IMG/VR virus record: IMGVR_UViG_3300021090_000041
Coordinates: 1-46,070 of that record
Strand: one strand, 5' to 3'
From: a virus
DNA: 46,070 nt
A model generated the notes under the pieces. The model had not been told where the DNA came from. It did no database searches and worked only from the letters and a program-made list of their open reading frames with translations. Positions 1-46,070 of this stretch are shown here, piece by piece. How positions within the stretch are numbered: the stretch's first letter is position 1; every line of letters begins with the position of its first letter. A program made the position numbers and the translations under genes.

Positions 1-15
1 CACTTGGATTACAAG

Positions 16-831
16 GTGAAGGACTTGAACCCTATCAAGCGACTGCGGCTCGTTAGTATATTGGCCGGCCTGGCCATCATGGTCATGTGTTGCGCCTTGC
101 TGATCTCGGTGGCGACGCCACTCCCGGTGCAGGCGCAAGGCGCTGACGGGACGCTGTCGGCGTTGGACGCGCAACAGTTCGAGCTAAATGCCGAAAAAGC
201 CCGGCGCCGGGGCGAGATCGCTCAGATGACGGCCGATGCAAAACAGGCCACGGTTCGCGCGCATGCCACGTTGGACCAGGCTCGTCGAAACGATATCGCC
301 ACGGCGACCGCCGAAGCCAATTTGACGGCGACGGCCGTTCGAGCCGAATGGATTATCTCGACCACGGAGACCGCCGTGGTTCAGACGACGGGCACGGCTA
401 TGGTTCAGGCGACCGGCACGCACAAGGCCGAGATCGCGGCCACCAGCACGCGGCAACGTGAAATGGTGATCGAAGATCTGCGAAACAAAGCAGAGCAGGA
501 CGCGGTCAACCTGCGGCGGGTGCGGATCGTGGGTTATTCGCTTCTGCTCGTCATCGGGGCCTTCTTCACGGTTCCGTTTGGCCGGTGGGTCATTGTCGTT
601 CTGTGGCCAAGAATTCAAGGGGGCAAGCCCACGGTGATGTACACGGCGACCATTCTGCCTGCGCCAGCCGCCGACGAGCGTCCCATGAGTGACGCGGAAG
701 CGGTTGATGCCACGAAGCAAAGTGTGCGAGACTTTCAGGTTGATATTGGGTTCGACGAGCCGCGACGAGAGATGGAAGACCTGGCCGATTTGTTGCGGCA
801 GCATGGCACGGCCCCCGAGGGAATGCGATGA
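16..831 (+). CDS. membrane protein with two transmembrane segments and a coiled-coil middle
   Basis: I do not recognise the family. The first ~35 residues form a basic stretch followed by a hydrophobic segment ending near PVQAQ, which looks like a signal peptide or signal anchor. Residues ~45-160 are rich in Ala, Thr, Glu and Arg with repeated TATA/TAT patterns, consistent with a helical coiled coil. A second strongly hydrophobic segment lies at ~169-200, and the last ~70 residues are acidic and probably cytoplasmic. I chose GTG at 16 because, if the window ends are joined, it overlaps the stop of the preceding gene by 4 bases; TTG at 4 is also possible. It overlaps the FtsK-like gene by ATGA, so the two are translationally coupled and the protein may anchor or partner the translocase. 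That role is inferred from position only. Confidence 0.6.
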   Translation: MKDLNPIKRLRLVSILAGLAIMVMCCALLISVATPLPVQAQGADGTLSALDAQQFELNAEKARRRGEIAQMTADAKQATVRAHATLDQARRNDIATATAEANLTATAVRAEWIISTTETAVVQTTGTAMVQATGTHKAEIAATSTRQREMVIEDLRNKAEQDAVNLRRVRIVGYSLLLVIGAFFTVPFGRWVIVVLWPRIQGGKPTVMYTATILPAPAADERPMSDAEAVDATKQSVRDFQVDIGFDEPRREMEDLADLLRQHGTAPEGMR

Positions 832-2408
832 ATGCTCTGACTTTTACGAGCACGAACTATACGCTGGTACACCATTTCCGAAACGCAAGCGTTGATCTGG
901 CCGCGACGGTTCAGGCCGTCTTGATCAAGCGATTCGGGACGGTCCGGGCCGGCCAGTCATATTGGCCGCGCATCTCGCGTATCATGGTGCGGAGCAAAGC
1001 CGGCCTGGTGATCATGGAGATCGCCGCGGATAGCCTGGGACCTGGCATGAGCGGAAAGCGTGTGCTCAGCCCCGACACGTTGGCGGCATTCAGCGATCGC
1101 CTGGAGCGGCCCGTCTGGGGCCTGGACAAATTCCCCAAGTTCTCCGCCTTGGCGCTCGACAGTGGCACGTGGCTGGTCACTTCGATCGGACAGGTCGTTC
1201 AGAAAAACGGAATGCTCAGTTTTGGTGAGCCGGTCGCCGCGCTGCCGATGCTGGCCATGCCCTCCGTCAAGTTCGAATTCGATTTGGAAAAAATTGAGCG
1301 CGGCAGTTTCATGTTCCCGATGGGCCGCTTGCAGGATGGGATAGACTGGTTCGAGAGCCTGATCCGCCTGATCCATGTGATGGTCATTGGCGAGTCGGGC
1401 AGCGGCAAGTCAAATCTGCTCAAGGGCATGCTGCTGGCGCTCACCAACCGGCAGACGCCCGATGAGCTTCAAATCGCCATGTGCTCGGCCAAGGGCAGCC
1501 AGTTCGGCATCTTCGAGGGCCTGCCGCACGTCTGGACGTCTGAGCACTGGAATGGCCGGGTGGCCACCAAGGCCGCCGACCTGATTGACCTGACGCGCGA
1601 GCTGCTGGCCGAGTTCGACCGGCGCGATGCCGAGTTCAAGCGGTATCGCGTTGACAATCTGATGGATTACCGGCAGGTATCCAGCCAGTCATTCCCTCGG
1701 ATTCTGTTCGTGGCCGACGAGCTGCTGACGATCGCGCAGGCAGCCAAGACCGGCGAGAGCAAGGAAATGATGGGCGTCCTGGCCTCGCTGTTGAACATCG
1801 GGCGCAGCCACGGCTTCCACCTGGCCATCGGTATCACCAAGCCGCATTTTGAAGTGGTGCCAACCATCATCACGCAGAACATTGACAATCGCATCGCCTT
1901 CCGGGTGGCCGATGAGGAAACCGGCATACGATTCAAGACGCCCGGCGCCCACCTGATCCCGGAAGAGGCGCGCGGGCAATTCGTGGGGCGCATCGGTGGC
2001 CGGCTCTATACGGCCCGCTCGTACATGGTGAGTGGCGTCGCCGCAGCGGTAGACCTGCAGCCGGATCAGGTCGTCGTCGTGGCGGCTCGATCCACACCCG
2101 CGCCCAAGCCGGCCCCGGTCGCCCCTTTCAAGGGGGGTGAGGAGCTGCCGACGGTCGAGCAGGCGAAGCTGGCGCTGTGGGCGGTGGAGCACAACGAGGG
2201 CAGGTTTACGACGAGCGTGTTATTCAGGGAGTTTGGAGCGACGTGGCGCGCGAACGCGATCTCGGACCTGGCGCGCCGGTGGGAGGGATTGGGATGGCTG
2301 ACGGCCCAGGCGGACGATGGACGGGGGAAGGCCGGCACTCGCCGGGTCAAGCCGGCGCTAGAAGTAAAAGTTCGACAGGTTCTTGAGATTGGAAAGGTCA
2401 ATCAATGA
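828..2408 (+). CDS. FtsK/SpoIIIE-like DNA translocase ATPase
   Basis: Predicted ATP-driven double-stranded DNA pump of the FtsK/HerA superfamily, 526 residues. Walker A is visible as GESGSGKS at residues ~188-195. Walker B is the hydrophobic run RILFVADE near residue 291, followed by a region matching the FtsK motor core (LLNIGRSHGFHLAIG). The N-terminal ~150 residues have no transmembrane helix, unlike cellular FtsK (around 1,300 residues in E. coli), so membrane attachment could come from the coupled upstream gene. The C-terminal ~85 residues look like a winged helix, reminiscent of FtsK gamma. A palindromic repeat at 2122-2135 encodes the APFKGG stretch that links motor and C-terminal domain. 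Phage and plasmid relatives act in DNA transfer, segregation or replication; which applies here is unknown. Confidence 0.85.
   Translation: MNALTFTSTNYTLVHHFRNASVDLAATVQAVLIKRFGTVRAGQSYWPRISRIMVRSKAGLVIMEIAADSLGPGMSGKRVLSPDTLAAFSDRLERPVWGLDKFPKFSALALDSGTWLVTSIGQVVQKNGMLSFGEPVAALPMLAMPSVKFEFDLEKIERGSFMFPMGRLQDGIDWFESLIRLIHVMVIGESGSGKSNLLKGMLLALTNRQTPDELQIAMCSAKGSQFGIFEGLPHVWTSEHWNGRVATKAADLIDLTRELLAEFDRRDAEFKRYRVDNLMDYRQVSSQSFPRILFVADELLTIAQAAKTGESKEMMGVLASLLNIGRSHGFHLAIGITKPHFEVVPTIITQNIDNRIAFRVADEETGIRFKTPGAHLIPEEARGQFVGRIGGRLYTARSYMVSGVAAAVDLQPDQVVVVAARSTPAPKPAPVAPFKGGEELPTVEQAKLALWAVEHNEGRFTTSVLFREFGATWRANAISDLARRWEGLGWLTAQADDGRGKAGTRRVKPALEVKVRQVLEIGKVNQ
2122..2135. repeat. CCCCTT-AAGGGG palindrome inside the FtsK-like gene
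   Basis: CCCCTT TC AAGGGG, six-base arms around a 2-base centre. It is read in frame as PFKG at the junction of the motor and the winged-helix region. It belongs to the palindrome family also present at 6400, 31927, 34402, 39963, 41548, 42102 and 45511. Confidence 0.7.
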
Positions 2409-2890
2409 AGGAAATACATCTCACGCAAGGTAAGATTGCTTTAGTGGACGATGCTGACTTTGAGTGGCTATCACAGCGGAAGTGGTACGCTGTCAAACTA
2501 GGGCGCAAGAAAAGATTGTATGCGGCTAGACGTGGACCGTCGCATGTTCAAATCTTGATGCACCGCGAGATTTTGGATGCTCCGCATGGAACGCGAGTGG
2601 ACCATGCTGATGACAACGGCTTGAACAATCAGCGGATAAATATCCGCTTTGCGACTATGGCACAGAATGTAATGAATCGTGGTCCACAAAGTAACAACAC
2701 TGGCAAGTACAAGGGGGTTACACTTGAAAGATATTCTGGAAAGTGGATAGCCCACATCAAGTTCGATGGACGCAAGAAACGATTGGGGGCGTTTGCCACG
2801 CCAGAACTTGCCGCCCAAGCATACAATGAAGCTGCCAAAATACATTTTGGAGAATTTGCTTGGTTGAATCCATTGCCGCAGGGAGCGTGA
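2405..2890 (+). CDS. HNH homing-type endonuclease with AP2 DNA-binding domain
   Basis: Predicted site-specific nuclease of 161 residues. The HNH fold is supported by H53 (LMHREIL), D66-H67 (VDHADDNG) and Asn residues at 74-75 and 80-90. The C-terminal ~60 residues match an AP2/ERF-type DNA-binding domain (NTGKYKGV near 98-105, KWIAHI near 113, LGAF near 127, AAQAYNEAA near 136). This HNH plus AP2 pairing is typical of free-standing phage homing endonucleases. The start codon overlaps the translocase stop by ATGA. Base composition is visibly more AT-rich than the flanking genes, consistent with a recently arrived mobile gene. Whether it is active or targets a neighbouring locus cannot be told from sequence alone. 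Confidence 0.9.
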   Translation: MKEIHLTQGKIALVDDADFEWLSQRKWYAVKLGRKKRLYAARRGPSHVQILMHREILDAPHGTRVDHADDNGLNNQRINIRFATMAQNVMNRGPQSNNTGKYKGVTLERYSGKWIAHIKFDGRKKRLGAFATPELAAQAYNEAAKIHFGEFAWLNPLPQGA

Positions 2891-3082
2891 ACGGATTGGC
2901 TGTTCACACTTTCCACGTGTATGGCGTGTTTTATGGATGGGACCGCGTGAATGGTAGCGTGAATGGCGTGAACGAGGGATGGGATAGCGTGAATGGCGTG
3001 AACGGCGTGAATGGCATTAGAGCGTGAATGGGCAAAAAGGGCCGTTTTGGCTGTCTGTATTCACGTGTTCACGTGTTCACGC
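2885..3082. repeat. iteron-like cluster of GCGTGAAYGG repeats with an inverted block
   Basis: Eight copies of a GCGTGAAYGR decamer start at 2885, 2945, 2957, 2966, 2987, 2996, 3005 and 3022. Several are spaced 9 bases apart so they share an end base. They are followed by an inverted block TTCACGTG-TTCACGTG-TTCACGC at 3060-3082. The region has no gene and lies between the HNH gene and a small secreted-protein gene. Spaced iterons with an opposed block are typical of Rep-bound origins or partition sites; an origin role here is inference because no Rep-type initiator is recognised. Confidence 0.6.
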
Positions 3083-3100
3083 TATCGAGCATCAACTACT

Positions 3101-3120
3101 GACGATGTGTACACATCGTC
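3101..3120. promoter_or_regulatory. perfect 20-bp palindrome, likely operator
   Basis: GACGATGTGTACACATCGTC is self-complementary over all 20 bases and ends 19 bases before the ATG at 3140. Its core TGTGTACACA recurs in a 12-bp palindrome at 41332-41343 upstream of recombinase 2. It is probably a binding site for a dimeric repressor. Confidence 0.6.
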
Positions 3121-3139
3121 CACTCGAAGGGAGAACACA

Positions 3140-3436
3140 ATGAACAAGCGACAATCTGTATTCCTTGCATCTTTGATACTTGGCCTTATCGCGCTCGTCT
3201 TGGCACAGGCCGTCACCGCGCAGCCCGACATACTTCCAGGCCAAACAACACACTTCCAAAGCCCCATCGTCACGCCGACGGCCACCCGTCCGCCGCTGTG
3301 TCCACCGGGCGAGACGCGCCCGGACTGCGTGCCCTGGCGGCCCACGCCGCCGCCGCCAACACTGACGCCCGAGCCAACGCCTGTGCCGGAAGGCGCGCGG
3401 ATGCACTCTCTCTACTTGCCTCTGGTGGTGAGGTGA
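3140..3436 (+). CDS. small secreted proline-rich protein
   Basis: A 98-residue protein of no recognised family. Residues ~1-28 form a clear signal peptide: MNKRQS, then a hydrophobic core, then a VTAQP cleavage-like region. The middle is rich in Pro and Thr (PPPPTLTPEPTPVPEG), resembling a wall-spanning or linker segment. The end, SLYLPLVVR, resembles the short hydrophobic C-terminal tails I associate with secreted Chloroflexota proteins (from memory, not searched). I chose ATG at 3140 for the AAGGGAG ribosome site about 7 bases upstream; the frame is open further upstream but without such a site. The 20-bp palindrome directly upstream suggests repressor control. It could alter the surface of lysogens. 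Confidence 0.65.
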   Translation: MNKRQSVFLASLILGLIALVLAQAVTAQPDILPGQTTHFQSPIVTPTATRPPLCPPGETRPDCVPWRPTPPPPTLTPEPTPVPEGARMHSLYLPLVVR

Positions 3437-3439
3437 CAG

Positions 3440-3556
3440 ATGGCACATTGTCCTCGCTGTGGATCGACAGTCATCATTCTAGCATCGCATCCAAGGTTCA
3501 AGCATTACTGCTATGTCTGCGAATTCACCTGTTTTTTGACCAAAAATAGGTTGTGA
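3440..3556 (+). CDS. 38-residue zinc-ribbon protein
   Basis: Small gene with four well-spaced cysteines: C4-x2-C7 (CPRC) and C24-x2-C27 (CYVC), the layout of a minimal zinc ribbon. It starts 3 bases after the stop of the secreted-protein gene and has a GAGGTGA ribosome site formed from the end of that gene, so it is probably co-translated. The function is unknown. Such mini ribbons in phages may bind DNA, RNA polymerase or another protein. Confidence 0.6.
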   Translation: MAHCPRCGSTVIILASHPRFKHYCYVCEFTCFLTKNRL

Positions 3557-3599
3557 TAACATGCCTTGAACCATCTTGGCTATCTAAAAGGAGTTTTAT

Positions 3600-4574
3600 A
3601 TGCCCCAACAGGCACTTGCCACTCGCACGCAACAATCACTCGCTCTGATTGAGCGCGAATTGAATCGTGATCCATCCATCAAGAGCGCCAAAACGCGCCG
3701 TGGCTACCAGTCCGATCTCAAGGGCTTTCATGACTTTCGCAAAAGCGCTCCCATCACCAAGTTACTCGTCGAGGAATACGCCTCCATGCTGCAAGCCGAA
3801 GGTAAAGCGCCCGCTACGATCAACCGCGTCCTGGCCTCCATCCGCTGGCTCACCCGGCGGCTATCCGATCTGGCCTACGAAGATAGTTCAGTACCCATCG
3901 ATCAGCGTGATGAGCTGGCGCTCCAGGCCGCGCGCGTCGCCCTGGTGCGCGGCGTGCATGGCTCGCGGCTCAAGAAGGGCCGCATGATCGAGCGCGGCGA
4001 GCTGGCCGGCCTCCTGGCCGTCTGCTTCGAGAGCCGTACCCCCGATGGCGCGCGCTCGGCTGCCGGCGTGCGCGATGCGGCCATTTTCACCCTGGCCTAC
4101 ACGGCCGGCCTGCGCATCTCCGAGATCTCCAAGCTCAAGCTGGAGCACCTGGTGCGCGAATCCGGCCAGTGGACGGTCAAGATCATCGCCGGCAAGGGCG
4201 ACAAAGACCGCGCGGTGCCGGTCGGCGACGAGGCCAAGAAACGCTTGCGCGAGTGGCTGCGCGTGCGCCAGGACCAGCCCGGCTGGCTATTCCTGGCTGT
4301 GAACAAGTCCGGCAAAGTCCACCGGTCAATGGGCATGAGTGAAACAGCCATCTCCAAGATGCTTGACAAGCGAATGAGGCAGGCCGGCCTCAAGCCTTTG
4401 AGCTTCCACGACTTTCGGCGCACCTTTGCCTCGACGCTGCTGGACCGCGGCGTGGACATCGTGACGGTCAAGGAGCTCATGGGCCACGAAAACGTAAACA
4501 CGACTGCGCAGTACGACCGCCGGGACGACCGGGCGCGCCGCGCGGCTATCGAAAAGCTGATGGAGGTAAAGTGA
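3600..4574 (+). CDS. tyrosine recombinase/integrase 1 (XerC/D-like)
   Basis: Predicted site-specific recombinase of 324 residues that cuts and rejoins DNA through a 3'-phosphotyrosine. The N-terminal ~110 residues form the SAM-like core-binding domain. The catalytic domain shows R172 (AGLRISEI), a beta-hairpin Lys region near 195-200 (IIAGKGDKDR), H270-x-x-R273 (FHDFRR), H296 (MGHENV) and nucleophile Y305, so all catalytic residues are present. AAGGAG lies just upstream of ATG 3600. Its stop overlaps the next gene (TGATG). The genome has a second tyrosine recombinase at 41432, nearer to the tRNA-derived attachment site. This copy, in the early module, may serve dimer resolution, excision or another site. 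Confidence 0.95.
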   Translation: MPQQALATRTQQSLALIERELNRDPSIKSAKTRRGYQSDLKGFHDFRKSAPITKLLVEEYASMLQAEGKAPATINRVLASIRWLTRRLSDLAYEDSSVPIDQRDELALQAARVALVRGVHGSRLKKGRMIERGELAGLLAVCFESRTPDGARSAAGVRDAAIFTLAYTAGLRISEISKLKLEHLVRESGQWTVKIIAGKGDKDRAVPVGDEAKKRLREWLRVRQDQPGWLFLAVNKSGKVHRSMGMSETAISKMLDKRMRQAGLKPLSFHDFRRTFASTLLDRGVDIVTVKELMGHENVNTTAQYDRRDDRARRAAIEKLMEVK

Positions 4575-5056
4575 TGAACACCAAGCCGGGCACTCGAATC
4601 AGGATCATCGAGGATTGCAGAACCGGGCATCATGCCACTGGCCAGATCGGCGTCTATGAAGGCCAAAAACCGCGCTCGGTCTCCATGCTGTTTCGCGGTC
4701 AGTGGTACGAATACATATACAGCCGATTCGTCAGCGGCGAGGTCAAGTTCAACACGGGCGAACCCATTGTGGACATTGTCCCGCGCATGGAGGACGTATC
4801 ACGCCCAGACTCTTCCACTTCCACTTTTGCTGAGTATGAAACCTGGTGCAAAACGTCAGGCGTGTCATTCTGGGACGTGGACTATAACCCACTCATCCGC
4901 CTGCCCGACGGCTCCACCATCTGGGGCGACGAATGCTGGTGGGAAGAGTTCGTCATCCAGGATCACACGCTCGGCGAGGCGCAAGCTTCCCTTGAACATC
5001 AAAAGGAATTTCTGCGCGCCGTGTTCGCGCCGTCTGCGCAGGAGCCCAATCAATGA
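4574..5056 (+). CDS. hypothetical protein, 160 residues
   Basis: Not recognised. The N-terminal ~45 residues (TRIRIIED, ATGQIGVYEG, SVSMLFRG) look like a small beta barrel of SH3 or KOW type. The middle is acidic and aromatic-rich (WDVDYNPLIRLP, GDECWWEEF), and the C-terminus is helical. I chose ATG at 4574 over GTG at 4571 because a GGAGGTAA ribosome site fits it and it overlaps the recombinase stop. It is coupled by ATGA to the ASCH gene that follows. Confidence 0.65.
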   Translation: MNTKPGTRIRIIEDCRTGHHATGQIGVYEGQKPRSVSMLFRGQWYEYIYSRFVSGEVKFNTGEPIVDIVPRMEDVSRPDSSTSTFAEYETWCKTSGVSFWDVDYNPLIRLPDGSTIWGDECWWEEFVIQDHTLGEAQASLEHQKEFLRAVFAPSAQEPNQ

Positions 5057-5580
5057 AAGCGATCAGCTTACTCCAGCCCTGGGCCACGCTGGTGGCCATC
5101 GGTGCCAAGCGAATCGAAACCCGCTCATGGTGCACATCCTACCGAGGCCCGCTCGCCATACATGCCAGTAAGAGTTGGACGAAGGACACTGTAAAGCTGG
5201 CCTTTACCGATCCGTTCAAAACCGTTCTGAGGGATGCGGGATACAAGTTATCCAGTTCTCTACCACGCGGCAAAATCATCGCCATGTGCGAACTTGTGAG
5301 CATGCAAGAAATCACACCGTCATACTTTTTTGGAGTGAGGTCTGATTGGAAGTGGGTTGGCCCCGATGGACGTCAATATCGCTATGAGCTGGACGACCAA
5401 GAGCGTATCTTTGGCGACTATACGCCCGGCCGCTATGCCTGGCTCCTCGACAACATCAAGCGCCTCGACCAGCCCATGCCGGCCAAGGGCAAGCTCGGCC
5501 TGTGGGAATGGGACGCCATCGCCACCTGTAGTAGCGATTTCAATCGCTTGTTCCACAATAACGAGGTTCCAAATGGATAA
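5053..5580 (+). CDS. ASCH-domain protein
   Basis: A 175-residue protein. Its opening SLLQPWATLVAIGAKRIETRSW-like segment, then YRGPLAIHASK, and a closing LGLWEWD are hallmarks of ASCH domains, a PUA-like beta-barrel fold that binds RNA or modified nucleotides. Some ASCH proteins (YqfB type) hydrolyse acetylcytidine, and others occur in phages with unknown roles. The usual core is about 110-150 residues, so this is one full domain with an insert around 70-130. The ATGA overlap with the upstream gene and an 8-base overlap with the helicase downstream place it in the early operon. Substrate is unknown. Confidence 0.8.
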   Translation: MKAISLLQPWATLVAIGAKRIETRSWCTSYRGPLAIHASKSWTKDTVKLAFTDPFKTVLRDAGYKLSSSLPRGKIIAMCELVSMQEITPSYFFGVRSDWKWVGPDGRQYRYELDDQERIFGDYTPGRYAWLLDNIKRLDQPMPAKGKLGLWEWDAIATCSSDFNRLFHNNEVPNG

Positions 5581-7564
5581 GACGGCAACACGTCCCCCAT
5601 CCGACTGGACGACCTCACTCGACAACGCGCGCCAGGGCCTGGCCCTGCTCGACGAGGCCCGCGCCACGCTCAACGCCCTGGGCGACTCTGCGACCGCTGA
5701 GATCACCCGCTACCTCCGCATGCAGAGCGGCGTCGACCTCGACCCGGACGCGATCCGCGCCACGCTCACCCGACCCTATACCCTCATCCCGATCAGTGAG
5801 CACGAAGCCTGGCTCATTCACTGGCGCGGCATCAAGATGCCTATCTTTGGCTGGGTCGTCGCGCAGGAGCCGGCTTTCGTCAAGGCGCGCGTCACGCGCT
5901 CGATGGATCTGCTCACGCCCTTGCCCGCTTGGATGAAAGACGAGCTGGGCTGGAAGCCGCCCGAGCACGCGGCGCAGATGGACAGCACGCGCACGTCGCT
6001 GCGTGTCACGTCCGGCGACGAAACCTCGTTCAAGCGGCGCTATGGCGCACACCTGGGCGCGAAGCAGGCCGATGGCTCATTCCGCATCAAGGGTGGGGAA
6101 GCCTGGATCAAGTTGGTGGCGCAGCTCGTGCGCGATGGCATCCTACCCTATACCCCGCAGCCGGTCGCGCCCGAACACTGGGACGAGCAGGCGGTATCTC
6201 CCATCACCTTGCGGCCTTATCAGCAGACCGCCGTGGCCGAGTTTAGGCAGAAGGGCGCCGTGCTGCTCAACCTGCCGCCGGGCGCGGGCAAGACCTACAT
6301 CACCCTCGATATTTTGAATCACTTTCGCGGGCGCGTGCTGCTGCTGGCCGACACGACGATTCTGGTCGAGCAATGGCGCAACCGCATCCAGCGATTTGTC
6401 CCCTTCAAGGGGATCGCCTCGGGCGCCGACGTGACGATCTCGACCTATCAGGGCGCGGGCAAGTACCTCGACCGCGACTGGGATCTCCTGATCCCCGACG
6501 AAGCCCAACGGCTGCCCGCCAACACCTTCAGCAAGCTGGCCTTCGTCAAAACCAAGTACCGCCTCGGCCTGACGGGCACGCCCTGGCGCGAGGATGACCG
6601 GCAATTTCTGATCACGGCCCTGTCTGGGTTTCCGGTCTCGATCCGTTGGTCCGAGTTGATCGCCTCCGGGGTGCTGCGCAAGCCGCGCATCATCGTGGCG
6701 ACCGTGGGCAACGATGCGGCCAAAGTCGCCTACGTCAAGAGCCTGGTGGCCCGCCGGCGCGGCCGCACACTCATTTTCTGCGACTGGATCGAGCAGGGCC
6801 AGGCCCTGGCCAATGCGCTAGAGATTCCCTTCGTCCACGGCGAATCGCCTCACAAGTTACAGCAGATCGAATCATCGGATGTGTGCGTGGTGTCCAGGAT
6901 CGGGGATCGCGGTCTCGACCTGCCCGACCTGAAACTGGTCATCGAGGTGGCCGGGGCGGGCAAGGCGCGCGAGCAATTTGCCCAGCGCGTGGGGCGGCTC
7001 TTGCATGGGCAGTTCAGCGGCGAGTTTTACACGGTCTTTACGCCCGACGAAGCCGAGCGATATCGGTCGCGCGTGTTCGGGGTCGAGGTTGAGCTGGCTG
7101 GCGAGGTGGACATCGAGTTCGTCACGGTGGGGAACGTCCAGGAGCGACGGCTCACTGCGCCGGTCCGGACCCGGAAGGCGCGCCCACGCCGAACAGATCC
7201 AACGGCGCACGTGGCTGCGCCTGCGGACGCCACCGCTGTACCCAGCGCGCCCACCGACGAGATCGCCACCTTCCTCGCCCTGCCACCGGTGGCCAAGCTC
7301 CTGGCCGAGGCGCAGGTCGAACGGCCCGGCTACCTGCCCATCGTGCTCCGGGCCTGCTGGCGCGCCCGGCTGACATCTGACACGATCGCCTTCGCCCTGG
7401 GCGCCGCGTCGCCCAAGACGCGCGCCAGAATCGCCGCCTGCGCCAACTGGCTGACGCGCCAGAAGCTGTTGGTGCTCGACAAAACTGACCGGACCTACAC
7501 GGTCAACCACGACACGGTCAACGAGCTGCGCGCGCTGAGCGATCTGGGGCGCGGGCTGAGGTAA
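5573..7564 (+). CDS. SF2 DNA helicase (DEAD/DEAH-like, XPB/UvsW type)
   Basis: Predicted ATP-dependent helicase or translocase of 663 residues. The first ~200 residues are family-specific. Then come LRPYQQTAV (Q-like motif), Walker A PPGAGKT with K240, motif II D309-E-A-Q312, motif III LTGTP, and in the second RecA domain motif V SRIGDRGLDLP and motif VI Q471-RVGR475. The C-terminal ~90 residues look like a winged helix. I chose ATG 5573, inside the ASCH stop, rather than the longer open frame from 5357, which would overlap the ASCH gene by over 200 bases. The probable role is DNA replication or recombination in the early module. A CCCCTT-C-AAGGGG palindrome at 6400 is translated within the first RecA domain as PFKG. 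Confidence 0.93.
   Translation: MDKTATRPPSDWTTSLDNARQGLALLDEARATLNALGDSATAEITRYLRMQSGVDLDPDAIRATLTRPYTLIPISEHEAWLIHWRGIKMPIFGWVVAQEPAFVKARVTRSMDLLTPLPAWMKDELGWKPPEHAAQMDSTRTSLRVTSGDETSFKRRYGAHLGAKQADGSFRIKGGEAWIKLVAQLVRDGILPYTPQPVAPEHWDEQAVSPITLRPYQQTAVAEFRQKGAVLLNLPPGAGKTYITLDILNHFRGRVLLLADTTILVEQWRNRIQRFVPFKGIASGADVTISTYQGAGKYLDRDWDLLIPDEAQRLPANTFSKLAFVKTKYRLGLTGTPWREDDRQFLITALSGFPVSIRWSELIASGVLRKPRIIVATVGNDAAKVAYVKSLVARRRGRTLIFCDWIEQGQALANALEIPFVHGESPHKLQQIESSDVCVVSRIGDRGLDLPDLKLVIEVAGAGKAREQFAQRVGRLLHGQFSGEFYTVFTPDEAERYRSRVFGVEVELAGEVDIEFVTVGNVQERRLTAPVRTRKARPRRTDPTAHVAAPADATAVPSAPTDEIATFLALPPVAKLLAEAQVERPGYLPIVLRACWRARLTSDTIAFALGAASPKTRARIAACANWLTRQKLLVLDKTDRTYTVNHDTVNELRALSDLGRGLR
6400..6412. 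repeat. CCCCTTCAAGGGG palindrome inside helicase gene
   Basis: Perfect six-base arms around a central C, read in frame as PFKG between motif Ia-like and motif II regions of the helicase. Same family as the copies at 31927 and 45511. Confidence 0.75.
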
Positions 7565-7583
7565 TCCCCTTATCCCCAGGATA

Positions 7584-7594
7584 CCCTTAAGGGG
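7584..7594. repeat. CCCTTAAGGGG palindrome in the convergent gap
   Basis: CCCTTAAGGG is self-complementary and sits 20 bases after the helicase stop. It is flanked by CCCCTTATCCCC and GGGGTAAAGGGG, which are imperfectly complementary to each other. Confidence 0.5.
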
Positions 7595-7597
7595 TAA

Positions 7598-7635
7598 AGG
7601 GGATAGGCCATTTCCACGGAAATGCCCTATCCCCT
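7598..7635. repeat. 38-base hairpin with 18-bp arms around ATTTCCACGGAAAT
   Basis: AGGGGATAGGCCATTTCC and GGAAATGCCCTATCCCCT are complementary at 17 of 18 positions with a 2-base centre. The inner ATTTCCACGGAAAT recurs at 27927 and 41004. There is no T-run on either side, so it is not a classical intrinsic terminator. It follows the helicase stop and may mark or insulate the end of the early operon. Confidence 0.6.
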
Positions 7636-7650
7636 AGCCATTCTGTCATA

Positions 7651-7680
7651 TTGACACTAATGTGCTAACCGGGGTATAAT
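7651..7680 (+). promoter_or_regulatory. consensus sigma-70-type promoter
   Basis: TTGACA at 7651-7656 and TATAAT at 7675-7680 match the consensus exactly, with an 18-base spacer. No rightward gene follows, only a structured segment that ends in a terminator, so it appears to drive a non-coding RNA starting near 7687. Confidence 0.75.
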
Positions 7681-7686
7681 CAGTGC

Positions 7687-7822
7687 GTCCGCACGGGTGA
7701 TACCCTGACAAGGCGCAGCCGGTGCAGATCGCAAGACTCGCCGGCGCTGGCCGAATCCCGGCCAGGCTCGCGCAACATCACCTGGACATCTCTGCTGTTG
7801 GCCGCAGCAGAGATTTCGTTTT
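7687..7822 (+). ncRNA. candidate structured phage small RNA
   Basis: About 135 bases between a perfect promoter and an intrinsic terminator, with no ATG-initiated frame. Visible helices are GGTGAT (7696-7701) with ATCACC (7777-7782) closing a multibranch region, GCCGG (7718-7722) with CCGGC (7741-7745), and a perfect 7-bp stem CTGGCCG/CGGCCAG at 7747-7765. I do not recognise it as tRNA, 6S, SRP, RNase P or a known riboswitch. Its 3' end is antisense to the last codons of the leftward GT87-like gene, so it could also influence the end of the late transcript. Confidence 0.45.
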
Positions 7823-8566
7823 AATCGTGTAATTTCTCAATATAAAGTCCACCGCCCCCAACAACGCAATCGCCACCGGACGCCCGCCAGTGATTTGCAC
7901 AAGTCCCCAGCACGCCCACGATGCCGGAATGAGCCACGCGCTCCCACCGGCCATGAGCCCGAAATCATACCAGCGCAACGTCGGATTGCACGTCCAAAAT
8001 ATCGCTCGCCAATCTAGACGCCGCCAGGCTGCCAGCGCAAGCAAGATAGCCACACCTGCGATTGACCACGCCATGAGTGTCGTGCTCCATTGCCAGTCCA
8101 GCCGGCCATCATTGGATTGCCTTATCCATTCCACGATCCACATCGGGCGGGTAAGCGTCACAGGCCCATACAGCACAGCACACGCCACGGCAAATGGCTT
8201 CCACTTCGCCCGATCTGATAGCAGCGCCGGCAATGCCAGTGGGAATAGCTGCGGCTTGAGCGTCATCAGTGCCAGGGCGACCGGAGAAGCTCGATTCAAC
8301 AGCCAGAAAAACACCAGGTCGATCTGCCCGAGCAACACGCCGGATAAAATCGGGTAGAACAGAATCCACATCAGCGCACGCCGTCGAAGAGCTGCCACGA
8401 ATAGAGCCAGCCCGCCAAACATAGCCCCATAGAGAGAAACCCGATACGGCAGTAGAGCCAACAAGGCAAATAGCCCATTCATTGGCAATGGGTATAGCCC
8501 CGTATACTGTCCATGCCACAGGGCGGCTCCCGATAGGTACATCTGGTAAAAGTCTGCGCCGATCAT
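7778..8566 (-). CDS. GT87-like (DUF2029) polytopic membrane glycosyltransferase
   Basis: A 262-residue protein with about seven hydrophobic segments. It opens with GADFYQMYLSGAALWHGQ and LYPLPMNGLFALLALLPY, which resembles the DFxxYYxAGxALxxG and YPP.xxxLxxPL region of GT87 enzymes. GT87 members move mannose or arabinose from a polyprenyl-phosphate donor on the outer face of the membrane. Full members are 380-450 residues, so this is short and lacks the usual first helix. The start at 8566 has a weak ribosome site. The last ~12 codons lie over the terminator hairpin of the opposing small RNA. It is the last gene of the late operon and may modify host surface glycans in lysogens or during infection. 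Confidence 0.65.
   Translation of the reverse strand: MIGADFYQMYLSGAALWHGQYTGLYPLPMNGLFALLALLPYRVSLYGAMFGGLALFVAALRRRALMWILFYPILSGVLLGQIDLVFFWLLNRASPVALALMTLKPQLFPLALPALLSDRAKWKPFAVACAVLYGPVTLTRPMWIVEWIRQSNDGRLDWQWSTTLMAWSIAGVAILLALAAWRRLDWRAIFWTCNPTLRWYDFGLMAGGSAWLIPASWACWGLVQITGGRPVAIALLGAVDFILRNYTIKTKSLLRPTAEMSR
7788..7822 (+). terminator. intrinsic terminator of the candidate small RNA
   Basis: ATCTCTGCTG (7788-7797) and CAGCAGAGAT (7805-7814) form a perfect 10-bp stem with a 7-base loop, followed by TTCGTTTT on the plus strand. There is no T-run on the minus strand, so it acts rightward. Confidence 0.65.
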
Positions 8567-8575
8567 GCCCAGTTT

Positions 8576-8821
8576 TCAGGCTTTCACTTCTGCGGATTTG
8601 GTGAGTTGCTCAAATTCATCTTCAAATACCGCCAACTGTGACGCCAATCGCTTTTCGTCCGCGATGATTGCCTTGAGCCCCTCTTCGTCGCTCGTGATCT
8701 CGGCGGCTCGGCGTTGAATGCGCAGCCGATATAGCGTATTTTTGATGGGCTGTACCAGTTGTTGCGTGATGATTGCTCGCTTAACCTCTACGGGAATGTC
8801 GTCAAATAATTCATTTTGCAT
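8576..8821 (-). CDS. small helical protein downstream of tail fibre
   Basis: An 81-residue protein, highly charged and predicted almost fully helical (VKRAIITQQLVQ, LRIQRRAAEI, EKRLASQLAVFEDEFEQL), probably a coiled coil. No family is recognised. Its place right after the fibre gene would suit a fibre assembly chaperone or a small virion part; that is inference from position. Confidence 0.6.
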   Translation of the reverse strand: MQNELFDDIPVEVKRAIITQQLVQPIKNTLYRLRIQRRAAEITSDEEGLKAIIADEKRLASQLAVFEDEFEQLTKSAEVKA

Positions 8822-8903
8822 GTTCTATCGCCTTTCTGATTTTATCTCGGCACGCTCTATGCCGTTTCACTAGATGTAGTACCCAATATCTATAGTTGTT
8901 TCG

Positions 8904-11900
8904 TTACACTACCGCGATTCCAAATGCTTTGAGAGCAACGGCCATCGCTTTCACTTGTGCGACTAATGCACTCATGTTAGCGTCCGAATTGAGGCCGAAT
9001 GCCCCAGTTGCGTACGCAGCTAGCGCCGCGCCAATAGATGCCGCCGTCTGCGGCGTCGCCCCGTTGCACCCGAAGCCCGTCGAGCATCTCAAGTTTCCAG
9101 TGATGTCGAGGGTGTAGGTGGGGGTCATTAGGATGCCAAGTTTCCCCGCGTCCGAGAGACGCATCTTTACGGTTGACCCTGCTGCCCCAATAGTGGTAGT
9201 CCAGAACTCAAAGTATGTTCCCAGATTCGTAGCATTGCCCCAATTTTCGGCCGCATATCCAAAAATGTTCGCCCTATCCCTGAAAGCCCCGCCACTGTCG
9301 CGCCCACCAAAGTTGAACGCGCCCAGTATTTGATTGACAGTGACAGGGGTAGGGGAAGCTATCGAACCACGCGCCCTACGCACTGCAAATATCGGGTATC
9401 CGCTATCCATGTATGCCGTAGACGAAAACGTAGTGTAAGTGTCCGACTGGGCACTGATATTACCGGTAACGGTCTGTGATGTCGTAAATGCGTTGGCAAC
9501 TTCTAAGAGCGCAACCGTTCCCGCCGTGTCTGGGAATGTGTACGCTCTGTTGGTCGCCCCAAAATTTAGCGTGGTGTCGCCGCCTGTGAACGTCAGGCCG
9601 ATTGTGTTAGCCGCCGTGAAGGTGAGCGTTTTCGTGGAGGTGACGGCAAACACGGTCGCACCGCCTGCCGTGCCTGATAGCGTATGAGTTCCGACTTGGA
9701 ATGTTCCACTCACTGTAACTGAGTCAGAGAAGGTAAATCCAGCACTCGCACCAACCGCATTGAATACAACGGCTCCAGCACCCGATACGGTTGTCACCCA
9801 ATAATTACTCCCATCATAAGCGTGGCGAAAACCCCCAGTGGCCCGGATGGCAAACTCCGCGTTCGCTATGCTGGCAAAATCCGTTTGAATCCCCGAATAG
9901 CAATTGAGTATCATCGCCCCTTCGTGGGTCGAAAGGGCTGAATCTCCCATTGCCATCGATAGGAGACCGCTAGCAACGTTATCTATACCCCCAACGATAA
10001 CAGAATTATGGCCGCTAGCAGTCCCGTTCTGACCTCCAACGATAACACTATAATTTCCGCTAGCGACTTGTGTCGCAACGCCCCGATAGGATTGAAAATC
10101 GTAAGCTCCTGTACCTCTAGCATTTCCGGGTGTACTGCCAATTTCCGAGACACCAATCCACAACGCCTCTAATCCTCTTGTTTTGATAACAAAAGCGACC
10201 GCATCCGTTGTTCCAATAAAATTTGTGCCTGCTGTGGTTCCAGCATTGCCAGTTTGGGTCCAAACAGTTTCCAGTAGCGCAACTGTCCCCGTCAAATCAG
10301 GCAAGGTGATGATTTTGTCGCTGATGGTAGGTGTCCAAGACAATGTGCCAGTTACGCCGCCCGCCTGCATGACCAATGTAGTAGCCGCGAGGGATACAAC
10401 TCCTGTAGCATAGGTAATGGAAATTGCATCAGCCCCAAGTCCTCCTGAGTAGATAGAGAGAGAATCGTCAACTTGCCTGATAAAATCCCAGTTGCCAGCA
10501 GATACAGACCCAAGCCTAAACGTTGTGGCGAACGCATCGCCTGCGATAACATTCAGTGCAAACGCACTGTCGATGCTACTTACAGTAAAAGAACCTACTG
10601 GATCATACAGCATGTCCGATGTGCTGCCCAGCGTATTGGCATCAATCCAAAATGTAATTCTATTTGCATCACCAGTGCCTAGCGCGAATGTGCCGGAGGC
10701 ATCAGGGAGTGTGAAGACCTGATTCACAGTAACTAGTGACATGTCAAGCTCGCTAGTCGCTGCTATTGAATTCCCAAAGTATAGCCTGCCCGCTACGCCG
10801 CCACCTGCTCCTATGCCAACATTGAAATAGAGATTTCCCCCGTTACCTCCTCCATCTGCGTTACCCGCAGTGAATGAAACATCTCCGCCATTTCCAGATG
10901 TAACCCCACCAGTTCCAGCCGCACCGTAAATTGATCCTCCGTTGCCCGTAGCACCTCCAAAGCCTCCAACGCCTGCAATCCCGATATAAACAGTTCCGCC
11001 ATCACCAGCACCGTCCCCATTGCCTGGACACAGAAAGAACTGGTCTCCACTCACATTTGAAGCTGGCGCTGCATCACCGCCGAATAATCCAAACGCATTA
11101 TTGCCGCCAACGGGAGTACCAAAAGCCGGAATACCCGCACCAAGGAAGTTAGGATTGTAAATAATAACTGTCCCGCCGAACGCGCCTGCATTGTTGTATT
11201 GTACCTGTGTGTCAGTCCCACCTGGAGTGCCGCCGCCACCTGCGCCCCATGACAACAAACCCGCGCCATCATTCGTCAACACGCCAACCGCATTGATCGG
11301 TATCGTCCAGGTGATTGCCGCCGCTGCACCTGTCGCCAGCGTCAACGTATTCGTGCCGGTTTTGATGAGCGTCGAGGCCTGGAGAGTGTTCGCATCCGTC
11401 ACCCACTCTGCGATCTGTCCGACAACTCCTGTGCCGACCGGAATCGCGCCTGTCTTGGTAAAAGTGGCGATGTAGCCGCCTAGATTGATCGTGCCGCCGC
11501 CGAGGAGGGACAAATCAGCATCCCCAAATGTCACCCGACGATTGCCGGTCAGGTTTTCAGGCGAGAGGGACAACGTGAAATTGCCGGTTGCAGCGTTGGC
11601 GTCTAATTGGATGCCCGCCGTGCCGGTGGGCTTCACTCGCATAGGTTGAAGGGATACGATGGCCGTGGTCGTCAATCGGACGATCTCTATGTTATACCGC
11701 TTGAACACAACATCCGCATCGTTGACTGACCCCATCCAATCTGTCGAGGCGCTGACGCCGCTGTTGCCGGATAAACGCCACCCTCGCACGTCGTCCAGGA
11801 CGCTTTGGACGGATTTGATGTTGGCCCACGTGATAGGTTGATACGCCTGAAGCATGACGAAGGCAAGCAGATGATTGGGCGTGACAGGCAAATCGAGCAG

Positions 11901-12518
11901 GGTGATGTCGGTCACGAGTGGGTCAATTGGAACTACCGCTCCTGCGCTGGACAATGTGACCCACACGTACTTGACCCCGCTCAGGGGAAAGAAGGTAGAC
12001 AAGTTCACGTCAATCGGGGCGTAAACCTTGACCAACACGCCGCCCACCTGGCAGACGCCGCCCGACACGATGACGTGCTGCGTATTGGTCGTCGAGGGAG
12101 AGACCTGCAAGTTGCCCAATTGTTCGTTGGACACGACCATCTGGTCATTACCAGCCAATTGATGTGTCCAGGCGTGCTTGGCAAGTGTGAAGCCGCCTGG
12201 GTCAGGGATCGTGGGGCTTCCAATAACGGATGCGCCGAGCGCCTGAGTGTCCGCGCCCACAATAATGCGCTGGTTGTTCAGGGGATCGTACTCGATCATC
12301 AAGGATGAGTTATAGGCCGTGCCCGGCACACTGCCGCTGGGGAACATCCCCAAGGCATAGTTGCCGCTGCCCGCGATGGGGATGCGGACATACTTCCATC
12401 CCTGCAAGGGAGCGTCTACATTGCCGGAAAAATCACCCGCGAGGCAGCCGCGCCAACGGTCGCCCTTGGGCCGAAGGTCGTCCAGCACATCGCCTAGAAT
12501 TTGCCCTGCATTACTCAT
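8904..12518 (-). CDS. large tail fibre / receptor-binding protein
   Basis: 1,204 residues, the largest gene. The N-terminus (residues ~1-260) looks like a virion-attachment domain. The rest is a long Gly-, Thr- and Ser-rich beta-structured shaft. Repeated motifs of the form LPDxxGTxAL occur (TLPDASGTFAL, TLPDLTGTVALL, FPDTAGTVALL), typical of phage fibre repeats. There is also a very Gly-rich stretch (GNGGSIYGAAGTGG), and a YadA-head-like segment near residues 820-870 (SVIVGGQNGTASGHNSVIVGG). The C-terminus is a short helix. It lies just downstream of the PKD-containing tail protein. It probably trimerises and contacts the host surface. The starting ATG is preceded by AGGTTGGT. A degenerate CCCTGCAAGGG palindrome encodes DAPLQG near residue 37. 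Confidence 0.8.
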   Translation of the reverse strand: MSNAGQILGDVLDDLRPKGDRWRGCLAGDFSGNVDAPLQGWKYVRIPIAGSGNYALGMFPSGSVPGTAYNSSLMIEYDPLNNQRIIVGADTQALGASVIGSPTIPDPGGFTLAKHAWTHQLAGNDQMVVSNEQLGNLQVSPSTTNTQHVIVSGGVCQVGGVLVKVYAPIDVNLSTFFPLSGVKYVWVTLSSAGAVVPIDPLVTDITLLDLPVTPNHLLAFVMLQAYQPITWANIKSVQSVLDDVRGWRLSGNSGVSASTDWMGSVNDADVVFKRYNIEIVRLTTTAIVSLQPMRVKPTGTAGIQLDANAATGNFTLSLSPENLTGNRRVTFGDADLSLLGGGTINLGGYIATFTKTGAIPVGTGVVGQIAEWVTDANTLQASTLIKTGTNTLTLATGAAAAITWTIPINAVGVLTNDGAGLLSWGAGGGGTPGGTDTQVQYNNAGAFGGTVIIYNPNFLGAGIPAFGTPVGGNNAFGLFGGDAAPASNVSGDQFFLCPGNGDGAGDGGTVYIGIAGVGGFGGATGNGGSIYGAAGTGGVTSGNGGDVSFTAGNADGGGNGGNLYFNVGIGAGGGVAGRLYFGNSIAATSELDMSLVTVNQVFTLPDASGTFALGTGDANRITFWIDANTLGSTSDMLYDPVGSFTVSSIDSAFALNVIAGDAFATTFRLGSVSAGNWDFIRQVDDSLSIYSGGLGADAISITYATGVVSLAATTLVMQAGGVTGTLSWTPTISDKIITLPDLTGTVALLETVWTQTGNAGTTAGTNFIGTTDAVAFVIKTRGLEALWIGVSEIGSTPGNARGTGAYDFQSYRGVATQVASGNYSVIVGGQNGTASGHNSVIVGGIDNVASGLLSMAMGDSALSTHEGAMILNCYSGIQTDFASIANAEFAIRATGGFRHAYDGSNYWVTTVSGAGAVVFNAVGASAGFTFSDSVTVSGTFQVGTHTLSGTAGGATVFAVTSTKTLTFTAANTIGLTFTGGDTTLNFGATNRAYTFPDTAGTVALLEVANAFTTSQTVTGNISAQSDTYTTFSSTAYMDSGYPIFAVRRARGSIASPTPVTVNQILGAFNFGGRDSGGAFRDRANIFGYAAENWGNATNLGTYFEFWTTTIGAAGSTVKMRLSDAGKLGILMTPTYTLDITGNLRCSTGFGCNGATPQTAASIGAALAAYATGAFGLNSDANMSALVAQVKAMAVALKAFGIAVV

Positions 12519-12525
12519 ACCAACC

Positions 12526-15500
12526 TCACAGAGTTTGGATCATGGCGCACATTTCTCCCGCACCCAAACCTCCGTACCAATTCGCACCCATCACCGCCAC
12601 CCAGTCCCCCTCGATGTCCAACCAGAGTGTGTCGCCGTCAGGCAATCGTTTCATAAAATCAGTCGTCGCTCCCGTATTGGATGTCGCCAGCACATCGCCG
12701 TTTTGGCCGATGCAAAAGCCGCCGAATGCCCGACCCGATACCCCGAATGTGTTGAGCGCCGTGTCGAAGATTGCCGAGAGCGCCATCAGGTCGCCCGTCG
12801 TCACATGAACGGACAGCGTCAATAAAAATCGAGTCGCAATTGGATGAACGGGGCTGGCTGGAGTATAGACAGGTGTAGGTGTCTGAAGAGCGCCACCCGT
12901 ATCTGTATATTCGTACAAATACGCGGGGATGTCGTGCACAAAATAGCCGGGCACGACCGGAGCAGGAGCGCCTTGTCCAAGAACATTGTAGACCCGTGTG
13001 GGCGTTCCACCCGACAGACTAAAGATAGAGTATTGTGGCACTCCACCCGCACCGCAACCAAGGCGCGCATCCGTTGGGGATGATCCAAGGGCGAATTGGA
13101 AGCCATCAGTCGGAATGTTCGGGTCAGTCCCCTTCGCCCACGTGCCCACACTAGTACCGAATACATAACGTCCAAAACCGGAAACGTTTGCTTCACCCGA
13201 CGCATAAGCCAATCCTGCGCTGTCGCATCCCAATGATGTCATCAAAGCGCCAGGGATGCCCACCAACGTGCGATAGTCCGTGAGAGACAACACCAACGTG
13301 AATGTATATGGTGGGGTGGAAATATCTGGACAATACCAGATGCCGTTGTCATCCGGGTGCACTGCGCCATTGGTCAATAGCCAGGCCCGCCGCAACCCGG
13401 ACAAGGTTGCATTGATAAACGCGCCTACATTTGCTCCAAGCAGCGCCCCCTGTTTCAAATCAATCCACTCCACGCTGGCCGCCTTGTAATCCAAAGTCAA
13501 CCCAGTTTGTGCTGGGTTCACGACCCACGCAAGCGGAGTAGGGATAACCACCTCGATATATTCTACCTTGACCTCGGTATCGGTTGCGCCCGTGCTGGTT
13601 GAAACGGTCAGCGTCACCGTGTATAACCCAGGGACGGTGTATGTATGAGATGGGTTTTGAATTGTGTCTGTGTAGGTGTCTCCGAAGTCCCACGCCCAAG
13701 ACGCGATGGGATCGCCCGTCGTGGTGGACAAGTCGGTGAATTGAACCACCAGATCGGCAAAACCATACACAGGCACAGCGACGAAGTCGGCGATCAGCAC
13801 GTCGGGCACGGGGATCGGCCCAGGCGGGTTATTCGTGGGAACTGGGTCGGCCGGCGCGACGATGGAGCTGACCGTGACGCCGAAGCTCCTCCCCGTTACC
13901 TCGATGTCCGCGTGGCCGTCGACCTTGAACGTGACCGTCTTGGACTCGACGACGATCCGCACCGTCGCCAGCGGGTTGTTCGGGTCGGGGATGTCCACCA
14001 TCGGGAAAGCCTTGATGGACGCATCCTGCCTCGGCCTGACCACATAGGTGTCGGAATAGTTGGTCACACCGACGTGCCGCCCCGCCCAGCGCAGTATTTC
14101 GTAGTAGCCTGGGTCGCCTGGGATGCTTGGCACAGGCGAGGCCAGCAGGTTGGGAACCTCGTTTGGCCGCCCATAAGGCTCCGGCTGGATGGGTGCCTTG
14201 ACTTTGATGGGGTACACATCCAGCGCCGCGTTGTGGTAGAATCCCCACATCGTCGTCTCGCTCATCGAAGGCGTAGATAGAGTCTTCTGCACGGGCATGA
14301 CCATGTCGGCGTTAGCCAACACTCGCGTGATGCTATCGGAGTTCACTCCCGTCTCGGATATTGTCCCCGTGATCGTGCTCCCGTACAAGAGGGAAGGAAT
14401 GACCGTGAACCCGCCAAGAGGCAACGGATAGATAGAATAAAATGCTTCTTTTGCCATGAGGCCGAGTTCATCATAAAGCGTGCCCGCGCTGAAACCCTGA
14501 ATGTAGCGCAGGCGATTCTCTGCCGCGAGCGCCCCAGGAGGAGACACGGGTGGGCCTGTGGTCGTCCGCACGTCGAACTCGGCGTTGGCGATGTCCAGAT
14601 AATTGGAGTGCCAGCGCAGCAGGAAATATGCCCCGCGCGGGCACGAGTACATCTCGAAATAGTCCCACGAGATCGCCCCACCCTTGACTCCCGTCACGAT
14701 GAACGGGTAGTAGTAGACGTTCCTCAAAAAGGACAGGGCTTGATACGCCGTCAACCGAAGCGTGGACTTCTCGTAGTCATACTCCACGCTGGCGGGCCAA
14801 GCGTAGCCGAGATATAAGCACTCGCGGGTATCTAGGTCAACGAGACACACGAGCGTGTGGCGCAGGAACACGGGGGGTGTCTTGAATTCCAACTCGATGG
14901 AGAGGTCGCGGTCGATTGACCAGGGCACGCTGGCCGATTCGACCGAGCAGGGCGTGACGCCGACCCACACAGGGATGTACCGCACCTGGCTCACCGCATT
15001 GGAATCGGTGACGGTCAGCTTCACGTATCGGAAGCCCGCCGCAGAAAAAGAAATGCTGACGGTTGGGCTATTCTGCCCGCTGTGGATCGTCCCCTGCGCG
15101 TCAACCGCCCACACGTAATCGGCTGATGCAATGGTCGCGGGGTAACGAATCGTGCCCGGCACGTTCGAGCCGTCATAGGTGGCGAAGCTGCGGACCGCAG
15201 ACAGAGTGAAGTGTTCTGCGACATCGGCGCTCGCGCATTCAGGGTCGACGAGGGCAATCGGCCCTTGCGCGGCGCGGCTGCACTCGTCGGTAGTCCCCCC
15301 CAAACTCTGGTAGGTGATGTCATAGTCCTTGTACAAGATGTAGGGGTCTATCGTGATCGTGCCACTGCCCGCCGCCATGCTGTTGGTGGTGACTGTCCCC
15401 TGCACGCCGGAGTTGTTCTTGGGGCCGAATGAGTTCGCGCCCGTTGACGACCCATTCGACGCCACCTTTGAGTCTTCGTCCATGCTCGAATCGCTGTAGA

Positions 15501-15933
15501 GGATGAGTTTCCCGCCGTGGATGCCAGGATCGATTTGCCAATACAAGGTGGTGTACCCGCCCGTGCCCGTGAATCGCCAGTCCGAGAACTGGCCGGGTGC
15601 GCCGCCCGTCCACGCGACGACGTTGGTCTCCACTCGCTGGTACTTGGGTGAGGGGTAGAGGACGTTGTAGATGTTGACCGACGCCGACGCAGCGAACGAC
15701 AACCCATTCGGAGCAAGGGTCAAGATGGCGTTCGCGCCCGACACGTCTATCTTGCGGATGCGGACGAAGCGGCCCGCGTTGTCAACAAACCATCCGATCA
15801 GCACCGCCGTGATGCCCGTCTTGGGAGTCACTTCCAAATCGAAAGTGGCCGCGTCGTAGCTGACGACCGTGCCCGTCCAGAGGGGCGTGGTCGGGCTGAG
15901 AAGCACACCAACGCGGACATGCTCTGCATTCAT
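12526..15933 (-). CDS. tail tip/baseplate protein with PKD domains
   Basis: 1,135 residues, third gene after the tape measure, so a tail-tip hub or baseplate component by position. A clear PKD (Ig-like) domain lies at ~713-792, with the signature WAWDFGDTYTDT, NPSHTYTVPGLYTVTLTV. A second, weaker PKD-like region is at ~260-335 (YVWAVDAQG, GFRYVKLTVTDSN). The N-terminal ~110 residues are beta-rich, and ~350-650 may hold the tail-hub core. PKD domains in phages and cell-surface proteins mediate adhesion to sugars or proteins. The start overlaps the upstream stop by ATGA. No enzymatic motif is seen. Confidence 0.75.
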   Translation of the reverse strand: MNAEHVRVGVLLSPTTPLWTGTVVSYDAATFDLEVTPKTGITAVLIGWFVDNAGRFVRIRKIDVSGANAILTLAPNGLSFAASASVNIYNVLYPSPKYQRVETNVVAWTGGAPGQFSDWRFTGTGGYTTLYWQIDPGIHGGKLILYSDSSMDEDSKVASNGSSTGANSFGPKNNSGVQGTVTTNSMAAGSGTITIDPYILYKDYDITYQSLGGTTDECSRAAQGPIALVDPECASADVAEHFTLSAVRSFATYDGSNVPGTIRYPATIASADYVWAVDAQGTIHSGQNSPTVSISFSAAGFRYVKLTVTDSNAVSQVRYIPVWVGVTPCSVESASVPWSIDRDLSIELEFKTPPVFLRHTLVCLVDLDTRECLYLGYAWPASVEYDYEKSTLRLTAYQALSFLRNVYYYPFIVTGVKGGAISWDYFEMYSCPRGAYFLLRWHSNYLDIANAEFDVRTTTGPPVSPPGALAAENRLRYIQGFSAGTLYDELGLMAKEAFYSIYPLPLGGFTVIPSLLYGSTITGTISETGVNSDSITRVLANADMVMPVQKTLSTPSMSETTMWGFYHNAALDVYPIKVKAPIQPEPYGRPNEVPNLLASPVPSIPGDPGYYEILRWAGRHVGVTNYSDTYVVRPRQDASIKAFPMVDIPDPNNPLATVRIVVESKTVTFKVDGHADIEVTGRSFGVTVSSIVAPADPVPTNNPPGPIPVPDVLIADFVAVPVYGFADLVVQFTDLSTTTGDPIASWAWDFGDTYTDTIQNPSHTYTVPGLYTVTLTVSTSTGATDTEVKVEYIEVVIPTPLAWVVNPAQTGLTLDYKAASVEWIDLKQGALLGANVGAFINATLSGLRRAWLLTNGAVHPDDNGIWYCPDISTPPYTFTLVLSLTDYRTLVGIPGALMTSLGCDSAGLAYASGEANVSGFGRYVFGTSVGTWAKGTDPNIPTDGFQFALGSSPTDARLGCGAGGVPQYSIFSLSGGTPTRVYNVLGQGAPAPVVPGYFVHDIPAYLYEYTDTGGALQTPTPVYTPASPVHPIATRFLLTLSVHVTTGDLMALSAIFDTALNTFGVSGRAFGGFCIGQNGDVLATSNTGATTDFMKRLPDGDTLWLDIEGDWVAVMGANWYGGLGAGEMCAMIQTL

Positions 15934-16577
15934 GCCAGCGCCTTGAGCATAAATTCGATGTCAACATTTTCGTACCGCCCGCCTATTCGGTTCAACTTAC
16001 TGGGGTCGGGGCAGACGGCTACCGCCGAGAAAGTCTCGTACACATTCACCCCATCGTGCGTGACGGCCAGGGTAGACACGTAGCAGGCCCCACTGTAGAC
16101 AGATTGCGGACGATAGCGGAAGGTTGCCCCGGATAGGGCCGCAGAGATAGAGGCTGAAACTGTCAATGTGTCATTGTCGGTAATAGCCGTGACGATGGCT
16201 GTTTCATACGCACCACTGCCGAGGTGGAATAACAGCGTGTCGTCTACGGCCAACTCGGTCGAGAAGGCCGTCCCGGACCCATCCAATTGCGTGTGGTCAC
16301 CGCTGTTGCGAGACACCGTCCCTGTTCCGGGTAATGAGCACAGAATGCCGATACCCTTTTCGTAGGACGAAATAGCTAGAAGCGCAAAATGCCACCGCGA
16401 TCGCTTGAATCCGCGCCAGCGTTGAAATCCATCCATTGAGATGTACTCATTGCCGCCGGCGACAAGGGTCGACTTCGGGGTGACAACATTCCGAGCCGCT
16501 ACGTCGGTATGAAACACGGTGATGGCATCGACAAGCGTACTGGTCGTCGCTCCGAGTTTGTAGGCTGTCGTCGTCAT
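15930..16577 (-). CDS. distal tail-like protein
   Basis: A 215-residue protein of no firm family. It lies directly after the tape measure gene, where siphoviruses usually encode the distal tail protein (Dit) that joins tube to tip. It is beta-rich (SRNSGDHTQLDGSGT, DTLTVSASISAALSG) with few helices, compatible with a Dit-like barrel plus a galectin-like insert. It overlaps both neighbours by ATGA, so translation is coupled. The Dit assignment comes from position and fold impression only. Confidence 0.6.
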   Translation of the reverse strand: MTTTAYKLGATTSTLVDAITVFHTDVAARNVVTPKSTLVAGGNEYISMDGFQRWRGFKRSRWHFALLAISSYEKGIGILCSLPGTGTVSRNSGDHTQLDGSGTAFSTELAVDDTLLFHLGSGAYETAIVTAITDNDTLTVSASISAALSGATFRYRPQSVYSGACYVSTLAVTHDGVNVYETFSAVAVCPDPSKLNRIGGRYENVDIEFMLKALA

Positions 16578-18511
16578 CTACCTCTCCTAACCGATTGCGC
16601 GAGCTGGAGCACGACCTGCTCGGCTTGCTGTCGCGCCACCTGGGTGTACCAGCTTCTGTCTTGCTCGCCCATGCCAGTGTAGCTGGGCGCAAAGTTCAGG
16701 TTAGCCCCGCCCGACAGGCCGCTTCTGGCGCCGCCTTGTATCTCTTGCTCCCGGACTAGCAAATCTCCCATGCCGACGCCGGGGCCGACGCCGGGCCGGG
16801 CCACACCGCCCCCTTGCATGAATGATTTGAAGCTTGACAACATGTCGGCGTAGTATTGATCGCGTAGTTGCTTCTCATTGCCAAGATAGATTCCCAGTGC
16901 ATTCAACTGTTCCGTGAAGGCCGCCGCCTGTGCCGCCTTCTGTTCGCTGCGGCTCGCATTCAAGGCGGAAAGCTGGTCCTTCCCCGCTGCCTTGATCTCC
17001 GCAACCTGCGCGTCGTAATCGGCTTTGCGCTCTTTTTGTTGCCGGTCAAATTCCACCTTCGCATCATTCTGGCGTGCCTGAAAGTCAGCCAATCGCCGAT
17101 TGCGTTCGCCTTGCTTCTGTGCATTCTCCTCTGTGATCTGTTCCGCGTAATCCGCATTTGTCCGACCTACCTCGATCTGGTGGTCATGCTCTGCGCGGTC
17201 GCGTTGCTCGTTATAGTTTTGGATCTCCTCGAAGGCCGCGCGCGCGTCATTGTTCGCAATCGCGCTTCGCATCGTTTTGGCATGGTCTTGCGCCATGCGC
17301 GCCATTGCGAGCTGGTGATCTTGCTCGTTGCGCTCGACGTCCTTGCCGAAGCGGGCGGCTTGTTTGAGCCGGTCTTTTCGGTCGGATTCTTCCGTCTCTT
17401 TTTCGCTCTTGTAGAAATCCTGAATCTCTTTGACGCGGATGCGGTTGAAATCACCAAGCGCCTTTGACCGTTCCCGACCGTAAGCCTGCTCCGCCTTCAC
17501 AAGCGCCTTGCCGGTATTGTCATTGATACGAGTGACGTCCTTCTGATAGTTGGCGTCTGCCGTCGCTTGCGCTTTACGGAAGGCAACGTAAGTGCCCAAT
17601 CCTTTCTCGGCTTGAATGTCTTGCTCGGACTTGCCGGCCTTTTCCACCGCCGCCGCTGCTTTCTCTGCCGCTTCTGCCGCTTGGTCAAATGCACCCGTCG
17701 CCTTGCCTACAGCCAGCGCCCATTCATCGCCCTTGCCAAAAATATCTCCTATGCCCTTCGCTCCAACGGTTGCGAATTGGCTCAGTCGAGTCCCGCCGCC
17801 CAAGCCAAGATTTTTAGCAAGCCAGTCGTAAATGAGACCGCCTGCCGCGACTCCGCCCAAAGCAGAACCCGCAACACCCAACGCGGATAAACCTGCCCCG
17901 CCCGCCGCCGCACCTGCACCCGTTGCACCGGCGCCAGCCGCGCCGGCCGTCCCTGCCGCTGCCTTGCCTACTCCGAGCAATGCGCCTAGTTTGCCGATGG
18001 AGTTCACCAGAGCGCCGACGGTTGAGAGCGCCGCCCCTCCGCCAGCCAAGACTGTCCCGCCGATCACCGCCGCCTTGATGATGTCGGGGTTGGACTCGAT
18101 CATACCGGCAACCGACCTGGCTAATTCGGCGGCTTTTTCCATGTACGGGATAAGCGTCTCGGCGGATACCTTGCCGATGCGGAGCGTTGAATCCTCGATC
18201 TCTTTTTGCGCGTCAATCCATCGGCGCGATTCGTCGCTTGCCATGCCGACAGATTTGACGTATTGATTCGCGGCCAGGGTGATAGGGCCAAGCAGCGCCC
18301 CGCCGATTGCCCCGATGCGCAAGCCGATGCTGGCTAGTTTTTCGCCTTGCTCGGCCATTCGCATCCAGGCGCGACGCGACGCCTCGGCGGATTGCTCGAC
18401 CTTCTTGGATTCGGCGCTGACCTTCCGCATATCGCCAACAATCTTGTTGGCGGTCGCTTCGTCAACGCCAAACCTCAAAAGTATTTCGAGTTCTTTTTTG
18501 TTATCCGGCAT
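16574..18511 (-). CDS. tail tape measure protein
   Basis: 645 residues. Residues ~1-70 are helical, and ~70-230 contain hydrophobic and Gly/Ala-rich segments (IGGALLGPITLAAN, AAVIGGTVLAGGGAALS, a run of AGAGATGAGAAAGG). Residues ~280-560 are a long charged coiled coil (EKAAAAVEKAGK, RKDRLKQAARFGKDVERNE, KVEFDRQQKERKADYDAQ). This is the pattern of a siphovirus tape measure, which sets tail length and can help DNA passage. At about 0.15 nm per residue, the tail would be near 100 nm. The gene starts inside the 3' end of the DUF5662-like gene and is coupled downstream by ATGA. Confidence 0.9.
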   Translation of the reverse strand: MPDNKKELEILLRFGVDEATANKIVGDMRKVSAESKKVEQSAEASRRAWMRMAEQGEKLASIGLRIGAIGGALLGPITLAANQYVKSVGMASDESRRWIDAQKEIEDSTLRIGKVSAETLIPYMEKAAELARSVAGMIESNPDIIKAAVIGGTVLAGGGAALSTVGALVNSIGKLGALLGVGKAAAGTAGAAGAGATGAGAAAGGAGLSALGVAGSALGGVAAGGLIYDWLAKNLGLGGGTRLSQFATVGAKGIGDIFGKGDEWALAVGKATGAFDQAAEAAEKAAAAVEKAGKSEQDIQAEKGLGTYVAFRKAQATADANYQKDVTRINDNTGKALVKAEQAYGRERSKALGDFNRIRVKEIQDFYKSEKETEESDRKDRLKQAARFGKDVERNEQDHQLAMARMAQDHAKTMRSAIANNDARAAFEEIQNYNEQRDRAEHDHQIEVGRTNADYAEQITEENAQKQGERNRRLADFQARQNDAKVEFDRQQKERKADYDAQVAEIKAAGKDQLSALNASRSEQKAAQAAAFTEQLNALGIYLGNEKQLRDQYYADMLSSFKSFMQGGGVARPGVGPGVGMGDLLVREQEIQGGARSGLSGGANLNFAPSYTGMGEQDRSWYTQVARQQAEQVVLQLAQSVRRGR

Positions 18512-19007
18512 GTTGGCTATCCAGTCCCAATATTGCCTCTATCTCTCGGCGCGTCTCTGGATGCAGCTTTATTTTGTCCTTATTAGCACGATACCATTCT
18601 GGTGTGTTTGGATTGCCGTAAGCCCGCCCAGCCCCACGCCAATCGGCTATCATCTCAAGCATGTACACGCGCGGAATTTTTAGGCAGTATTCCCCATCTG
18701 TGTCATTGATGAGATACCAATACTGCCAGTGGTGTTTATTGGTTCGCTGGTGGTGTAGCCAAGCATAATCAAATTCGGTGCTGAGTCCCTTTGGGTCATA
18801 ATAGCCCGTCTTGTCTCTGACAATCCGAGGCACACCAAATTGATCATAGAATGTATGGACATATGCAAACCACTCGATAGGCAAGAACTTTGTCCAGTCA
18901 TGCAGTATCGCCAAATGAATGGGAACACCGATCCTGAAACACTCAATGAACACAAACCATTTATGTGTGATGACTTTCGCCAAATACATCAAATGGTCTT
19001 TTGCCAT
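18501..19007 (-). CDS. DUF5662-like protein in the tail module
   Basis: A 168-residue protein resembling DUF5662, recalled from memory. Conserved-looking features are THKWFVFIEC, LHDWTKFLPIEWFAYVHTFY, AWLHHQRTNKHHWQYW and MIADWRGAGRAYGN. The many His and Asp residues (HD, HH, HHW) suggest a metal site, as in HD-like or catalase-related folds, but function is unknown. It sits between a small structural-type gene and the tape measure, and overlaps the tape measure start by 11 bases. It looks like an inserted accessory gene in an otherwise normal tail operon. Confidence 0.7.
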   Translation of the reverse strand: MAKDHLMYLAKVITHKWFVFIECFRIGVPIHLAILHDWTKFLPIEWFAYVHTFYDQFGVPRIVRDKTGYYDPKGLSTEFDYAWLHHQRTNKHHWQYWYLINDTDGEYCLKIPRVYMLEMIADWRGAGRAYGNPNTPEWYRANKDKIKLHPETRREIEAILGLDSQHAG

Positions 19008-19033
19008 CTCAATCTTTTCCTCACCTTTGGAAA

Positions 19034-19336
19034 TTAGCTCAGGAACGTTGCTCGCACTACTGCCGCTGTCGTCACCGCGCCGTCAAGGATAAACTTGGCC
19101 TGTTGCGTGTTCTTCGTGCCGTCCAGGGTGTAAAGCGCCAAGCCAGCCGTCAGTTGAAATCCTGCCGCGCTGGTTGGGTCAGTTCCGTCATAGCGCAGGC
19201 GCACGGCCTGAGTGCCAACCTGGAATTGCACCAGTTCGGCATTGCCTGCTTTGGTTGCATCGAAGCCTACCGCTGCCGTGCTAACCGCCAAATCCTCATA
19301 AGCCATTGCTACAGGCGTCTGTCTTTGATGTCCCAT
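19034..19336 (-). CDS. small beta-rich putative virion protein
   Basis: 100 residues, not recognised. It is rich in Ala, Thr, Val and Gly with alternating hydrophobic positions (AVRLRYDGTDPTSAAGFQLTAGLALYTLDG), so probably a small beta sandwich of the kind that decorates heads or tails. A GAGGTGAT ribosome site precedes ATG 19336. It lies between the tail chaperone frameshift product and the DUF5662-like gene. Confidence 0.6.
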   Translation of the reverse strand: MGHQRQTPVAMAYEDLAVSTAAVGFDATKAGNAELVQFQVGTQAVRLRYDGTDPTSAAGFQLTAGLALYTLDGTKNTQQAKFILDGAVTTAAVVRATFLS

Positions 19337-19345
19337 GCTATCACC

Positions 19346-19935
19346 TCATCCATTGCCTTTCTGGAAAGATTTTTTCGCCCACCGAGCCACGCGAGCGACC
19401 TTGAGAATGTCGTGCATGAGTTCGTCGGGCTGGTCGAGTAATCCACCCGCTGCTGGAAAGCATCGCCAGTCTAGCCGCTCTAGCCACGTCCAGGCTGTCC
19501 AGGCCCGCTCGAAAGCCTCTTGATTGACGAAAGCAACATCGGGTATCTCGTTGTCCTCATTCGGTGTGTCGTACCAAGAGGTCAAGCGGCGGCAGAGTTC
19601 GTCGATTCTTTTGGGTCATCATCGCTCTTTGGATCTGCTCGGCTAGGATTCCACGCCGGATTAAGCTCATACACCGCGTCGGCCCATTCATTCAATAGCC
19701 CACCCGGCATTGCACGAAACGCCTCGAACGTGATAGGCAGCTCGACGCCGGTCGCCGAGACGACGCAGGCCGTGAAGGTGGGCCAGGTGAACGTCCTCAT
19801 CATGCGCAAGATAGGGTCGGGTTCCTCTGACTTGATCCCATCGTCGGCCATGTACACACGCCGTATCTCGTGCTCAATCGTCGCCTCGGATAGCGTGATG
19901 GATAGACTGCCATTCGTGATGGTCTTGATTCGCAT
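19346..19935 (-). CDS. tail assembly chaperone GT (long form by -1 frameshift)
   Basis: Predicted 196-residue fusion. The first 109 residues are shared with the short form, then a -1 shift at CCCAAAA (19609-19615) enters a frame open to 19346, adding 87 residues that begin RIDELCRRLTSWYD. The second frame also reads as an independent frame from TTG 19585, but TTG has no good ribosome site, and the codons upstream of it in that frame look protein-like. The arrangement matches lambda gpG/gpGT: two chaperones before the tape measure, joined by a programmed shift, that fold around the tape measure and recruit tube subunits. The aromatic, acidic C-terminal part (ERAWTAWTWLERLDW) is new relative to the short form. 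Confidence 0.75.
19582..19935 (-). CDS. tail assembly chaperone G (short form)
   Basis: 117 residues, just downstream of the major tail tube gene. The N-terminal half is beta-rich (IKTITNGSLSITLSEATIEHEIRR) and the C-terminal tail is acidic and disordered (RADPKSDDDPKES). That is typical of the zero-frame product of siphovirus tail chaperone pairs. The slippery heptamer is at codons 107-109, near the end of this gene, as in lambda G. It is expected to be made in excess over the long form. The start is ATG 19935 with GAGGTCG upstream. Confidence 0.75.
   Translation of the reverse strand: MRIKTITNGSLSITLSEATIEHEIRRVYMADDGIKSEEPDPILRMMRTFTWPTFTACVVSATGVELPITFEAFRAMPGGLLNEWADAVYELNPAWNPSRADPKSDDDPKESTNSAAA
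19609..19615 (-). other. -1 frameshift slippery site CCCAAAA
   Basis: On the minus strand the heptamer reads C-CCA-AAA in the zero frame of the chaperone gene (codon 108 starts at 19614), an exact X-XXY-YYZ site. Slipping back one base continues in an open frame for 87 codons. Confidence 0.75.
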
Positions 19936-19938
19936 GTC

Positions 19939-20763
19939 CTACACGACCTCGTAAGATGAGAATCCCTTCGCCCCATCGGCGGGTGCGCTGGTGAACGTGA
20001 TGGCGCTGGTCGTGACGGCGGCGCTGGCGATGACCTGCAGCACACCATTTACCCATACCTTCATCTTGGCAGTCGCTTGCGCGTTCGTCTCCAGGGTGAA
20101 AGAGGTCGTCGAACCATCACCCTTGAAGGCCATAAAGTGCGGCTTGTATTCAGACACGACGCGAATGGCCTGGGCATCTACCGCGCCCTCGGTCGCTTCT
20201 TCCAGGGCAGTGCCCCAGAGGTGCTTCATGAAGAATTGTGGCTGGACGGTATACACCTGCGCGGTGGGATTTTCATCAAAATTGCCCGACCTTGGGAACA
20301 GCCAAGCCTTTGGGAAAATGTAGGCGTTCCAGTACCGTTTGCCGTAATTGGTCGGGGTATCGCGGTCGGCATCAATTGCCTGTTGGTACATGACAACGCC
20401 AACCTGAGATTCGTCCCCGCTGTGGTTGGTGCGGATGGGGTACATCTTCATCTCGCCCACCGTGAAGGATTTGGGGCCGCCCTGCACCGCCGCGTCCACC
20501 GTATCGTTGATCTTACTGACCGTCATCTCCGCCGTGACCGGCTCGGTGGCGGGCAGAATATCAACGATTTGGGGTTTGTCGTCACCGAAGACCACGATGG
20601 TACGCGGGGCCGGATCGGTGACGTTGACGTTCCTCACCGCCGAAACATTGATTCCCTCGTAGGCCGCCGTGCTCGGCGCATCGGGATACCCATTGGCGTC
20701 TAGCTCGAAAATCTGGACTTTCCGAACTCCCACGCCGGCGCGAGTTGTGTTTGGTGCTGTCAT
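19939..20763 (-). CDS. major tail tube protein
   Basis: 274 residues, immediately upstream of the tail chaperones and downstream of the tail-terminator-like gene, the normal position for the siphovirus tube subunit. The sequence is beta-rich with conserved-looking segments (VRKVQIFELDANGYP, VTAEMTVSKINDT, YWNAYIFPKAWLFP). A C-terminal ~75-residue extension (FMAFKGDGSTTSFTLETNA to SYEVV) resembles an added Ig-like domain, as several tube proteins carry on the tail surface. A good start is ATG 20763 after GGAGGT. Confidence 0.75.
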   Translation of the reverse strand: MTAPNTTRAGVGVRKVQIFELDANGYPDAPSTAAYEGINVSAVRNVNVTDPAPRTIVVFGDDKPQIVDILPATEPVTAEMTVSKINDTVDAAVQGGPKSFTVGEMKMYPIRTNHSGDESQVGVVMYQQAIDADRDTPTNYGKRYWNAYIFPKAWLFPRSGNFDENPTAQVYTVQPQFFMKHLWGTALEEATEGAVDAQAIRVVSEYKPHFMAFKGDGSTTSFTLETNAQATAKMKVWVNGVLQVIASAAVTTSAITFTSAPADGAKGFSSYEVV

Positions 20764-20781
20764 TGTACTTACCTCCTGAGA

Positions 20782-21252
20782 TTACCAATCGTATCGTTCC
20801 ATGACGGGTAACGTCATGGTCAAGCCATAGAAGTTGCCGCCGCTGGCAACGTCCCCGTACTGAATCTCGCCGATTGCGCACTGCAACCGGAGTGTGTCGC
20901 GCTCATCGCCCAGGGTCAGGACATCGCCTGTTATTTTCAACATGTCCTGGGTGAGCACCTGCGCAACAGGATATTCCCAGGCCCGCGCCCGTGTTTCAAG
21001 ATCGGGCAATGGGGTAGCGCCGAGCGCCCCGACGAAAAAGAAAATCTCGACCGTGTAGCGATGGATGAAATACCCATTCGGACTGTACTCGATCGAGTAG
21101 GGCTGCGACTGCTTGAGAATCGCGCAAGGAAAGTCTCCCAGGTTGGTTTGCTCGGGCGGGGCGCTATGAACACGCACGATGGCGGGCTGCCCCGCAACCG
21201 TCGCGGTCAAGAGTTGCGTTTGTATGAGAGTGAAGACAGATGAAACGCTCAT
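20782..21252 (-). CDS. tail terminator / tail completion-like protein
   Basis: 156 residues. The N-terminal helix (SSVFTLIQTQLLTATV) followed by strands (IEYSPNGYFIHRYTVEIFFFVG) and the position between head-tail connector and tube gene fit a lambda gpU-like tail terminator. That protein caps the tube and joins it to the head. Its family could not be proven by eye. The start overlaps the connector stop by ATGA. Confidence 0.6.
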   Translation of the reverse strand: MSVSSVFTLIQTQLLTATVAGQPAIVRVHSAPPEQTNLGDFPCAILKQSQPYSIEYSPNGYFIHRYTVEIFFFVGALGATPLPDLETRARAWEYPVAQVLTQDMLKITGDVLTLGDERDTLRLQCAIGEIQYGDVASGGNFYGLTMTLPVMERYDW

Positions 21253-22085
21253 CCTATGCCTACCCGTATCAAGCCAAGTTGGCTCAATCGTGTGTTGACG
21301 TATTTGGTAATGTCCTTCGGCGTGTTGAAAGTGATGTCGTCCACCACGACCGTCTCACCAACAGGGTTCGCCCGAATGCGGTAGTTGGCTGCCACACCCA
21401 CACGCGCAATCATCTCGATTCGCTCATCCACGGCCCAGCGTGAGATAGCCACTCCATTGAGGTGGATGGCCGCCGTCGAACCATTGACGCCCCGGACAAC
21501 TGTCACTGTGTCGGTCGTGCTTATCGCTACCGCGCTGGCATATAGCCACTCTGTCCCGATCTGTAGCAACCAGCCGGCTTTGATCGTGCCCGTCTGGACA
21601 GTCAGGCTGGTGCTCGATGCGTTGATGCTGGTAGTGTTCTGGACTGTTCCGCCCGTTGCCACCCATGCGTTGGAATAATCGGCGTGGTAGCCGAACTTGC
21701 CCAGCACCGAGATAGCGCCCTCGGGATTTCCATCGCTGTCCGTCGCCCATTGATTCGGCGAAGAGGCCAAAACAGTGACCCGTTCCTTTGGCGTTCGGTT
21801 CAATGGATAAAGCTTGTAATAGGCGGACGTGATAGCGTTCCCGTCCCCGTTGGTCAAGGTCATCAGCTCGACCAGGTCGTCGTCAAAATTGATCGAATTT
21901 CCGCGCCTCGGCGTGTCATAGGTTTGTGTGTCGATGCGCGGATAGAAGCGACGATTCGTCAGGTTGTCTATCTCGCGCGACACCGAATGGATCAAGTCGG
22001 CGAGCAGCACGTCGTCGGCTGTGCCCAGTATGTCCAAATAGTTTGTCTTCACGGCTGAGATCGTCGTATAGTCCCCGTAATTCAT
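21249..22085 (-). CDS. head-tail connector (gp6/adaptor-like) with extra domain
   Basis: 278 residues. Residues ~1-60 (YTTISAVKTNYLDI, DDVLLADLIHSVSREIDNLTNRRFYPR) match the helical opening of HK97 gp6-like adaptor proteins that bind below the portal. The remainder is a long beta-rich extension unusual for the family (normally ~100-200 residues), with SSTSLTVQTGTIKAGWLLQIG and TDTVTVVRGVNGS. It starts by ATGA overlap with the last gene of the glycan cassette, which therefore interrupts the head-to-tail gene order. Confidence 0.75.
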   Translation of the reverse strand: MNYGDYTTISAVKTNYLDILGTADDVLLADLIHSVSREIDNLTNRRFYPRIDTQTYDTPRRGNSINFDDDLVELMTLTNGDGNAITSAYYKLYPLNRTPKERVTVLASSPNQWATDSDGNPEGAISVLGKFGYHADYSNAWVATGGTVQNTTSINASSTSLTVQTGTIKAGWLLQIGTEWLYASAVAISTTDTVTVVRGVNGSTAAIHLNGVAISRWAVDERIEMIARVGVAANYRIRANPVGETVVVDDITFNTPKDITKYVNTRLSQLGLIRVGIG

Positions 22086-22786
22086 CCTCTCGCCTCCAAC
22101 TCAGCCATCGGAACACCCAGGATGGGTAGCCAATCGTTTGGAAATCCATGCGCTTTTCGCACTTCGAGCAACTGCGTGTCTTCCTCGTAGTACCCGCGCA
22201 CGGAGTCATACACCGAATCGTACACCGTCGAGTCGTACAGATAGTGATGGTGATCGAGCCGCGCATCCTGGGCATACAAGTAGCGCCCCTCGCGCCGAGC
22301 GCGGAAACCTATCTCCAAATCACAGTTGAAATGCTTGTAGACCGGCACGACGAACACGCCACTGAGATGTTGCACACAATAGGAGCGTGTCACCGCATAG
22401 TGCGTCGCAAAGGCCCAACCATCCGTGCGGTGACAGTCATTCAAGCCGATAACGCCGCACCGTTCCGGCAGCTTGTCCACCCACGGCAATAACGCATCGA
22501 GCCAGCCATCACACCATGACACGTCATCAGAGCCGAGCACAAATAGATCACCCGTCGCGTGCCAGGCTCCCTCATTCCAGCCCGCTGCCGCGCCCTTGTG
22601 CTCCGGGCGGAATAGAATCTTAGCTCCCAAGCCGAGCAATGATTGTGCCGTAGGCTCATGCACTTCCACGACGACGATCACTTCCGCGTCATGGCCTTTC
22701 ACAGTTTCAACGCATCGGCTAACGCAATTTGGAACTTGATTGGCGTCAGGCCGGCCCATTGTCGGAATGATGATGGAGGTTTTCAT
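22082..22786 (-). CDS. family 2-like glycosyltransferase
   Basis: 234 residues with a GT-A fold opening (MKTSIIIPTMGRPDANQVP), a nucleotide-binding DxD-like site at LGSDDVSW, and GWNEGAWHATGDLF typical of GT2 acceptor-side helices. It transfers a sugar from an activated nucleotide donor; donor and acceptor are unknown. A short tandem repeat of YDS units (YDSTVYDSVYDSV), encoded by near-identical ~12-base units, is present near residue 190. It closely resembles the GT2 gene at 24134, suggesting duplication within the cassette. It overlaps both neighbours by ATGA. Confidence 0.85.
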   Translation of the reverse strand: MKTSIIIPTMGRPDANQVPNCVSRCVETVKGHDAEVIVVVEVHEPTAQSLLGLGAKILFRPEHKGAAAGWNEGAWHATGDLFVLGSDDVSWCDGWLDALLPWVDKLPERCGVIGLNDCHRTDGWAFATHYAVTRSYCVQHLSGVFVVPVYKHFNCDLEIGFRARREGRYLYAQDARLDHHHYLYDSTVYDSVYDSVRGYYEEDTQLLEVRKAHGFPNDWLPILGVPMAELEARG

Positions 22787-23415
22787 AGGTTGCCTGCCTC
22801 GAAAAACTGGCGCGACGTCTCCTGGCTGTACTGATGGCGAACGGCCTTATTCATCACAGCCGGCGGGACGGTGACGATGTCCGCCCTTGCAATCGCGGCG
22901 GCTTGCACGTCTGCCGGACCTCGGATGCTGCCGACGATTAGCTGAGCCCCAGTTCTATTCCAGCTTACATAGTTCGTCACGATTCGAGCTGGATCGCCGC
23001 CCTCGTCCGCTACCCGTCCCCAGAACAAGCTCACGTAAGACGCTCCTGCCAACGTCGCCAGCATCAGTTGGTTGAACGACATGCAAATGGTTGCGTTGAC
23101 CGTACAGTTATAGCCCACAGCCAAAGCATGAATCATGCCGAGATTGTCACGACCATCTGGATTTAGGATAGGCACTTTAATAACGAGTCTGATTAGGTCT
23201 TTGAGCAAGTAAGCAGCCTCCATGAGCATATCGTTTTCATTCTGCCCTACCAACTCGACGCTTACGCTTTCCATTGGCACGATCTTGCAAATCTCGGTCA
23301 GCCGAGCTACGCGCTCTGCAACAGGCAGAAGCGTCGGGTTAGTCGTCACGCCGCTGATGACGGGCCGCCATCGCTGTATCTCTCTCACATCGGCAGAGTC
23401 CAGATAGAGTTTCAT
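22783..23415 (-). CDS. transaldolase / fructose-6-phosphate aldolase-like enzyme
   Basis: 210 residues, the usual length of TalC/FSA-type small transaldolases. MKLYLDSADVREIQ at the start, ISGVTTNPTLL, the Schiff-base Lys region LVIKVPILNPDG, and VNATICMSFNQLMLATLAGASYVSLFWGRV are hallmark segments. The reaction in the family is reversible aldol cleavage or transfer of a C3 unit (for example dihydroxyacetone from fructose 6-phosphate). I chose ATG 23415, overlapping the previous stop by ATGA; the longer open frame upstream is a shadow of the adjacent gene. Phages more often carry transaldolases as metabolic genes; here it sits in a glycan cassette. Confidence 0.9.
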   Translation of the reverse strand: MKLYLDSADVREIQRWRPVISGVTTNPTLLPVAERVARLTEICKIVPMESVSVELVGQNENDMLMEAAYLLKDLIRLVIKVPILNPDGRDNLGMIHALAVGYNCTVNATICMSFNQLMLATLAGASYVSLFWGRVADEGGDPARIVTNYVSWNRTGAQLIVGSIRGPADVQAAAIARADIVTVPPAVMNKAVRHQYSQETSRQFFEAGNL

Positions 23416-24137
23416 ACCACTCTGACGCGCCTTTCCCGCGCTTGCTTGTAATAGTCTACCCAGGTGTCCTGGTTGCGCACGCCGGGAGCCATGTAGCCCC
23501 AGCCGTTGCAATGGTTGTTCTCGGACAATCGGCAACTTGATGCCTTTTGCTGTACCCATTCCAGGCTGAGATATTTGTAGTGCAACAGGCGCACATCGTT
23601 CCGAGCCATGACGACACAACCGGATGGGTCGCAACTGTGCGCGCCTGGGATGTATTGAGGCGACACGCACGGCTTGAACAGCGCGCACTTGTCCATGTGG
23701 GCAGGGTTGCGTACACCAAACTGGATCCAATCGGTAAGCCGGCCCTGCCCAGGTATACCCTCCAATCCATCCCCGATCATGTCTCAGCCTTCGCACTGCG
23801 AGATGGTGATGCCGCGCTTGTCGTACTCGGTAAGTAATTGGCGCAAGTCGGCATGGTACAAGAATTCGTCGGTATCCACCACGATAAACCAATCCGAATC
23901 GGGATAGTATCGGTAGGCCGTGTTTTTGATGCCGATGTTCACCCCGTCGTCAATCCTGCCGCCCGTGTCCGAGTCGTGCATCACGGCATTGGGCAACGTG
24001 GCGATGAATTCCCGCGTGCCGTCCGTGCTCATGCCGTCGAAAAACACGAACCGATCAACGATGCCTTGATAGTGCCGGACAAAATAGGGCAACATCACCA
24101 TTTCGTTGTAGACGGACGCAATCAGCGTGATGATCAT
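23412..24137 (-). pseudogene. glycosyltransferase interrupted by one in-frame TGA
   Basis: Two open segments in the same frame, 24137-23787 (117 residues) and 23780-23412 (122 residues), are separated only by TGA at 23784-23786 plus one Asp codon. Together they read as one ~240-residue glycosyltransferase. The first part has ITLIASVYNEMVMLPYF, FVFFDGMSTDGTREF and the DxD site VVDTDEFLY. The second has GQGRLTDWIQFGVRNP, a Cys-rich CDPSGC region and LLHYKYLSLEWVQ. In homologues I recall, an aromatic residue follows the Cys-x-Gly before the Met, so TGA may replace a Trp or similar codon. It could be a real loss, a sequencing error or readthrough. A restart at ATG 23780 is possible but would leave no catalytic domain. 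Confidence 0.7.
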
Positions 24138-24820
24138 CGCAACACCGGCTCAAAATCATTCGGAAAGCCAGCGGCTTGCCGACGGTTGAATGTTTCCTCG
24201 TCCGCCTTGAAATACTTTCGGGCGAGGCGATACGTGTCGTCCTCTGGCGCTTTGCCATTCATGGACGAACGATGCTCGACAACCGATTCTTCGCACCATA
24301 CGTAACAACCCTCGATCTTCGCCCTGACATTCATCTCCGGGTCAGTCCAGTAGTGGTGGTAGGCAGGGATCGCCAGCACGCCACCCATCACCTCGATGAT
24401 ACACTGGCGGGTCACCAGAAAATGAGTTGCCATGTGGTCGGTCCGGTCAAGGTCATTGAAACCCACCATGCCCTGCCCACCCGGCAGAGTTTGCAGGGCC
24501 GCCAGTGCCGCATCAAGCCAGCCCGGATGCCAGATCAAGTCGTCCGCGCCGGGTATGAAGGCGTTCGCATACGCCAACGCCTTTAGCCCAATATTCCAGC
24601 TTGCTACTGCCCCGACCTGTTTTGGATTAAACACCGCGTCATTTCCATCCAACAGCATCGCCGCACTATCAGTCAGTGCCTGGTAGTATGGCTCTACATC
24701 GCCATCAATGATAGCCAGGCACTCGACATCGTGTTCCTGCGTCGTCTCGAAAAACAGGTCAATACAACGACGCAACTGTGCGGGTCGCCCTCGGCTCGGG
24801 ATGATACACGCGACTTTCAT
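24134..24820 (-). CDS. family 2-like glycosyltransferase
   Basis: 228 residues, GT-A fold: MKVACIIPSRGRPAQLRR at the start, a nucleotide-site acidic pair in PGADDLIWHPGWLDAA, and GMVGFNDLDRTDHMATHF followed by AYHHYWTDPEMNVRA. The pattern (LND/FNDLDRTD, FLVTR or YAVTR, then the aromatic region) matches the GT2 gene at 22082 along its length, so the two look like diverged paralogues in one cassette. It is coupled by ATGA on both sides. Donor sugar is unknown. Confidence 0.85.
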   Translation of the reverse strand: MKVACIIPSRGRPAQLRRCIDLFFETTQEHDVECLAIIDGDVEPYYQALTDSAAMLLDGNDAVFNPKQVGAVASWNIGLKALAYANAFIPGADDLIWHPGWLDAALAALQTLPGGQGMVGFNDLDRTDHMATHFLVTRQCIIEVMGGVLAIPAYHHYWTDPEMNVRAKIEGCYVWCEESVVEHRSSMNGKAPEDDTYRLARKYFKADEETFNRRQAAGFPNDFEPVLR

Positions 24821-25488
24821 TTTTTAATGAGTGCCTTTCTCCCCAGGACGCTGAACGTCATGTGCCGCTCGACGACAAACTGAGTCAGATCACAAATCAG
24901 CCCCTCGAACATCGGGTTTGAAAAGTCTATATCGTCCACCAGCATCACGCCGCCCTTGTCGAGAAGATTGTCGTAATAGTTCTGGATGTCTAGGTAGGCG
25001 TCTCCCCGTTCGTGACTCCCGTCAACGTAGACGAGCTGAGCCGAGATGTCGAGCCGAAACAAAAACCGAGCGGCGGCCAGAGATGGCATGGGCAAGGGTA
25101 CGATGTAGTCTGTCAAGCCTGCCTCGATGACATTGCGCATGAACACGTTATAGTATTCCGGCCGGCCGTGTGCGATGTGCAGGTGTGGCCGCCAGGCCGG
25201 GTCAAGCCAAAGGATTCTGTCAGACAGCCAGGTGTCCACACAGACGATGGCCGCGTCCAGGCCCAACTCTTTCAGGTGTTGCGCCATGTGAATCGCCGAG
25301 CCGCCCTTGAATGAGCCGACCTCGATGATCGTGTGCGGCTTCAGGTCGTCAATCATCTTGTTGAACCACTCGTGCTGAGAGTCCCACACATGCGGGTTCT
25401 CCGACATCCAGTCGGCAACTGGAAAGTCTGTATAGGGATTGACGCCCTGGTGAATCTTGGCGACAAGGTCATTGAATGCCTGGGTCAT
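24817..25488 (-). CDS. class I SAM-dependent methyltransferase
   Basis: 223 residues with a Rossmann-type motif I (IIEVGSFKGGSAIHMAQHL), an acidic motif II region (AIVCVDTWLSD), and LVYVDGSHERGDAYLDIQNYYDNL, typical of the CmcI-like / Methyltransf_24 group. Such enzymes in sugar clusters methylate hydroxyls of sugars or other small acceptors. The coupling (ATGA) to glycosyltransferase and DUF1737-like genes suggests a surface-glycan substrate, an inference from context. Confidence 0.85.
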   Translation of the reverse strand: MTQAFNDLVAKIHQGVNPYTDFPVADWMSENPHVWDSQHEWFNKMIDDLKPHTIIEVGSFKGGSAIHMAQHLKELGLDAAIVCVDTWLSDRILWLDPAWRPHLHIAHGRPEYYNVFMRNVIEAGLTDYIVPLPMPSLAAARFLFRLDISAQLVYVDGSHERGDAYLDIQNYYDNLLDKGGVMLVDDIDFSNPMFEGLICDLTQFVVERHMTFSVLGRKALIKK

Positions 25489-25685
25489 TTTGACTTACTT
25501 GGTTTCTGCTCCCGCACAAGAGCCTGAGAATATCGCTCAACATGATATGAGACATGCCCGAAATCTGACATCGTTACAGACACGCCGCCCAATGGTTGCC
25601 AACCCTCAAGGATGCGCTGATTGACAACCATAGTCAACTGCTCTGGCGTCGCCTCAGATACGACGTCATACTCACTTGCCGCCAC
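25485..25685 (-). CDS. DUF1737-like small protein
   Basis: 66 residues matching the DUF1737 pattern: YDVVSEATPEQLTMVVNQRI, LEGWQPLGGVSVT. This small alpha/beta domain of unknown function is often found alone in phage and bacterial genomes. It overlaps the acetyltransferase gene by 14 bases and the methyltransferase gene by ATGA. Confidence 0.75.
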   Translation of the reverse strand: MAASEYDVVSEATPEQLTMVVNQRILEGWQPLGGVSVTMSDFGHVSYHVERYSQALVREQKPSKSK

Positions 25686-26223
25686 GATACGCCTCTTTCA
25701 GTTTCTCAATATCACCTGACATGAGAATCGGGATGACAGCCTTGATCTTGTCGTCAGGCAGGTTCCACCAGGCCAGGTCCAGCAAGAATCGAATATCCTC
25801 CTCACCGAATCTGTACCGCACGAGTTGCGCCGGGTTGCCCGCTACCACGGCATACGCGGGTACATCTTTCGTCACAACCGAATGCGCTCCGATGCAAGCG
25901 CCGTCTCCAATCGTCACGCCCGACATGATGGTGGCCTTGTAGCCTATCCATACATCGTTGCCGATGACTACATCGCCCTTCGTGCGGGGATGGCCATGGA
26001 TGCCCTGCGCGGCCCACCATGTGAAATTGGCGTCCGAGAATGGATAGGTGCTGATCCAGTCGGTATTATGCTCCGCCCCCAGAAAGATCGTCACGCCACC
26101 GGAGATGGAACAGAACTTGCCGATCCTCAGCCTGGCCTCGCCGACCCCGATGATGGTCGGCGTGCCGTAGGAATATACACCGATGTTGTGCCCTGGCAGA
26201 GCATCCTTCGTCCAGAAGCTCAT
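25672..26223 (-). CDS. CatB-related O-acetyltransferase (hexapeptide repeat)
   Basis: 183 residues of left-handed beta-helix type. Hexapeptide turns are visible in IGKFCSISGGVTIF, VVIGNDVWIGYKATIMSGVTIG and DGACIGAHSVVTKDVPAYAVVAGNPA. The catalytic His of the xenobiotic/CatB acetyltransferase group is expected in LGAEHNTDWIST. The family moves acetyl from acetyl-CoA onto a hydroxyl of a sugar or antibiotic. In this cassette it most likely O-acetylates a glycan, as serotype-converting phages do with O-antigen. Confidence 0.9.
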   Translation of the reverse strand: MSFWTKDALPGHNIGVYSYGTPTIIGVGEARLRIGKFCSISGGVTIFLGAEHNTDWISTYPFSDANFTWWAAQGIHGHPRTKGDVVIGNDVWIGYKATIMSGVTIGDGACIGAHSVVTKDVPAYAVVAGNPAQLVRYRFGEEDIRFLLDLAWWNLPDDKIKAVIPILMSGDIEKLKEAYRGGK

Positions 26224-26609
26224 GGTGTCACATCCGCCAAGTAACCAAGCAGTGCCTTGAAAACCGAATTGAATGTTGGATTGTTTTTTGAAAACAAGAT
26301 CCGCTTTCCATAGTCGGAATTATTTTCTAATTCTTCAACATTCAGTGCTTGCACCGTCCAAAGTCCATTCCGGTCTTGGTGCAACAATGCGGCCACCTTC
26401 CCATCATGATATTGCCAAACGTCGCCGATGCGTTTCAAGAGAATCTCAGATGTCTTATAGACCTTTACTCGCTCTGTGTCTTCTTTCGAGAACTTCATGC
26501 GGGAAACTTCGACATCGAGGAATACTCCGCATTTGGCCGCCTCATTGAGTAGATCGTTCAACTCCTTGACTTTGGTATCAACTATGTGCTCAATCTCGCT
26601 ATTTGTCAT
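26220..26609 (-). CDS. hypothetical protein in the glycan cassette
   Basis: 129 residues, not recognised. It begins with a helix (NSEIEHIVDTKVKELNDLLNEAAK), followed by mixed strands (GDVWQYHDGKVAALLHQDRNGLWTVQAL). It is more Lys- and Asn-rich than its neighbours and its codons are more AT-rich, hinting at separate acquisition. ATGA overlaps on both sides. Confidence 0.6.
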   Translation of the reverse strand: MTNSEIEHIVDTKVKELNDLLNEAAKCGVFLDVEVSRMKFSKEDTERVKVYKTSEILLKRIGDVWQYHDGKVAALLHQDRNGLWTVQALNVEELENNSDYGKRILFSKNNPTFNSVFKALLGYLADVTP

Positions 26610-27154
26610 GGCACACGCTCCAGCACAGTCAGGCCGAACTGGTTCGGGTTATCGTCCAAGATTTTCCAACTCCCTTTGGCGCACAATTTGAGAATGGCAA
26701 TCCACATCGTCATGCCGCTAGAGCCAGGCGAATCGGGATAGTCATCAGTGTACGTATCATGCAGGATAATCCACCGCCCGACATATTCCTCATGGCGACG
26801 AAGCTCTTCATCCAATTGCCGATAGGTGTGTATCGTGTCAATAAAAAGCAGGTCAGTCGGCTCTATTGCAATTGCCAGGTCGTCTCTCTGATAGAAGCGG
26901 AATTCAACGCCTTCCAGCTTGGCTGCCTCGACAAATTCATCACTGCGAATGAATGGTTGAACATCATAGCTGGTCAGCTTCCCGGTCCCCAAATCAGCCA
27001 ACCCCGCCAACAAGGCCGCCGTCGAGCAACCACTCCGTACACCAAACTCGGTGATATGATGGCATGGAGCCGCATATCGTCTCAGAGCCGGCAGATGTTG
27101 CCCGATGTCCGTGCTGGATTGAATCGCCTGCTGGTAAAGCTCTTCGAGCGTCAT
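26606..27154 (-). CDS. class I SAM-dependent methyltransferase, second copy
   Basis: 182 residues: motif I ITEFGVRSGCSTAALLAGL, an acidic strand LLFIDTIHTYRQLDEELRR, and ILHDTYTDDYPD, all typical of the Methyltransf_24 group. It resembles the methyltransferase at 24817 only in fold. I chose ATG 27154, which overlaps the preceding stop by ATGA; the longer open frame to 27406 lies over the neighbouring gene. The likely role is methylation of a sugar or polyketide-like acceptor made by the cassette. Confidence 0.8.
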   Translation of the reverse strand: MTLEELYQQAIQSSTDIGQHLPALRRYAAPCHHITEFGVRSGCSTAALLAGLADLGTGKLTSYDVQPFIRSDEFVEAAKLEGVEFRFYQRDDLAIAIEPTDLLFIDTIHTYRQLDEELRRHEEYVGRWIILHDTYTDDYPDSPGSSGMTMWIAILKLCAKGSWKILDDNPNQFGLTVLERVP

Positions 27155-27864
27155 TGCGCGCCTGCTTCCTCTTTTTGCTTGACGGTCAGCGTCACGGGCA
27201 GGGCCGTTGTGCCCACATCCGGGTGATCCGCCCGCCACTCTTTCCAGGTTGCGCTGTCGATGACCCCGGCCGTCAGATGGGGTATCTCTAGCGTCGTGTC
27301 GCAATAGGCTTTGATGCCGAGCGCCTCGCAGTGCTCCATGAAATAGATGTCTTCGGTAGGAAACTGCTTCAGGCCATCGGGGTAGCTGTACCTGAAATAT
27401 GGCCATCGGTAGCCCGCCGCGTCCAGCGCCCCAAATACCCAGCGTTGAATCGCGATCGCGCCCGTGCCGACGGCGTCCACCTCATACAGCCCATCTACCC
27501 ACTCGATGGGCGCGTGCAGCTTGCCATCGGAGCACCGGACAAAAAATATGGGGTCATACGGCTCGCTTCGGCGAAATGCCAACGCCGACACAACGCCAAC
27601 GCCGTGCGATACGAGCTGCCGCACCACATTCGGTGGGTGGTCGTGATCATCGTCCAGCATGACGAGATAATCCTGCGGGTCAGGATTGGGCATTTCAAGA
27701 AATGCTTTGATGATGATGTTGCGCGCCGCATCCGTTCGCATGTACGGAATCGAGATACGGGTATAACCCAAGCTGCCGCACGTCATGGCGATGTTGAGAA
27801 GGCTGTTATTTGCCGTGTCACCTACCGTGCGTTCGAGCAGGACACTCCAGTAAACCTTTGGCAT
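27151..27864 (-). CDS. GT-A type glycosyltransferase-like protein
   Basis: 237 residues. YLVMLDDDHDHPPNVVRQLV carries a strong Asp-rich DxD metal/nucleotide motif. ARNIIIKAFLEM before it and FPTEDIYFMEHCEALG after it follow the order of GT2-like enzymes that read donor, acceptor and ED base. I chose ATG 27864 (MPKVYWSVLLERT); GTG at 27915 would add an unlikely Arg-rich 17 residues. It is the first gene of the cassette after the decoration gene. An AGGAG lies unusually close to the ATG, so initiation may be weak. Confidence 0.75.
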   Translation of the reverse strand: MPKVYWSVLLERTVGDTANNSLLNIAMTCGSLGYTRISIPYMRTDAARNIIIKAFLEMPNPDPQDYLVMLDDDHDHPPNVVRQLVSHGVGVVSALAFRRSEPYDPIFFVRCSDGKLHAPIEWVDGLYEVDAVGTGAIAIQRWVFGALDAAGYRWPYFRYSYPDGLKQFPTEDIYFMEHCEALGIKAYCDTTLEIPHLTAGVIDSATWKEWRADHPDVGTTALPVTLTVKQKEEAGAQ

Positions 27865-27926
27865 TCTCCTATTTGCCCTTCTGAGAGTGGGGGCAAGCTC
27901 GTCACCTGCCCCCACTTCCCTAAACT

Positions 27927-27940
27927 ATTTCCGTGGAAAT
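27927..27940. repeat. ATTTCCGTGGAAAT palindrome, copy 2
   Basis: Between the decoration gene stop and the start of the glycan cassette. Extended identity ATTTCCGTGGAAATGGTC is shared with 41004. The third copy is inverted at the centre of the hairpin at 7598-7635. Confidence 0.65.
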
Positions 27941-27948
27941 GGTCTGCC

Positions 27949-28335
27949 TTACGCGGCTTCCCGTTTCATCGGGAATGCGCCCACGGCGATATTCGCGCCG
28001 GTGATATTCGCGCTCAGCGTGACCACGGCCCGCACGTACCGCTTGGTTTGCTTGTAGTGAATCTCTTCAAACCCCGTGCCCGCCGTGCCGTTGACAGCCG
28101 TGAAGGCCGCCCCGGTGATGTCCGCAAAATCGGCGCTGGTCGTCGTGGCCGATTCCTGTAGCGTCACCGTCACCGTAGCGGGCGCCGTGCCCGCCACGCC
28201 AAAGCCCGCCAACACCGCCTTGATGTTGCGCTTCGAGATGGATGGCGATGGCGCAAAGTCCACCGCGGTCCCATCGGCGGTCGTAGTTGGGCTGCCCGCG
28301 TACAACAGCTTCGCCTCATAGATTTGTGCCCACAT
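27949..28335 (-). CDS. putative head decoration / minor capsid protein
   Basis: 128 residues directly downstream of the capsid gene. The sequence is beta-rich and Ala/Thr-rich (IKAVLAGFGVAGTAPATVTVTLQES, RYVRAVVTLSANITGANIAVGAFP), as in small Ig-like or beta-tulip decoration proteins that bind the capsid surface. The family could not be fixed by eye; the role is inferred from position and composition. The stop is TAA, followed 8 bases later by the ATTTCC palindrome. Confidence 0.6.
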   Translation of the reverse strand: MWAQIYEAKLLYAGSPTTTADGTAVDFAPSPSISKRNIKAVLAGFGVAGTAPATVTVTLQESATTTSADFADITGAAFTAVNGTAGTGFEEIHYKQTKRYVRAVVTLSANITGANIAVGAFPMKREAA

Positions 28336-28367
28336 GGTTATTGCCTCCTCTAGTCCATGCCCTAGCT

Positions 28368-29759
28368 CTAGCTCGCCGCAAGTAAGAGCTTGAGCTTCCA
28401 GTCATGCACGAGTTGGCCGCCCACGCGCTTGCGCGCATAGATGACAACTTCGTCTTGCAGTGCCCGCAACTCGCGGAGCACCTCGACACTCAGACCAACG
28501 CGATCGGCGATGTAGTACCCGCCCATGTCGCCGAAGGCCATCGGCAGGCTGCTGGTTGCCAATGCCGGCATGAATTGATCCTTGATGATGGGATAGCCGA
28601 GCAAGTTGGCTGCCATGCCATTTGCCGTCGAAGGCCAGGCATCTGCTGTCATCCACAACGGGCGGGCTTGCGAATCGGTCAACGCGCGCGTCATGGCGTA
28701 GGTTGCCTTGTTGGCAAACCACTTGGCATTCGCCTCGTACTGAGGCGGCAAGGCCGCTTCCATGCCCGTGATACCGATCGTGCCGACGGTTGTCGCTGCC
28801 GTGCCGCTCAGGCCCCACGATACCGCGCCATTCGTGCCGGACTTGACGTACATGCCGCCCGCCGAGTGGGCCACTGCGGCATTTGGATGATTCGTGAAGC
28901 CAAACGGCTTGCCCACACCGTCGCCGGTGATGAACGCATCATCCTCGCCCAAGCCGAACGCCTCGCCCAGCAGCATCGTGATGTAGCCGAGCAAGTCGAA
29001 CTGCGCATCTTCCATTACGGCCCGCGTCAGGATGACCGCTGCCGTCGCCGTGTGAACCGGAATCGTCACGCGGCCCGCGACTGGGTTGGTTGCTTCACTG
29101 ATGGCCGCCGCCGGCGCTTCCGCCGTCCAGCCGAACCGCACACCCGACGTGTACTTGTCATCGGCGGTATACACGACCTTCGGGAACGTCACGAGGTCGC
29201 TGCCCGTCGTGAAGGCGTAGGCGTTCGGGCGAATCTGCGCGATGGTGGCGATTTTCTTGACCACATCCGCGCGGATGTCGGGAGGAACCCAAAACCCGCC
29301 CGCCGTGTCGCTGCCTTCCTGTAGGACCTTCATGCTGGAAGCCTTGATGGCGTCCATGCGTCCGTATCGTGACATCGAGCGCATGTAATCCACGAAAGCA
29401 TCCTTGTATGCGCCGCTCTTGAGAGCCATCATCTTGGCCGTGCCCACCGTGCCCAGCGCGTACAGTTCAGAACCATCTGAGCCAGGCGCGGTTGTCACAT
29501 CGGGGATAGCGCCCTCAGTTGGGCCGGCATTGCGCCAACCATCCTTCACGACGCTGCCCGCTGACTCTTCCGACCACGCTTTGAGATCCGCCGCGTGATC
29601 ATTCAGCCCGATCATGAGCTTGAGCTTGTCGGCCTGCCCCAGAATCTTTTCATATTCTGCGGCTTCGGCCTCGTCCCAAACTCCCTTCTGTTCGTTCTTC
29701 ATGCGCAGCGCTTCGGCTTGTCCAATCAAAGCCTTGAGTTGCGCTTTCGTCGCATCCAT
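28368..29759 (-). CDS. HK97-type major capsid protein
   Basis: 463 residues. Residues ~1-60 form a charged coiled-coil scaffold-like delta domain (KAQLKALIGQAEALRMKNEQKG). The fold core is recognised from GGFWVPPDIRADVVKKIATIAQIR, YAFTTGSDLVTFPKVV, WTAEAPAAAISEATNP, MEDAQFDLLGYITMLLGEAFGLGEDDAFITGDG and KPFGFTNHP, all hallmark HK97 major capsid segments. The protein builds the icosahedral shell; the N-terminal domain is probably cut by the protease encoded upstream. ATG 29759 follows GGAGGTAACGAC. Confidence 0.95.
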   Translation of the reverse strand: MDATKAQLKALIGQAEALRMKNEQKGVWDEAEAAEYEKILGQADKLKLMIGLNDHAADLKAWSEESAGSVVKDGWRNAGPTEGAIPDVTTAPGSDGSELYALGTVGTAKMMALKSGAYKDAFVDYMRSMSRYGRMDAIKASSMKVLQEGSDTAGGFWVPPDIRADVVKKIATIAQIRPNAYAFTTGSDLVTFPKVVYTADDKYTSGVRFGWTAEAPAAAISEATNPVAGRVTIPVHTATAAVILTRAVMEDAQFDLLGYITMLLGEAFGLGEDDAFITGDGVGKPFGFTNHPNAAVAHSAGGMYVKSGTNGAVSWGLSGTAATTVGTIGITGMEAALPPQYEANAKWFANKATYAMTRALTDSQARPLWMTADAWPSTANGMAANLLGYPIIKDQFMPALATSSLPMAFGDMGGYYIADRVGLSVEVLRELRALQDEVVIYARKRVGGQLVHDWKLKLLLAAS

Positions 29760-29771
29760 TGTCGTTACCTC

Positions 29772-31883
29772 CTAGACGTACAATTTGAGTAGCCGTTCCT
29801 TCTGCTTCAACGACTGGACGCGCTTCTCGATCTCGGCACGCCGCGCCTCTAATTGCGCCGCCTCTGTGCCGAGTGCAAGCTCTCCCAAGTCAATCCCCAA
29901 CGATTTGAAATAGTCCACTGAGCCGATCTGTCTTGGCTCGCATGGAGTTGTCGTCAATGCCGCCGCGAACAAGGGCCATTGCTTCAGCCACGTCGCGCCT
30001 TTGCTGACGGGCTGGCGGATAACGTATTGTGGCGCGCTATCTGAGGATGTTCCGATAGCGCGCTGAGAGATGAGTTTATCAATCGCCTTCCGGTACCGAT
30101 GGGACAGATCGAGTTGCGCCACGTACCAACGCCCGATGTCGTCGTCGCCGAGCTCGACCAGTGCGCCGACCTGGGCGATTTGCTTCGTCGCCTTATCCTG
30201 GGCGTGGGACCAGGTTAATGGGCGAGGCAGAGAGAGAGTCTTATCCCAAAAATCCGTAGCTCCGATGGGCGACTTGGCCCCCGTGAAGAATTCGGATTCA
30301 ATGTCCACCGTATCGGGGTCGCCCCACAAGGCCAGGTAGCCCCTGACGGTATCCTTGCCGACGGACTTGACGGCCACCACGTCACGGAAAAATTGTTCCG
30401 GCTGAGAGACGTGCAGGGACTTGATGTAGTTGACGGACACTCCGCCTTTCCATTGGGACTCGCGCCGGGTCGTGCTCGCGCTCTCGGAGGCCCAATCTGC
30501 ACCAGCTTCCTCAGATGGAGTGATGTCAACCTTGACTCGCACGAACCCTTTGCCGCGCTCCAAGCCCGTGATCTTGATTTCGTCTAAGTCTTCCCCGCTA
30601 CCGATTCCAGGAATCAGGTCGCTCGCATTTGTGCGAATATATTCTGCGGCATGGCCCGACGTCAGCTTACCAATGTCAAAGTCATCCGGCGTCGTGATGG
30701 TCAAGTCCCCAGTGATGGTATCCTCTGCCTTCCATTTGAGATTATTCCCTCCGCGCGGGATTTCTCCCACCTTAGACAAGCCCATATCATCCCCGCCGCC
30801 GCCCTTGCCCTTGGTGGGGTCATGTACTGATTGATCATCGTGACCAGGATGTTTAAAGGCGACGGACTTGCCTTCATGCTGGGCCGGCCAAATGCCCGTC
30901 ACCTCTTTGTGTAGCCGGGCACATAGGGCCTCTCGGTCATTTGCCTTGGCCGTCTCATCGGCTTCCATGCACTTGGTAAAGAAGTTCGGATCACCGCCGA
31001 GTTTCTTCTTCATGTGCTCAGCCATGTTGGACACGTTGCCCGCCTTGAGCGCCGACCATTTGATACTCTTGAATCCCTTGCGTTCCATCTCTGTCGCGCA
31101 ATCGGGGCAGAGTAGGCGCATGGTAGCAAGATTGATGGTCAAACCCTTGGCAGGCAAATATTCGCGTTTTACCTTTGCGGGAGTGCCAAAAACGATAGAT
31201 CCATCGGGGGATATAACATATGGATACAGGTATAATCCATCCGACTGACTGACCACAACCCCATCGTCCAAAACATCTTGAATCCACCCTGGAGATGACT
31301 CGGGCTTGAGTGGCGATGATGTATCGAACTTCTTGACCCAGGCTTGGCGGATAGAGTCTGTTTTATCTTGCAAGCTGGCCGATTTTCCGCCCCTTGGATT
31401 GCGCGAATACCCCGGCCTCGGCTCTGTGCCCGGCTCCGCCTCATTGACCCTCGCCTGTTGTTCCTGATACTGGGCATTCATCTCGTCGCGGGATGCGCGC
31501 GCCTGTTCGGCCCCTGCCGTGCCAGAGGCGTATTCCTCTGTGCCGACTTCGGGTGTGCCCTGGTCGCCTTCGCCCTCGGCCACCTCGGCACTCTCTTCTT
31601 CGGGTGTCTCGGTGCCCTCTTCTTCCGGCGTGTCTTCCTCTGCCATTGCCCCGCACGTCGCGCCCAGCTCCATTGCAATGTCGTGAAGGTCTTGAATCAG
31701 CGCCATGACCTCGTCTCGCGTCATGGCCTGCTTCGTCGCGCCCGATTTATTGGCCTCGTTCGCGTACAGCGCACGCAGTTGCGCCCGCGCCTTGGTGCGG
31801 CTCGGATGCGTGCCCATGACCTTTCCGTCGTCGGCTTTGACGACTGTAAACTTGTTGCCCGCCTTTCTGATTTGGTATGGCAT
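29772..31883 (-). CDS. prohead protease with long N-terminal extension
   Basis: 703 residues. The C-terminal ~190 residues resemble HK97-type (S78) prohead proteases: VRGYLALWGDPDTVD, LTWSHAQD with the likely catalytic His at ~560, and a Ser-rich SSDSAPQY near ~610. The family is normally 150-250 residues. Here it is preceded by ~500 residues that include a short opening domain (YQIRKAGNKFTVVKADDGKV), a very acidic stretch (EEDTPEEEGTETPEEES), a CPDC pair, and the motif HPGHDDQSVHDPTKGKGGGG known from many phage head proteins. I chose ATG 31883 for GGAGG 8 bases upstream; the open frame to 31952 is over intergenic repeat DNA. It may also act as scaffold. Confidence 0.8.
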   Translation of the reverse strand: MPYQIRKAGNKFTVVKADDGKVMGTHPSRTKARAQLRALYANEANKSGATKQAMTRDEVMALIQDLHDIAMELGATCGAMAEEDTPEEEGTETPEEESAEVAEGEGDQGTPEVGTEEYASGTAGAEQARASRDEMNAQYQEQQARVNEAEPGTEPRPGYSRNPRGGKSASLQDKTDSIRQAWVKKFDTSSPLKPESSPGWIQDVLDDGVVVSQSDGLYLYPYVISPDGSIVFGTPAKVKREYLPAKGLTINLATMRLLCPDCATEMERKGFKSIKWSALKAGNVSNMAEHMKKKLGGDPNFFTKCMEADETAKANDREALCARLHKEVTGIWPAQHEGKSVAFKHPGHDDQSVHDPTKGKGGGGDDMGLSKVGEIPRGGNNLKWKAEDTITGDLTITTPDDFDIGKLTSGHAAEYIRTNASDLIPGIGSGEDLDEIKITGLERGKGFVRVKVDITPSEEAGADWASESASTTRRESQWKGGVSVNYIKSLHVSQPEQFFRDVVAVKSVGKDTVRGYLALWGDPDTVDIESEFFTGAKSPIGATDFWDKTLSLPRPLTWSHAQDKATKQIAQVGALVELGDDDIGRWYVAQLDLSHRYRKAIDKLISQRAIGTSSDSAPQYVIRQPVSKGATWLKQWPLFAAALTTTPCEPRQIGSVDYFKSLGIDLGELALGTEAAQLEARRAEIEKRVQSLKQKERLLKLYV

Positions 31884-31926
31884 TTTCTTACCTCCACGAA
31901 TATCGGGCGCAATGAAAGCCTCCATC

Positions 31927-31943
31927 ATCCCCTTCAAGGGGAT
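31927..31943. repeat. ATCCCCTTCAAGGGGAT palindrome between ferritin and protease genes
   Basis: Eight-base perfect arms around a central C. Lies in the 68-base gap upstream of the protease ribosome site. Same family as the copies inside genes. Confidence 0.75.
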
Positions 31944-31951
31944 CGTGCCCA

Positions 31952-32434
31952 TTATGCGCCGCCCAACTTACCGTCAATTTCAAACAATGCCGCCATGTTG
32001 CCATCGGCAGCATCCAACTGTGCGATGATCTCGGTCAACTCCCGTTCGCTTTTCATCTGCTCCATGAGGATGGGCTGCAAGAATATCTTGGTCGGCACGT
32101 CGGCCATATCGTATAACGCCAGCAACTTTTCACTGTTGGCAATCTCAGCCTCAAGTGCCATCTCGAAGAGCACAGCCGGGTCAGTCGAGTCTACCTTCGG
32201 ATGCTCTGGCAATGGTGGAGAATAGGCTTGCTCGTTCCGGTCGTTGATGTAGTCGTAAAACAGCTTGGCGTGGTCAAGCTCTTCCGTTGCGCTCTTGTTG
32301 AAAAACTTGGCGCAACCCAAGAACACGTTGCCAGCGTCAAGCGGAGCCGCCAGGCACAGGTACAGCCGGTGGTTGCCAAGTTCTTGGGCATATTGCGTAT
32401 TGAGAGCCGCGAGTAATTCTGGTGACAGATTCAT
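31952..32434 (-). CDS. ferritin-like iron storage protein
   Basis: 160 residues, the length of bacterial ferritins. The four-helix iron site is visible: Glu18 in the first helix, E51/E52 and H55 in the ATEELDHAKLFYDYINDR segment, a helix-C Glu in FEMALEAEIANSEKLLALYDMA, and the Gln/Glu pair in FLQPILMEQMKSEREL. In the family these residues oxidise Fe(II) and store ferric mineral in a 24-mer cage. It is coupled by ATGA to the gp10-like gene and lies upstream of the protease, inside the head module. A virion or host-iron role is unknown; a ferritin in a phage structural operon is unusual. Confidence 0.85.
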   Translation of the reverse strand: MNLSPELLAALNTQYAQELGNHRLYLCLAAPLDAGNVFLGCAKFFNKSATEELDHAKLFYDYINDRNEQAYSPPLPEHPKVDSTDPAVLFEMALEAEIANSEKLLALYDMADVPTKIFLQPILMEQMKSERELTEIIAQLDAADGNMAALFEIDGKLGGA

Positions 32435-33045
32435 AGTTCCTCCAACAGTTTACCAACGGCCTCGCCGAATGCCGCCTCGATGCTCGGCATGGCCCGATCA
32501 AGCGCATCGTCCACATTCGGCCAGCCGATAGCCTTCATTCGTTTGGCCTGCACTGCGCGCGGACCTTGCACAGGCATGGCATAGCTTGCCATATTGCCTA
32601 CCACGCCGATGACACCACTTCCGGCAACGCTGACTTCATGCGTCCAATGCTTGCCCAAATCCTCGGATGACCGAACGAGCTTGTAGCCGGCCACGCCGCC
32701 AGATCCGGATAGGCCGTACTCTTTTCGCGCCCGTCTTGCCGTCATGGCGCGCCCGCTTTTCTTTGGCTTCGGCCCAAGCGTTGCCTTTCGCATCACGGGA
32801 TACCACCAGCCCTTGCGCCGTTCGTAATAGCCGACAGGCCGGAGTGATACGCTGTGCTTGTTTTTGACTTCACGCCAACGGCCAGGGCGGTTTGCTTCGG
32901 TTGCAGGCGGGTAGGTTTTCAGGATGCCTTCGACCGACAGAACGCTCTTGAGCATTGCGTCCCGCACCAGGGGTAGGGCGATTTGAGGCGACTCTTTCAG
33001 CGCCTTCGCCAGTTGGTCAAAGCCTTGAATCACCCGACCAGCCAT
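32431..33045 (-). CDS. HK97 gp10-like head-tail / tail completion protein
   Basis: 204 residues beginning MAGRVIQGFDQLAKALKES. It has the helix-rich N-terminus, KTYPPATEANRPGRW, a basic middle (RKATLGPKPKKSGRAMTARRARKEYG) and YKLVRSSEDLGKHWTHEV typical of HK97-gp10-like proteins, which join head and tail. I chose ATG 33045; the open frame to 33249 is a shadow of the upstream gene. It normally sits with connector genes; here it precedes the ferritin and capsid genes. Overlap with the upstream gene is 29 bases. Confidence 0.7.
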   Translation of the reverse strand: MAGRVIQGFDQLAKALKESPQIALPLVRDAMLKSVLSVEGILKTYPPATEANRPGRWREVKNKHSVSLRPVGYYERRKGWWYPVMRKATLGPKPKKSGRAMTARRARKEYGLSGSGGVAGYKLVRSSEDLGKHWTHEVSVAGSGVIGVVGNMASYAMPVQGPRAVQAKRMKAIGWPNVDDALDRAMPSIEAAFGEAVGKLLEEL

Positions 33046-33334
33046 TATTCCCAGGTTTCTCGTCTTGGTCGCAGGGATGGCCCCATTTTGCTTTGTGCTG
33101 GCAACCCAATGCCCTGCATATAGGCTGTGCGTTAGCCAGCGGCCCGAATCGCTCTGCGGCAAGGATGGCCTCATTGGCAATAAGTTTTTCCTGATCGATG
33201 CGGACGAGCAGCACAGAACGCACGATGCCACTCGCCGCGAATTGGTCATCGAGCAGGTTTAGTTCCGCTTCTAGGCGGATCACCTCTCCGAGATGGAATT
33301 CTGCCAACTTTTGCAAACTGCCCGCGTCCGTCAT
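33017..33334 (-). CDS. hypothetical protein with C-terminal Cys/His cluster
   Basis: 105 residues. Residues ~1-75 are helical and charged (LQKLAEFHLGEVIRLEAELNLLDDQF), and the end carries CRALGCQHKAKWGHPCDQDE, a possible small metal site. ATG 33334 follows GGGAAGGAAG and overlaps the MuF-like stop by ATGA. The unusual 29-base overlap with the gp10-like gene suggests tight coupling. No family is recognised. Confidence 0.6.
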   Translation of the reverse strand: MTDAGSLQKLAEFHLGEVIRLEAELNLLDDQFAASGIVRSVLLVRIDQEKLIANEAILAAERFGPLANAQPICRALGCQHKAKWGHPCDQDEKPGNNGWSGDSRL

Positions 33335-33987
33335 ACTATCTTCCTTCCCAAATATTCGCCCTGCGAAATGCACACGCCCTGCAGGGCACGGCAACCCTTG
33401 ACCATTCCCCACGGCGCATTGATTGGCCTGGTGCACGTAATATCATCGTTCGTCGTTAGCCACACGATGACCCACATATCCTTGTATCGCTTGAACGCCG
33501 TGTCGCACCGACAATGCACGTGCGCCGGCGGGCCAAACACTTGCGCCCCGATCTTGGGCACATCCCACATCGGCGGCATGACGGCGCCGGCCTCGCGGAA
33601 GGCCGCAAGCTGCCCGCCATAGGTTGCTCGTGTGACCTCTGTCACGGCGATGACTTCCGCCCGACTCTCTGGAAAGTATTTCTGCAATGAGCCGATCAAG
33701 TCGCCATACGTCGCGTCCGGCGTGGCAAACCAGTTGTCTATCGCCGCCCCGACGACCTTGCGATTCGTCGTATCGAACAGCCTTAGCAAAGTGTCGGTAT
33801 ATTGCCGTGCCCACTCGCCGGCTGCCGCATTGACTAAGCTCGTATCGAAGTAAATGCCGCCCTGCGCCAGCTTGTCCGCGCCTCGAGCTGCGCCCGCGAG
33901 CGCCACAGATTCGACCTGGGGTAGCAGCGTTTCCATGAGATAGCGCTTCTCTTTTTGCCAGAATTCAAGCGGTAATGCTTGGGGCAT
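33331..33987 (-). CDS. MuF-like minor head protein with rearranged C-terminus
   Basis: 218 residues. The helical N-terminus and AEVIAVTEVTRATYGGQLAAFREAG match Mu gpF-like head morphogenesis proteins, which bind the portal inside the capsid. The family usually then shows W-x-T-x-D and Cys residues, followed by PPxHxxCRC. Here GPPAHVHCRCDTA comes first, and VWLTTNDDITC plus GCRALQGVCISQGEY come after it, so the segments appear permuted. A GGAG ribosome site precedes ATG 33987. It lies after the portal gene, as expected. Confidence 0.75.
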   Translation of the reverse strand: MPQALPLEFWQKEKRYLMETLLPQVESVALAGAARGADKLAQGGIYFDTSLVNAAAGEWARQYTDTLLRLFDTTNRKVVGAAIDNWFATPDATYGDLIGSLQKYFPESRAEVIAVTEVTRATYGGQLAAFREAGAVMPPMWDVPKIGAQVFGPPAHVHCRCDTAFKRYKDMWVIVWLTTNDDITCTRPINAPWGMVKGCRALQGVCISQGEYLGRKIV

Positions 33988-34153
33988 TCTGCTCCTTCAC
34001 CGCCGCTGCAATTCGCTTCGCCAATCCAGCATAGTAGCTCTGCATCGCCTTGCTCAAAGCGATCTCGGCCGGCGCAACGGCCCGGCGCATGGGGCGGGCG
34101 GTAAGCCTACGCCTGGCCTTCTCTGCCGACCCTTCCGATTCATCCGTACCCAT
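33965..34153 (-). CDS. small basic protein between portal and MuF genes
   Basis: 62 residues, basic and helical (KARRRLTARPMRRAVAPAEIALSKAMQSYYAGLAK), overlapping the portal end by 14 bases and the MuF start by 23. It fills an otherwise empty 150 bases in the operon. It has a weak ribosome site, so it may be translated only by coupling, or be a remnant of the MuF N-terminus. Function unknown. Confidence 0.45.
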   Translation of the reverse strand: MGTDESEGSAEKARRRLTARPMRRAVAPAEIALSKAMQSYYAGLAKRIAAAVKEQNAPSITA

Positions 34154-35696
34154 CCCAATCGGGAAACCTGTCGCCGGTATCGCTATCCGGTTGCGCCTCC
34201 GCGATCATCTGCATTGCCCGTGCCATTGGCAGGCACTTGAATTTGAAAGAGGCGATCTTTTCCGGCTGTCCCTCTCTGATACGCTTGTTGGCGAAGGCGT
34301 GAAACTGCTTTGTCTCCGCCTCTTGCGCCAACAGGTCGGCGGGTTCACCACGGGTCAGGTTATCCGAGATAAGTTGAGACGGTTCGCCGGTTGGCGCATT
34401 GCCCCCTTGAAGGGGGTTGCCTGGTAACTGAGGGCCGCCCAATCCCTCGGCTGGCTGGACGGCCACGTCGGCATACCAAACAGGCGCTTTGTCCATCGGG
34501 TCATAGCCAATCTCACCGCGAAATTCGTCCCGCGTGATACCGTTCGACTGCCACGCGCCTTGTGCCCTGGCCCACAGCCCGATCTTGTCCTCTTGCAACG
34601 CCTTGACATCGGACGTGTCGAACCCAGTCCAGAACTTTGTCGGCTCTGGCTCAAAGTCTTGGATAAGCTGCTCCCGAACCTCGGACGCCATGTACTGCCA
34701 TTCGGGGAGTATGGTTTCCTCGTAGAATGCCTGTCGTGCCTCACGGTAGTTCGAGAACGTGCTCGCCCCAAGCCCCGCCTTTGCCCCGATCAAGATAGGC
34801 GGCACGCTGAATGTCATGCAGATGCGAACTTCGTCGCGCGCGTCCAGGTTCCCAAAGTCCATGTCCTTGAACGTCTGCTCGATTCGTTGGTACTCTGCTC
34901 CGCTGCCCAGCACGGCGATATCAGTCCAGTTCGCATACCCGCCATGTGTTTCACGCCAGCGGATGCGGATGCGAGTCGCCTCGGCATCGCTCAAGCTCTG
35001 AGCCGTTTTGAGCAAGCCGCTTACACTGGCGCCGGACTGCCAGAACAGCTTCAAAAAGTTAGTCGCGCTATTGTCCACCTCGGACGAGCGCAGAGCAACG
35101 GCCGATGGAGAGAGTGCTTTAAGCAACGGAAAGATGGGGTCGTAGTAGCTGAATAGCAGCACCTTCTCAATCGGCACGTCTGCGAAGGGCAAGCCGTAAG
35201 GCTGGTAGCGAATCGCGCGCAAGGGCTTGCCGTCGCCGCGATAGAACGAGCACCAGTCCGATCGCATCGGCCACAACGCCATAACCTCGCCGATGTTGTT
35301 GTATTCTTTCTCCCACGCGCTGAAACCGGATACGAGCAGATTGATCTCGGAAACCTGCCAGAACTGCTCCTCGGTCATCGCGCTGTTAGGCTTGCGGAGG
35401 AGCTTCTTGAGCGGGTGATGCGGAAGCTCTTCTTGCGTCTCCTCGCTGTCATCGTAGATCATGCAGGGAGCCTCGGCGATAGCCCTGGCCCGTTTGCCGA
35501 TGCAGGCATAGATAAGCTCGTTCTTGCGATAGCCTTCGGTGGCGAGGGTATACGGTGACGGGTAGGGATATTGCGGCGAGACGATCTCATAGGTCGGGTA
35601 TTGCGCCGCGAAAGCCCCGCCGCCGAAAGCACCACCCCACGATCCGCCGAGAGAATTCCTGGGGTTAGAGTTTACCAATGTGTCCCAATAGCCCAC
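34140..35696 (-). CDS. portal protein (HK97/phage portal family)
   Basis: 518 residues from GTG 35696, chosen because AGGAGG lies exactly 5 bases upstream; the frame is open to GTG 35729. Core portal features are YRKNELIYACIGKRARAIAEAPCMIYD, HHPLKKLLRKPNSAMTEEQFWQ, LPFADVPIEKVLLFSYYDP, SLSDAEATRIRIRWRETHGG and VPPILIGAKAG, as in HK97-type portals. The dodecameric ring is the DNA entry and exit channel and packaging motor dock. A palindromic repeat at 34402 adds NPLQGGN near residue 427. It follows the terminase genes and precedes MuF. Confidence 0.95.
   Translation of the reverse strand: MGYWDTLVNSNPRNSLGGSWGGAFGGGAFAAQYPTYEIVSPQYPYPSPYTLATEGYRKNELIYACIGKRARAIAEAPCMIYDDSEETQEELPHHPLKKLLRKPNSAMTEEQFWQVSEINLLVSGFSAWEKEYNNIGEVMALWPMRSDWCSFYRGDGKPLRAIRYQPYGLPFADVPIEKVLLFSYYDPIFPLLKALSPSAVALRSSEVDNSATNFLKLFWQSGASVSGLLKTAQSLSDAEATRIRIRWRETHGGYANWTDIAVLGSGAEYQRIEQTFKDMDFGNLDARDEVRICMTFSVPPILIGAKAGLGASTFSNYREARQAFYEETILPEWQYMASEVREQLIQDFEPEPTKFWTGFDTSDVKALQEDKIGLWARAQGAWQSNGITRDEFRGEIGYDPMDKAPVWYADVAVQPAEGLGGPQLPGNPLQGGNAPTGEPSQLISDNLTRGEPADLLAQEAETKQFHAFANKRIREGQPEKIASFKFKCLPMARAMQMIAEAQPDSDTGDRFPDWDGYG
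34402..34416. repeat. CCCCCTTGAAGGGGG palindrome inside the portal gene
   Basis: Seven-base perfect arms around a central G; the flanks ATTG and TTGC are shared with the copy at 42102. On the minus strand it is read as NPLQGG in a C-terminal, probably disordered part of the portal. Confidence 0.8.
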
Positions 35697-35976
35697 GCCC
35701 CCCTCCTGTCCGCTTGATGGGTACGACACGAAACTTTCCCGAAAGAACCATCAAATCGTTCCGACTAGAATACAATTCTTGCCAACGCAATTTGATCCTT
35801 GCAACTTCAGCCTCCGATAAAGAAATATCGGAAATCAGTATATGGCCGTTCCGCAAATCAATCTCTTGCGGCCATGCTTGAGGCATTGCGCCCTGTATCA
35901 AAAGGCCAAGGCGCTCGACCCATAAGCCAAATCTTACTCGAAGAGAAAGCCTCAATTTAGTTACTTTGGGTTCCAT
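35665..35976 (-). CDS. hypothetical protein upstream of portal gene
   Basis: 103 residues, no family. The start is basic and hydrophobic (EPKVTKLRLSLRVRFGLWVERLGLLIQG) and the rest mixed (LSEAEVARIKLRWQELYSSRNDLMVLSGKFRVVPIK), with a Gly-rich end. It overlaps the upstream gene by 16 bases and the portal start by 32 bases. Confidence 0.55.
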   Translation of the reverse strand: MEPKVTKLRLSLRVRFGLWVERLGLLIQGAMPQAWPQEIDLRNGHILISDISLSEAEVARIKLRWQELYSSRNDLMVLSGKFRVVPIKRTGGGRGLLGHIGKL

Positions 35977-36290
35977 GCTCGCAACGCCTTTCTGATTCGA
36001 TTCAACACGCGCCGATCTTGTCGCTCTCGTTCGCGCTTCCGCTCTTGCTCCAAGAATTTTCCTTCTAGTTCCAGCATGGCAACCTCGGGCGCATCCGTCT
36101 CGACCACAAAGGCCGGCCCGCCGTACAACCTGGCCGCTGCCGCTGCGACCTCTCTATGCACATCGGCAAACGCTCGGCTGCCATGCTTGAGCCAGCCCAC
36201 GCCGGGTATCCAGACCCCATAAGCGATGGGGGGCAGGTGATCGCCGGCGTCCTCTTTGACGATGGGTAAGAGTTTGATGGCGTCGGTCAT
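35961..36290 (-). CDS. hypothetical protein in the packaging module
   Basis: 109 residues, no family recognised. It has an N-terminal strand-rich part (IAYGVWIPGVGWLKHGSRAFADVHREVAAAAARLYGG) and a strongly charged C-terminal helix (EQERKRERERQDRRVLNRIRKALR). MTDAIKLLPIVKED at its start is similar to MTDAIKLIIAKS in the unrelated-looking gene at 43357. It is coupled by ATGA to the zinc-ribbon gene. Confidence 0.55.
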   Translation of the reverse strand: MTDAIKLLPIVKEDAGDHLPPIAYGVWIPGVGWLKHGSRAFADVHREVAAAAARLYGGPAFVVETDAPEVAMLELEGKFLEQERKRERERQDRRVLNRIRKALRAWNPK

Positions 36291-36496
36291 TGGTCTGCAA
36301 CTTCAAACACGCGAATGGAACATGAAAAGTACAATTTGCGTCCACACTTAGGACATTCATTTGCCGAGTCGCGATATATGCTCAAGGTAAACGTCCACGA
36401 ATAGAATCGTTCACCACAAGCACACTTCTTCAATGACAGACTTTCGTCGTCATTGTTGTCAAACTCGACAAGATTAGTGATGTCCTTATCGGTCAT
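36287..36496 (-). CDS. small zinc-ribbon-like protein
   Basis: 69 residues with C25-x-C27 and C48-x2-C51 (CACGERFYSW, CPKCGRKLYF), a plausible zinc ribbon in an otherwise acidic protein. It lies between the terminase nuclease gene and an unknown gene. It might help packaging or bind nucleic acid; no family is assigned. Confidence 0.65.
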   Translation of the reverse strand: MTDKDITNLVEFDNNDDESLSLKKCACGERFYSWTFTLSIYRDSANECPKCGRKLYFSCSIRVFEVADQ

Positions 36497-36499
36497 TGC

Positions 36500-37126
36500 T
36501 CAAATCCAAATCTGTGACCCAAGCTGATCCCCGTACCACGCCGCCAATGCGACACTCAGCACCAGGTCATCATGCATCCCTTCACGCCATGCCCCGAAGG
36601 TTGCATTGGCCGAATCGGTGACTTTGATTTGAAAATTGAGCAACTCTTTCTGCAATGTCTCCGCTTCCGGTAGCGCCTTTGCAAACTTTAGACGGCCAGA
36701 ATGCAGCAGCGCCTGAACGACGGATACCAGATCATGCTTGCAAACGTTGTACCCGCCCTGCGGGTTAGCATTCGTCACCATCCCACCCGTGATCGTGATG
36801 GGCACAAATGATGCATTCGTTGCAGAGAACATATCGCACACTGGGCGGCCTACGCCTGTGTTATCCACCACAAGCACGCTATTGTCAGCCAGTGGCTTTT
36901 TGGCAATGATGGCTTCGACCGCCTGGACAATCGCCGGGTATCGGGTATTGAGCTGAAAGCGTTGCAAGTGCCTGCAATGGTAAGCCCGCTCGACTACTGG
37001 CTGTCCAAGTTTGTCCTTGATGGCTTCTCCCTTGTCATCCTTCTTGGGTAGCTCAATCCGTTCAAGAATGCTTAATGCCGTGTAGTCGTTTGATTGCCCC
37101 AGGTCAAGCCCTGCGATGAATTTCAT
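36500..37126 (-). CDS. terminase large subunit, nuclease domain as separate protein
   Basis: 208 residues with an RNase H-like fold: FIAGLDLGQSNDYTALSILE with D8, SVLVVDNTGVGRPVCD with an Asp near 83, and MHDDLVLSVALAAWYG near the end with the third acidic pair. These are the metal-binding residues of the TerL nuclease that cuts concatemeric DNA. In most phages the domain is fused to the ATPase. Here it has its own ATG, overlapping the ATPase stop by ATGA. Combined length with the ATPase (504 residues) equals that of a normal TerL. Confidence 0.85.
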   Translation of the reverse strand: MKFIAGLDLGQSNDYTALSILERIELPKKDDKGEAIKDKLGQPVVERAYHCRHLQRFQLNTRYPAIVQAVEAIIAKKPLADNSVLVVDNTGVGRPVCDMFSATNASFVPITITGGMVTNANPQGGYNVCKHDLVSVVQALLHSGRLKFAKALPEAETLQKELLNFQIKVTDSANATFGAWREGMHDDLVLSVALAAWYGDQLGSQIWI

Positions 37127-38013
37127 ATCGCCAACGGTTCCACTTCTGCGCTTACCGCGCCAACATCGTCTATGGTTGCGCCGAACAGAGGCAGCACCTC
37201 GTCACTCATTGCGCCCGCCACAACCTCGTAACTAAACACGGAATCAGTGCCCTCCTTGAATTCACACATGTACTCTTGATCAAACCACCAATCCCCCATC
37301 GCGCGATGCTCGCTCTCCAAAAATGACGGGGTGAGGCGCGGGTTCTGTGTCGCCGGCGCCTTGATGCGTTCCCACTCGTCACCACCGCTTGACCAAGCAT
37401 CCCACCACCAACCGCGCTTGCCGAATGGTGTGGACATCGCAATCAGGCTGCCGCCAGAGACGGCCAACATGGGACGAACGGCAAAGTAGAGCGGATCATC
37501 TACGCGCGCCGCCTCGTCAAAAATCGCAAGATTGACCGCGCTGTATCCACGGATCGTCGCCTCACTACTCGGCAGGCTGACGATGCGACTATCATTTTGT
37601 AAGGTGCAAGAGAGACGATTGTCCTCTTTCAGCTTCCCGACATCGCAATGATTGAGCCAGTCTGTCACCTTGCGAAACAATTCAGATGACTGGCGCAAGG
37701 ACGGCGATACCAACAAGACAAGCGAATGCTGAAAATAAATAGCCCGATAGACACCCAGAAGCGCCGCCGTCGTGCTCTTGCCGGACTGCCTCGCACAGTT
37801 CAATAGGATTCGTTTGCCGTTCCATTGTAAGAGTTTCTTTTGCCATTCGTCTGGACTGAATCCGAGTGACTGCGCGAAAGCGGATAGGTCAAGCGACTTC
37901 TTCCCCGATGCTTGAGATCTCCGCACCTTTAGCCGGTACAGGCGTAACTGCCCCAATGCCTGCGGCGACAGTGAATTGAGAACCTTGTTGCTCTCCAAAT
38001 TCTGAGATAACAT
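37123..38013 (-). CDS. terL: terminase large subunit, ATPase domain
   Basis: 296 residues. The N-terminal part ends in FSPDEWQKKLLQWNGKRILLNCARQSGKST, with Walker A Lys79. Walker B is NLAIFDEAARV with D166 and E167. The coupling motif region is SGGSLIAMSTPFGKRGWW. This is the packaging motor ATPase that drives DNA into the prohead. It stops at VEPLAI just where a nuclease domain would begin in a single-chain TerL. Its start lies inside the TerS gene, a long 125-base overlap; GTG at 37929 is an alternative start that would shorten it. Confidence 0.9.
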   Translation of the reverse strand: MLSQNLESNKVLNSLSPQALGQLRLYRLKVRRSQASGKKSLDLSAFAQSLGFSPDEWQKKLLQWNGKRILLNCARQSGKSTTAALLGVYRAIYFQHSLVLLVSPSLRQSSELFRKVTDWLNHCDVGKLKEDNRLSCTLQNDSRIVSLPSSEATIRGYSAVNLAIFDEAARVDDPLYFAVRPMLAVSGGSLIAMSTPFGKRGWWWDAWSSGGDEWERIKAPATQNPRLTPSFLESEHRAMGDWWFDQEYMCEFKEGTDSVFSYEVVAGAMSDEVLPLFGATIDDVGAVSAEVEPLAI

Positions 38014-38614
38014 CCTGAACCGTCAGCTTTCCTTCTTTGAGTAATTGAACCACTTCATCTTGCCATGTAGTCAACTTGATTTGTTGGGCGAATAGTTTGT
38101 GATACTCGCCCAGCTTGACCAGCGCCGTCATTCGATCGTGCAACTCGATGGACGTGCCTTGAACCGTAATGCTGATCTTCTTGACCAGGTGCAGCGGCCG
38201 GCCGGGCCGCAGGTCGAACTTCACCGGCTCACCGTTGCGTGCCGTGCGAATGAACTCGCGTATGTCGGCGTGGGCGATATCCGAGAGCATGGCCAGGACC
38301 TCGTCTGCCGACAGGTGTTTTTCGGCCAAACGCGCCTCAATTTGGGCCCGAATCTCAGGTTTTATCAGGTTCTCATACCCAATGGATGCCGCAGATCGCC
38401 GCGAGTAGCCTGCACGCCGCGCGGCCTCGCTCGCATTCCAGCACGCCAGATATTCGTCCACAAAGATTCGCTGCCGGTCCGTCTCGGTTCGCTTTGGTGT
38501 GCGCTTTATTGGTTTCGTTGCACGCTTCTTCAGTGTGCGCTTTTTCGTTGTGCCCAACTCGTCGCCAGTTCCCTCGTGCCCGGCAGGGGAAAGGAGTGAA
38601 CCTCCGCCGGGCAC
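37889..38614 (-). CDS. terS: terminase small subunit
   Basis: 241 residues. The N-terminus is basic and disordered (TKKRTLKKRATKPIKRTPKR). It is followed by a Terminase_2-type helix-turn-helix (QRIFVDEYLACWNASEAARRAGYS), and a helical oligomerisation region with ADIREFIRTARNGEPVKFDLRP. It recognises the packaging start site and loads the large subunit. GTG 38614 is preceded by AGGGGGG. The cos or pac site is expected in or just upstream of this gene, but I could not identify it. Confidence 0.85.
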   Translation of the reverse strand: MPGGGSLLSPAGHEGTGDELGTTKKRTLKKRATKPIKRTPKRTETDRQRIFVDEYLACWNASEAARRAGYSRRSAASIGYENLIKPEIRAQIEARLAEKHLSADEVLAMLSDIAHADIREFIRTARNGEPVKFDLRPGRPLHLVKKISITVQGTSIELHDRMTALVKLGEYHKLFAQQIKLTTWQDEVVQLLKEGKLTVQDVISEFGEQQGSQFTVAAGIGAVTPVPAKGAEISSIGEEVA

Positions 38615-38678
38615 ATCACCCCCCTACAGTTGGGGGGCAAGGAGAAAGCCGCGCGCCCACGTCGCGCAGCAGAGACCC

Positions 38679-38840
38679 TTACGCTACACGGGCTCCGATC
38701 CAGAGCGCCAGCGCCAACAGACTGAGTGTCACGGGATAGTACACAGTCCGTTCGCGCCACGTCCACGCAACGGGGGTTGCCCCATGCTCACTAAAAACCA
38801 CCCATGCAAATGACATGACTGCAAGCAAAATCACGGCCAA
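38679..38840 (-). CDS. 53-residue membrane protein in the lysis module
   Basis: Short leftward frame from TTG 38840 to TAA 38681. It reads as a hydrophobic first segment (AVILLAVMSFAWVVFSE), a polar turn with WTWRERT, and a second hydrophobic segment (VTLSLLALALWIGARVA). That two-helix hairpin is typical of small holins or antiholins. It follows the C39-like peptidase gene by 13 bases and precedes terS. A ribosome site is not strong (GAGAG), and GTG two codons later is an alternative start. Role inferred from topology and position. Confidence 0.5.
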   Translation of the reverse strand: MAVILLAVMSFAWVVFSEHGATPVAWTWRERTVYYPVTLSLLALALWIGARVA

Positions 38841-38852
38841 GCTACAAACTCT

Positions 38853-39521
38853 CTACGCGCCGACTCGGTCATAGAACCCGACCCTCCAAATCGCCACCGC
38901 CGGCGTGGCGCCATACTTCGGGCACAACAGGCGCGGATTCTCCTCGGACGGCAACTGCCACGGGTCCATGATCATGGCGTTGCGATCGTCCACGCTCACC
39001 AGGCGCACCCAATGCGGATCCAGGCCGCCACCCGGAGAAAAGTCCACCTGCGCCGCGCAAAACCCGGCCCCGATCAAATGCTTCTGAATCCGCATGATCG
39101 GCGTGTCATTGGGACCAGGGCAATCCACCAGGCCGGAGAATCTGACCAGGCCTGATTTGTCCAGCGCGGCCCACACGAACAAATTGCCGGAGGCAAAGCC
39201 GCCTATTTCAGATAGCCACGCATTCAATCGTCCCGGGTTCGTCAGCAAGCCGGCATCGCATAGAATAGATGCTGCACATGTCACCAGGCAACCCGCCTGT
39301 CCCAGCGTCCTCGGCCCGGCGCCGAGGAGCTGGTCGGCCCACCGCTCATCTCGTTGGCTGAACACCGCCCAGTTGGCATCGACGATCCTATCCTCCATCA
39401 TCTCGACGATCTTGGCGATCTCTCGGATGGCGGCCAAGCTCTTGCCGATGCTCGCTTCGATCTCGTTCGAGATAGCCATGAGCTCGGCGCTGAGTTGCTG
39501 AGGCGTTTTATTTTGGATCAT
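38853..39521 (-). CDS. C39-like cysteine peptidase, probable lysin
   Basis: 222 residues. An N-terminal helix (~1-55) is followed by a papain-like C39_2 domain: VFSQRDERWADQLLG, GQAGCLVTCAASIL with catalytic Cys78, HWVRLVSVDDRNAMIMDPW with His170 and Asp186. These match the Cys-His-Asp triad of the family, often found in phage lysis modules, where it may cut peptidoglycan peptides or process proteins. I chose ATG 39521 for AGGTG 9 bases upstream; ATG 39551 lacks one. Placement between holin-type genes and terS supports a lytic role. Confidence 0.8.
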   Translation of the reverse strand: MIQNKTPQQLSAELMAISNEIEASIGKSLAAIREIAKIVEMMEDRIVDANWAVFSQRDERWADQLLGAGPRTLGQAGCLVTCAASILCDAGLLTNPGRLNAWLSEIGGFASGNLFVWAALDKSGLVRFSGLVDCPGPNDTPIMRIQKHLIGAGFCAAQVDFSPGGGLDPHWVRLVSVDDRNAMIMDPWQLPSEENPRLLCPKYGATPAVAIWRVGFYDRVGA

Positions 39522-40002
39522 CCCCGCACCTGATGCTCTCGACAAAGCCATTCAGCCATGATCGAAAGCAGTCCGCGTTCGCCACATCGCTGACCTTGTT
39601 ACACACCTGCTCGGCTGCTTCGACGACGGAGGTCAACCCTGCATCCCGCGCCGCTCTCAGCAAAATAGCAATGTTCTCGAACATAATTTCAAAGTTCTGG
39701 CTCACGACTTTGACGAATGCGTTGTACGATACGTCCTCGCCTTCGGCGATTAGAACGTCCACCTCGGCGACCTTCCGACTTGCATCGGCAATGTTGGCGG
39801 CCAGTGGTCGTCCAATCTCAAAGTCAGCTTCCCGTATGGAAGCGTCCAGTCGCCCAAGCGATGCAAATAGTTCGGTCAAGCACTTCATGATCCGTGTTGA
39901 CCAGTGCCGGCGCAACCCAGTCACGTCGCCGGCTTCGATCATTTTTTGAATCTCGTCGTCAACCCCCTGCAAGGGGGCAACAGGTGTAGTTTGCTCTGTC
40001 AT
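39508..40002 (-). CDS. helical lysis-module protein
   Basis: 164 residues, not recognised. It is mostly helical (LRRHWSTRIMKCLTELFASLG, ASRKVAEVDVLIAEGED, FEIMFENIAILLRAARD), with no transmembrane segment. The start overlaps the upstream stop by ATGA. A palindrome at 39963 encodes VAPLQGVDDE near the N-terminus. Its place between a coiled-coil membrane protein and the peptidase suggests a lysis accessory role, but no motif supports it. Confidence 0.6.
   Translation of the reverse strand: MTEQTTPVAPLQGVDDEIQKMIEAGDVTGLRRHWSTRIMKCLTELFASLGRLDASIREADFEIGRPLAANIADASRKVAEVDVLIAEGEDVSYNAFVKVVSQNFEIMFENIAILLRAARDAGLTSVVEAAEQVCNKVSDVANADCFRSWLNGFVESIRCGDDPK
39963..39977. repeat. CCCCC-TGCAA-GGGGG repeat copy, opposite orientation
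   Basis: On the minus strand this reads TTGCCCCCTTGCAGGGGGTTG, near-identical to the copies at 34402 and 42102 in the other orientation. Encodes PLQG in the helical lysis-module protein. Confidence 0.65.
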
Positions 40003-40421
40003 TTGTCCCCGCAGCCAGGTTGCGCCCACGCCGGGAGGGGTATCCCGTTGGAGCGCAAGATGCACAGCAATTCTTCGACCCGTTCCCGCCAAAGCTTGAT
40101 CTGTTTCGATTGTGCTTCACCGGATTGCATGAGATTCCCAACGCGCTGATTGAGATCAATGATCGTTCTGCGATCTACCGCACGCCCGGCTTGCAATTCG
40201 GCAATGTCCGCTTCCGCCTTAGCCATGCGCGCCTCGTAGACTTTCTCGACAAGCGCCACAGCATCATTCGCCGTGTCAATCGTCTGACGGTCTGCGTCCG
40301 CATGTACCTTGCGCGCCTCGGCCCGAGTGCGCCGGTACTGAAAAACGCCGGTGATGAGCGCGGCGATCGCCCCACCGCCCAACAGCCCGCCGATGATGGC
40401 GACGATGATCGCTTGTGTCAT
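39999..40421 (-). CDS. coiled-coil membrane protein (XhlA/spanin-like)
   Basis: 140 residues. One N-terminal transmembrane helix (AIIVAIIGGLLGGGAIAALITG) is followed by a basic YRRTR stop-transfer and ~100 residues of coiled coil (KVHADADRQTIDTAND, YEARMAKAEADIAELQ, LNQRVGNLMQSGEAQSKQ). This is the layout of inner-membrane spanins or hemolysin XhlA-type lysis proteins. It overlaps the holin-like gene by ATGA. No lipoprotein partner was found, so a spanin role remains uncertain. Confidence 0.65.
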   Translation of the reverse strand: MTQAIIVAIIGGLLGGGAIAALITGVFQYRRTRAEARKVHADADRQTIDTANDAVALVEKVYEARMAKAEADIAELQAGRAVDRRTIIDLNQRVGNLMQSGEAQSKQIKLWRERVEELLCILRSNGIPLPAWAQPGCGDK

Positions 40422-40783
40422 GAGCGCTTGATGATCACCCGCGCCAGCGCGGCCGGCAGCGGCACGCCCAGCTTGCCCAGGTTGTCAATCAGATTCGCCG
40501 CCAGCGTCGTCTCGACGATCGTCCACACCGCCGGGGCCAGCCAGGGCAGGCCGGCATTGTCGCCGAACGCCTTGCAAATAACGTACACGGCGACGAACGG
40601 CAAGAGCTTTTTGGTTAGGAATTCGGAGAGCTTGGAGAGATCGAGCGTGCTGGTGTACTGCGCGGCGGCCAACGCCACGACGACGTTGACCAGGATGTGG
40701 CCGACGATGACCTTCACGCCGGCATAGCCCCAGATCAGGATCAGGAGCGATTTCAGGAATTCGAGAACGTTTTGCGGGGTCAT
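40418..40783 (-). CDS. holin-like membrane protein
   Basis: 121 residues with three hydrophobic segments (LLILIWGYAGVKVIVGHILVNVVVALAAA; LPFVAVYVICKAF; PAVWTIVETTLAANLIDNL) and a basic C-terminus. It is the first gene of the late operon and lies ahead of the lysis genes. It has the size and topology of LLH-type or similar holins that make membrane holes for lysins. ATG 40783 has GGAGG upstream; the open frame to 40885 would run through the structured leader. Confidence 0.65.
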   Translation of the reverse strand: MTPQNVLEFLKSLLILIWGYAGVKVIVGHILVNVVVALAAAQYTSTLDLSKLSEFLTKKLLPFVAVYVICKAFGDNAGLPWLAPAVWTIVETTLAANLIDNLGKLGVPLPAALARVIIKRS

Positions 40784-40898
40784 GCGAGCCTCCAGTATTG
40801 GATAGTCCCTTTTACGGGATGGTCTGGCTAGACCGGCTCGCGTTGAAAACAAAATCCTGGTGAGGACTCGACGCGAGCCGGTCACCAGGATTCGATTA
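40784..40898 (-). promoter_or_regulatory. structured 5' leader of the late operon with terminator-like hairpin and crossing helix
   Basis: About 115 bases from the predicted start to the holin-like gene. On the minus strand TCCTGGTGA (40890-40882) pairs with TCACCAGGA (40863-40855) and is followed by TTTTGTTTT (40854-40846): an intrinsic terminator shape. Its 18-base loop contains a 13-mer (40883-40871) perfectly complementary to 40843-40831 downstream, giving a crossing helix. Two more hairpins, GGTCT/AGACC at 40834-40821 and TCCC/GGGA at 40819-40806, lie before the ribosome site; the first shares GACC with the 13-mer. This could be an attenuation or put-like control element. Confidence 0.6.
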
Positions 40899-40904
40899 AC
40901 CTTT

Positions 40905-40934
40905 ATTGTAGCACAAATATTCGGGTCATGTCAA
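40905..40934 (-). promoter_or_regulatory. late operon promoter
   Basis: On the minus strand TTGACA (40934-40929) and TACAAT (40910-40905), 18 bases apart, start near 40898. It is the only near-consensus leftward promoter seen upstream of the 33-kb structural operon. Confidence 0.75.
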
Positions 40935-40963
40935 TGAAACGGGAGTCCCCCCAACCCGAACGG

Positions 40964-40980
40964 TATAACAAAGTTATAAC
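40964..40980. repeat. 17-base operator-like element TATAACAAAGTTATAAC
   Basis: Exact inverse complement of GTTATAACTTTGTTATA at 45261-45277. Contains TATAAC-AAA-GTTATA inverted arms. Lies 30 bases upstream of the late promoter -35. Confidence 0.65.
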
Positions 40981-41003
40981 AGAATTGGACGCCTGGGGAG
41001 AGT

Positions 41004-41017
41004 ATTTCCGTGGAAAT
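41004..41017. repeat. ATTTCCGTGGAAAT palindrome, copy 3
   Basis: Shares at least 18 bases (ATTTCCGTGGAAATGGTC) with the copy at 27927. It lies in the non-coding stretch between the late promoter and recombinase 2. Confidence 0.65.
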
Positions 41018-41035
41018 GGTCGCTGGTTCGTTAAA

Positions 41036-41065
41036 CAACACAGCCCCGGTACCGGGGTTGTGTTG
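41036..41065. repeat. 30-base dyad centred on GGTACC
   Basis: CAACACAGCCCCGGT and ACCGGGGTTGTGTTG are complementary at 14 of 15 positions, with a G-T at the remaining one that could wobble in RNA. There is no long T-run beyond it. Confidence 0.6.
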
Positions 41066-41331
41066 CCGTGCTGATCCTCGTCAAAAAAAGAGTGCTACGG
41101 ATAAAGATCGCCTTGCGCCACCCGGGGCGACCCAGAGTTGCGCACGCCGACTATCGCCGGCGCCGCTTCATAGCCTGGTGAAGGCTCTCTCCGCGCTCGT
41201 TCGTTTCACCGTGGCCGCTAGTTGGTGACCGCGAGGCCCCAACTCGATCCGGTTTAAAAAATATCTGCAAGAAAAGTATAGAACGAATGGGCAGTGCTGT
41301 CAAGCAGCAACCCGCGGCCCGCCAATCGCGC

Positions 41332-41343
41332 CTGTGTACACAG
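41332..41343. promoter_or_regulatory. 12-bp palindrome CTGTGTACACAG upstream of recombinase 2 promoter
   Basis: Perfect palindrome ending 12 bases before the -35 hexamer. Core TGTGTACACA is the same as in the 20-bp palindrome at 3101-3120. Candidate operator. Confidence 0.5.
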
Positions 41344-41355
41344 TCGCCGGCAACG

Positions 41356-41384
41356 TTGAATTTCAAGCGCGATTGTGCTATGCT
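41356..41384 (+). promoter_or_regulatory. probable promoter of recombinase 2
   Basis: TTGAAT (41356-41361) and TATGCT (41379-41384) with a 17-base spacer, 48 bases before the GTG start. Confidence 0.5.
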
Positions 41385-41431
41385 CAAAGACATGGCCGTG
41401 CGTCGGGCTCAATCATCACAGGAGACACTAC

Positions 41432-42415
41432 GTGCAACCCCTAACCGTCCTCGTCGCCAAATTCATCACGGCCCGCATCGCCGATGGTCGCGCCCCCAAC
41501 ACGATCAAGGACTATCGCCGCGTGCTCGATCCGTTCGCCCAGCGTTTCCCCCTTGATCCCCTTAAAGGGGATGAAGGGGGCTGCCAGGCCGCCCCGCTCA
41601 CCCGCGACACGATCCGCGACTATGCCGCCCATCTGCGCACGCTCGGCTGGGGCGACGGCACCGTCGCCATTCACATCCGCAACCTGCGCGCGTTCCTACG
41701 CTGGCTTCACGACGAAGGCTACACGCCCGACAACCTGGCCTCCGCTATCAAAGCCCCGCGCCAGGTCATCCGCCATGAAATCCCGATCACACCCGATGAG
41801 GTGCGCCGGCTGCTGGCCACCTGCGACCCGGCCACCTTTCACGGCCGGCGCGATCGCGCCCTGATCCTGCTCCTGTGCGACACCGGCCTGCGCTCGGGAG
41901 AGATCGTCCGCCTGCGCCTGGGCGACTGGCGCCGCGAGCCAGAATCTGCCGGCAGAATCACCGGCAGCTACCTCTTGATCTATGCGCCCAAGACACGCAC
42001 CTACCGCTACGCCATCCTCGGCCAGGCCGCCACGGCCGCGCTGGAGAGCTATCTCGATCCGCGCGGAAATCTTCCAGGCGATGCGCCGCTGTTCTCTATT
42101 GCCCCCTTGAAGGGGGTTGCGAACGGCCAGGCGATGAAGACGCGCGCCATCGGCAGCCTGCTCGTGCGCCGCTCGGTCACCGCTGGCCTGGAGCGCTGCC
42201 GCACCCATCCCCACATCTTCCGCAAGGCGTTCGTCACCAGCTCACTCGACAACGGCATGGACGCCGAGCGCGTCCGCGTGCTGGCCGGCTGGACGACGAT
42301 GGCCATGTTCAAAGTCTACGCCGACTCGTCGCTGAGCCGGCTCCAGGAGGCGCACCGGCGCGCCGGGCCGGTGGATCGCATGGCGGAAAAGTGGAAGTCT
42401 GATGGAAGTGTGTAG
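41432..42415 (+). CDS. tyrosine recombinase/integrase 2
   Basis: 327 residues from GTG 41432 (CAGGAG lies 8 bases upstream; the frame is open to 41375). The core-binding domain occupies ~1-105. Catalytic residues are R154 (TGLRSGEIVRL), H261-x-x-R264 (HIFRKAF), W287 in the second His/Trp position, and Y296 (FKVYAD). All are in order. Two palindromic repeats are read in frame inside it (PLDPLKGDEGG at ~41548 and APLKGVANG at ~42102), in probable loops. It is the recombinase closest to the tRNA-Gln-derived attachment core at 43289, so it is the likely phage integrase. Catalytic-domain sequence differs clearly from recombinase 1. Confidence 0.95.
   Translation: MQPLTVLVAKFITARIADGRAPNTIKDYRRVLDPFAQRFPLDPLKGDEGGCQAAPLTRDTIRDYAAHLRTLGWGDGTVAIHIRNLRAFLRWLHDEGYTPDNLASAIKAPRQVIRHEIPITPDEVRRLLATCDPATFHGRRDRALILLLCDTGLRSGEIVRLRLGDWRREPESAGRITGSYLLIYAPKTRTYRYAILGQAATAALESYLDPRGNLPGDAPLFSIAPLKGVANGQAMKTRAIGSLLVRRSVTAGLERCRTHPHIFRKAFVTSSLDNGMDAERVRVLAGWTTMAMFKVYADSSLSRLQEAHRRAGPVDRMAEKWKSDGSV
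41548..41580. repeat. nested 33-base palindrome inside integrase 2
   Basis: The inner ATCCCCTT-A-AAGGGGAT (41556-41572) is perfect. It is flanked by CCCCCTTG and GAAGGGGG, complementary at 7 of 8. Read in frame as FPLDPLKGDEGG in the core-binding domain, which looks like a compound insertion of two family members. Confidence 0.75.
42102..42116. repeat. CCCCCTTGAAGGGGG palindrome inside integrase 2
   Basis: Identical, including flanks ATTG and TTGC, to the portal copy at 34402. Read as APLKGV between the catalytic Arg and His regions. Confidence 0.8.
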
Positions 42416-42436
42416 GCATACTTCCATTGTGTAAAG

Positions 42437-42446
42437 TGTAATTACA
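42437..42446. repeat. TGTAATTACA palindrome after integrase 2
   Basis: Perfect 10-bp palindrome in the short gap after the integrase stop. An ATGGAAGT/ACTTCCAT inverted pair (42401-42426) spans the stop codon just before it. Function unknown. Confidence 0.35.
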
Positions 42447-42455
42447 ACAATAGAA

Positions 42456-42476
42456 AGGCCGCCTGGTTGGCGGCCT
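42456..42476 (-). terminator. hairpin ending the leftward small-gene operon (and possibly integrase 2)
   Basis: AGGCCGCC and GGCGGCCT form a perfect 8-bp stem with a 5-base loop. On the minus strand it is followed by TTCTATTGTTG, fairly T-rich; on the plus strand there is only GTTG. It sits between convergent genes. Confidence 0.6.
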
Positions 42477-42501
42477 GTTGGAACTTTGAAAACTGAATCA
42501 G

Positions 42502-42795
42502 CTACGATGGTTTTACCGTTTCGGCCCAATCAACGATTTCACTGATGTGGGCTGTCAGTACCCATCGCCAGTGCTCGTTTCCCTCCGGCCAATCGTACAT
42601 GATGGTGTCATGGTACTCGATCAGCCGTGGTGAGTTGGTTACGCGCTGCTCGGCGCGGTCGCGGAGTGTGGGACGGCCTCCGCGTTGGCCGTTCATGCGG
42701 GCAGCTGCTTGTTTGGATTCGCTGGTGGATTTGCCGCCTCTGCGTCCGAGCAGGGCGGCGGCTTGACTGGTGATTCCGTCGAGTCCGTCTCTCAT
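42502..42795 (-). CDS. small phage protein with GGKSTSESKQAAARMNGQRGG motif region
   Basis: 97 residues. The N-terminal half carries a Gly-, Lys- and Ala-rich segment (LGRRGGKSTSES, ARMNGQRGGRP) common in short phage and plasmid proteins of unknown role. The C-terminal half is aromatic and acidic (EYHDTIMYDWPEGNEHWRWVL). It is preceded by AGGAGG and follows the 42805 gene by 9 bases in the same leftward operon. Its stop codon lies within the CTGAATCAGCTACG repeat. Confidence 0.65.
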   Translation of the reverse strand: MRDGLDGITSQAAALLGRRGGKSTSESKQAAARMNGQRGGRPTLRDRAEQRVTNSPRLIEYHDTIMYDWPEGNEHWRWVLTAHISEIVDWAETVKPS

Positions 42796-42804
42796 TGTAT
42801 CCTC

Positions 42805-43056
42805 CTAGTTGTTGATGAATGACAACACATCGGTTGCGGCTATGAACATCGCACTGCCGGGTTCATTGTTGTCTGGATCGAGCTGGCTGGTGCACCACTC
42901 AGCAGCATCAAATCCGCGCGAGATGGCGTTTCGGATGATGCCCAGTCGTTCAACCATTTTTCGGTCCGCGCCCAATACCTGACTCATTCGGCGTCCAGCA
43001 TAGATGCTCCTGATTTTGCTCGCTATGTATTGATCGATCTCATTTTGCGTTTTCAT
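42805..43056 (-). CDS. hypothetical small protein under operator-controlled promoter
   Basis: 83 residues, no family. It is helical (NEIDQYIASKIRSIYAGRRMSQVLGADRKMVERLG) with a C-terminal segment FIAATDVLSFINN. ATG 43056 has GGAG 8 bases upstream and lies just downstream of a consensus promoter whose spacer is an 18-bp palindrome, so expression is probably tightly repressed. The open frame to 43161 would include the promoter and is rejected. Confidence 0.6.
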   Translation of the reverse strand: MKTQNEIDQYIASKIRSIYAGRRMSQVLGADRKMVERLGIIRNAISRGFDAAEWCTSQLDPDNNEPGSAMFIAATDVLSFINN

Positions 43057-43084
43057 TCTGTGCTCCTCTCGATTTGCTGAATAC

Positions 43085-43113
43085 ATTATAACCCAACCGG
43101 TTGGGTTTGTCAA
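43085..43113 (-). promoter_or_regulatory. consensus promoter with an 18-bp palindromic operator in the spacer
   Basis: On the minus strand TTGACA (43113-43108) and TATAAT (43090-43085) with a 17-base spacer. AACCCAACCGGTTGGGTT (43090-43107) is a perfect 18-bp palindrome filling the spacer, so a dimeric repressor bound there would block RNA polymerase. Confidence 0.8.
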
Positions 43114-43181
43114 TGGGCAAAATGGGCAATTTGGAAAACTCGTTTTTGCCAATGATGGCAATGGATTCGTAGCTGATTCAG
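43108..43181. repeat. upstream control repeat, copy 1
   Basis: About 75 bases resembling 44651-44726 along their length: TGTCAA at the -35, GGCAAAATGGGCAATTT, AAAACTCGTTTT, then CGTAGCTGATTCAG. Both copies sit immediately upstream of leftward promoters, so the region is a duplicated control element. Confidence 0.7.
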
Positions 43182-43216
43182 TCTGTTTCGTGAACGCGCA
43201 TTACCAATACGACAAT

Positions 43217-43243
43217 AAAAAAGCCGCGCTCGCCGCGTGGCTT
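43217..43243 (-). terminator. leftward intrinsic terminator after the RHH-like gene
   Basis: On the minus strand AAGCC-ACGCG and CGCG-GGCTT-type arms form a bulged stem, followed by TTTTTT. It ends the operon of four small genes between 44597 and 43357. Confidence 0.55.
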
Positions 43244-43250
43244 GTGGTCA

Positions 43251-43274
43251 AGGGCGGCCCTCCGGCCGCCCTTC
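43251..43274. other. GC-rich hairpin next to attP
   Basis: AAGGGCGGCC and GGCCGCCCTT form a perfect 10-bp stem around CTCC, 15 bases before the tRNA fragment. There is no T-run beyond TTCG. Possibly structural or a terminator remnant. Confidence 0.4.
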
Positions 43275-43288
43275 GCGTTTCGTGGTGC

Positions 43289-43335
43289 ATGGACTTTGGA
43301 TCCATTATTCGAAGGTTCGAACCCTTCCTCCCCAG
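43289..43335 (+). other. attP core: 3' half of a tRNA-Gln(TTG) gene
   Basis: ATGGA-CTTTGGA-TCCAT is a complete anticodon arm with anticodon TTG. TATTC is a 5-base variable loop. GAAGG-TTCGAAC-CCTTC is a perfect T-arm. CTCCCCA plus discriminator G is the 3' acceptor strand. No D-arm or 5' acceptor partner (expected TGGGGAG) is present upstream, so this is only the 3' half, the usual content of a phage attachment core that restores a host tRNA gene after integration. Integrase 2 ends 870 bases away. Confidence 0.8.
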
Positions 43336-43356
43336 CCTATGGACCTTAACAACTGA

Positions 43357-43707
43357 TCAGCTACGAGGAAATAGCACAGAGCGAATGTAGGCGCTCAGGC
43401 TCACACCTGCTGAGTGAGCACGCTCCTCGATGTCTGCACGTTCGGCATCGGAGCAGCGAACGGCTGGCAGGGTGCTGTCCATATCGCCGTCATCGGCGGT
43501 GGATTCGACGAACAGGGCCAGCAACTCGCGCTCTTTGGGTGTGAATGTTGCCTCGTGGTCGCCCAGAGCCATCTCGACCGTCCGGTTATAGCGAAATTGC
43601 AGGACGGGTGACTGGGCCTTGATAGCCTGCAACGTCCTCAGTGCCTCGCTGCCCGCAGTGGGCGATTTGGCGATGATGAGCTTGATGGCGTCGGTCATGG
43701 TAGACAT
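43357..43707 (-). CDS. ribbon-helix-helix/MobC-like small DNA-binding protein
   Basis: 116 residues. The C-terminal VRCSDAERADIEERAHSAGVSLSAYIRSVL resembles the MobC/RHH pattern (strand followed by two helices with SxxxYxR) that binds DNA as a dimer. The N-terminal part is helical and unrelated. GGAGGT precedes ATG 43707. It is the last gene of the leftward cassette from the promoter at 44628. It could bind one of the palindromic operators in this region; that is inference. Confidence 0.6.
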   Translation of the reverse strand: MSTMTDAIKLIIAKSPTAGSEALRTLQAIKAQSPVLQFRYNRTVEMALGDHEATFTPKERELLALFVESTADDGDMDSTLPAVRCSDAERADIEERAHSAGVSLSAYIRSVLFPRS

Positions 43708-43740
43708 GGTACCTCCTGATGTTTTCCTTTTGCTGAATGA

Positions 43741-44001
43741 TTATGCCAACTCTGGGTAGGCCCGTGGCGCGCCTACCATGCCGTCGAGCATTCCCTTGAT
43801 GATGTACCCATCGGCGTATGGGTTGTTTTCCTTGCCGGTGTTGCGCCAATAGTAATTTCCGGCTTGGCTGATCGTGAACCACAGTGCCCGCTTGAGGCTG
43901 GCGTGCTTGATTTGGATGGAGGCAATATGACCGTCGCGTTCGTCAACTTTAACGACCTTGCATTCACCTGCGAGCAACTCTGTCCACATTGTGGTTTTCA
44001 T
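43741..44001 (-). CDS. hypothetical protein, 86 residues
   Basis: No family recognised. It begins MKTTMWTELLAGECKVVKVDERDG, has strands (HIASIQIKHASLKRALWFTISQAG) and ends GMVGAPRAYPELA. ATG 44001 is chosen because it directly follows the stop of the zinc-ribbon gene (TAACATG); the long frame upstream crosses other genes. Leftward operon gene 3. Confidence 0.55.
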   Translation of the reverse strand: MKTTMWTELLAGECKVVKVDERDGHIASIQIKHASLKRALWFTISQAGNYYWRNTGKENNPYADGYIIKGMLDGMVGAPRAYPELA

Positions 44002-44002
44002 G

Positions 44003-44230
44003 TTATCCAGCGCAATCGTCGCAGACGTTGCTCCCGCCCAGCGTGGTGAACATCGCGCCGTCAAAGTTTTTCGATGCGCCGCAAATGCGGCAAATCGTAT
44101 CCGTATCGTGCAACCGCTGGACGCGCGCGAGTGATTTCGCGGATGGAACGGCCGGCGCAGACTGATCGTTGGCAATGCCGCCGATTCCGAGGCCACTATC
44201 CGTGTCGTGTGGAAAAGTCTGATTCGCCAT
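44003..44230 (-). CDS. small zinc-ribbon-like protein
   Basis: 75 residues with C47-x2-C50 and C70-x2-C73 (CRIC and CDDC), a ClpX-like or treble-clef-like zinc site at the C-terminus, after a disordered N-terminus. GGAG lies 6 bases before ATG 44230. It may act as a regulator or adaptor; unknown. Confidence 0.55.
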   Translation of the reverse strand: MANQTFPHDTDSGLGIGGIANDQSAPAVPSAKSLARVQRLHDTDTICRICGASKNFDGAMFTTLGGSNVCDDCAG

Positions 44231-44231
44231 G

Positions 44232-44597
44232 TTAGTCTCCGCAACTTACGTATTGATCGTCGAATGTCTGGCGGGTCGCGGCGTCCCAGCCTCGGCGGTC
44301 GCTCTGGTAGTTCGTGTATCCCTGGTGATAGCCGAGGTTGTAGGCGCTGTCGTTGCGTTCTTCGGAGTAATCGAGGCCGCGTGCAGCATCCGCGCGTCCC
44401 TGCCACATGCCGCGCTGATATTCGGGCGAGCCGCGCAGGGCAGAGAGAGCCAGGTCGCGCTTTTTCATGCCCCAGCCGGCGACTTTGCCGCTGTGCGCCT
44501 TGGCCCACATGATTTTGATTTCGTCATCGCTCGGGAGTTGAACGGTTCGGCATTTTCGGAGTTGCTGTTCGGTCAGTTGAAAAATCTTACGTTCCAT
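44232..44597 (-). CDS. hypothetical protein, first gene of leftward cassette
   Basis: 121 residues with no recognised family. Helical start (FQLTEQQLRKCRTVQLPSDDEIK), then SPEYQRGMWQGRADAARGLDYS and NDSAYNLGYHQGYTNYQSD, which has repeated GY/YxxGY motifs. ATG 44597 is preceded by GAGGTGG and lies directly after a consensus promoter with repeats, so it is likely expressed first after derepression. Confidence 0.55.
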   Translation of the reverse strand: MERKIFQLTEQQLRKCRTVQLPSDDEIKIMWAKAHSGKVAGWGMKKRDLALSALRGSPEYQRGMWQGRADAARGLDYSEERNDSAYNLGYHQGYTNYQSDRRGWDAATRQTFDDQYVSCGD

Positions 44598-44611
44598 CGT
44601 CCACCTCATTA

Positions 44612-44656
44612 CTGCATTCTGTATCACATTGTATCACAGCGTAATGCAGGTGTCAA
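44612..44656 (-). promoter_or_regulatory. consensus promoter with operator repeats for leftward cassette
   Basis: On the minus strand TTGACA (44656-44651) and TACAAT (44633-44628) are 17 bases apart. CTGCATT (44612-44618) and AATGCAG (44643-44649) are inverted arms, and GTGATACA occurs twice in direct repeat between them across the -10. A repressor of the divergent HTH gene type is the expected ligand. Confidence 0.7.
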
Positions 44657-44726
44657 GAGGCAAAATGGGCAATTTCAAAAACTCGTTTTCACCAATACCC
44701 GCAAGCGATTCTCGTAGCTGATTCAG
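44651..44726. repeat. upstream control repeat, copy 2
   Basis: About 75 bases similar to 43108-43181, including GGCAAAATGGGCAATTT and CGTAGCTGATTCAG. It lies between the leftward promoter and the rightward HTH gene, so it is the intact divergent control region. Copy 1 looks like its duplicate. Confidence 0.7.
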
Positions 44727-44743
44727 ACTAGATGAGGTGATCC

Positions 44744-45196
44744 ATGTCCATCCAACCCACCGTCATCCCCCTCCCCGAGGCCGCCCAGCGCCTCCGCGTC
44801 CCCCTCTCCCTATTGACCCGCATGGTCCTTTCTGGTACACTAAAGGCAGTCACCACGACGGACGGTCAAGTTCTGCTGCCGCTGGAGGCGGTAGACCATA
44901 TGGCAAAGGGGATCGCAGTGCGAGACAAGATTTGGAACAAGGTCAAAGGCTTCGAAGGTGAGACGGTCAGCACCCTGGAGGCTAGGGATGTTTTCAACAT
45001 TTCTGACCGGACTCTATATCGGTGCATTGAAAATGGCTACATCCGCGCCGGAAAAGGAAGCAAAGGCGGACGTGGGAAGAAGCGACTACTCAACAAGGCC
45101 GATGTGCTCTACGTTTCCGAGCTTGCCAAGCTAGGCGGTGGACGCGGACACAGGCTGTTTGGCCCAGACACGATCCCTCCCCACATGCTCAATTGA
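44744..45196 (+). CDS. HTH DNA-binding protein (excisionase/MerR-like double winged helix)
   Basis: 150 residues with two excisionase-type winged helices. The first is around residues 8-52 (LPEAAQRLRVPLSLLTRMVLSGTL, VLLPLEAVDHM) and the second around 78-130 (EARDVFNISDRTLYRCIENGYIR, KKRLLNKADVLYVSELAKL). Such proteins bind attachment-site DNA to direct excision, or act as repressors. Divergent from the leftward cassette and close to attP, it fits a Xis/regulator role. GAGGTGAT ribosome site; followed by a strong terminator. Confidence 0.75.
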   Translation: MSIQPTVIPLPEAAQRLRVPLSLLTRMVLSGTLKAVTTTDGQVLLPLEAVDHMAKGIAVRDKIWNKVKGFEGETVSTLEARDVFNISDRTLYRCIENGYIRAGKGSKGGRGKKRLLNKADVLYVSELAKLGGGRGHRLFGPDTIPPHMLN

Positions 45197-45231
45197 TAAC
45201 GCGAGGCGGCGCATAGGCACCGCCAATGGCT

Positions 45232-45260
45232 AAAGCCCACTCTTCGGAGTGGGCTTTTTT
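45232..45260 (+). terminator. strong intrinsic terminator
   Basis: AAAGCCCACTC and GAGTGGGCTTT form an 11-bp stem capped by a TTCG tetraloop and followed by T residues. It ends the HTH gene transcript. Confidence 0.9.
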
Positions 45261-45277
45261 GTTATAACTTTGTTATA
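45261..45277. repeat. 17-base operator-like element GTTATAACTTTGTTATA
   Basis: Exact inverse copy of 40964-40980. Lies 18 bases upstream of the early promoter -35 at 45296. Confidence 0.65.
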
Positions 45278-45295
45278 AAAGTATTGCTTTGCCTA

Positions 45296-45325
45296 TTGAC
45301 AAAAGCAACAGTTTAGGAGTATACT
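45296..45325 (+). promoter_or_regulatory. early rightward promoter
   Basis: TTGACA (45296-45301) and TATACT (45320-45325), 18-base spacer. Probably drives the rightward early operon that begins at 45655 and wraps to 7564. Confidence 0.7.
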
Positions 45326-45330
45326 CATGT

Positions 45331-45654
45331 CACTTTCCGCAACCTAAACAACTGAATGAGCACGCTACTTGTTCCGCGACAAGTCCGCCAGGGACCACAA
45401 GACGGTATCAGCCTGATCGTTCAACGGTTGCCCCTTTAGGGGTTTATTAGCAGATGCGGATTCTGAGGGTAAAGGTCAGGCGATCCAGGCGAGCGAGCAG
45501 CGTGTCTTTATCCCCTTCAAGGGGACAGAAAGGAGGCAAAAACACACACCGCCCCACTTCCCCAACCCAAGTCCACTGGTCGGGTAGGCCCGACACAAAA
45601 GGAACGGCCCGGAACTCTGGCAAGCTCCGGGCCACAAAAGAAAGGGACTGTCAC
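45331..45654 (+). promoter_or_regulatory. long non-coding leader of the early operon
   Basis: About 320 bases without a gene between the early promoter and the first coding sequence. Contains CCCCTTTAGGGG (45431-45442), the palindrome TCCCCTTCAAGGGGA (45511-45525), an AAAGGAGG with no start codon nearby, a GTCGGG/CCCGAC hairpin near 45580 and GGCCCGGA/TCCGGGCC hairpin at 45607-45633. The first ~40 bases hold a degenerate CTGAATNAGC-like motif (45352). Looks like a regulated leader. Confidence 0.45.
45511..45525. repeat. TCCCCTTCAAGGGGA palindrome in the early leader
   Basis: Perfect seven-base arms around C; same family as 6400 and 31927. Confidence 0.75.
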
Positions 45655-46070
45655 ATGTCCTCAACTTCTCCAAGTCTAGCACAAGCTGGAACCGATGTCA
45701 ATACCAACCAGGTCAGGTACTATCCCGTTCAAATCAAAGCCAACGTCCGCGCGGCCCAGGCCAGGCTCACGCCAGACCAGGTCCGCGCCGCCAATGAGTT
45801 TGCCGCCAAGCTCCGCGCCCAGGATGCCGTCCTGCTGGCCGGCCCAGTCATCGAGGGCCACGTGATCCGCATCCCTTCCTGGCGCTATGACCCCGAGCTC
45901 GTCCGCGAGATAAAGTCGCGGCCCGGCTATCGTTTCGAGAAGGCCTTGCCCTACACGCTCCGCATCACGCTCCACCATCACGACTACACGCCCACCATCA
46001 CCATGCCCACCTGGACGATCCCCGCCGAGCCAGGCCGCCTCGAAGCGATCCGCGCGATATACGACAAAGT
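45655..46070 (+). CDS. hypothetical protein, open at the window end (first gene of early operon)
   Basis: Frame from ATG 45655 (AAGGGA ribosome site) runs open for 138 codons to the last base. No family recognised. It starts with a polar tail (SSTSPSLAQAG), then a helix-rich region (KANVRAAQARLTPDQVRAANEFAAKLRAQ), then strands (VIRIPSWRYDPELVREIK, LPYTLRITLHHHDYTPTI). If the window is circular, it ends with VTWITR and TGA at bases 17-19, giving 144 residues. Confidence 0.65.
   Translation, partial: MSSTSPSLAQAGTDVNTNQVRYYPVQIKANVRAAQARLTPDQVRAANEFAAKLRAQDAVLLAGPVIEGHVIRIPSWRYDPELVREIKSRPGYRFEKALPYTLRITLHHHDYTPTITMPTWTIPAEPGRLEAIRAIYDK

Follow-up and report, generated by a model that had tools for sequence, protein, structure and literature searches.

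A promoter-proximal terminator-like hairpin and a competing helix in the late-operon leader of an uncultivated temperate phage

Introduction

What does a structured RNA leader do when it lies directly between a strong promoter and the first gene of a phage late operon? Few phages, most of them with well-studied hosts, have had their late-gene control analysed in detail, and a leader whose second helix competes both for the terminator loop and for the start of a lysis gene would show how an uncultivated temperate phage with no recognisable Q protects itself from leaky lysis.

The window, i.e., the whole stretch of DNA that was analysed, is the IMG/VR record IMGVR_UViG_3300021090_000041, which is classed as linear and has 46,070 bases. 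By gene content the phage is temperate, with two tyrosine integrases, a terminase, a portal, and an HK97-type capsid protein. The two integrase genes of this one phage record, 3600-4574 (+) and 41432-42415 (+), are different from each other. The late operon is on the minus strand, where it starts at 40783 and extends over ~33 kb to about 7778, in the order holin-like gene, terminase, portal, and capsid. The initial annotation had placed a 33-kb structural operon downstream of the leader and a near-consensus late promoter ahead of it, and both are there, the promoter having a TGn extended -10 element in addition to its consensus hexamers. The features of the leader, together with the boxes discussed later, are collected in Table 1.

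Table 1. Coordinates of the leader features and of the upstream boxes
Feature	Position	Strand	Remarks
Late promoter TTGACA-18-TACAAT, extended -10 (TGC)	40905..40934	-	11/12 consensus matches
Segment 1, 5' arm of S1	40882..40892	-	11-bp complement with 40863-40853
Segment 2, 5' arm of S2 (its first two bases also belong to S1)	40871..40883	-	13 perfect pairs with 40843-40831
Small 6-bp hairpin in the S1 loop, from segment 2 when S2 is absent	40865..40879	-	RNAfold
Segment 3, 3' arm of S1	40853..40863	-	Pairs with 40892-40882
T-run TTTTGTTTT	40846..40854	-	Predicted end of the ~50-nt leader RNA; D = 20.2
Segment 4, 3' arm of S2; alternative partner is segment 5	40831..40843	-	Pairs with 40883-40871
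Segment 5, GGCTCGC	40784..40790	-	7 bp with segment 4 in the MFE fold; abuts the ATG
First late-operon gene, holin-like	40418..40783	-	PF05105 (Phage_holin_4_1), 25.3 bits, cut-off 22.2
Upstream box GTTATAACTTTGTTATACC, candidate regulator site	40962..40980	-	27 nt upstream of the late -35; recurs
Second box copy, near-identical	45261-45279	+	16 nt upstream of the -35 of promoter 45296-45325 (+)
Box of contig L024, 19-20 nt	L024 4654-4635	-	24 nt before TTGACA-TATACT

Late promoter and terminator hairpin

Two elements that characterize a Q-type system are found at this locus, namely a strong sigma70 promoter of the late operon and, as judged by sequence and energy, an intrinsic terminator between that promoter and the first gene. 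Regarding the finer elements of such systems, no Q-binding element could be recognised between -35 and -10, and the repeated box lies upstream of the -35; nor was a pause-type -10-like element (NANNAT) seen by eye in about +1 to +20, where the only candidate, GTTAAT, has no A at position 2.

The terminator-like hairpin, S1, begins ~6 nt after the predicted transcription start, and its arms, TCCTGGTGA and TCACCAGGA, form 9 bp, or 11 when two A-T pairs are counted, followed by TTTTGTTTT; the promoter is thus followed by the hairpin and the T-run within ~50 nt. A 9-bp hairpin with a T-run right after the promoter, and further hairpins sharing bases with it, had been described for this leader before, and these elements were confirmed on the minus strand. 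S1 with its T-run reaches a d'Aubenton-Carafa terminator score, D, of 20.2. Hairpins with D >= 20 occur four times in the window, against 0.1 expected per 46 kb, the others being at 45235-45254 (+), 42475-42457 (-), and 43241-43223 (-), and of the four only S1 separates a promoter from its first gene. The fold of the leader has a z-score of -6.6. Two features speak against the reading of S1 as a terminator: its loop is large, and the extended stem also takes in the first U's of the T-run. On balance, the score and the modelled folds support a terminator, and indicate that the promoter-proximal hairpin is real and far from random.

A hairpin so close to the 5' end might have another purpose, i.e., it might mainly shield the late mRNA from 5'-end-dependent decay, the T-run being incidental. 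The distance of ~6 nt between the predicted start and S1 would suit this role, but a stabilizing hairpin needs no TTTTGTTTT, and the combined score is rare; we consider such a role quite unlikely.

Crossing helix and its relation to the hairpin

S1 is crossed by a second helix, S2, whose arms, GACCGGCTCGCGT and ACGCGAGCCGGTC, form 13 perfect pairs. The initial annotation had reported thirteen loop bases complementary to bases past the T-run, and the thirteen pairs are indeed perfect, but 11 of these bases lie in the loop while the first two (GA) end the S1 arm. Given S1, shuffling the downstream segment 20,000 times never produced a 13-bp crossing helix, and the interleaved S1 and S2 together contribute 22 non-overlapping pairs, compared with at most 20 when the entire 46 kb was dinucleotide-shuffled 60 times; these counts support the view that the crossing complementarity is non-random.

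Other loci of the window also carry pseudoknot-like elements of at least 16 pairs, and among those listed no relation to promoters was noticed.

When the RNA is folded stepwise, S1 is the best structure until the T-run has been passed, S2 (extended by CUGG/CCAG) is best once 40831 has emerged, and S1 is best again when 40784 has emerged, with segment 4 now paired with GGCUCGC at the holin start. The modelled end states are near-equal (-56.0 kcal/mol with S1 and -53.0 kcal/mol with S2), whereas S1 and S2 together reach -42 to -45 kcal/mol after an approximate pseudoknot penalty of ~9.6 kcal/mol, and lie, with this approximate penalty, ~9-12 kcal/mol above either nested fold. This cost agrees with the geometry, because full-length 11-bp stems leave an L1 of 0 nt. 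Since the two helices are worse together than apart, they are better read as mutually exclusive than as a pseudoknot, and in the models S1 and S2 look like alternatives. For the same reasons, the case for the long H-type pseudoknot that had been proposed for the read-through RNA is weakened. It also follows from the order of the segments that S2 is unable to prevent termination in the same RNA, because RNA polymerase is already past the T-run when the 3' arm of S2 is transcribed.

A pseudoknot made of S1 and S2 together could nevertheless be imagined to bind a ligand, a protein, or the RNA polymerase, in a put-like manner, and so to switch the operon. The interleaved order S1-S2-S1'-S2' with its 22 non-overlapping pairs would fit, as would the placement right after the promoter, which is like that of HK022 putL (PMC9378689), and by our estimate a core of S2 shortened to 8 bp, which leaves an L1 of 3 nt, seems possible on steric grounds. 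Weighed against these points are the L1 of 0 nt with full-length stems and the energetic cost given above, the description of putRNA as two stem-loops, which is another topology (PMC9378689), and the outcome of an Rfam 15 search, in which the whole window gave no match at the gathering score and, at E <= 10, just a chance miRNA match outside the leader. Such a ligand- or protein-binding pseudoknot appears unlikely.

The repeats that make up S1 and S2 could also act as DNA, either as arms of a phage repressor operator or as sites for the integrase encoded 550 bp away, whose gene, on the opposite strand, begins at about 41432. The attP site often adjoins int. However, neither repeat recurs in the window above chance, unlike the GTTATAAC box, and the dyads are interleaved with spacings of 18 and 27 nt, which is not core-site-like; a role at the DNA level is thus very unlikely. 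As recurring operators, the S1 and S2 repeats were rejected for this lack of above-chance recurrence in the window.

Holin ribosome-binding site

The 3' arm of S2 has a second potential partner. Segment 5 overlaps the Shine-Dalgarno GGAGG of the holin-like gene (40793-40789, minus strand), and the competition of the S2 3' arm for this ribosome-binding site, like the repeated box upstream of the promoter, is absent from the initial annotation. In the models, opening the stretch from the Shine-Dalgarno to the AUG requires 14.0 kcal/mol with S1 versus 6.2 kcal/mol with S2, and S2 is accordingly a possible latch on holin translation. The match between segments 4 and 5 is only modestly unusual by itself, with p about 0.003-0.013: a match of at least 7 bp to segment 4 was present anywhere downstream in 267 of 20,000 shuffles, and inside the window from the Shine-Dalgarno to the AUG in 53 of 20,000. 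Moreover, the latch may be weak, because the Shine-Dalgarno stays mostly paired in all modelled states, even when S2 is forced.

The same segments might be used in trans, as in IsrK, if the terminated leader RNA of ~50 nt paired with segment 4 of the read-through mRNA and thereby opened the holin ribosome-binding site. The list of parts is similar to that of IsrK (PMC4825925), and segment 2 is contained in the short RNA; on the other hand, nested co-folding of this RNA with the downstream leader gains just -1.2 kcal/mol, because the short RNA is tied up in the hairpin that it forms by itself. The gain is weaker than that of nearly all 300 random 53-mers of the window, in a nested energy model that does not include kissing contacts. 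Trans pairing of the short RNA is not favoured, and we regard action in trans as extremely improbable.

Upstream box and other promoters

The 19-bp box GTTATAACTTTGTTATAMM occurs twice in the window, each time upstream of a promoter, where 0 occurrences are expected from shuffles. When 2.9 million viral contigs were scanned for the box together with TTGACA, one other contig, L024, was found. Its box shares 20 identical nt with the copy at 45261 and 17 with the late copy, and is located after a replication module and before the genes for the large terminase and the portal, while no common protein could be detected between L024 and the window. As the box stands at the late promoters of both this phage and the unrelated L024, it marks late-operon promoters in both. 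Its spacings to the promoters (27, 24, and 16 nt) are not all in one helical phase. Recurrence of the box in two phages without a detectable common protein points to a regulator, perhaps the host's, and the binder of the GTTATAACTTTGTTATAA box could be a host factor or unrecognised phage regulators. Among cultured phages and plasmids the box has only weak matches, with E from about 0.2 upwards and for the most part within coding sequence, and no useful paper on the motif was present among the first matches of a literature search.

An HTH_17 (PF12728) protein is encoded at 44744-45196 (+), directly before the rightward boxed promoter, and is a candidate binder of the GTTATAAC box.

The leader of L024 has a bearing on the simplest reading of the locus, i.e., a promoter-proximal terminator with antitermination, in which S2 and the pairing of segments 4 and 5 have no function of their own. 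With the same box, L024 has a plain 7-bp hairpin and TTTT, at most ~50 nt downstream of where its late transcription is predicted to start, and a crossing helix was not noticed there; in addition, the D of 20.2 and the 0.1 expected hairpins in the window hold by themselves. Nevertheless, the L024 hairpin is weak as a terminator, with a D of only 1.0, and a perfect 13-bp crossing helix that is seen in 0 of 20,000 shuffles is hard to leave unexplained. A terminator without any role for S2 is possible, at odds well below even.

Several other promoters were noticed in the window. The minus strand has another strong promoter (TTGACA-17-TATACT, 41303-41275), from which ~230 nt of GC-rich, structured, non-coding DNA extend to a near-perfect palindrome at 41036-41065, and the segment 41303-41036 (-) is a possible non-coding RNA, with a fold z of -2.4 and no Rfam match. 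The minus-strand promoters at 43113 (12/12 consensus matches) and 44656 (11/12) share an 86-nt region of 72% identity (43083-43168 and 44626-44711) and have GCAAAATGGGCAATTT boxes just upstream of the -35; judging from these sequences, the two are likely a second class of co-regulated promoters.

Search for relatives

A homologous leader was not found in the collections searched, which comprised viral contigs, genome contigs, and cultured phages. With the holin, large terminase, integrase, and portal as queries, the viral contigs gave no close relatives and one remote holin (L002), and alignment of the large terminase and the capsid to the genome contigs gave no relatives. The capsid query identified the sole close relative found, IMGVR_UViG_3300037484_000219 (88% amino acid identity), a 21-kb fragment that aligns in blocks of 71-78% nucleotide identity with roughly 17.6-32.4 kb of the window and ends at position ~32424, short of the leader. 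Distant capsid relatives are contigs L004-L016; holin and terminase searches in six records of distant capsid relatives returned one terminase match (G001, 30%), no holin, and no corresponding leader that could be recognised. Likewise, the exact S2 pattern was absent from the viral contigs, the 500 bp around the leader had no match in cultured phages, and the holin had no match by tblastn.

Proposed mechanism

The reading that we prefer, with a probability of about 0.5, is that the leader acts as a promoter-proximal terminator like that of lambda pR'-tR', which needs antitermination, and that S2 is an alternative to S1 and possibly a latch on the holin; it is based on the arrangement of the elements and on the modelled folds. 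In the off state, most transcripts would stop about 50 nt from the start, at S1 and the T-run. Placing a terminator directly behind a strong promoter would make sense only if something let the polymerase through, and an antitermination activity, or a change of the RNA polymerase, would lead to read-through into the holin gene and the 33-kb operon. If the antitermination complex blocked S1, S2 would form as soon as its 3' arm emerged, and this arm would then be kept off the holin ribosome-binding site, whereas a polymerase slipping past an already formed S1 would leave the arm free to cover that site. In this way S2 would couple the translation of the holin to true antitermination.

As for the putative antiterminator, a profile search of the record, which may be incomplete, gave no match to the Q-family proteins PF06530 and PF03589; the PF06323 profile had no match either, but it had none in any control genome. 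An antiterminator unrelated to the known Q proteins is quite possible, because the known Q families have no significant sequence similarity to one another (PMC9371919, PMC7171158).

A more far-reaching proposal, which we regard as clearly less likely than not, is that segment 4 is common to two locks, being able to occupy either the terminator loop or the holin ribosome-binding site, so that the lysis gene would be translated only after genuine suppression of the terminator. The leader would then constitute a transcription-translation AND gate, working with a putative antiterminator and an upstream box common to unrelated phages.

Comparison with known systems

In late or lysis operons of the Q/AlpA type, a terminator lies just downstream of the promoter, and in the lambdoid pR' with Q (lambda, 21, 82) and in the AlpA/PalpB-tB system of P. 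aeruginosa, as in this leader, a strong promoter and an intrinsic terminator precede the lysis or late genes, with read-through as the control point (PMC9371919, PMC6266700, PMC7171158). The leader studied here differs from these in having neither a PF06530 or PF03589 match nor a recognisable element between -35 and -10, in the position of its terminator within ~50 nt of the start, and in the addition of the crossing helix and the competition for the ribosome-binding site.

The latter has a partial counterpart in IsrK of Gifsy-1, where transcripts that extend past a terminator in the leader are translationally inactive and have two near-isoenergetic folds, one of which buries the ribosome-binding site (PMC4825925). 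The IsrK RNA targets its own mRNA in trans, and an antirepressor is under its control, while here the first gene is holin-like and trans pairing is not favoured; the IsrK precedent shows that a prophage leader terminator, a read-through RNA, and a buried ribosome-binding site can cooperate.

HK022 putL is similar in that a structured nascent RNA directly follows a phage promoter (PMC9378689). The put elements are a pair of stem-loops that serve as cis antiterminators of early operons, unlike the present leader, whose first structure is terminator-like and is followed by a U-run, a comparison of topology made by inspection. Finally, at the Caulobacter GTA promoter (GafY/GafZ, IHF), an activator bound upstream is combined with antitermination at an operon of structural genes (PMC11150451), and the upstream box described here invites the same two-tier reading, although the described GTA terminator is downstream of the first gene (PMC11150451). 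The general plan of the leader is like that of known phage late-gene switches, and its second helix is the unusual part.

Follow-up and report, generated by a model that had tools for sequence, protein, structure and literature searches.

A tRNA-Gln(TTG) 3' half near an integrase gene is the predicted attP core of an uncultured phage

Results

Positions 43289 to 43337 of an uncultured phage sequence very probably form the core of an attachment site (attP), which the product of a nearby integrase gene would use to enter a host tRNA-Gln(TTG) gene. This reading draws on the fragment itself, the integrase gene, a related element's att pair, and in silico reconstitution of the tRNA. The window (the whole stretch of DNA analyzed) is one 46,070-base IMG/VR virus record encoding a terminase, portal, major capsid protein, helicase, and FtsK-like protein, and no end repeats were found in the record. 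The features around the core are as follows:

41375..42415, plus strand: tyrosine recombinase (integrase) (PF00589, E=8.5e-20; phrog_1 integrase, E=3.4e-37)
43250..43273, no strand: GC-rich hairpin AAGGGCGGCC/GGCCGCCCTT (inverted repeat I19), directly upstream of the core, at the expected place of the tRNA 5' half
43289..43337, plus strand: predicted attP core, tRNA-Gln(TTG) 3' half that starts with the anticodon stem (5' strand) and runs through the discriminator to CC (direct reading)
43357..43707, minus strand: gene for a small NikA-like protein, directly right of the core (PF21983, E=3.8e-9)
44744..45196, plus strand: HTH_17 DNA-binding protein (PF12728, E=5e-11)

A tRNA 3' half beside an integrase gene

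Read in order, 43289-43337 consists of ATGGA, CTTTGGA, and TCCAT (the anticodon arm, with 5/5 pairs, the loop at 43294-43300, and anticodon TTG), TATTC (the variable loop), GAAGG, TTCGAAC, and CCTTC (the T-arm, 5/5 pairs), CTCCCCA (the 3' acceptor strand), and G (the discriminator), followed by CC. The original prediction had placed an intact tRNA-Gln(TTG) 3' half, without its 5' half, at 43289-43335. These coordinates are exact and the arms are fully paired; direct reading of the sequence upstream of the core found no D-arm or 5' acceptor, and neither ARAGORN nor Rfam detected a tRNA in the 46,070-base window. The 5' acceptor it had predicted for the host gene, TGGGGAG, is the start of all ten closely matching real tRNA-Gln(TTG) genes. 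We also scanned the window for tRNA 3' halves of every kind, requiring 5/5 pairs in both the T-arm and the anticodon arm. The core was the only match, whereas order-2 Markov simulations of the window gave 3 matches in 400 (approximately 0.008 per window, before a Gln anticodon and a matching acceptor are required).

The integrase gene ends 873 bp before the core, with small genes in between. Its product has all the catalytic residues (R173, K206, H280, R283, W306, and Y315), which are invariant in alignment A1. The SAM-like core-binding domain begins near residue 35, and the protein seems to lack an N-terminal arm-binding domain.

Split attachment site of a related element

The two closest integrases found (43 to 45% identical) are encoded in genome G259, which belongs to the class of G009, a Thermoflexales MAG of the phylum Chloroflexota by which we refer to the class of the sampled genomes. 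One of them (45% over the part present) ends approximately 20 bp before a tRNA-Gln(CTG) 3' half, and a second copy of this half lies inside an intact tRNA-Gln on another contig, C186. The two copies share 45 identical bases, from CTCTGAATCC in the anticodon loop to CCAGCCAC just past the tRNA/CCA, and diverge at once left of the loop (GCGGG on the element side versus GCGGA in the tRNA). Beyond the intact tRNA-Gln lies an HTH gene related to that at 44744-45196 in the window (31% identity; pairwise E=6e-10). The opposite flank of this tRNA carries chromosomal genes, one of which we take, from its translation, to be uvrB. The pair is thus read as the attR and attL of an element related to the window phage, and it gives strong support to the attP reading of the window core. 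Several observations count against that reading: the G259 attL and attR are on different contigs of one MAG, the gap between the integrase and the half is approximately 20 bp in G259, compared with 873 bp in the window, and the genomes scanned gave no integrated copy of the window phage and no exact core, the nearest tRNA having 3 mismatches. No words of at least 11 bases common to both G259 att flanks were found. Since the half lies beside the integrase and the HTH gene beyond the intact tRNA, the predicted G259 attP would have the same integrase-core-HTH order as that of the window. A matching core in attB and attL/attR was seen for this related element and not for the window phage itself.

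Phages carry tRNA genes, and fragments of such genes also occur in them, so that the core could be what is left of a decayed tRNA gene of the phage and take no part in integration. We consider this very improbable, because the half shows perfect pairing and breaks off neatly at the anticodon stem, in the manner of att cores, because the window has no other tRNA, and because the related G259 element has the same half in the same place beside its integrase. There is also very little chance that the contig represents a chimera or a prophage in its integrated state, with the fragment as attR and host DNA after it: an integrase followed by a 3' half is indeed what is seen at attR in G259, but the sequence right of the window core looks like phage, the relative of its HTH gene is on the attL side in G259, and a repeat of 104 nucleotides (43083-43184 and 44626-44729) is common to both sides of the core.

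Integrase family and predicted crossover

No close relative of the integrase was found in 50,697 phage records or in IMG/VR scans; searches of viral contigs by single sequence and by alignment gave no relatives. The 30 best more distant relatives (approximately 25 to 31% identity) are all from genomes of the phylum Chloroflexota. A tRNA gene lies 53 to 358 bp upstream of the integrase gene in 23 of these 30 loci, against a rough estimate of 5% for random loci of this size, and displaced tRNA fragments were found at eight. Four loci (L032, L035, L036, and L059; L036 is cut by the contig end) have repeats running from tRNA position 28-33 toward the 3' end, and four others (L038, L050, L051, and L052) have repeats that begin at the tRNA 5' end and reach position 39-42. 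Positions 33-39, essentially the anticodon loop, are shared by both sets. By analogy, the predicted crossover overlap in the window core is CTTTGGA (43294-43300), flanked by the inverted repeat ATGGA/TCCAT of the anticodon stem. The original reading of the fragment as an attP core is supported by these att repeats, together with the integrase nearby, the split attL/attR in G259, and the in silico reconstitution described below.

The integrase relative lies 5' of the tRNA gene in 10 of the 23 loci (L037, L038, L043, L044, L048, L050, L051, L052, L055, and L057), and in four of these (L038, L050, L051, and L052) there is a displaced tRNA 5' half that stops at the anticodon loop. Islander lists 5' fragments as rare (159 of 3919 islands) (PMC4383910). 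Tentatively, the window integrase may be one of a large family of enzymes that is common in Chloroflexota and cuts within the anticodon loop of many tRNA genes, some elements carrying the 3' half and others the 5' half; the window core would be a phage attP of that family.

Reconstitution of the tRNA and model of integration

When the 5' parts of host tRNA-Gln genes were joined in silico to the window core at C32, ARAGORN called tRNA-Gln(TTG) in 10 of 10 joins; neither attP alone nor attR alone scored as a tRNA. Integration therefore need not harm the host tRNA. In the proposed model, the integrase (41375-42415) would recombine the attP core (43289-43337) with the matching 3' half in a host tRNA-Gln(TTG) gene, exchanging strands within the anticodon loop (7 bp). 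Integration would join the host 5' half to the phage 3' half, so that a complete tRNA-Gln is rebuilt at attL, and the displaced host 3' half would come to lie next to the integrase gene, at attR. Since the attP in the contig is joined and lies between the integrase gene and the HTH gene, the contig would be the excised or virion form.

Host tRNA-Gln genes

The original prediction held that an exact match to the core would name the host. This did not succeed: the exact 46-mer was absent from approximately 85,000 genomes, the exact core was absent from approximately 520 sampled genomes of the class of G009, and no integrated copy of the window phage was found in the genomes scanned. Viral contigs contained neither the exact 46-mer nor a degenerate core. 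The missing host match does not weigh against the site, because attP need not be identical to attB: in phage Boilgate the two differ at 5 of 43 bases (PMC10865867).

A degenerate search of the approximately 85,000 genomes recovered nine intact tRNA-Gln(TTG) genes, all starting with TGGGGAG and mostly from Dormibacterota and Chloroflexota MAGs (one was from Elusimicrobia). The nearest tRNA is the tRNA-Gln(TTG) of G280, a genome of the class of G009, which matches the core at 43 of 46 bases. Its anticodon arm and variable loop are identical to those of the core; of the three differing bases, two form a compensated T-stem pair and the third is T-loop base 60. A 34.5-kb MAG contig of the same class (G312:C80; L065 and L066) has several relatives of the window virion genes, including those for the portal (37%) and capsid (34%). 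It has no recognizable tyrosine integrase or tRNA half and may be part of a related phage or prophage. Among viral contigs, the best capsid relative (L002; 88%) comes from a fragment of 21 kb that does not include the integrase-attP region. The resemblance of the tRNA, the closest integrases, and the portal and capsid relatives all indirectly favor the earlier guess of a Chloroflexota host, and the host of the window phage is probably a member of this phylum.

Repeats around the core

The 11-mer TCGTAGCTGAT occurs exactly four times in the window, all within 2.2 kb around the core, as speculative binding sites:

42497..42507, minus strand: TCGTAGCTGAT motif, putative accessory protein-binding site
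43167..43177, plus strand: TCGTAGCTGAT motif, 111 bp to the left of the core
43356..43366, minus strand: inverted TCGTAGCTGAT motif, 18 bp to the right of the core
44712..44722, plus strand: TCGTAGCTGAT motif

We considered these as arm-type sites and do not claim this role, because two copies are part of the 104-nucleotide duplication, two extend into the ends of genes, and, as noted, the integrase seems to be without an N-terminal arm-binding domain. The duplication itself is a direct repeat with 72% identity over 86 nucleotides and then 94% over 18. Its copies are upstream of two minus-strand gene groups, one on each side of attP, and it looks like a duplicated promoter or operator. A 21-nucleotide sequence containing TTATAACTTTGTTATA is present as inverted copies at 40964-40984 (between a holin-like gene and the integrase gene) and 45257-45277 (after the HTH gene). 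The copies are 95% complementary and are possible operators.

Discussion

Using a tRNA gene for attP is a standard, textbook arrangement in phages; its location in the window phage is new. The arrangement resembles the Islander class A of anticodon-loop tRNA att sites, with a tyrosine integrase and an attP made of a tRNA 3' half (PMC4383910; Williams 2002 cited there). In that class the crossover is in the anticodon loop and the tRNA is regenerated, as predicted for the window (PMC4383910). Anticodon-centered sites account for 2083 of 3919 islands in Islander, and 3760 of 3919 have a 3' fragment (PMC4383910). Unlike the class A examples, the window is an uncultured phage, probably of Chloroflexota, without a close integrase in the phage records or IMG/VR scans. 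The PYG1 island of Pyrococcus yayanosii is in tRNA-Gln(TTG) with 44-bp repeats (PMC9897764). Its target isotype is the same as that of the window core and its repeat length is similar; PYG1 is, unlike the window phage, an archaeal genomic island.

In Boilgate- and Omega-type mycobacteriophages, attP holds a tRNA 3' half (43 to 44 bp), and the tRNA is rebuilt at attL (PMC10865867). The window attP is likewise a 3' half, with rebuilding at attL predicted, although the hosts differ. Fionnbharth represents tRNA-dependent lysogeny (PMC10865867). This type does not apply here, because the core, at approximately 47 bp, has the length needed for rebuilding the tRNA, and no tRNA gene is present in the window.

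The core gives a defined predicted integration site to a virus without a close cultured relative. It narrows the host to bacteria with such a tRNA-Gln(TTG), most likely Chloroflexota, whose phages are poorly known, and the integrase-attP pair could serve as an integration tool for this phylum.
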